A stretch of 33,502 nt of DNA from an uncultured Treponema sp. (GTDB lineage: Bacteria > Spirochaetota > Spirochaetia > Treponematales > Treponemataceae): the NCBI GenBank assembly GCA_946061765.1, contig CAMGTC010000004.1:1-33502 (forward strand). Reading direction: 5' to 3'. Of this stretch, positions 1 to 33,502 are shown piece by piece; within the stretch, counting starts at the first letter, position 1; the number at the start of each line of letters is the position of its first letter. Under the pieces are notes generated by a model that saw nothing but the letters and a program-made list of their open reading frames with translations, searched no databases and had not been told where the DNA came from. Position numbers and translations under genes: made by a program.

Positions 1-127
1 AGTTTCTGACTGGTAGTAAGTTTTCAAACTGTTATGTTGTTTGATTTAAACGTTCCTTTTCCTTTTCCTCATTTAGTTTCAAGAGTAATCAAGATTTTCT
101 ATACAAATGTAATTATGAAAAATAAAA

Positions 128-967
128 CTAATCTAAAGTTGTTGGCCACATATTCTGTTCAATTCCAGCCATTTTTTCCATTTGTTTGTGGGCATTTTCC
201 AGCATAGCATTACAGATTTCGTTTTTAGATTGACCTTCTTTTCCCTGAGGAAGAATTATTTCGCCAATATGCAGGGTTATAAGTGGATGTGTAACTCCAA
301 AAAGTTTGTATATTCCCCCCGGTCTTCTAAATGTAAAAACCATTGGAATTATTGGAAGATTGTATTTGTAAGCCATTTTAAAAGTTCCTTTTTTAAATGG
401 TCTGATTGGCTGATAATAATCCCATCGGCAGCTTTCTGGAAAAACGTGAATCCACTTTTTTTTCTGATGAAGTTCATCAAAACTTGCATAAAAATCTCTG
501 AGTGCCGAAATTGTGGTTGGAATTGGAATGCCACCAGCCCCTCGGATAAGATTTGAATCCATACTCTGAATCTGTAAGGCTCTGGCAGGAAACCACATTC
601 TTCTATATTTAACTGCTTCAAGTACTGCAAGAAAATCCCAGCGGTAAACGTGATTTGAAATTGTCATTGCTCCATTTTTTAACAGAGCCTTGTTTTTTCT
701 GATATTTTTCTTTCCCTTAATTCTTAATCCGTAGCGAATATGATTTAATGGAAAAACCATTAAAAAAATTCCAGCGTAAATACCAAAATTCCTGAGTCTG
801 CCTTTAAAAGATTTATCAAGGAAAGGATAATTATGTTCAATATCATAATTATGAACAATCTTTGGTTTTTGCATTGATTTATCTGGAATGATTGGAAATT
901 TAGTTAGTTCAATTGGAATATATGTTCCAGCTTTTACTATGTGTTCTTTTATAATAGACTCGCTCAT
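128..967 (-). CDS. PlsC-like 1-acyl-sn-glycerol-3-phosphate acyltransferase
   Basis: 279 aa ORF; 'ISNHVYRWDFLAV' resembles the acyltransferase NHxxxxD motif and 'FPESCRWD' the FPEG-like block. Confidence 0.8.
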   Translation of the reverse strand: MSESIIKEHIVKAGTYIPIELTKFPIIPDKSMQKPKIVHNYDIEHNYPFLDKSFKGRLRNFGIYAGIFLMVFPLNHIRYGLRIKGKKNIRKNKALLKNGAMTISNHVYRWDFLAVLEAVKYRRMWFPARALQIQSMDSNLIRGAGGIPIPTTISALRDFYASFDELHQKKKWIHVFPESCRWDYYQPIRPFKKGTFKMAYKYNLPIIPMVFTFRRPGGIYKLFGVTHPLITLHIGEIILPQGKEGQSKNEICNAMLENAHKQMEKMAGIEQNMWPTTLD

Positions 968-1024
968 AATTTTATATTATATAAACTTGTTTAGGTTTAG
1001 TAAATTCTTGTATAATGGTACTAT

Positions 1025-1234
1025 AGGATTTTGCATTATAAAGGCTTTCCGTAATGTTTGCGCGAAGGAGCGGGGCGTGGTTTAAAAAGGCTCTTTTTGT
1101 GGCTGCTGCGAAGCGGCAGTTCAATAGTTTCTATACCACAAAAAGCGTGTAGCGCATTATTGTGCGGTTTTGAATCACCCAACCGTGACTAGGAGCCAAA
1201 AAATCGGGATTTTTGTTTATAATGCGGAAGCCCT
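1025..1234. repeat. MITE-like structured dispersed repeat, copy 1
   Basis: Imperfect terminal inverted repeats: 1025-1042 AGGATTTTGCATTATAAA versus 1216-1234 TTTATAATGCGGAAGCCCT. Internal hairpins at 1093-1102/1136-1145 and 1103-1109/1113-1119. About 92% identical to 33370-33502 over the shared ~131 nt. Confidence 0.75.
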
Positions 1235-1293
1235 GAATGCTACTATTGTTAAAATTTAAGAATAGACTGTTATTTTATAAGGAATTAGAAAAC

Positions 1294-1932
1294 ATGAAAA
1301 AATTCTTCAGCATTCTAGTTTTATTTATCTTTACAAGTTTTGCTTTTGCACAATCTGTAGAATTAAAAAAACTTTGTTCTAAATTAGCAGAACATCCAAT
1401 TACTAAAGGTGACTTTGTTCAGATAAAAACAATTAATTCTGCAAAAGGAAAACGTCAGTTAAAATCAAACGGGACTTTTATTTTTAGTCTTAATGGAATT
1501 ATGTGGAAGAGTGAAAAACCATTTCCTTCTACAATGGTTATTGGCCCTGACTATCTTATTCAAATTGATGGAGCTGGAAATAAAACAATCACTGATGTTT
1601 CTAACAATCAGGCCTTTGCAAATGTTGCTTCTACTATAATTTCTGTTTTTTCAAATGATTATGAACTGCTTACAAACTCTTTTGAAACTCAATTAATTAC
1701 AGAAAATACGGAAAATTACTTAATCAGATTAAATCCAAAAGATACTACAATTGCTTCTGTTATAGGACAGATTGATTTATCTCTACAAACAAATCAATCT
1801 TTGTCGGAAGTAACATTATCTTCTATTTTAATTACAGAAGTTTCTGGAAATACTACTTCCTACACTTTTACAAATCAATCTTACCCAAGGGAATTGAGCC
1901 AAGATGAAAAAGATATCTTCATTTTTAAGTAA
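1294..1932 (+). CDS. LolA-like outer-membrane lipoprotein carrier protein
   Basis: Signal peptide MKKFFSILVLFIFTSFAFA; LolA-like features ('GDFVQIKTI', 'LKSNGTFIFS.NGIMWKSEKPFPS'). Start moved from ORF-track 1237 to 1294, which has an upstream AAGGA and a signal peptide. Confidence 0.7.
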   Translation: MKKFFSILVLFIFTSFAFAQSVELKKLCSKLAEHPITKGDFVQIKTINSAKGKRQLKSNGTFIFSLNGIMWKSEKPFPSTMVIGPDYLIQIDGAGNKTITDVSNNQAFANVASTIISVFSNDYELLTNSFETQLITENTENYLIRLNPKDTTIASVIGQIDLSLQTNQSLSEVTLSSILITEVSGNTTSYTFTNQSYPRELSQDEKDIFIFK

Positions 1933-4288
1933 ACTTTCAAACAAAAATTATTTAAAAGTATGGCTTGCTTATCATCTGGGCCTTTTTGCTTTTTTTGCAC
2001 TTGTTTTTTGTATTAATCCATCCAGAATTTCTATTGATGCAGATCTTTTTAATATGTTTCCCCGTCCTTTTGAAGAAGAGGGAATTAGAAATGCCGATGA
2101 AAAACTGACCGAAAATGTTGGCCAGAATGTTTTTATTTTAGTTTCCCACCAGGATTTTTCTAAAGCTAAAGAAGCTGCGATTAGTGTTTACAACAAATTA
2201 TCTGCCAGCGAAAATTTTAAATCATTATCTCTTTATTCAGATATAGATCAATTAAAAGAAATAACAGATTTTGTTTACGATTATCGCTGGAATCTACTGT
2301 CCGATGAAGATATTGAACTGATTAATTCGGATGGGGGAGCCCAGCTTTTTGCCCAAAATGCTCTTGCTCAGGCTTATAGTCCTTTTACAATTCTTCCATT
2401 GGATAATTTAGATTCAGACCCTTTTATGCTTGCAGAAAGTAATTTAAATAATTATCTTTTGGCAGTCAGAAAATCTGGTACTTCTATGTATGCAAAAGAT
2501 GGTCTTCTTGCGGCTTCTAAAGACGGAGTTTGGTATGTAATGTTAAGAGGAATCTTGAGTAAAAAAGGAGCTTCCCTGGCAAGTAAAGATAATGGAATTG
2601 CAGAAATTTATTCAATCTGCTCTCCTTTAGAAAAAGATGGCCTTAAATTTATTTATTCTGGAACTCCATTTAACAGTCATCAGTCTTCTACCGAGGCAAT
2701 GAAGGAAATTACAATTATTTCTACAGTTTCTCTCTTAGTTGTAATTATTCTTCTCTTGTTTGTATTCAGATCTCCTCTTCCTGTAATTTTTAGTATTATT
2801 TCTATTTTTATTTCTATTATAACCGCTTTGGTGGCAACTTTAGCTGTGTTTAAAAAGATGCATATTTTGACTTTAGTCTTTGGAACTTCTTTGATAGGTT
2901 CTTGTATTGATTATAGTTTACACTTTTTTACTCAATGGGCTGGAAATCCAAATATAAAATCTGGACAGGAAATTAGAAATCATCTTTTAAAAAGTCTTGT
3001 TATGGCAATTGCATCTTCTGTCTTATGTTATGCAATTTTAATTTTTGCTCCATTCAATGTTTTAAAACAGATGTCTGTCTTTTCTTTAACAGGATTACTT
3101 AGTTCCTTCCTTACAACCATGGCAATTTTTCCATATATCTCTTTGCCAGAGGGCAAGCGTGTAATTAAAATTTCCAAGGTTTTGCGCGAAACAAATCACA
3201 AAAGGGCCAAGAAATATTTTGGAAGGGTAGCCGTAACAATTCTCTTTCTTTTTTCGATTGCAGTTTTGTTAATTAATCATAAAAATTTTGCTGTTAAAAA
3301 TGATTTGAGCAGACTTTACACAATGGAAGGAAGACTTCTTGAAGATAGAATTAAGGCTGTTGAAATCACAAAGTATAATCCTTCGGGCTGGTTTATTATC
3401 CGCGGTCAAAGCGAAGAAAAAGCTCTTGAAGTTGAATATGATTTGGCCTGTAAATTAAATAAGGCCTTTGATGGCCAGTTAGGTTTTATTAGTACAAGTA
3501 ATTTTGTTCCAAGTATTGAACATCAGAAAAAATCACGAGAAGCCTGCAGAAAATTATTAGAAATTGCCCCAGAGCAGTTTGAAAATTTAGGTTTTGATTC
3601 TTCTTATACCCGCGATTTAATTGCTGATTTTAATCAATCAGAAAATCAATTTGTGTCTTTTACAAATAATAATGTTCCTCAGTATATAGCTTCATCAATT
3701 TCAACAGCCTGGCTTGGACTTATGGATGATGGTTATTATTACACAGTCCTTATGCCAAACATTCTGGAAGATTTAGAGCTTATGAGAAAATTTGCTGATG
3801 AAGATCCAAATGTTTTTTTTGTAAATAAAATGTCAGATATGGGACGAGACCTGGATAAACTCACACTGATGATTATTAAATTTTTTGCCATTGCATATCT
3901 TTTGATTTTTGTAATGCTAAAATTCTTTTACAATTGGAAACAGTCATTTAAGATTATTTCTGTTCCAGTTTTGATTGTTTTAATGACTGCTGCTATTTTT
4001 TCTTTATCTAAGATTGATTTAGAATTTTTCTCGGTTACAGGTTTAATTCTTGTTTTTGGTTTAGGCCTGGACTACATAATTTATATGATGGAAAATGAAA
4101 AAAAGAAGACTATGGATTCAAAAACTCTTGAGCCATTTGCAACCCTGCTTTCCTTTATCACAACAATTATTTCCTTTGGCGCTTTGAGTTTGAGTAATTT
4201 CCAGCCTGTTCATCTTATGGGGCTTTCTATTTTTATTGGTCTGGCAACTGCTTACATTTCTTCTATGCTTTATGACAGGAGTCTTTAA
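1904..4288 (+). CDS. MMPL/RND-family exporter
   Basis: 794 aa with two sets of transmembrane helices and large periplasmic loops; 'GSCIDYSLHFF' and 'GLGLDYIIYMM' TM4/TM10-like motifs; overlaps the upstream LolA-like gene. Confidence 0.8.
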   Translation: MKKISSFLSKLSNKNYLKVWLAYHLGLFAFFALVFCINPSRISIDADLFNMFPRPFEEEGIRNADEKLTENVGQNVFILVSHQDFSKAKEAAISVYNKLSASENFKSLSLYSDIDQLKEITDFVYDYRWNLLSDEDIELINSDGGAQLFAQNALAQAYSPFTILPLDNLDSDPFMLAESNLNNYLLAVRKSGTSMYAKDGLLAASKDGVWYVMLRGILSKKGASLASKDNGIAEIYSICSPLEKDGLKFIYSGTPFNSHQSSTEAMKEITIISTVSLLVVIILLLFVFRSPLPVIFSIISIFISIITALVATLAVFKKMHILTLVFGTSLIGSCIDYSLHFFTQWAGNPNIKSGQEIRNHLLKSLVMAIASSVLCYAILIFAPFNVLKQMSVFSLTGLLSSFLTTMAIFPYISLPEGKRVIKISKVLRETNHKRAKKYFGRVAVTILFLFSIAVLLINHKNFAVKNDLSRLYTMEGRLLEDRIKAVEITKYNPSGWFIIRGQSEEKALEVEYDLACKLNKAFDGQLGFISTSNFVPSIEHQKKSREACRKLLEIAPEQFENLGFDSSYTRDLIADFNQSENQFVSFTNNNVPQYIASSISTAWLGLMDDGYYYTVLMPNILEDLELMRKFADEDPNVFFVNKMSDMGRDLDKLTLMIIKFFAIAYLLIFVMLKFFYNWKQSFKIISVPVLIVLMTAAIFSLSKIDLEFFSVTGLILVFGLGLDYIIYMMENEKKKTMDSKTLEPFATLLSFITTIISFGALSLSNFQPVHLMGLSIFIGLATAYISSMLYDRSL

Positions 4289-4887
4289 TGAAGGCTTTAA
4301 AAAATTTACCAATTGTCTTATTACTAAATCTAAATTTACTTTTTATATCCTGTATTTCAACTCCCCAAAATATTGATTTACAGGTTCAAAAAGATTTAGG
4401 TAAAGTCTTTGTAACAAATACAAAGTCAATCTATCTTTTATCTCCAGACTTTTTGTCTAAGCCTGTGGATAAACTTTTTCTTATGACTTTTGAAAGTGAT
4501 TCTTTTAAATTTTCTACACCAATTTATGTTTATGCAGATAAAAGCGGCATTTATCTTACAATCTTAAATAACTTTGGAATTGATATGGGCTCTTTGAATT
4601 TTAGTGACGGGCAGATAGAACTTGATTCTACAATTTTTCCAGATAAAATTAAACCTGTTTATTTGATTAATGAATTTCAAAATGCCTTTTACCAGCAGGC
4701 AGCCTTATCCCAAAATCTTAAAAATTCTTCCCTGGATTTACAAATTCTTGAGGAAGAAAATTGTCAGAAAAGAATTATAAAATCTTCAAAAAAATTAGTA
4801 GAAGAAATTGAAATTTCTTCATCTTCGGTAGTTATTACAAATCATATCAGGGCTTATAAAATCACCCTTCTTGAAAGTGACTATTAA
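4288..4887 (+). CDS. putative lipoprotein (DUF3261-like by gene context)
   Basis: N-terminal hydrophobic stretch with lipobox-like LLFISC; translationally coupled to the MMPL gene. Confidence 0.5.
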   Translation: MKALKNLPIVLLLNLNLLFISCISTPQNIDLQVQKDLGKVFVTNTKSIYLLSPDFLSKPVDKLFLMTFESDSFKFSTPIYVYADKSGIYLTILNNFGIDMGSLNFSDGQIELDSTIFPDKIKPVYLINEFQNAFYQQAALSQNLKNSSLDLQILEEENCQKRIIKSSKKLVEEIEISSSSVVITNHIRAYKITLLESDY

Positions 4888-4948
4888 AAGAAATATAATC
4901 AAAACTCTATTAAAGTTAGAATTAAAAATCCCCAGAGGTAAATAAAAT

Positions 4949-6772
4949 ATGGCAGATGTAAAGACAAATGTAAAAACAATTGTTGCTGATGCGGTAAATG
5001 CGTTTATTAAAGAAAAAGGCCTGGAAGTTTCTCAGATTTCCTTTGATTCTTTACAGGTAGTAACTCCACCAAACCCAGAAATGGGGGATTTGGGAGTTCC
5101 AATGTTTGTTTTTGCAAAGTCATTTAGAATGGCTCCTCCTCAGATTGCCAGTGGAGTTGTAGCTCTTATTACAGATAAATCTTTAGGAGAATTTATTGCA
5201 GTAGGACCTTATGTAAATGTAAAACTTGATAAGGCCGGGGCAGCAGCTCCAATCCTCAGTGCAATCAAAAATCAGGGTGATAAATATGGTTCATTAAATT
5301 CAGAAGGAAAAAAGCCTCTGGAAGGTCGTCGTGTAATGGTTGAATATTCTTCACCAAATACAAATAAGCCTCTACATCTTGGGCACCTCAGAAACGACGC
5401 ACTTGGTGAATCTGTCAGCCGTATTTTGAAAATGGCAGGTGCCGAAGTTTACAAGGTAGATCTTATAAATAACCGTGGTGTTCATATCTGTAAATCTATG
5501 CTGGCTTATAAATGGTTCCATGAAGCAAATGGTGATACTCCACAAAAGCTTGGAATGAAGGGAGATCATTTTGTTGGGCAGTGTTATGTTGAATTTGACC
5601 GCTGGCTTAAAGGCGAAAAAGATAAACCTGAAACTGCACATCCAGAAGCAGCCCAGCAGGCAGAAGACATGCTTATTGAATGGGAAAAAGGAAATCCTGA
5701 AGTGCGGGAACTCTGGCAGAAAATGAATGACTGGACTTTGGAAGGTGTAAAGGAAACTTACGCCCGCACAGGTGTTTCTTTTGATAAACTCTACATGGAA
5801 AGCGAAACTTACCTCAAGGGAAAAGATCAGATTCTTAAAGGTCTTGAAAAAGGAGTTTTCTTTAAGGCAGAAGATGGTTCAGTCCGCATTGATGTTACAG
5901 ATGTTGTAGGTAAAGGAAAGGATGAAGATAATCACGAAAAAGTTCTTCTCCGCAAAGACGGTACCTCTGTTTATATCACTCAGGATATTGGAACTGCAAT
6001 TTCCCGCCACGATGACTGGGCTTTTAATCAGCTTGTGTATGTAGTTGCCAGTGAACAGAACTATCACTTTAAGATTCTTTTCCACATTTTGAAAAAGCTT
6101 GGATTTGACTGGGCTAAGAACCTTTATCACTTAAGCTATGGTCTTGTAAATCTTCCAAGTGGACGTATGAAGAGCCGTGAAGGAACAATTGTTGATGCTG
6201 ATGATTTAATTGATTCTTTACATGCCGATGCCCTCAAAGCAATTCAGGAACGTGGTCGTGATGAAGAAGTTGGAAATGCTGATGATGTAGCAGAAAAAGT
6301 TGCTCTTGGTGCTTTGCATTATTATCTGCTTCAGGCTACACCAATAAAAGATATGCTCTTTAATCCAGAAGAATCTTTGAGTTTCAATGGAAATACTGGT
6401 CCTTATCTTCAGTATATGGGGGCTCGTATCAACTCAATTCTTGCTAAGGCAAAAGAAGCTGGCATTTGTGAAAATACTTCAGATGAAGCACTTGCACTTC
6501 TTTCAAGCGAAGATGAATGGGCTTTGATTAAACAGCTTGGTGATTTCCCTGCAGTCGTAGAAAAAGCTGCTGTAAATCTAGACCCAAGTCAGGTTACAAA
6601 TTATATTTACGAAACTGCTAAAGCTTTTAGTAAATTCTATCAGACATCTTCTATTGTTAATGCCGGAAACGAAAAACTGGCTGGAGCAAGACTTTATCTT
6701 GCAGAATGTACTTTACAGGTAATCAAAAATTCTTTGAACCTTGTTTTAGTTCCATATCTTGAAAAAATGTAG
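4949..6772 (+). CDS. argS: arginyl-tRNA synthetase
   Basis: 607 aa; 'SSPNTNKPLHLGHLRND' (HIGH-type motif), 'GRMKSREG' (KMSK-type), C-terminal anticodon-binding domain. Confidence 0.95.
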   Translation: MADVKTNVKTIVADAVNAFIKEKGLEVSQISFDSLQVVTPPNPEMGDLGVPMFVFAKSFRMAPPQIASGVVALITDKSLGEFIAVGPYVNVKLDKAGAAAPILSAIKNQGDKYGSLNSEGKKPLEGRRVMVEYSSPNTNKPLHLGHLRNDALGESVSRILKMAGAEVYKVDLINNRGVHICKSMLAYKWFHEANGDTPQKLGMKGDHFVGQCYVEFDRWLKGEKDKPETAHPEAAQQAEDMLIEWEKGNPEVRELWQKMNDWTLEGVKETYARTGVSFDKLYMESETYLKGKDQILKGLEKGVFFKAEDGSVRIDVTDVVGKGKDEDNHEKVLLRKDGTSVYITQDIGTAISRHDDWAFNQLVYVVASEQNYHFKILFHILKKLGFDWAKNLYHLSYGLVNLPSGRMKSREGTIVDADDLIDSLHADALKAIQERGRDEEVGNADDVAEKVALGALHYYLLQATPIKDMLFNPEESLSFNGNTGPYLQYMGARINSILAKAKEAGICENTSDEALALLSSEDEWALIKQLGDFPAVVEKAAVNLDPSQVTNYIYETAKAFSKFYQTSSIVNAGNEKLAGARLYLAECTLQVIKNSLNLVLVPYLEKM

Positions 6773-6805
6773 GATTTTAAAAAATTCTGACTCGGGAAAA
6801 CTTTT

Positions 6806-7738
6806 ATGAAAAATACAAAAACTTCTTTAAAAGGCGTATTACTTTTACTTTTAACTGCATTTATTTGGGGTGTTTCTTTTGTTTCTCAAAGTGTGGGAGC
6901 CGAAACTTTACAACCTTTTTCTTTTATGGGAATAAGAACTTTTATGGGGGCCTGTGTTTTACTGCCTCTGGTTCTTATTCGTGATAAAAAAGCAAAGAAA
7001 AATCTAAATGAGCAGGAATTACTTGCTTTTAAAAAAAATAATAAAAAGACAATTCTTTATGGAATGATTTTAGGAATTTTTTTAGCTCTGGCTACAAATT
7101 TTCAGCAGTTTGCCTTTTATTATTCTACAGCAGGAAAAATAGCCTTTATTACAGCAATGTACATGTTCTTTGTTCCATTAGTTGGCCTTTTCTTTAAAAA
7201 AAGACTTCCTCATATTACCTGGATTTGTATTGCCTTTGGATTTTTAGGCTTATATTTTTTGAGTTTTGCAAAAGGTTCAGGTTTTGGAGATTTAAATAAG
7301 GGGGATATTCTTGCCCTCATTTGTTCACTCTTTTTTACCTGTCAGATTTTACTTGTAGAAAAATTTGTTTCTGAATGTGATGGAATTAAACTTTCCTGCT
7401 TTCAATTTTACACAGCAGGAATTATCAGTCTGATTTTAATGTTTATTTTTGAAGAACCAAGTTGGGCTGCAATTAAATCTGCTGGAATTGCACTTTTATA
7501 TTCAGGAATTATGAGCTGTGGAATTGCCTACACTTTACAGGTAGTCGGGCAAAAGTACTGTGAATCTTCAATTGCCTCATTAATTATGTGCATGGAATCT
7601 GTTTTTGCGGTCTTGTCTGCAGCATTATTAATTCACGAAAAATTGACAGGCCGCGAAATTCTTGGTTGTGTGATTATGTTCCTTGCAATTATAATTTCTC
7701 AAACCTACGATGGATTTAGAAATGAAAAGGCTGTTTGA
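6806..7738 (+). CDS. EamA/DMT-family transporter
   Basis: 310 aa, about 10 TM helices, duplicated EamA-like halves ('AFIWGVSFVSQSVG'). Confidence 0.85.
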   Translation: MKNTKTSLKGVLLLLLTAFIWGVSFVSQSVGAETLQPFSFMGIRTFMGACVLLPLVLIRDKKAKKNLNEQELLAFKKNNKKTILYGMILGIFLALATNFQQFAFYYSTAGKIAFITAMYMFFVPLVGLFFKKRLPHITWICIAFGFLGLYFLSFAKGSGFGDLNKGDILALICSLFFTCQILLVEKFVSECDGIKLSCFQFYTAGIISLILMFIFEEPSWAAIKSAGIALLYSGIMSCGIAYTLQVVGQKYCESSIASLIMCMESVFAVLSAALLIHEKLTGREILGCVIMFLAIIISQTYDGFRNEKAV

Positions 7739-7749
7739 AAACAAGAAAA

Positions 7750-8505
7750 TTAAGAATGAGTAATTTCTTTTGCCTTTGATTCTACAGCCTGGAAAAGCTT
7801 GTCTTTATCATCCTGATTTTGAGTGATGGTGCGGACAAAAACTGAACCTGCAATTACAGCTTCAACTGAATGCCCCAGAATAGCTGACTGTTGACCATTG
7901 GAAATACCAAATCCACCGTAAACTTTAGAACCGCCTTGACCTACTGCTTTAATAAAATCTAAGGTTGCCTGGTCAATCTGGGTGTCCTGGCCTGTAATTC
8001 CAGTGCGAAGGGCTGCATAGATGTAAGGAAAGCCTGCTTTTGCCATTTTTTCAAGTCTTTCACGGCTCATACTTGGTGCTGCAACAGGAATGTTTATCAT
8101 GCCGTTTGCCTGGCAGGCTTTGGTAAGTCCTTCGTCATTATCAAAAGGGAGGTCTGGAATAATCATTCCTTTTACTCCGACTGCAGCGGCTTTTTTACAG
8201 AAGGCTTCTACACCTGGAGTGTAAATCAAAGATGCATAACTCATAAGATAGATTGGGATTTCCGGGAATTCCTTGTGGATTGTCTCAATAAATTTTAGTC
8301 CGTCAGCAGTTTTGTAGCCTCTGGAAAGAACCTGGGTACAGGCTCCCTGAATTGCAGGACCATCTGCGCTTGGGTCGCTGAAAGGTAGCTGAATTTCTAA
8401 TATATCTGCTCCTCCTGCAATAAGGGCACGGGCTGCGGTGAGGGCATATTCATCTGTTGGGTAGCCGGCTACCAGGTGTGACATAAGTTTTATTTTTTCG
8501 TTCAT
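7750..8505 (-). CDS. trpA: tryptophan synthase alpha subunit
   Basis: 'AGGADILEIQLPFSDPSADGPAIQ', 'GGFGISNGQQ'; adjacent to trpB. Confidence 0.95.
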   Translation of the reverse strand: MNEKIKLMSHLVAGYPTDEYALTAARALIAGGADILEIQLPFSDPSADGPAIQGACTQVLSRGYKTADGLKFIETIHKEFPEIPIYLMSYASLIYTPGVEAFCKKAAAVGVKGMIIPDLPFDNDEGLTKACQANGMINIPVAAPSMSRERLEKMAKAGFPYIYAALRTGITGQDTQIDQATLDFIKAVGQGGSKVYGGFGISNGQQSAILGHSVEAVIAGSVFVRTITQNQDDKDKLFQAVESKAKEITHS

Positions 8506-8527
8506 AATTTCTCCTGAATATGATGGT

Positions 8528-8577
8528 GGGGGACAGACCCCTAGATGGATTGTACCACGCAGGGGGACAGACCCCTA
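8528..8577. repeat. two direct copies of palindromic GGGGGACAGACCCCTA in the trpB-trpA gap
   Basis: 8528-8543 and 8562-8577 are identical 16-mers; related copies at 10113, 10560 and 11310. Confidence 0.85.
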
Positions 8578-8583
8578 AAAAAA

Positions 8584-9855
8584 TTAGTGATCTTTCATCA
8601 AATCTGCATCGTGAATATCTTTTGCAGAATTTAAGCGTTCAAGTTCTGCTTCCAGAAAGTTTTTCCATTCTTCCGGGCGGAATACTGGGCTTGTGATGAA
8701 AATATCTTTATCACCACGACCAGACATATTAATAATGATTACATCATCCTTGCTCATTGTAGGAGCCATTTTAATTGCCTGAGCTCCTGCGTGGGAAGAT
8801 TCCATAGCAAAAAGAACACCTTCGTTTTTGGCAAAAAACTTAAGTGCATCCAAAGCTTCTCTGTCCAGAGCAGAAGTAAATTCTACACGTCCAGATTTTC
8901 CCAAAGCGGCCAGTTGAGGTCCAATTCCACAGTAATCAAGGCCAGCAGAAATTGAACGGGTTGGGAGAGCCTGGCCATCTTCATCCAGCAAAAAGCGTGA
9001 TTTGTAACCCTGCATAATTCCTTCGCGGCTGGCATTTCCTGTCATGCGGGAAGCATTTTCTCCAACTCCAGGACCAATTCCACCCGCTTCAACTGCAATA
9101 AGTCTAGGTTCTTTTTTATCAATGAATGGGGCAAAACAACCGATGGAGTTTGAACCACCGCCGCAGCAGGCAATAATTGCTGTAGGTTTAATGTTTCTTT
9201 CTGCACACTGTTTTTGAATTTCCTTTCCAATTACAGACTGAAACTCTCTTACAATATCTGGAAATGGGGCAGGACCTAAAGCTGAGCCCAGAACATAGTG
9301 AGTATCGTTTGGATGGGCTGCCCAGTCACGCATAGCTTCGTTTACAGCATCTTTGAGGGTTCGACTTCCAGAAGTTACAGCCCGAACTTTTGCTCCGTAC
9401 AATTCCATAGATGCAACATTTGGCTGCTGACGGCGAACATCAACTTCTCCCATGTAAACGGTACAGTCCAAACCAAGTTTTGCACAGGCAGCAGCGGTTG
9501 CAAGGCCATGCTGACCAGCTCCAGTTTCTGCAATAATTCGTTTTTTACCCATGTATTTTGCCAGCAAACACTGACCAATTGCGTTGTTGATTTTATGGGC
9601 ACCTGTATTTGCCAGACCTTCCAGTTTTATGTAGATTTTTGCTCCACCCAAAAGTTTTGTGGCAGTTTCTGCATATAAAAGTGGAGTTTCGCGGCCAATA
9701 TAATCTCTCTGAATTGTGGCAAATTCCTCCAAAAATGCCGGATCTTTCATAGCCTTATTAAAAGCTGCTTCCAGTTCATCCAGCTGACTACGTAAAACTT
9801 CAGCAACATATTTACCGCCAAAACGGTCAAAAAATCCATTATCTGAATGTGTCAT
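8584..9855 (-). CDS. trpB: tryptophan synthase beta subunit
   Basis: 423 aa; 'EGLANTGAHKINNAIGQCLLAK' PLP lysine region, 'GGGSNSIG', 'SAGLDYCGIGPQ'. Confidence 0.96.
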   Translation of the reverse strand: MTHSDNGFFDRFGGKYVAEVLRSQLDELEAAFNKAMKDPAFLEEFATIQRDYIGRETPLLYAETATKLLGGAKIYIKLEGLANTGAHKINNAIGQCLLAKYMGKKRIIAETGAGQHGLATAAACAKLGLDCTVYMGEVDVRRQQPNVASMELYGAKVRAVTSGSRTLKDAVNEAMRDWAAHPNDTHYVLGSALGPAPFPDIVREFQSVIGKEIQKQCAERNIKPTAIIACCGGGSNSIGCFAPFIDKKEPRLIAVEAGGIGPGVGENASRMTGNASREGIMQGYKSRFLLDEDGQALPTRSISAGLDYCGIGPQLAALGKSGRVEFTSALDREALDALKFFAKNEGVLFAMESSHAGAQAIKMAPTMSKDDVIIINMSGRGDKDIFITSPVFRPEEWKNFLEAELERLNSAKDIHDADLMKDH

Positions 9856-9881
9856 AATTACCTCTCAATTTGTTTTTAGGT

Positions 9882-9969
9882 GGGGAAAGACTTCCCCTCG
9901 CTCCCAAGTCCTCGCAAAGCTCCGGTCTTGTCCGCTACCCCTTCTAACGGGCCTCAATCGGCGGCCCGT
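9882..9969. repeat. GC-rich structured insert between trpCF and trpB
   Basis: GGGGAA/TTCCCC at 9882-9887/9892-9897; ACGGGCC/GGCCCGT at 9947-9953/9963-9969; clearly richer in G+C than its surroundings. Confidence 0.5.
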
Positions 9970-9979
9970 AACGCCCCCT

Positions 9980-11413
9980 TTACTTTAAGGCTTCAAATAG
10001 TTTTCTCATCTTATCAGGGTTTTTAATTCCTGTCTGTCCAGAATCTTCCAGCCCGCTGCTTAAATCTACCAGTTCTGGATTGTATTTTTTTACCAGCTGG
10101 GAAATATTTTCTGGGGACAGACCCCCAGCCATCCAGAGTTTTCCTTCCTGGCTGTAGTTTCCTTCTTTTGAATCCTGAATAAAACGAGCCTGACCCAAAT
10201 CTTTCAATTCATGACTCAGGCTTTCTAAATTGCCCGTTTTATCTGTAATTGCAAAATAGTGGGGCAGGTTCAAAAACTTTTGGGGAACTTTGTTGTATGG
10301 AATACCATGTAACTGAATAAAATCAAGTTTTCCTTTCTGAACAAGGCGGGCTGCTTGCTCTGCTTCTTCAGAAAGAGGATTTGTAATAACAGCAACCTTA
10401 AAAGCCTTTATTTTTTCAAGATAAGGTTCCATTGCTTTAAACTTTGGACCATAAACGTTGCGGCCATATTCCTGGGCAAAAATAAAGCCTGTAAAATCTG
10501 CTCCCAGCTGATCTGCTAAAAGTAAATCTTCTGCTCTGGTAAGTCCACATATTTTTATAAGAGGTCTGTCCCCTCTGGTTTTATTACTCTTATTTTCAAT
10601 TACTTCTGCCAGCTCAAGCATTTTTTTGCCGTAAAGACTTTCTTTTTGAGCTTTAAATGCCTGAACAAATCTTCTGGCTTTTTCAGGATTTCTTGCGGCA
10701 AATTCACCAAGTAAAAGGCCTGCAAACCCCATTGAAGCAATTGTAGAAGCAGCCTGGGCGGTGGTAATTCCACTTTCAAAAATCACTTGTCCGCCAAGTT
10801 TTTTCGTAAGCATGGCAGGCACTAAAAGATCAATTGTAAAATCCTTAAGATTTCGGGAATTTACTCCGCAAACTATTGTGTCTGCATATTCTTTTTTTAC
10901 CTGTAAAACTTTTTCTACATCTTCCTGAGTTCTTACTTCTAACAGAGCCCTAATTCCAAGCACCTTGCAGCGTTTTGTCATGGAAAGTAATTTATCCAGA
11001 CTTAAAATTCCGCAGATTAAAAGAACGGCATCGGCGCCACAGCGGTAGGAAATATCAATTTCTTCTTCTTCCAGCAAAAAGTCTTTACGGAGAACTGCAA
11101 TATCTGGAATAGCCTTACAGATTGCCATTAAGTCTTTTAGAGAACCCTTAAAATAATTTTCTTCTGTAAGACAGGAAATGGCAGAAGCTCCGTTTGTCTG
11201 GTAGCGTTTTGCAGTTTCAACTGAATCAAGATTTGGGGCAATATCCCCCTTGCTTGGAGAAGCTCTTTTTACTTCAAGAATCACTCCCTTATCCTGCATA
11301 AAAGGATTGAGGGGTCTGTCCCTCTTGGCAGGAATTTCAAAGCCAAAAGTATAGCCTTTTTTTTCTATATCTTTTTTACGTTTTTCAACAATTTGTCCAA
11401 CTATATTTGTCAT
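9980..11413 (-). CDS. trpCF: bifunctional indole-3-glycerol phosphate synthase / phosphoribosylanthranilate isomerase
   Basis: 477 aa; TrpC 'EVKRASPSKGDI' and 'GVNSRNLKDF', followed by TrpF 'IKICGLTRAEDL' and 'AGGLSPENI'. Confidence 0.95.
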   Translation of the reverse strand: MTNIVGQIVEKRKKDIEKKGYTFGFEIPAKRDRPLNPFMQDKGVILEVKRASPSKGDIAPNLDSVETAKRYQTNGASAISCLTEENYFKGSLKDLMAICKAIPDIAVLRKDFLLEEEEIDISYRCGADAVLLICGILSLDKLLSMTKRCKVLGIRALLEVRTQEDVEKVLQVKKEYADTIVCGVNSRNLKDFTIDLLVPAMLTKKLGGQVIFESGITTAQAASTIASMGFAGLLLGEFAARNPEKARRFVQAFKAQKESLYGKKMLELAEVIENKSNKTRGDRPLIKICGLTRAEDLLLADQLGADFTGFIFAQEYGRNVYGPKFKAMEPYLEKIKAFKVAVITNPLSEEAEQAARLVQKGKLDFIQLHGIPYNKVPQKFLNLPHYFAITDKTGNLESLSHELKDLGQARFIQDSKEGNYSQEGKLWMAGGLSPENISQLVKKYNPELVDLSSGLEDSGQTGIKNPDKMRKLFEALK

Positions 11414-13011
11414 TATGCACTCTTACTAAATTCTCTGATTTCTTCAAGTTTTGCTAAGGCTTTTCCGCTGTCTATTGCATCCAAAGCCATTTTGTAGCCG
11501 TCTTTTAGGGTTCTGGTTTTTCCTGAAATGTACAAAATTGCAGCTGTGTTTAAGCCAACTGCATAGCGGATTGTTTTTCTTCCACCACCCTTCAGTATTT
11601 CCAAACCCAGCCTGGCATTTTCTTCTCCAGAACCGCCAATCAACTCAGTTTCAGAAGCATCTGTAATTCCAAATTTTTCAGGATTTACTACATAATGATA
11701 TTCATTGCCCTTGTTATCCATCTGATAAACATAAGTATTTGTACAAGGAGAGATTTCGTCGTATCCGTCTTCAGAGCAGACAACCATAACTCTTTTTGCA
11801 CCAAGAGAAATTGCGGCGTGGGCATAATCTTTTAAAAGGTCCTTTGAATAAACTCCAAGAACTTCGTATTCAGCTCCAGCAGGATTTAAAAGAGGTCCAA
11901 GGATATTCATGATTGTTTTAATTCCTAAGGCCTTTCTTACAGGTGCAGCAAAACGCATTGCAGAGTGATAAACAGGTGCCATCAAAAAGCCGAAACCTGT
12001 TTTTTCAACAAGGCGGGCAGTTTTTTCTGGTTCTGCCATAATATTAATTCCAAGTTTTTCAAAAAAGTCTGCTGAACCTGATTTAGAAGAAACGGCTCTG
12101 TTTCCGTGCTTGGCCATTGGCTGTCCACAAGAAGCGGCTATAATTGCAGATAGAGAAGAAATGTTAAAACTTCCTTTACTGTCTCCACCAGTTCCTACAA
12201 TTTCTGCAAGACCTTTTTTCTGGCAAGGGAATTCTCTTTTTTTACGGAGCAAAGTTTTTGCACAACCAATCATCTCAGATGTGGCAGGACCTTTTGCCGC
12301 CATGGCAGTAAGAATTGCGGCCATAACGCTTGGTTCCATTGTTCCGTCAGTAACGTTTTCCATAAAGAAAGCAGCTTCTTCTTCAGATAAGTCTTTTTTA
12401 TCCATAAGCTTATTAAGATACTGGGCAACAGGAAGATTGTCTCGTCTGTAATTCAAAAAGGCCTGAATAAGTTTCTGACAGTTTTCTGATGCAATTGATT
12501 CTGGATGGAACTGAATTCCTTCAATTGGGAATGTTTTGTGGCGAATACCCATGATATCTCCATCTTTTGCTCTGGCTGTAACTTCAAATTCTTCTGGCAG
12601 GGTACTTTCATCAATTACCAGTGAATGATAACGGGTAAATTTTGCAGATTTACCGATTGTACGAAAGATTCCTTTTCCGTCTAAATCGATATCTTCTACA
12701 ATTCCGTGTTTAATGAACTTTGCACTTACAATTTTTGCACCAAAAGCTTCTGCAATTGACTGATGACCAAGGCAAACTCCAAGAATTGGAATTTTTCCTG
12801 CAAAAAATGCAATTGCTTCCTTGCTAATTCCAGCTGATGAAGGATTTCCAGGTCCTGGTGAAACTACCAGATATTTTGGCTTCATTGCGGCAAGTTCTTC
12901 AATTTTATATTCATCATTGCGAACTACACGAATTTCTTCACTTGTAGCCTGTTCAAATGCCTGAACTACATTAAATGTAAAACTATCGTAATTATCTATA
13001 ACTAAAATCAT
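11413..13011 (-). CDS. trpGD: anthranilate synthase glutamine amidotransferase / anthranilate phosphoribosyltransferase fusion
   Basis: 532 aa; 'GVCLGHQSIAEAFG' (GATase Cys) and 'EGIQFHPES'; then 'EIVGTGGDSKGSFNIS' and 'KHGNRAVSSKSGSADFFE' of TrpD. Confidence 0.96.
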   Translation of the reverse strand: MILVIDNYDSFTFNVVQAFEQATSEEIRVVRNDEYKIEELAAMKPKYLVVSPGPGNPSSAGISKEAIAFFAGKIPILGVCLGHQSIAEAFGAKIVSAKFIKHGIVEDIDLDGKGIFRTIGKSAKFTRYHSLVIDESTLPEEFEVTARAKDGDIMGIRHKTFPIEGIQFHPESIASENCQKLIQAFLNYRRDNLPVAQYLNKLMDKKDLSEEEAAFFMENVTDGTMEPSVMAAILTAMAAKGPATSEMIGCAKTLLRKKREFPCQKKGLAEIVGTGGDSKGSFNISSLSAIIAASCGQPMAKHGNRAVSSKSGSADFFEKLGINIMAEPEKTARLVEKTGFGFLMAPVYHSAMRFAAPVRKALGIKTIMNILGPLLNPAGAEYEVLGVYSKDLLKDYAHAAISLGAKRVMVVCSEDGYDEISPCTNTYVYQMDNKGNEYHYVVNPEKFGITDASETELIGGSGEENARLGLEILKGGGRKTIRYAVGLNTAAILYISGKTRTLKDGYKMALDAIDSGKALAKLEEIREFSKSA

Positions 13012-13022
13012 ATTTTCTCCTT

Positions 13023-13151
13023 TTCTAAGGGGAGGGCCCCTTAGAATCCCCCCTTTTTAGGGGGCGGACAACCAGCTCGACGCGGTCGCAGTTTTTCCGC
13101 CCCCTAAGACCCCCCACCTTTCCTTGCCTGCGCTTAGGACGCTGTCCTAAG
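13023..13151. repeat. GC-rich three-hairpin element between trpE and trpGD
   Basis: Perfect inverted repeats: 13023-13032/13037-13046 (10 bp), 13057-13068/13096-13107 (12 bp), 13133-13140/13144-13151 (8 bp). Confidence 0.8.
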
Positions 13152-13181
13152 AACCTGTAGGGTGGTGTAGTTTTTTTCTCC

Positions 13182-14630
13182 CTATTTTGTCAGGGTGTCT
13201 ATTAGGGCACCTAGTTTTTCACAGGTTTCTGTGTATTCTCTTTCTGGATCTGAATCGTAAACTATTCCTCCTCCGGCCTGTAAAGACCAGACTTTGCCTT
13301 GTTTTAGGGCTGAACGGATTGTGATACAGAAGTCTAAATCTCCGTTTGTTTGAACATATCCAACTGCACCGGCGTAGAAGCGGCGTTTTGTATCTTCCAG
13401 GCCACTTAAAATCTGCATGGCACTGATTTTTGGGGCTCCAGAAACTGTTCCTGCTGGGAAGGAAGCTCTTAAAACCTGGATTGGTTTAATTCCATCGCGG
13501 ACAATTCCTTCTGTGTTTGAAACAATGTGAATTACATGGCTGTAAAGTTCGCATTCCATAAACTGAGGAACTGTAACACTGCCTTCTTTGCAAACCCGTC
13601 CTAAATCGTTGCGGGCTAAATCTACCAGCATAAGGTGTTCTGCTCTTTCTTTTGGATTAGAAAGAAGAGTATTTTTTAATTGCTGGTCTTCTTCATCATT
13701 TTTACCTCTGTGAATTGTTCCTGCTATAGGGTGAATAGAAGCTTTTCCCTTACGAACTCTTACCAGGCTTTCTGGAGATGAACCTGTAAGCTGGAAATCT
13801 CCAAAATCAATATAAAAAAGATATGGGGAAGGATTTACTCTTCTTAATTTTCCGTAAACTGCCAGGGCTGAGGCATCACATTCAATCTGGACTCTGCGGC
13901 TTGGAACTGCCTGGATAATATCACCTGCAATGATATGTTTTTTTAGAGCCTGAACTTTTTCGATATATTCTTTTTTAGACTGCTCTAAATCTGTAATCAT
14001 CTTGTATTCAAAATGACTTGGTCCTTCTTCAACGTAAGAAAAGTCCATATCATTCATACGTTTGATTAAGTTATCTACAGCGGCCTGCAAATCAATCTGG
14101 TGTTCATTATAGTTAAGCCCAAAAATATGCATGCTTTCTGTAAAATGATCAAAAATTATATATATGTGACCTGCAATGAATAAACTTTCAGGAATTTTTA
14201 AATCATCTTTTTGTTCATAAAATTTTATATTGTCACAACGGGCTGCAAATTCGTAACTTAAATAACCAAGTCCACTTGCAGGTAAAGGAATTTCATCATT
14301 GTTATTTTGAAGTGGAGTTTGATTTTCCTGAGCAACATAAAGAAGGGCATCCAAAATATCAGCTTCTTTTTTACGACCCAAAGCATCACGGCTGTCTACA
14401 TTTTCTGCGTTAAATGGAATCCTTTTTCCATCAACAATAAAGGCAACGCCATCTGTATCCTGAATAATTTTGAAAGCTTCTTCTGCCATCAAAAGTGAAT
14501 ATCTTTCCCGGCCTTTTGCAAAACTTGCCGATTCCAGAATTACTTTAGCTCCGATTTTACGTGCTAGAGAATATGGGGTGTAGCGTTCGCTTGAAAGGCT
14601 TTTGTAAATTGCATCGTTTCGTTTTTCCAT
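13182..14630 (-). CDS. trpE: anthranilate synthase component I
   Basis: 'HPIAGTIHRGKND', 'RAEHLMLVDLARNDLGRVC', 'FPAGTVSGAPKISAMQIL'. Start moved from ORF-track 14690 to ATG 14630, which has an AAGGA upstream; 14690 overlaps the promoter -10. Confidence 0.93.
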   Translation of the reverse strand: MEKRNDAIYKSLSSERYTPYSLARKIGAKVILESASFAKGRERYSLLMAEEAFKIIQDTDGVAFIVDGKRIPFNAENVDSRDALGRKKEADILDALLYVAQENQTPLQNNNDEIPLPASGLGYLSYEFAARCDNIKFYEQKDDLKIPESLFIAGHIYIIFDHFTESMHIFGLNYNEHQIDLQAAVDNLIKRMNDMDFSYVEEGPSHFEYKMITDLEQSKKEYIEKVQALKKHIIAGDIIQAVPSRRVQIECDASALAVYGKLRRVNPSPYLFYIDFGDFQLTGSSPESLVRVRKGKASIHPIAGTIHRGKNDEEDQQLKNTLLSNPKERAEHLMLVDLARNDLGRVCKEGSVTVPQFMECELYSHVIHIVSNTEGIVRDGIKPIQVLRASFPAGTVSGAPKISAMQILSGLEDTKRRFYAGAVGYVQTNGDLDFCITIRSALKQGKVWSLQAGGGIVYDSDPEREYTETCEKLGALIDTLTK

Positions 14631-14682
14631 ATCTTTTTCCTTCTGAGATGTTGTTTCTGTGAATAGTAACGTTTCTCTAAGT

Positions 14683-14713
14683 AGTAACAAATATAATACA
14701 GGTGTTTGTTACT
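14683..14713. promoter_or_regulatory. candidate operator: 9-bp perfect dyad around the trpE -10
   Basis: AGTAACAAA (14683-14691), 13 nt, TTTGTTACT (14705-14713). Confidence 0.5.
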
Positions 14714-14718
14714 GTCAA
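14690..14718 (-). promoter_or_regulatory. sigma70-type promoter for the trp operon
   Basis: Minus strand TTGACA (14718-14713), 17-nt spacer, TATATT (14695-14690). Confidence 0.7.
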
Positions 14719-14754
14719 TAGAAACATAGATTTTTTTTTTTTTTTATTTGCAAA

Positions 14755-14783
14755 TTGAAAAAGAATTTACGACTTATTAGTAT
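14755..14783 (+). promoter_or_regulatory. candidate promoter for the GH27 gene and its leader
   Basis: TTGAAA (14755-14760), 17-nt spacer, TAGTAT (14778-14783). Confidence 0.4.
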
Positions 14784-14834
14784 TATGAATTAGAGAAAGA
14801 TTTGGCTTGGAAAAATTCTAATCTGAATCAATGT

Positions 14835-15104
14835 TTAAATTGAATGGCTAAAATATCGCCATTCAATTTAATTTAGAGTTTCTTGCGAAACTCTTATATT
14901 GTTAATCAAATATCCTCGGTTGTTGAAACAACCTGCGGTATTTGATTTTAAGGAAGGTTCAAAATGAATAGTGCAGATAGCACTATTCATTTTAAGTCTC
15001 GAGTTTTTTTGTAAAAACTCTGTTTATTTACGTGTTCGCTTGCGCGAACGTTTTGTAAATCCTCAGTTGTTGAAACAACTTGCGGTTTACAAAATTAAGG
15101 AAGG
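14835..15104 (+). promoter_or_regulatory. multi-hairpin structured leader with a duplicated module upstream of the GH27 gene
   Basis: Stems: 14835-14848/14858-14871 (14 bp); 14875-14882/14887-14894; 14906-14912/14939-14945 enclosing 14918-14923/14928-14933; 14961-14974/14980-14993 (14 bp); 15001-15008/15013-15020; 15034-15039/15044-15049; 15051-15059/15086-15094 enclosing 15065-15070/15075-15080. Confidence 0.8.
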
Positions 15105-15115
15105 AGTAATTGTAA

Positions 15116-16270
15116 ATGAAAACTATAAAATCAACCCCTCCAATGGGCTGGAATTCCTGGAATACTTTTGGATTTTATATTAACGAAGATTTAATCAAAT
15201 CTACAGCTGATTTTTTTGTAGAAAGCGGTTTAAAAGATGCTGGTTATGAATATATTGTAATAGACGATTGCTGGAGCGAAAAAGAAAGAGATCAAAATGG
15301 ACGCTTAGTCCCAGATCATGAAAAATTTCCAGGTGGAATGAAGGCTCTGTCCGATTATGTTCATTCAAAAGGTTTAAAATTTGGAATCTACTCTTGTGCA
15401 GGAACTCACACTTGTGCAGGCTACCCAGGTAGTTTTGAGCATGAATTTATTGATGCCCAGACTTTTGCAGAATGGGGTGTTGATTATTTAAAATACGATT
15501 TTTGTTACAAACCTGTAAGTGCAAACGGACCTCTTTTGTATAAAAGAATGGGAATGGCCTTAAGAAATTGTGGTCGCGAAATTATGTTTTCTGCCTGTAA
15601 CTGGGGAAATGATGATGTTGTAAAATGGATTCGCGAAAGTGGAGCAAATCTTTTCCGTTCTACAGGGGATATTCAGGATAACTGGAATTCAATTCTTGGA
15701 ATTGTAAAAAGTCAGTTGGGTAGAGAATGTTACGGGGCTCCATATTGTCATAATGATATGGATATGCTGGTAGTTGGAATGCACGGAAACTCTGATAATA
15801 AAGAAGTTTTAGGAAATGTGGTTGGTGGTTGTAACGATACAGAATATCAGACTCATTTTGCACTCTGGGCTATTATGAATTCTCCACTTATGATTGGTTG
15901 TGATGTAAGAAAAATGTCTGCCAAGGCAAAAGAAATATTAACCAATAAAGATGTAATTGCCATTAATCAGGATGAAGAATGTAGAGGGCCTTATGTGGTT
16001 CGTCAGTTTAACAGTCCTGAACAGGTATTTGCTCTGGTTCGCCCATTAAGTAATGGGGACTACGCTATTGGAATGTTTAACTTTCTGGATAAAAGCTGGG
16101 AAATGTCTTTACAGTTTTATGATATGGGGCTTACATATTCTTCTGGTTATTCTTTTGAAATTTATGATTGTTATGACCATAAAACTCTTGGAAAATTTAA
16201 CGAAAGACTTTCTGTTAGACTTGAAAGTCATGAAAGTAAGATTTTCAGAGCAAAATTAGTAAAACGTTAA
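15116..16270 (+). CDS. alpha-galactosidase (glycoside hydrolase family 27-like)
   Basis: 'TPPMGWNSWNTFG', 'YIVIDDCWSE', 'YLKYDFCY'; AAGGAAGGAG upstream of the ATG. Confidence 0.9.
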   Translation: MKTIKSTPPMGWNSWNTFGFYINEDLIKSTADFFVESGLKDAGYEYIVIDDCWSEKERDQNGRLVPDHEKFPGGMKALSDYVHSKGLKFGIYSCAGTHTCAGYPGSFEHEFIDAQTFAEWGVDYLKYDFCYKPVSANGPLLYKRMGMALRNCGREIMFSACNWGNDDVVKWIRESGANLFRSTGDIQDNWNSILGIVKSQLGRECYGAPYCHNDMDMLVVGMHGNSDNKEVLGNVVGGCNDTEYQTHFALWAIMNSPLMIGCDVRKMSAKAKEILTNKDVIAINQDEECRGPYVVRQFNSPEQVFALVRPLSNGDYAIGMFNFLDKSWEMSLQFYDMGLTYSSGYSFEIYDCYDHKTLGKFNERLSVRLESHESKIFRAKLVKR

Positions 16271-16273
16271 AAT

Positions 16274-16474
16274 ATGAATTACACGACTTGTAAAGAATGT
16301 AATGCACCTCTTTACGCAGATGACATGGCAATTTATATGAAACTAGTACGTAGGGACGCCAATGAATTTTTGTGTATAGATTGCCTTGCCAAATTTTTTG
16401 GATGCAGCCGGGCTGATATAGAAAAACTAATAAAATATTACCGGGAAAATGGTAACTGTGGTTTGTTCCGCTAA
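16274..16474 (+). CDS. small two-CxxC zinc-ribbon-like protein of unknown function
   Basis: 66 aa; 'CKEC' and 'CIDC'; starts 3 nt after the GH27 stop codon. Confidence 0.6.
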   Translation: MNYTTCKECNAPLYADDMAIYMKLVRRDANEFLCIDCLAKFFGCSRADIEKLIKYYRENGNCGLFR

Positions 16475-16628
16475 TTAGCCGGGCCTTATGAGCTGTTCCA
16501 TAAAAAGTTAGAAGGGTGGGGAGTTTTTCTCTACTTAAAAACAAATCTAAAGATGAATCCAGATAAAGGGCAGGGCTTCTCTAACTGGTAAATGGTATTG
16601 ACTCTTTATCATATAGTGAACGTTTAAA

Positions 16629-16658
16629 GGAGCTGTCCCAAAAGTACAGGGCAGCCCC
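16629..16658. repeat. imperfect hairpin GGAGCTGTCC...GGGCAGCCCC, terminator or repeat remnant
   Basis: 10-bp imperfect stem (one mismatch, one G.T) with a 10-nt loop; GC-rich in AT-rich intergenic DNA. Confidence 0.4.
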
Positions 16659-16802
16659 GAATTAAAATTCGAAATTCGAACTATATACAATCATAAAATA
16701 TCATTTTATAATTACAAAATCGGAGCGTTTAATTAGTTTCGGTTTTATCAGCCTCTTTTGTATTCCATAAAAACTTATTGTAAAAAAATAGGTGATTTTA
16801 AA

Positions 16803-18692
16803 ATGAAAAAAAAATTACTAGCTGTTTTTTATCTATTTGGGTTTTTTGGCTCACTTTCTGCTTTAGACTTTTCTTTAAGGTTAACACCAACTTTAATGTT
16901 CCCAAGTCACGAATATCTTGATAAAGAATTTGGTTCAACTTTTCAGGCAGATTTTAATATTTTTAATTTGGTAACATTAGGTTTAGATGGAGCTTTTCTT
17001 ACAGTTACTCCTGAAGGACTTTCTTCCGGCATAAATTTTGCAAGTTTAGGAGCAGGTTTAGGTCTTTTTTATACTCCTGTTTCCAGACTTTATCTTGGTG
17101 CAGGTTTAGCAGGTGGTTTGTACACTCTTAGCTACGAAATCGATTCTACACCTTATAGTTTTACCGATTTATATGGCAGGGCTTATGGAGAGTTAGGATT
17201 TAGAATTAATCCAAATCTTACGGTTTATGGTAATGGAGGTTATGTCTGTTACTTTATTAAAGACAGTCAGCCTTTAAACAAAGGACCTTTTGCAGGTATT
17301 GGTTTAAAAATATCTTTTACTCTTGGGAAAAAATCTTCTGGAGGTCTTACAGCCACTCTTGAACAGGATTCAGTTATTTATCCGCTTTTTCAGCAGGTTT
17401 ATGGTCAAAGTCCAATTGGAACAATCCACATTACAAATGCTGAATCTGCAGAAGTAAGAAATGTTAAAGTTTATTTTAGAGCCGGAAAGTATACTTCAAG
17501 TGCTAAGGAATCTGCCTCTATTCCTCTTCTTCAAAAATTAAAAACAAACACAGTTTCTCTTTATGCAGATTTTTCTTCAGAACTTTTAAAATTCAACGAA
17601 GACGGTAAACTTTCTGGTGAAATTGTTATGGAATATGAAATTCTTGGCAAAAAGAAAGTAGCTGTTCAAAACGTAACACTTTCGGTAAGTAATAGAAATG
17701 CTTTTATCTGGGGTAATAACGAGGCTCTTGCAGCTTTTATTTCTTCTAATACTCCTGAAATTCTTGAATATGCAAAATATGTTTCTGGAATTGCAAGAAA
17801 TAAACTTTACACAGGTATGAATCGTAATGTTCAGTTTGCAGCCGCTCTTATGGAATCTTTAAGAGCTACAGGAATTTCTTATTCTAACGATACAATTACT
17901 CCATATTCTACATATCATCTTTCTACAGAAGTCGATTCTGTTCAGTATCCTTTACAGACCATGAATTATCTGGGAGGAGATTATGATGATTTGGGTATTC
18001 TTCTAGCTTCTTGTCTTGAATCTGTTGGCGTAGAAACAGCTTTTATGCCAGTAGAAAATGATTTTATTGTCTTTGTTTCTGCTAACCTTAAAGCAAAAAA
18101 TGTGGCTAACCATTTTGCAGATTTAAAGGGCCTTATTTATGATGAAGAGGATTCTTCTTCAAATGTTTATTTCCCACTTTCTATGGCTCATTTTAATGAA
18201 GGTTTTGCAAAAAGTCGTCAGGCTGGGGAAGAAGTTGTAAAGGCTTGTAAAGAAAATGAAGCTGCTTCTTATGATTTTATTACAACTCATGATGCCTGGA
18301 CAATTTATCCTTCTGCAGTTTATACAGGTTCTGGAGTTTCTTTTGAAAAACCAAGTCAGGCCGAAGTAGAAAGACTTACTGATTTAGCAGTAAAAGATTA
18401 TATTGCTACAGATCTTGAACCAGTAATTAAAAATGCTAAAGAATCTGGAGATGCTAATAAAATCGGAATGGCTTTAGTAAGAAGTGGAAAGTACAGCGAG
18501 GCTAAAGTAGAATTTTATAAAGCTATAGCAGCTGGCTCTGTTTCTGCTATGAACAATCTTGCAAACCTTTTATTGATGGAAAAAGATTATGATGGTGCAA
18601 CTGCCATGTTCAAAAAAGCATTGCAGAAAGATCCTGAAAATAAGATTGCATTAAAAGGTCTTGAATCTACTAAAGAAAAACTTGAAGAATAG
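16803..18692 (+). CDS. secreted protein: N-terminal beta-barrel-like region, degenerate transglutaminase-like domain, C-terminal TPR-like repeats
   Basis: Signal peptide MKKKLLAVFYLFGFFGSLSA; 'YPLQTMNYLGGDYDDLGILLASCLESVGVETAFM' aligns with the downstream paralog. Start moved from 16758 to 16803. Confidence 0.7.
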   Translation: MKKKLLAVFYLFGFFGSLSALDFSLRLTPTLMFPSHEYLDKEFGSTFQADFNIFNLVTLGLDGAFLTVTPEGLSSGINFASLGAGLGLFYTPVSRLYLGAGLAGGLYTLSYEIDSTPYSFTDLYGRAYGELGFRINPNLTVYGNGGYVCYFIKDSQPLNKGPFAGIGLKISFTLGKKSSGGLTATLEQDSVIYPLFQQVYGQSPIGTIHITNAESAEVRNVKVYFRAGKYTSSAKESASIPLLQKLKTNTVSLYADFSSELLKFNEDGKLSGEIVMEYEILGKKKVAVQNVTLSVSNRNAFIWGNNEALAAFISSNTPEILEYAKYVSGIARNKLYTGMNRNVQFAAALMESLRATGISYSNDTITPYSTYHLSTEVDSVQYPLQTMNYLGGDYDDLGILLASCLESVGVETAFMPVENDFIVFVSANLKAKNVANHFADLKGLIYDEEDSSSNVYFPLSMAHFNEGFAKSRQAGEEVVKACKENEAASYDFITTHDAWTIYPSAVYTGSGVSFEKPSQAEVERLTDLAVKDYIATDLEPVIKNAKESGDANKIGMALVRSGKYSEAKVEFYKAIAAGSVSAMNNLANLLLMEKDYDGATAMFKKALQKDPENKIALKGLESTKEKLEE

Positions 18693-18706
18693 GGGACTTT
18701 TGCTTT

Positions 18707-20293
18707 ATGAAAAGATTTTTAATAGTCCTTGCTTCTTTATTTTTTCTCTCAAGTTCAATATTTACTACAGAGATTCAGATTAGGGCTTTTCCTGGTTTTT
18801 TTATTCCTCTTAATTCAAGTTTTTCCTATGCCTTAGGACAAACTTTTAGTTTGGATTTAATACCAATTACTGTTCACGAAAGAGATGATATTTATTTTTC
18901 AACACAGGGCAGTTTTTCTTTTCTTAATGGAAGCGGTCTTTCTATTCCTTATTACGAAGGTGGACTTGCTATGGGCTATAACTATAGAATTATTGACCGT
19001 CTAAGTTTAAGTGCCGAAGCCTTTGCTAATTTTTATATGGTTCCAGATGTAGTAGTGGGCGAAAATTCATATGATGGTTTGAGTGGTCTGTCTTTTGGTG
19101 GCCGTTTAGCTGCAAATTATTACCTTTCACCAGATTTTGTTTTATCTTTTTGCTGCGGCTATAAAAACTATTTATATAAACCAGAACCATTTTTACAGAC
19201 TATAGAAGCAGGAATTGGAATTACATACAACTTTAGTAAGGGTATTTTTGGGGCCACAAATGTAGAACTAAGTGATTATGAAACTCAGTCCCTTTTCCCA
19301 ATTTTTTATTCCCGCTACGATGATCATGAATTTGGTTCCGTTTCGTTTATAAATGAAGAAAAAAACGATATCACTGATGTTGTAATTACTCTATTTATTG
19401 AATCTTACATGAGTAATCCTGTAACTATTGCAAAATATGATTTAATAAAAAGAGGTCAGTCATTTTCTGCAGAGTTCAAGGCTTTCTTAAATGAAAATAT
19501 TCTTGATTTATTACAGACCCAGCTTGCAACTGCAAAAATCCAGGTTTCTTACCGTTCTTTGGGTAAAGAAATGACTTTTGTACAAAATGTAGATTTACAG
19601 ACTCTTCCTCGAAATTCAATGACTTGGGAAGATGACCGCAGAGCTGCTGCTTTTGTTTCTGGTCGTGATGCTTCAGCTCAACTCTTTGCCCGCCAGATTG
19701 AAGCAATTATTAGAAATCAGCTGGATCCAAATATTCCAGTTAATATTCAATATGCCGCTGCTGTTTTTGCTGCAATCAAGACTTTTGGTGTTAATTATGT
19801 AGTAGATCCATCTTCTGCATTTACAGATAACGTTGGTACAAACACTGTGGACTTCCTTCAGTTTCCATACCAGACTCTTCTTTACCATGGAGGAGACTGT
19901 GATGATCTTTCAATTTTGAATTGTTCACTTTTACAGGCTATGGGTATTGAAACTGCCTTTATTACTGTTCCAGGTCATATTTATATGGCTTTTGATTCTG
20001 GTGTTTCTCCTGATCAGGCAGGAAAAATCAACAGGGGTAGAACTATAGTTTATGAAGACAAAGTTTGGATTCCTGTGGAGATTACAGTTATGCAGGATAC
20101 TTTTGCCCTTGCTCTTCAGATTGGTTATAAAGAGTGGATAAAATATCAAGATCAGGCAGCTCTTGTTCCAATTTCCAAAGCATGGGAAGAATATTCTCCA
20201 GTATCAGTTCCAGAATCTGATGCAGGTATAAAAATGCCAGAAAAATCTGAAATTATTAAGGAATTTAAGGCTGCTTTAAAGGCTGTCAGATAA
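18707..20293 (+). CDS. secreted protein: N-terminal beta-barrel-like region plus transglutaminase-like cysteine protease domain
   Basis: Signal peptide; 'FPYQTLLYHGGDCDDLSILNCSLLQAMGIETAFITVPGHIYMAFD' carries Cys, His and Asp in a transglutaminase-like arrangement. Confidence 0.7.
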   Translation: MKRFLIVLASLFFLSSSIFTTEIQIRAFPGFFIPLNSSFSYALGQTFSLDLIPITVHERDDIYFSTQGSFSFLNGSGLSIPYYEGGLAMGYNYRIIDRLSLSAEAFANFYMVPDVVVGENSYDGLSGLSFGGRLAANYYLSPDFVLSFCCGYKNYLYKPEPFLQTIEAGIGITYNFSKGIFGATNVELSDYETQSLFPIFYSRYDDHEFGSVSFINEEKNDITDVVITLFIESYMSNPVTIAKYDLIKRGQSFSAEFKAFLNENILDLLQTQLATAKIQVSYRSLGKEMTFVQNVDLQTLPRNSMTWEDDRRAAAFVSGRDASAQLFARQIEAIIRNQLDPNIPVNIQYAAAVFAAIKTFGVNYVVDPSSAFTDNVGTNTVDFLQFPYQTLLYHGGDCDDLSILNCSLLQAMGIETAFITVPGHIYMAFDSGVSPDQAGKINRGRTIVYEDKVWIPVEITVMQDTFALALQIGYKEWIKYQDQAALVPISKAWEEYSPVSVPESDAGIKMPEKSEIIKEFKAALKAVR

Positions 20294-20376
20294 ATTATAT
20301 TTTTGTGTTTAGGGACAGATTTTACCATGTTTTTCCTTTATAGAAATCTATAAAAAAAAATGCTATATTTGGAGTT

Positions 20377-21546
20377 ATGAAAAACAAAAAGTCGGTAAAG
20401 TGGAAACACTTTAAACAAAATCTGATTTATACTTTAAAGAATCCTTTTACTTATGTCTGGATTCTGGTATTTATCATCATTGCTTTGGCTACGGTCGAAG
20501 TCTTCAGAACCGAAATTCATACTGAAAGTGGAATTGAAACCTTCTTCGATTCTGTCTGGTTCACTCTTGTTACAATCTTTGCTGGTTATTTTGATTATTG
20601 TGTAAAGTCCGCAGGTGGTCGTATGGCTGCACTGGTACTTTTGATTTTTGGAATGGTTCTGCTTAGTGTTATTACAGGTAAGATTGCATCTGTTTTTATG
20701 AACATGCAAATGAAAAAAGATAAAGGATTAAAAAGGTTAAAGAATATGAAAGGTCATTTTTTATTATGTGGTTGGAGACCTGGTTTTGAAAAAATTCTGG
20801 AAAGTGTACTTAATTCAAATCCAGATATTACTCCTGATATGGTTGTTTTGGTAAATGAAGCTCCTTCTGAGCAGATTGAACATATTCGTTCAAATACACG
20901 CTTTAAAGAAATTAATTATGTTGCCGGAGATTTTTCTGATGAAGCAACTTTAAAAAGAGCTCACATTGAAGATGCAGAAAGGGCTCTGGTAATTTCTGAC
21001 CGTTCAAAAGAATATTCTGACCTTGAAATAGATTCCCGAACTGTACTTTCTGTTTTGACTATGACAGGAATTAATCCAAGTCTTTATATAGCAGCCGAAC
21101 TTATTGAATCAAAATTCCAAAAACATCTGGAAATGGCTCATTGTGATGAAATTCTTCTTACTCAGGATTATGAACATTCTTTACTTGCAACAGCTTCTTC
21201 TGGAATGGGATATTCAAATGTAATCCGAGCTTTAATTGGAGATGATGCCGAAACAGGAATTATTATTCAGGACATTCCTGCTGCTTTCCGTGGTAAAACT
21301 CTTAGTGAGTATAAAAACTCTATCAAAAAAGAATGCGGAATATTTATTGGTCTTTTATTGAACACAGGAAATTTTCATGAAAGAAGAAAGGATGCTTTGC
21401 GGGAAGCTCAAAAAAATCCTGATATCAAAAAGGTTGTAAGTAATCTTAAGAAAGTTAAAACTCTTAAGAGTAATGAAGTTCTTCTTACTCCAGAAGATGA
21501 TTTTATTATCCAGCCAAATACAAAGGCAATTTTTGTTAAAGGTTAA
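20377..21546 (+). CDS. two-TM ion channel with RCK/TrkA-N-like cytoplasmic domain
   Basis: 'FFDSVWFTLVTIFAGYFDYCVKSAGGRMAALVLLIFGMVLLSVITGKIAS' pore region, then a Rossmann-like 'GHFLLCGWRPGFEKIL...VAGDFSDEATLKRAHI'. Confidence 0.75.
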   Translation: MKNKKSVKWKHFKQNLIYTLKNPFTYVWILVFIIIALATVEVFRTEIHTESGIETFFDSVWFTLVTIFAGYFDYCVKSAGGRMAALVLLIFGMVLLSVITGKIASVFMNMQMKKDKGLKRLKNMKGHFLLCGWRPGFEKILESVLNSNPDITPDMVVLVNEAPSEQIEHIRSNTRFKEINYVAGDFSDEATLKRAHIEDAERALVISDRSKEYSDLEIDSRTVLSVLTMTGINPSLYIAAELIESKFQKHLEMAHCDEILLTQDYEHSLLATASSGMGYSNVIRALIGDDAETGIIIQDIPAAFRGKTLSEYKNSIKKECGIFIGLLLNTGNFHERRKDALREAQKNPDIKKVVSNLKKVKTLKSNEVLLTPEDDFIIQPNTKAIFVKG

Positions 21547-21564
21547 TTTTTATAGGAAGAAAAA

Positions 21565-22080
21565 ATGGACGATTTTGATAAAGTATTACCTAAATTAATT
21601 AATATTGAATTATTTTCTGATTTTTCTGCTGATAATCAAAGGGATAGGGAGATTCTTAAGAAAGTTTATGATAGTATGAATCTCCAGTCTTATAAAAAAG
21701 GTGATGTAATCATCAAAGAAAATGATTTTGGTGATTTATTCTACATTTTATATTCTGGCTCAGTACAAGTTTTAAGAGACACACCTGCAGGAGACCAGAT
21801 TGCTCTTGCTAATCTTAACAGTGATATGGATATATTTTTTGGAGAAACTGCATTAATCAGTGATGATCCAAGATCTGCAACTGTTAAGGCATTATCTGAT
21901 GTAACTTGTATTACACTTTCGGGCAAAAAATTTATTGAAGTTTGCGACAAAGAACCTTTGCTAGGCTACAGAGTAATTTTGCACCTGGCTAAAAAGATGT
22001 CTCAAACTATCAGAAATACAAATAGTGACAAGGCTGCTTTATACGAAGCCTTGTTTAACGAAATAGAAGAAGGGGTATAA
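21565..22080 (+). CDS. cyclic nucleotide-binding domain protein
   Basis: 171 aa; 'YKKGDVIIKENDFGDLFYILYSGSVQVL' and 'FGETALISDDPRSATVKAL' match the CAP_ED phosphate-binding cassette. Confidence 0.88.
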   Translation: MDDFDKVLPKLINIELFSDFSADNQRDREILKKVYDSMNLQSYKKGDVIIKENDFGDLFYILYSGSVQVLRDTPAGDQIALANLNSDMDIFFGETALISDDPRSATVKALSDVTCITLSGKKFIEVCDKEPLLGYRVILHLAKKMSQTIRNTNSDKAALYEALFNEIEEGV

Positions 22081-22088
22081 TTATTTTT

Positions 22089-23429
22089 ATGGATTTCATA
22101 AAATGGATTGTTATTGGGATTGCTGTCTTGATGTACTGTTTTGTAATCGCTTTTCAAAATAAAAAAGTATGGTTTACAAGCATTGCAGCTCTTTTAGTTA
22201 TCATTTTAGGAATGATTTTACCTGGTAGTATTTTTCCACTGCCAGAAACATTTACACTTAATCAACATTTTTATGCTTTATCTCATTCACTTTTTGAGAT
22301 TATCAACTGGAATGTAATTTTAATTTATTTAGGAAGCATGACTATTGCAGCTCTTTTTATTTATTCAAAAGTTCCTGCAAGAATTGCTGATAGTATAGTT
22401 AATTCAAGTAAAAATACAGGTCTTGCTATAATTGCAATTTTGGCAATGACGGGTATTATTTCTATATTTGTAGAAAATGTTGCTACCGTTTTGGTAATGG
22501 CTCCAATTGCCCTTGCCTTGTGTAAAAAAATTAAAATTAATCCTACTTATTTTATGATTGGTTTAGCTGTTATGAGTAATCTTGAAGGAACTGCTACTCT
22601 TGTAGGGGATCCTCCAAGTATGATTTTTGCTTCTTATTCAGGCTATAATTTTAATGACTTCTTCTTTCACAAGGGAAAAATGTCCATTTTCTTTATTATT
22701 CAGGCTGGACTTTTAGTTGGTTGTGTGTATTTTTATTTTCTTTTTGCAAAAAACGGAAAAGCAAAAGTTGAAGTTGATAAAACTGATGTAATTTCCTGGT
22801 TCCCATTTGTACTTTTATTGGTAATGGTTTTTGGACTGGCTGGAATTTCTTTTATTCCAAGCGACTTTCCTTATATGAGTGGTTTATTTGTAATTACTTT
22901 AGGAATTATTGGACTATTGTGGTATAGATTCATTCAGAAAAAAGAAGTATCTGAAATTGTTACTCTTGTAAAAGAACTCGATTGGGAAACAATTTTCTTC
23001 CTGCTGGGAATATTTGTTGTTGTTGGAGGAATTCAGGAAGTTGGATTACTTGATGATTTTGCTCATTTCCTTGCAGGCATCTGTGGTGATTCAAAATTAC
23101 TAGGTTTTATAATTATTCTTATTGTTTCTATAATAATTTCTGGTTTTGTTGATAATGTTCCTTACATTATTGCTATGCTTCCAGTTGCTGGCGGAATGGC
23201 TCAAACTATGAATGTTAATCAGGAAATTTTCTTGTTTGCACTTTTAATTGGAAGTTGTCTTGGTGGAAATCTTACTCCTTTTGGTGCAAGTGCAAATGTT
23301 GTAAGTATGGGAATTGTAAAAAACGAAGGATATCCAATGAAATTCTCTGGCTGGCTAAAAGTTGCCCTGCCATTTACAATTATTACTACAGGTACAGCCG
23401 CTCTTGTTTTGTGGCTTTTGTGGGCTTAA
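22089..23429 (+). CDS. ArsB/NhaD/CitT-superfamily anion transporter
   Basis: 446 aa, multi-TM; 'NLEGTATLVGDPPSMIFAS' and 'GGNLTPFGASANVVSMGI' hairpin motifs. Confidence 0.85.
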   Translation: MDFIKWIVIGIAVLMYCFVIAFQNKKVWFTSIAALLVIILGMILPGSIFPLPETFTLNQHFYALSHSLFEIINWNVILIYLGSMTIAALFIYSKVPARIADSIVNSSKNTGLAIIAILAMTGIISIFVENVATVLVMAPIALALCKKIKINPTYFMIGLAVMSNLEGTATLVGDPPSMIFASYSGYNFNDFFFHKGKMSIFFIIQAGLLVGCVYFYFLFAKNGKAKVEVDKTDVISWFPFVLLLVMVFGLAGISFIPSDFPYMSGLFVITLGIIGLLWYRFIQKKEVSEIVTLVKELDWETIFFLLGIFVVVGGIQEVGLLDDFAHFLAGICGDSKLLGFIIILIVSIIISGFVDNVPYIIAMLPVAGGMAQTMNVNQEIFLFALLIGSCLGGNLTPFGASANVVSMGIVKNEGYPMKFSGWLKVALPFTIITTGTAALVLWLLWA

Positions 23430-23447
23430 TAAATTAGGAGATAATCT

Positions 23448-24434
23448 TTGACAGGAAGAGTTACAGCAGGGACAAATAATCTTTTTACTGTTGAATGCGA
23501 TGACGGGGTAATCAGATATTGTACAATTAAGGGAAAGGTGTTAAAAGCCGATACCGAGTTTTATAATCCAATAGCTCCGGGTGATTTTGTTGAAATCGAA
23601 GTTGACCCATTAAATGATGAAAAAGGTCAGGTTTTAAATATCCAGGCAAGAAAAAATACTTACTTAAGATGGAATGTAAAAGGGCGTTGTCCTCAACTGC
23701 TGGCAAGTAATCTTGATTATTTGATTTTAGTAACAACTCCAGATCAGCCGCCTTTTAGACCAAGATTTACCGACAGAGCCCTGGCTCAGGCAGAACATCA
23801 GGGAATAACTCCTGTAATTGTTTGTAATAAATGGGATTTAGCAAATTTAATGCAAAATGACGGTCGAATGGAAGAATATGAAGCCATAGAAAGACGTCTT
23901 ACAATCTGGGAAGAACTTGGTTATAAAGTTTTAAGAATATCTGCAAAAACTGGTGAAGGTATGCTTCAGTTTGCTCAGTTACTTGAAGATAAGCTGTCTG
24001 CTTTTGTAGGCCAAAGTGGTGTTGGAAAGTCCAGCCTTATTAATGTAATGGATAGTAATGTTGTATTAAAAACAGGCAGCCTTTCAAAAAAATATGGGCG
24101 GGGAAATCATACAACAACAAAAGGCTCTTTAATTCATCTTACTTTGAACGAAGCTTTGATGGATGGCTTACAGGGTAGGAAAGCAGACATTATTGATACT
24201 CCCGGAATAAGACGTTTTGTTTTAGATCAGGTAGAAAGTCGAGATTTAGGTTTGTATTTCCGCGAAATTGAACCTTATATAGGAAAATGTAAATTTGGAC
24301 TTGATTGTAAACATTTGTCAGAACCTGACTGTGCCGTAAAAGAGGCTTTGCAGGAAGGTAAAATCAGTCCCGAAAGATTTGACAGTTTTATGAGAATTGC
24401 AGAAGAAATTAGAACTGGAAATTGGCAAGATTAA
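23448..24434 (+). CDS. rsgA: small ribosomal subunit biogenesis GTPase RsgA
   Basis: Circularly permuted GTPase: 'CNKWDL' (G4) before 'GQSGVGKSSLIN' (G1) and 'DTPGIRRF' (G3); C-terminal Cys/His zinc site; TTG start. Confidence 0.92.
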   Translation: MTGRVTAGTNNLFTVECDDGVIRYCTIKGKVLKADTEFYNPIAPGDFVEIEVDPLNDEKGQVLNIQARKNTYLRWNVKGRCPQLLASNLDYLILVTTPDQPPFRPRFTDRALAQAEHQGITPVIVCNKWDLANLMQNDGRMEEYEAIERRLTIWEELGYKVLRISAKTGEGMLQFAQLLEDKLSAFVGQSGVGKSSLINVMDSNVVLKTGSLSKKYGRGNHTTTKGSLIHLTLNEALMDGLQGRKADIIDTPGIRRFVLDQVESRDLGLYFREIEPYIGKCKFGLDCKHLSEPDCAVKEALQEGKISPERFDSFMRIAEEIRTGNWQD

Positions 24435-24456
24435 CTTAATTTACGAATAAATAATT

Positions 24457-27000
24457 ATGAATAAAAAAACTCTAAACGAAATTGATTATTATAGAATAAG
24501 AGAAGAGATTTCTTCTTATTGTTTAACCCAGGAAGGAAAATATTCTTTAGATAATCGCGATCCTGTTTTTGACCTTGAAAAAATTGAATTTTACAAGGCT
24601 TGCAGCCGGGAATGGGAAAAATATATTACCTCTGTAAGAACTCAGCCTTTTTCTGCATGGGGGCCAATTCATGGTTTATATGCAATCATAAAAACAAAAG
24701 GGGCCTCTTTAACTTTGGAACAGGTTAGAGATCTTGGGCTTTTTATTCTGTCTGTAAAAAAAGTAAAAGAATCAATTGCAAATCATCAGGTGGAGCTGGA
24801 ATTAAAAGTATTACCCTCAAAAGTTCAGGAACTTCCAGATTTAGAAGACAGTGAAAAGAAAATCTTTAGAATTATAAATGCGGACGGCCAATTAAAGGAT
24901 TTATCAGAGATTCTTGCTATACGCTCACAAATTGCTTCTTTAAATCAAAAAATAAAAAATATAATGAGGTCTTTTACAAGTAATCCAAAACTTGCAAATG
25001 TACTTGAATCTTCTGTCCCAGTTTTAAGGGGAAATCACCAGGTATTAGCTGTAAAGAGCAATCAGCAGAATAAAATTCCTGGCATTATTTATGAATTTTC
25101 TCAAACAGGACAAACAGTTTATATTGAGCCTGATGAAGCGGTACTCTGCAGTAATGAGTTAATTCAAAAAGAACATCAGCTTGAAGTAGAAATTAAAAGA
25201 ATTTTGACCGAATTAACAGAAAGTCTTGCCTCTTCAATTCCTTTGTTTAAACAGGCACTTCCAATTATGGAATTATTTGATACTACCTATGCGGCAGCAC
25301 GCTGGGGGCTTGAACATAATTGTATTTATTCTTTGCCTTTGGAAAAAGAACAGGCTCCACTTTTACTTGGGGCAAGACATCCTCTTTTGGGAGATAAAGC
25401 AGTTCCTATTGATATAAGATTTATGGCAGGAAAGAGAATTTTAATTATTACAGGGCCAAATACTGGTGGTAAAACTGTTTCTTTAAAAACTTTTGCCCTT
25501 CTTGCCATGTTGAATCAGACTGGATTTCCAATTCCCGCAGCAGAAGCTACAAGTCTTCCAATTTTTTCAAATGTTTTTGCTGATATTGGTGATGATCAGT
25601 CTTTGGACCAGAGTTTGTCTACTTTTAGTGGGCACATGAAAAATATTGCCCAGGCAGTAAACGCCGCAAATTCAACAAGTTTAATTTTATTAGATGAATT
25701 GGGCAGTGGAACAGATCCTCAGGAAGGTAGTGCTATTGCAATGAGTCTTCTTGATACTCTGATAGAAAAAAAATCTTTTGTACTGGTTACAACCCATCAT
25801 GGAGTTTTAAAAAATTACGGCTATACAAATCCAGCCTGTATTAATGCAAGTGTAGAATTTAATGCAAGTACGCTATCTCCTTCTTATCATCTTTTGATGG
25901 GAGTTTCTGGAGAAAGTCATGCTTTGGATATTGCTCAAAAAAGCGGGCTTCCAAAAGTGATTGTTCAAAAGGCAAGATCTTATATTTCTGCAGAGCAGGT
26001 TGATGTTTCTACTTTGATTAAAGGGTTAAATCAAAAACATCAGGAATTAGATAAATTAAAAAGTCAGGCAGATTCGGCTTTAAAAGACCTGGAAGAAAGA
26101 AGTATAAAATTAAAAGAAAAGGAAATTGAAAATAAGAAGCGGGAACATCAGCTTAAGGCTGGAAAACAGCAGGAATTAAATGATTTTTTAATTCACACCA
26201 GACGTGAACTTGAAAATCTTGTAAGAAATTTAAAAGAAGGCCAACTTACAAAAGATAAAACTAAGGGTGTAAAAAACTTTATTTCCGAACTGGAAAAAAA
26301 TGTAGATCGATTTGAAGAAAAATATGAAGCCGAAGAAGAAAAATTAGAAAAAGCTCAGGCTGAATTACAAAAACTTTTAAAAAGTCAAAGATCTCATACT
26401 TCAAATAAAAAGACAAAGAAAAAAATGAGTAATGCAGAGGCCCTAAAATTTGCTTCTGTTCAAAATCAGGGAGCTGTAAATCTTACTCAGGAAAAATCTG
26501 ATAAAAATATTCAATTAAAATTTCAGGAGGGGGCTGAAGTAATTTCAAAATCAACTGGGGCACAGGGATTAATTTTACAGGCTGGAAAGAAAGGCTATTG
26601 GCAGGTTCAGTTTGGAAGTGTAAAAATGTCTATCAGGGAAAAAGATTTAACTCTTGTAGAAAGGAAAAATACTCTGGAAAATAAAGCTTCATATACTTTT
26701 GAGCTTAATAGTAAAGAGGTAAATGGAAATATAATTACCGAAAAAGATTCTTCAAGACCTGTTTTTGAATTAAGATTACTTGGTATGCATGTTGACGAAG
26801 CATTAAAAGCCCTGGAAAGACAACTGGATTTATGCGCACTTTACAATTTTACAAATTTCAGTGTAATTCATGGTAAGGGTAATGGTATTTTACAGCAGGC
26901 AGTTACAGATTATCTGTCTCACTCATCTCTTGTAAAATCTTTTGAATTTGCGTCAGCAGATGATGGTGGAACAGGAAAAACTTATGTTTCATTACTTTAA
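24457..27000 (+). CDS. mutS2: MutS2 family protein with C-terminal Smr domain
   Basis: 847 aa; 'GPNTGGKTVSLKT' Walker A, 'LILLDELGSGTDPQEG' Walker B, 'VIHGKGNGIL' Smr. Confidence 0.93.
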   Translation: MNKKTLNEIDYYRIREEISSYCLTQEGKYSLDNRDPVFDLEKIEFYKACSREWEKYITSVRTQPFSAWGPIHGLYAIIKTKGASLTLEQVRDLGLFILSVKKVKESIANHQVELELKVLPSKVQELPDLEDSEKKIFRIINADGQLKDLSEILAIRSQIASLNQKIKNIMRSFTSNPKLANVLESSVPVLRGNHQVLAVKSNQQNKIPGIIYEFSQTGQTVYIEPDEAVLCSNELIQKEHQLEVEIKRILTELTESLASSIPLFKQALPIMELFDTTYAAARWGLEHNCIYSLPLEKEQAPLLLGARHPLLGDKAVPIDIRFMAGKRILIITGPNTGGKTVSLKTFALLAMLNQTGFPIPAAEATSLPIFSNVFADIGDDQSLDQSLSTFSGHMKNIAQAVNAANSTSLILLDELGSGTDPQEGSAIAMSLLDTLIEKKSFVLVTTHHGVLKNYGYTNPACINASVEFNASTLSPSYHLLMGVSGESHALDIAQKSGLPKVIVQKARSYISAEQVDVSTLIKGLNQKHQELDKLKSQADSALKDLEERSIKLKEKEIENKKREHQLKAGKQQELNDFLIHTRRELENLVRNLKEGQLTKDKTKGVKNFISELEKNVDRFEEKYEAEEEKLEKAQAELQKLLKSQRSHTSNKKTKKKMSNAEALKFASVQNQGAVNLTQEKSDKNIQLKFQEGAEVISKSTGAQGLILQAGKKGYWQVQFGSVKMSIREKDLTLVERKNTLENKASYTFELNSKEVNGNIITEKDSSRPVFELRLLGMHVDEALKALERQLDLCALYNFTNFSVIHGKGNGILQQAVTDYLSHSSLVKSFEFASADDGGTGKTYVSLL

Positions 27001-27070
27001 ATTTGAGCGAAAGCAAAAAAGAATATATATTAAAAGAATAGTTAAAAGTTAGAAGAAGGTAAAAAGAAAA

Positions 27071-27856
27071 ATGGGATTTCTTGCTAGACAAGGTAGATCA
27101 ATAATCAATCGGGTAAAAGACTTTGGCTATGCTCTCGGTTATATTGGAAAATTATTGTCTTCCGGTTTAATGTTTATTAGACGCGGCCGGGTTTCTCGTA
27201 AAATTCTTGTAATGCAACTTCTTTTTACCTTTGTAGAAGCTCTTCCAATTTGCGCACTTTTAGGTATAGGAATTGGTACTTCTATTATTCTTATGGGAAA
27301 TGCCTTTCTTGTTTCTTTGGGACAGGCTCAACTTACATATCAGTTACTTGTAATAGTTGTAATGAGGGAGTTTGGTCCTCTCTTAATTGCCTTTGTTGTT
27401 ACTGCCAGATCTGCAACGGCTATTGCAACTGAAATTTCTACAATGGTTGTTAATCACGAAGTAGAAGCTTATATTTCAGTCGGAGTAAATCCTCTGGATC
27501 ACATTGCAGCTCCTCGTCTTTTGGGTGTAACTTTTTCCCTCTTTTTTTTAAATCTGTATTTTTCTATTTTTGGACTTATAGCTCCGGCCATTGTAATTCA
27601 GTTTATTTCTACAACAAGTATTTCCGATTATTTTAATAATCTTTTTACCGCTATTGAAGTCAAATACATTGTAATTTCAATATTAAAAAGTTTAATTTTT
27701 GGAATGATAATTGCTACTTCGGCTACTTATTATGGTTTTAAAGCGGGCAGGGCTTCTACCGATATTCCTATTTCTGGTTTAAAGGCTGTAAGTAAATCAT
27801 TTAGTTTGTGCGTTTTGGCAGATGTATTTATTACAGCTCTGTCTTATATTCTTTAG
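27071..27856 (+). CDS. mlaE: MlaE-family ABC lipid transport permease
   Basis: 261 aa; 'VVMREFGPLLIAFVVTARSATAIATEISTMVVNHEVEA' is characteristic of MlaE. Confidence 0.9.
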   Translation: MGFLARQGRSIINRVKDFGYALGYIGKLLSSGLMFIRRGRVSRKILVMQLLFTFVEALPICALLGIGIGTSIILMGNAFLVSLGQAQLTYQLLVIVVMREFGPLLIAFVVTARSATAIATEISTMVVNHEVEAYISVGVNPLDHIAAPRLLGVTFSLFFLNLYFSIFGLIAPAIVIQFISTTSISDYFNNLFTAIEVKYIVISILKSLIFGMIIATSATYYGFKAGRASTDIPISGLKAVSKSFSLCVLADVFITALSYIL

Positions 27857-27864
27857 GAGTTAAA

Positions 27865-28563
27865 ATGGCTTTATTGGAATTACGAAACATCTTTTTTGAA
27901 GTAGAAAATAAAACCATTCTTAATGATATAAGTCTTACTGTAGAAAAGGGTGAAGTTGTTGCATTTCTGGGAACTCCGGGTAGTGGAAAATCAACAGCTT
28001 TAAAAACTATTGCAGGTATCACTATTCCAACAAGAGGAAAAATTCTTTTTGAAGGAAAAGATATCATGAGTATGAATCATAAGGAGAATGTAAAATTTAG
28101 AGGTCGTTGTGGTTTTATGTTCCAAAACAGTGCCCTGTGGGCCAATCAGGATATTTTTCATAATTTCCTTTTACCTTTGCAAATCCACTTTCCTGATTTA
28201 GAAGCCGAAGATTATAAAAAAATAATAACTGAGATTTGTAAAATTGTTGGTTATGACAGATCTTTAAATATACGACCTGCAGATCTTTCAATTGGTGAAC
28301 AAAAAAGAATTGGACTGGGACGGGCTTTAATCTGCAATCCCGAAATTTTATTTCTGGATGAACCAACAGAATCTCTTGATGAAGATACAAGAAAACTGGT
28401 TGCAAAAATTCTTAAAAAATTTATAAAAGAAGGGAATACTGTTGTTTTTGTAAGTCATGATGTGGATTTTATTAATACTTTTGTTTGTAATAAATATTAT
28501 TTTGATAAAGGCTCTATAGTTGATAGAGTTTACTGTGCAGACGAAGATTGGAGTGTAGACTAA
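27865..28563 (+). CDS. mlaF: MlaF-like ABC transporter ATP-binding protein
   Basis: Walker A 'GTPGSGKST', signature 'LSIGEQKRIGLGRAL', Walker B 'ILFLDEP'. Start moved from 27808 to 27865 (AGGAG upstream). Confidence 0.88.
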   Translation: MALLELRNIFFEVENKTILNDISLTVEKGEVVAFLGTPGSGKSTALKTIAGITIPTRGKILFEGKDIMSMNHKENVKFRGRCGFMFQNSALWANQDIFHNFLLPLQIHFPDLEAEDYKKIITEICKIVGYDRSLNIRPADLSIGEQKRIGLGRALICNPEILFLDEPTESLDEDTRKLVAKILKKFIKEGNTVVFVSHDVDFINTFVCNKYYFDKGSIVDRVYCADEDWSVD

Positions 28564-28565
28564 TT

Positions 28566-29510
28566 ATGAAAATTAAAATTAAGTTTGCTGATCAGATTGT
28601 TGGTACTTTAAGTATTTTTGCCATTGCAGCTTTAGTTTTTATTATCTTTTTTATTGGAGGAAAACAAAAGTGGTTTGTTCCCAAGCATCCTTATTATACA
28701 ATTATGAATTCTGCTTCCAGTCTTTCAGAAGGTATGGGAATAACTTACAAAGGTTTTACAATTGGAAAACTTACTAAAATTTCCCTTACAGAAGAAGATA
28801 AAGTAAGAATTGATTTTTATATATCAGACGAGTATATTCAAAAATCAACAGAAGGTTCTATTATTGAACTTGCAGTAAGTCCTATTGGAATGGGAGCTTC
28901 GATTAAATTCCATCCGGGAGTTTCTTCATCAATTATTGAAGACTCTTCCTTTATTCCAGAAAGAACTTCTGCTGAAGCACAAAAACTTATTGAAGAGAAA
29001 AAATGTATAATTGTTGATACAGTTGATTCTATGACATCAATTGTTTCAACTGCTATGGGTTTAGTTAAAGATATTGATGAGCTTATTAAATTACTCAACG
29101 ATACAATTTCTGGAAATCCTAATATTCCACTTGCAAATATTATTATTCAGCTTCAATCTACTGTAAATGAAGTAAATGGCATTCTTTCAAATGTAAATAC
29201 ACTCACAGCTTCTTTAAGCGATCCACAGGGCTTAGTTCCTCGTTTGCTTGAATCTGAAGAAACAAAAGGTTCTATTGATAGACTCTTTAATACAATTAAT
29301 ACAACAATTTCTGATGTAAATGGTATTTCAACTTCATTAAATGATGAAATGCCTCAGGTTTCTGTATTACTTGCTCAACTTCAGATTATGTTACAACAGG
29401 TTCAGGATGTTCTTGAAGGTGTAAAAAATAATCCCTTAATTAAGGGTGGTGTTCCAACTCATCTTAATGGAGAAAGTTCTACACCAAAATCTAGAGAGGA
29501 GAATTTCTAA
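28566..29510 (+). CDS. mlaD: MlaD-like MCE-domain protein
   Basis: One N-terminal TM; 'SSLSEGMGITYKGFTIGKLTKISL' MCE motif; directly after the permease and ATPase genes. Confidence 0.85.
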   Translation: MKIKIKFADQIVGTLSIFAIAALVFIIFFIGGKQKWFVPKHPYYTIMNSASSLSEGMGITYKGFTIGKLTKISLTEEDKVRIDFYISDEYIQKSTEGSIIELAVSPIGMGASIKFHPGVSSSIIEDSSFIPERTSAEAQKLIEEKKCIIVDTVDSMTSIVSTAMGLVKDIDELIKLLNDTISGNPNIPLANIIIQLQSTVNEVNGILSNVNTLTASLSDPQGLVPRLLESEETKGSIDRLFNTINTTISDVNGISTSLNDEMPQVSVLLAQLQIMLQQVQDVLEGVKNNPLIKGGVPTHLNGESSTPKSREENF

Positions 29511-30403
29511 TGAAATTGAATTTTAAAAATTATCTTTTTACTTCACTTTTACTCTCTTTTGTATTATTTACATCATGTGGTTCTAAGCCAAAAAGAACTA
29601 TGTTAATAAATACCGTTTCTACTTCAGCAGGAACAATGATTGAGAACGCAAAAGTTTCCTTATCTAGTGGAGATTTTGAAAAAGCTTATTACTTTCTTGA
29701 TAATGCCTGGAAAATGGCAATGTCTGTTGATAATAATGAATTACTTTTGACTGTTTGTCTTGTAAGAATATCAGTTTCTTTATCTCAGGCAGATGAAAGT
29801 ATAGAAAAGGCAAAGGAATATTTAAGCCAGGCAAAAAAATATGCCGCTCATACAGAAAATGTTGACCGCTCAATGGCATTAGTTGCTTTGAGTCAGGTAA
29901 GAATTGCATTAGCCGAAAAAAATAATGATTTTTCTTCATTTCAAACTATTCTTGATCAAAATAAAAGCAAAGTTGCTGATGATTTATATGAAAAAGCTCA
30001 GTTTGACAGTCTTAAAGCTGATGTATACAAGGCTAGTGGAAATTATAGCGAGGCAGAAAATTATTACATGGCAGCTTTAGATGTTTTTACAAAAGAGTGT
30101 TATCTTTCAGAACTTGGTGATAATTATTATAAGTTGTCACAAGTTCGTTCTTTGGCAGGAAACAAAAGTGGAGCTCTGGAAGCATTGGCTATGGCCATAA
30201 AATATGACCGTGATGAAGAAAATTCAAGAGCTCTTGCATCTGATTACTATGTAAAGGGAATTCTTTTAATGAAAGATAATCCAAGTAGTGATGACAAAGT
30301 AGCTGCAGAATATGCTTTTAAACATTCAGCAGATATTTATAATGCCCTGGATCTTCCTGAAATGGCACAAAAAAGTTTAGATAAATGGGAATCTTACAAA
30401 TAA
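29510..30403 (+). CDS. TPR-containing lipoprotein in the MCE operon
   Basis: Signal with lipobox-like 'LFTSCGSK'; helical repeat sequence ('YSEAENYYMAALDVF'). Confidence 0.6.
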   Translation: MKLNFKNYLFTSLLLSFVLFTSCGSKPKRTMLINTVSTSAGTMIENAKVSLSSGDFEKAYYFLDNAWKMAMSVDNNELLLTVCLVRISVSLSQADESIEKAKEYLSQAKKYAAHTENVDRSMALVALSQVRIALAEKNNDFSSFQTILDQNKSKVADDLYEKAQFDSLKADVYKASGNYSEAENYYMAALDVFTKECYLSELGDNYYKLSQVRSLAGNKSGALEALAMAIKYDRDEENSRALASDYYVKGILLMKDNPSSDDKVAAEYAFKHSADIYNALDLPEMAQKSLDKWESYK

Positions 30404-30406
30404 AAA

Positions 30407-31165
30407 ATGAGTGAATGGTTTGAATCTAGTGATTTTTGGACTAATTATGCACCAATAATGTTTGATGATGCTAGATGGGCAGAAGCTCCTGATGTTGCAG
30501 AGGCTCTGGTTAAAATTGCCGGTCTAAAGAAAAATTCAAAAGTTTTAGATGCTGGTTGTGGCGTAGGTAGAATTTCTGTTGAACTTGCAGCTCTTGGACT
30601 TGATGTTACGGGTATAGATATAATTCAAAATGAATTAGATGCTGCAAAAGAAAGTGCCCTTGCCGAAGGGGTTCCCTTAAAATTAATCAATGCAGATTTA
30701 CGAACATTTATTAGTAAAGAAAAGTATGATTGCGCAGTAAATCTATATACTTCTTTTGGATATTGTGATTCTATTCAGGAAGATATTATGATTTTAAAAA
30801 ATATTTATTCTTCTTTAAAAGATGGAGCTTATTTTATATTAGAATGTACTAGCAGAGAAACTGCAATTATGTATTTTACACCTGGGGAAGAATTTGAAAG
30901 AGCTGGATATACTGTAAGAACCCACTTCGAAGTAAAAGGAGCATGGGAAGGTTTACTTTCTCACTGGGATTTATATTCTCTTGGAGCTGGCAAAGATTCA
31001 AAACCGCTTATAAGTCATGAATTTGTGCAAAGACTTTATTCTGCAGCAGAATTAAGAGATATTCTTGTAAATATTGGTTTTAAAGAAGCAGACGTTTACG
31101 GTGACTTTGATTATTCTCCTTATAATCAAAATGCAAGAACTATGGTTATAGTTGCCAAAAAATAA
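30407..31165 (+). CDS. class I SAM-dependent methyltransferase
   Basis: 252 aa; 'VLDAGCGVGRISVELAALGLDVTGIDI' motif I/II. Confidence 0.88.
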   Translation: MSEWFESSDFWTNYAPIMFDDARWAEAPDVAEALVKIAGLKKNSKVLDAGCGVGRISVELAALGLDVTGIDIIQNELDAAKESALAEGVPLKLINADLRTFISKEKYDCAVNLYTSFGYCDSIQEDIMILKNIYSSLKDGAYFILECTSRETAIMYFTPGEEFERAGYTVRTHFEVKGAWEGLLSHWDLYSLGAGKDSKPLISHEFVQRLYSAAELRDILVNIGFKEADVYGDFDYSPYNQNARTMVIVAKK

Positions 31166-31194
31166 TTAATTGGCAGTTAAGTAAAAAAAAAAGA

Positions 31195-31211
31195 GCACTT
31201 TTTAAAAGTGC
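31195..31211. terminator. candidate bidirectional terminator between convergent operons
   Basis: GCACTTTT/AAAAGTGC stem flanked by an A run on the left and CCCCTTTT on the right, between convergent genes. Confidence 0.6.
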
Positions 31212-31233
31212 CCCTTTTCGTTTATCTAAAAGC

Positions 31234-32334
31234 TTAACCTAAATAATTTTTAGCTTTCAAAAGTTCAGCATTTAAGATTCCTCCTAAAGCTGCTCCACGT
31301 TTTGTATTATGGCTTAAAGCAACAAATTTAATGTCAAATACATTACATGGACGAAGACGACCAATTACACAAGCCATTCCTTTTTCTGTTTCGCGGTCAC
31401 GACGTGGCTGTGGACGATTTTCTTCATGGCGAACAACGATTGGATGTTCTGGAGCTGAAGGTAATTTTAATTCCTGTGGAAGAGATGTATAAGAAGTCCA
31501 TACTCTTTCAATTTCTTCAAGAGAAGGTTTTTTGTCTTCTGGCAAATCAAATTCCAAAGAAACACATGCTGTATGACCATCAATTACAGGAACACGTGTA
31601 CAAGTAGAAGAAACAATAGGATATTTTGCGTTTTCAATCTTACCGTCTTTTACACTTCCTAAAATTTTAAGGCACTCTTTTTCTGTTTTTTCTTCTTCAC
31701 CACCAATAAAAGGTACAATGTTATCAATCATATCGAATGAAGGAACTCCAGGATATCCTGCTCCTGATGTAGCCTGTAAAGTTGTTACAACCATTCTTTT
31801 AATTGGATAACCAGCTTGAATTAAAGCGTGAATTGGCATCATGTAAGTTTGAAGAGAACAGTTAGGTTTTACAGCAATAAAACCTTTGTCCCAGCCATGA
31901 TGTTTTTTCTGATCATCTATAACTTTAATGTGGTCATAGTTAATTTCTGGAATTAACATTGGTACATCTTCAGTCCAGCGGTTTGCAGAGGCATTTGAAA
32001 CAACAGGAATACCTTCTGCGGCATATGCGGCTTCAAGATTTTTAATATCATCTTTTTTTGGAAGTTCAAGGGCAGAAAATACAAACTGACATTTTCCAAT
32101 TGCTTTTTCTGCAATATTTGCATCTTCAACCATTAAATCTGCAACTCCGGCAGGAATATCAGAACCAATAAGCCAGCGGTTTTGTACAGCATCTTTATAT
32201 TTTTGTCCTGCAGAACGTGGTGAAGCAGCAACATATGTTACTTCAAACCAGGGATGGTCTTCCAGTAATTTAATGTAGCGCTGACCAACCATTCCTGTAG
32301 CACCTAAAACTCCAACTTTGATTTTTGAACTCAT
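31234..32334 (-). CDS. asd: aspartate-semialdehyde dehydrogenase (archaeal/fungal-type)
   Basis: 366 aa; 'GVLGATGMVGQRYIKLLEDHPWFEV', catalytic 'VKPNCSLQTYM', 'ATSGAGYPG'. Confidence 0.93.
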   Translation of the reverse strand: MSSKIKVGVLGATGMVGQRYIKLLEDHPWFEVTYVAASPRSAGQKYKDAVQNRWLIGSDIPAGVADLMVEDANIAEKAIGKCQFVFSALELPKKDDIKNLEAAYAAEGIPVVSNASANRWTEDVPMLIPEINYDHIKVIDDQKKHHGWDKGFIAVKPNCSLQTYMMPIHALIQAGYPIKRMVVTTLQATSGAGYPGVPSFDMIDNIVPFIGGEEEKTEKECLKILGSVKDGKIENAKYPIVSSTCTRVPVIDGHTACVSLEFDLPEDKKPSLEEIERVWTSYTSLPQELKLPSAPEHPIVVRHEENRPQPRRDRETEKGMACVIGRLRPCNVFDIKFVALSHNTKRGAALGGILNAELLKAKNYLG

Positions 32335-32357
32335 TTCAGTCTCCTTAAAATAGTTTA

Positions 32358-33272
32358 TTACAAGTTACATTCTTTAATTGCAGCTTCAATTGTTTTTTTA
32401 GCAGCATCTGTAACTTCAACAAGAGGAAGTCGGCAAGGGCCTGCAGGCATCTTCTTATAATTCATAGCATATTTAATAGATGATGGATTTCCATCGCAGA
32501 ATTCAGCTTTAAAGAAAGGTGCAAGGCGGTAATGAATTTCTCGGGCCTTTTTTAAATCTCCCTCTAATGCTGACTGAGCTAATTCATGCATAAGGCCTGG
32601 AATCATATTAGATGCAACAGAAATAATTCCATCTCCACCTGCAGCAATCAAAGGTAATGTTAATCCGTCGTCTCCCGATAAAACTGCAAAGTCTGGTTTT
32701 TTATTTTTAATCTGTCCAATAACTTCCATCATCTGAGCAACAGAGCCACTAGCTTCTTTTACGCCGGCAATATTTGGAAGTTCTGCAATTCTTGCAAGTA
32801 AATCTGTTGGAATATTTAAGCCTGTGCGTCCCTGAATATTGTAAACAATAATTGGGATACCAACTTTTGAACAGGCTGCAAAATGCTGGTAAATACCTTC
32901 TTTTGATGGTTTATTGTAATAAGGTGTAACAACAAGAGCTGCATCAGCACCAGCTTTTTTAGCTCTTTCGCAATATAAAACTGAATCTTTTGTGTTGTTT
33001 GAACCTGCACCTAAAATTACAGGAATTTTTTTGCCAGAGGATTTTTCAAATGAACGAACTTCTTCAAAAACAATTTCTATAAGTTTGTCTTCTTCCTGAC
33101 CAGGTTTTTCATCTAGGGTAGGAGTTTCAGCGGTTGTTCCAAGAGGAACTAATCCATCAATACCTTCAGCTAACTGATATTTGACGTTTTTGCGGAAACC
33201 TTCGTAGTCTACAGAGCCATCCTTATTTAAAGGAGTAATTAAAGCTGTAAAAGCACCCTTAAAAATATTCAT
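32358..33272 (-). CDS. dapA: 4-hydroxy-tetrahydrodipicolinate synthase
   Basis: 304 aa; 'GLVPLGTTAETPTLDE', 'VVTPYYNKPSKEGIYQHF', 'GVKEASG'. Confidence 0.95.
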   Translation of the reverse strand: MNIFKGAFTALITPLNKDGSVDYEGFRKNVKYQLAEGIDGLVPLGTTAETPTLDEKPGQEEDKLIEIVFEEVRSFEKSSGKKIPVILGAGSNNTKDSVLYCERAKKAGADAALVVTPYYNKPSKEGIYQHFAACSKVGIPIIVYNIQGRTGLNIPTDLLARIAELPNIAGVKEASGSVAQMMEVIGQIKNKKPDFAVLSGDDGLTLPLIAAGGDGIISVASNMIPGLMHELAQSALEGDLKKAREIHYRLAPFFKAEFCDGNPSSIKYAMNYKKMPAGPCRLPLVEVTDAAKKTIEAAIKECNL

Positions 33273-33369
33273 ACAATCCTCACTCGTGAATTAATAATTC
33301 ACTTTTTTGCATTTTTTTGTAAATATATTGTATTTTTTCTATAATTTCAATTATGCTAATTTTTTTAGC

Positions 33370-33502
33370 AGGACTTCCGCATTATAAAGGCTTTTCCGTA
33401 ATGTTGGTGCGAAGGAGCGGGCGTGGTTCAAAAAGGCTCTTTTTGTGCCTGCTGCGAAGCGGCAGTTCAATAGTTTCTATACCACAAAAAGCGTGTAGCG
33501 CA
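33370..33502. repeat. MITE-like structured dispersed repeat, copy 2 (cut off by window end)
   Basis: Starts AGGACTTCCGCATTATAAA, the inverted match of the right end of copy 1; about ten differences from 1025-1155. Confidence 0.8.

What the first reader, a model, noticed from the sequence alone, without database searches (positions are those of the whole stretch)
14835..15104. Duplicated multi-hairpin leader module upstream of the GH27 gene, with compensatory changes: candidate novel structured RNA
About 270 nt between a candidate promoter and the GH27 start is almost entirely hairpins, in two successive modules. Module 1 has a 14-bp stem (14835-14871), AGAGTTTC-TTGC-GAAACTCT, then a two-part stem-loop. 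Module 2 has a 14-bp stem (14961-14993), GAGTTTTT-TTGT-AAAAACTC, an extra GTTCGC-TTGC-GCGAAC, then the same two-part stem-loop. Primary sequence differs between modules, but fold order and loop types (TTGC/TTGT, TGAA) persist. This pattern suggests selection on RNA structure. I do not recognise the motif as a known riboswitch, but I cannot search Rfam.
Basis: partly seen in the sequence, partly recalled or inferred. Interest (0 to 1): 0.85.

Follow-up and report, generated by a model that had tools for sequence, protein, structure and literature searches.

The report
SD-targeting mobile hairpin element, TD-1 family
The hairpin-rich leader is not a switch belonging to the alpha-galactosidase gene but two side-by-side copies of a small mobile hairpin element, related to a catalogued RNA of unknown function called TD-1, which spreads through Treponema genomes by landing at ribosome-binding sites and leaving a working one behind.

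Summary
The hairpins are real: the leader folds at z = -8.9. They are two complete copies of one dispersed element, 14833-14955 and 14957-15102. The own genome has about 45 copies, and 34 of 118 congeneric genomes carry it. An alignment of 47 diverged copies shows compensatory changes in 35 of 37 pairs; 94.5% of cells pair, against 68% shuffled and at most 44% slid.

It is mobile. Relatives show clean empty sites next to RGGAAG or GAAC, head-to-tail arrays occur, and in a complete genome 20 of 49 right ends supply the Shine-Dalgarno (SD) of the next gene (2 of 49 antisense, 4.5% of random intergenic positions). Downstream genes are unrelated, so it is not a GH27 regulator.

It is not wholly unknown. 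Rfam TD-1 (Treponema, function unknown) matches 14866-14953 below its cut-off (38 bits, E 7e-5), and my model recovers TD-1 loci in reverse. New points: the missing 5' hairpin, exact ends, mobility, SD targeting, and a likely mobiliser. In one genome, element termini (GGAGGTAcGATAAAAAG...TTTTTATrGGAG) match those of its SD-targeting IS110 element. No IS110 was found for the window's own end type, so mobilisation in trans is inferred there.

The parts
14833..14955 (+). Element copy 1 (123-nt subtype: hairpins A, B, D; no C)
   Evidence: Same unit with the same ends found alone or in arrays elsewhere; CM hit 124.9 bits (this copy is in the training set)
14957..15102 (+). Element copy 2 (146-nt subtype: hairpins A, B, C, D)
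   Evidence: About 40 further copies in the own genome; CM hit 155 bits (this copy is in the training set)
14835..14871 (+). Copy 1 hairpin A, 14-bp perfect stem whose base is the element's left end
   Evidence: helix 1 covaries at all 14 pairs in A3
14875..14894 (+). Copy 1 hairpin B
14904..14947 (+). Copy 1 hairpin D, two-part stem with internal loop UCCUC/UGCGG and UGAA loop
   Evidence: helices 3 and 4 covary at all 17 pairs
14866..14953 (+). Match to Rfam TD-1 RNA (RF03155), 38.1 bits, below gathering score 64.5
14950..14956 (+). AAGGAAG: SD-like right end of copy 1, which forms the insertion target of copy 2
   Evidence: sequence; same motif at other insertions
14961..14993 (+). Copy 2 hairpin A, 14-bp perfect stem
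15001..15020 (+). Copy 2 hairpin B
15034..15049 (+). Copy 2 hairpin C
   Evidence: helix 2 in A3
15051..15094 (+). Copy 2 hairpin D
15097..15106 (+). AAGGAAGGAG: right end of copy 2 serving as the SD of the alpha-galactosidase gene, 9 nt before its ATG
   Evidence: sequence; the same arrangement is statistically enriched in G132
15116..16270 (+). Downstream gene: alpha-galactosidase (GH27-type, Melibiase_2)
   Evidence: neighbour only, not part of the element

Best explanation
The region is a head-to-tail pair of small (123 and 146 nt) non-autonomous mobile elements of the TD-1 superfamily, inserted in sense orientation at the SD of an alpha-galactosidase gene. Shown: each unit folds into a conserved series of hairpins (A, B, optional C, two-part D) kept by massive compensatory change across Treponema; it has exact ends; it inserts next to SD-like purine motifs (RGGAAG, AAGGAG, GAAC); its right end carries AAGGAA, so an SD-like motif is found on both sides after insertion. 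The next gene thus keeps a ribosome-binding site, and a fresh target is available for the next copy, which would explain the tandem arrays. Inferred: copies move in trans by a recombinase that reads the termini, most likely an IS110-type bridge-RNA recombinase, because one subfamily shares both terminal sequences and the SD target with IS110 elements of the same genome. Also inferred: once inserted, the hairpins become the 5' leader of the downstream mRNA and may alter its translation or stability, as a consequence of insertion and not as a sensor for that gene's pathway.
For: Copy number and dispersal. Covariation: 35 of 37 pairs, 94.5% paired versus 67.9% shuffled and at most 44.2% slid. Clean empty sites, best at 98% identity G132 versus G072. 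Enrichment of start codons behind the right end: 20/49 versus 2/49 antisense versus 4.5% random intergenic. Head-to-tail arrays. TD-1 match both ways. Shared termini with IS110 in G132: left end 3 IS110 + 5 elements, right end CTTTTTATGGGAG 3 IS110 + 1 element, none in the reversed-sequence control; G010 element with IS110-like ends on both sides; IS110 copies that could be read all sit in SDs.
Against: IS110 genes are absent from several copy-rich genomes, including complete G067 and G072 and the own genome, and no IS110 with the window's end type (GTTTAAA...TTTTAAGGAA) was seen. Target repeats are imperfect. About 60-70% of copies are not directly before a start codon. The reason for conserving the interior hairpins is not explained by end recognition alone. 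The window copies are below TD-1's gathering score.
Confidence: 0.75

Rival explanations
1. A riboswitch or other cis-regulatory leader that evolved to control the alpha-galactosidase gene, duplicated locally for tandem control.
For: Strong fold directly upstream of the start codon, tandem arrangement, conserved internal loops.
Against: The same element stands before aroB-like, aminopeptidase-like, lipid-kinase-like and many other genes, behind genes, inside genes and between convergent genes; empty sites exist.
Confidence: 0.03
2. A genuine, selected 5'-leader RNA (for example an mRNA-stabilising or translation-tuning element with built-in SD), which spreads by recombination and is kept because it benefits host genes; mobility is secondary.
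For: Right end acts as SD in 20/49 G132 copies; C+D-only copies start exactly at hairpin C, some with a TATAAT-like box about 10 nt upstream (by eye); interior hairpins covary although ends alone should suffice for movement; Rfam types TD-1 as cis-regulatory.
Against: Many copies have no gene downstream in sense; patchy presence between close relatives; neighbours share no function.
Confidence: 0.25
3. A REP/BIME-like element moved by a Y1 (RAYT) transposase.
For: Hairpins at both ends; six of seven element genomes first tested had a Y1 gene, none of three without; one RAYT gene carries a related element in its leader.
Against: Copy-rich genomes G067, G072, G131, G132, G030 have no Y1 gene; the RAYT genes are flanked by another repeat, GGGGACAGACCCC.
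Confidence: 0.05
4. A retro-element moved by reverse transcription of its structured RNA (SINE-like).
For: Conserved fold, intact 3' ends, several copies without hairpins A and B, variable-length target repeats.
Against: RVT_1 genes are absent from most copy-rich genomes, including complete G067, G072 and G132, and present in some without copies; the short copies start at one point (hairpin C), not at random points.
Confidence: 0.04

Closest known systems
TD-1 RNA (Rfam RF03155, clan CL00124 with TD-2 RF03162); candidate structured RNA of Treponema (its origin in the Weinberg et al. 2017 motif survey is from memory; that paper is not held)
   Same: Same order of hairpins B, C, two-part D and the same purine-rich 3' tail; matches both ways between the models; multicopy in Treponema, tandem arrays; T. 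denticola-type copies also show hairpin A on reading.
   Different: Window copies score 38 bits against a cut-off of 64.5; the Rfam model lacks 5' hairpin A; ends differ (GTTTAAA...TTTTAAGGAA versus TATGATAAAC...GTTTTTATAGGAG).
IS110-family insertion sequences (bridge-RNA recombination; PF01548/PF02371)
   Same: In G132, one subfamily shares both termini and the SD target site with the IS110 copies.
   Different: No recombinase gene; interior is four hairpins, unlike the IS110 left end; the window's subtype has other ends and its genome shows no IS110.
Structured interspersed repeats of other bacteria (ERIC, bcr1, NEMIS, YPAL; PMC2267715)
   Same: About 100-170 bp, intergenic, multicopy, predicted common secondary structure, no transposase of their own.
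   Different: No sequence relation was looked for beyond Rfam; here the target is an SD, the fold has three to four separate hairpins, and compensatory change runs across the genus.
REP/BIME with RAYT
   Same: Palindromic, dispersed; the same genus also has RAYT genes.
   Different: Those genes go with another repeat (GGGGACAGACCCC) and are absent from copy-rich complete genomes.

Membership tests
TD-1 RNA (RF03155) | Score at or above the family's gathering threshold (64.5 bits) | tested here: not met
   Window best 38.1 bits; other genus copies 41-53 bits; some genus genomes do pass with other copies
TD-1 RNA (RF03155) | Hairpins B, C, two-part D, purine tail in that order | tested here: met
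   Full-length model alignment 1-120; in the window copy 1 lacks hairpin C, copy 2 has it
TD-1 RNA (RF03155) | Common descent: reciprocal detection | tested here: met
   My model R1, built without TD-1 loci, finds five TD-1 loci of the T. denticola-type genus and a G316 array over positions 1-143
TD-1 RNA (RF03155) | Cis-regulatory function | not testable with these tools
   No expression data
Non-autonomous IS110 element | Termini shared with an IS110 element of the same genome | tested here: inconclusive
   Met for a G132 subfamily; not met for the window's subtype (no IS110 found in its genome)
Non-autonomous IS110 element | Same target site as the IS110 element | tested here: met
   Both sit at SD-like motifs
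Non-autonomous IS110 element | Movement by IS110 recombinase and bridge RNA in trans | not testable with these tools
   Needs a recombination assay; a 22-bp donor works in trans for IS621 (PMC11208160)
REP/RAYT system | Y1 transposase present with the repeats and flanked by them | tested here: not met
Retro-element | Reverse transcriptase in copy-rich genomes | tested here: not met
Riboswitch of the alpha-galactosidase gene | Consistent association with genes of one pathway | tested here: not met
   Unrelated neighbours, all orientations

The most novel reading that the evidence does not exclude
TD-1 and its relatives are not primarily cis-regulators but the bodies of non-autonomous IS110-type elements, moved in trans by bridge-RNA recombinases programmed to hit Shine-Dalgarno sequences, so that each insertion gives the target gene a new structured 5' leader with a rebuilt ribosome-binding site; the strong structural constraint reflects either recognition by the mobilising machinery or protection of the host gene's translation.
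Probability: 0.4. Interest if true: 0.78.

Novelty: new variant of a known kind. Interest (0 to 1): 0.6.

Why it matters
It explains an orphan Rfam motif (TD-1), abundant in treponemes, as a mobile element, and adds its missing 5' hairpin and exact ends. It gives a clear case of a mobile element that lands on ribosome-binding sites and rebuilds them, a way to insert next to genes with little harm and a possible way of rewiring 5' leaders. The shared termini link structured non-coding repeats to IS110 bridge recombination, which makes a direct test possible. It also warns against annotating such leaders as riboswitches of the gene they happen to precede.

Tried and rejected
Riboswitch of GH27: rejected, multicopy with unrelated neighbours. 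Rfam at gathering score: no hit; only the sensitive search of the short region revealed TD-1. Y1/RAYT transposase: looked promising on 10 genomes, rejected on 27 more. Reverse transcriptase: rejected. IS110 by presence or absence across the genus: no correlation; support comes only from shared ends and shared target. A second repeat that abuts several copies (GGTTTAAATCAAACAAC...) was tested as the autonomous partner: it is itself a short repeat, nearly confined to G000. Intron or bypass idea (element inside a coding frame): joined flanks restore a frame in a few loci only, so rejected as general. Intrinsic terminators: hairpin B resembles one by pattern only. A scan for extra helices by raw column pairing missed B because its length varies.

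Full report
WHAT IS IN THE WINDOW. The region folds far better than shuffles (z -8.9; single units -7.8 and -6.4). The gene at 15116 is an alpha-galactosidase (Melibiase_2); the divergent upstream gene is an anthranilate-synthase-like protein. The leader resolves into two complete units, 14833-14955 and 14957-15102, each starting at the base of hairpin A and ending in AAGGAA. The second AAGGAA runs into GGAG to form the SD, 9 nt before the ATG.

IT IS A DISPERSED REPEAT. A whole-genome search with the leader found about 45 places in the own genome. Module 2 is the abundant type; module 1 has two further, nearly identical copies. Most copies sit at contig ends, as expected if the repeat broke the assembly. 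The copies line up end to end. Of 59 relatives, 7 genomes had DNA matches. With a covariance model built from 35 copies, 34 of 118 genus genomes have copies at E <= 1e-6, up to the 27 per genome that the tool scores. In 1.6 Mb of one complete genome (G132) there are 59 hits at E <= 1e-3, one of them an antisense echo. Sequences differ widely between genomes; order and length of the hairpins do not. All named records with the D motif that were listed are Treponema or Spirochaetia/Treponemataceae metagenome bins.

STRUCTURE IS UNDER SELECTION. On a plain MAFFT alignment of 47 diverged copies, RNAalifold recovers hairpins A, C and both parts of D. Counting gives 94.5% of 1724 cells paired against 67.9% in shuffles and at most 44.2% when partners are slid, double changes in 35 of 37 pairs, and a covariation score of 0.672 against 0.181. 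Hairpin B is present in the individual folds, but its length varies, so it was not counted. The same symmetry would be kept if single-stranded DNA were the selected form; the data do not separate RNA from single-stranded DNA.

IT IS MOBILE AND LANDS AT SHINE-DALGARNO SEQUENCES. Flanks joined without the element found empty sites in relatives. The clearest: G132 has TTTTTAGGAAG-[element]-GCTTAGCATG where G072, about 98% identical there, has TTTTTAGGAAGGCTTAGCATG. Others are at L148, L050 (GAAC) and L064, the last inside a conserved reading frame. Left flanks end mostly in GAAG, GAAC or AAGGAG. The base after GAA agrees on both sides in 18 of 30 single insertions (12.2 expected, p 0.014), so a short target repeat is likely but imperfect. 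Because the right end itself is SD-like, it is a target for the next insertion, which would explain the frequent head-to-tail arrays (TD-1 arrays in G316 and G306). In G132 a start codon lies within 20 nt after 20 of 49 right ends, against 2 of 49 on the opposite strand beyond the left end and 4.5% of random intergenic positions. In the mixed set from many genomes about a third do so; the rest lie between convergent genes, behind genes or at gene ends. Gene calls there are simple ORF calls, so these counts are approximate.

RELATION TO KNOWN FAMILIES. No Rfam family reaches its cut-off, but a sensitive search of 361 nt finds TD-1 (RF03155) at 14866-14953, 38.1 bits, E 7e-5. TD-1 also finds other copies at E 4e-6 to 1e-3, covering B, C, D and the purine tail. 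In an order-wide TD-1 search, 30 of 149 genomes have matches at E <= 1e-5, 20 of them above the cut-off; every matching genome is in the window's own family. One of these (G246) has exactly the chromosome length I remember for T. denticola ATCC 35405 (2,843,201). TD-1 loci there also show hairpin A and an AGGAG on the left, and my model, which includes A and was built without them, recovers five TD-1 loci of that genus plus the array in G316 over its full length. So Rfam's TD-1 looks like a partial view of the same kind of element. I file the window copies as divergent relatives, not as TD-1 members, because the cut-off test was not met.

WHAT MOVES IT. Y1 transposases and reverse transcriptases do not follow the copies. 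Multicopy genes in G132 include an IS110-family recombinase. Its three copies, and the others of that lineage that could be read in the genus, sit in SDs with the start codon just behind the right end. The left end GGAGGTA[AC]GATAAAAAG (one mismatch allowed) occurs 8 times in 1.6 Mb: three IS110 copies and five hairpin elements, none in the reversed-sequence control. The right end CTTTTTATGGGAG occurs four times: three IS110 copies and one hairpin element. GTTTTTATRGGAG occurs 12 times, nearly all of them hairpin-element ends before start codons. A hairpin element in G010 carries the IS110-like ends on both sides. IS110 recombination reads short donor sequences; in published work a 22-bp donor sufficed with bridge RNA supplied in trans (PMC11208160). 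Mobilisation in trans is therefore plausible for that subfamily. For the window's subtype (GTTTAAA...TTTTAAGGAA) no matching IS110 was found, and PF01548 is absent from several copy-rich genomes, so there it is an extrapolation.

WHAT IT MAY DO. Inserted in sense at an SD, the element becomes the 5' leader of the gene. In G132 many copies consist of C+D+SD only and begin at hairpin C, and some have a TATAAT-like box about 10 nt upstream (read by eye, not tested). This would fit a maintained leader function and is my main rival. No expression data were available. The GH27 gene is one of many neighbours, and nothing points to sugar sensing.

CONFIDENCE BY STEP. Dispersed, mobile, structure-conserved element: about 0.95. 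Relation to TD-1: about 0.9. Preference for SD-like targets: about 0.9. IS110-type mobilisation of the subfamily with shared ends: about 0.5; of the window's subtype: about 0.35. Any regulatory effect on the alpha-galactosidase gene: open.

VERDICT. New here, to my knowledge: the complete element behind TD-1, its mobility, its SD targeting, and a probable IS110 connection.

Noticed in passing
L385, L388, L389, L390, L393, L394, L399, L403 (G015, G029, G132, G104, G143): A 369-aa IS110-family lineage in Treponema inserts in Shine-Dalgarno sequences: left flank AAGGAGG-like, right end TTGACTTTTTATGGGAG with a start codon a few nt behind in each copy read. A natural SD-programmed bridge-RNA element.
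   Followed up: partly
window 1-51 (minus strand); L284, L286, L288, L290, L291 and others in G000: A second repeat family with inverted ends (GGTTTAAATCAAACAACATAACAG...), 37 matches in the own genome, one in G010; several copies abut the hairpin element at its GAAGG end, so both seem to prefer the same kind of site.
   Followed up: partly
L031:1420-1900, L021, L022, L024, L025, L028 in G000: A repeat of roughly 200 bp with inverted ends (GGGCAAATGCATTATAAAC...GTTTATAATGCGGAAGCCC) is inserted inside hairpin A of several copies in the own genome.
   Followed up: no
L062 (G014); L039 and L041 (G000): Single hairpins are replaced or joined by larger, unrelated hairpins while the rest of the element is kept, as if stems were exchangeable modules.
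   Followed up: no
L358, L322:8184, L366, L351, L329, L350, L332 (G132): Short copies consisting of hairpins C and D plus SD start at hairpin C, and some have a TATAAT-like box about 10 nt upstream; A+B-only copies also exist (L320:12169, L379:13590).
   Followed up: no
L075, L078, L079 (G006, G000, G014): RAYT (Y1) genes flanked by GGGGACAGACCCC-type palindromic repeats, a REP/RAYT system in rumen- and gut-type Treponema.
   Followed up: no
window 14965-15015: Copy 1's SD-like end is followed by an ATG inside copy 2 that opens a 16-codon frame (MNSADSTIHFKSRVFL); probably a by-product of the hairpin sequence, but it could be translated.
   Followed up: no
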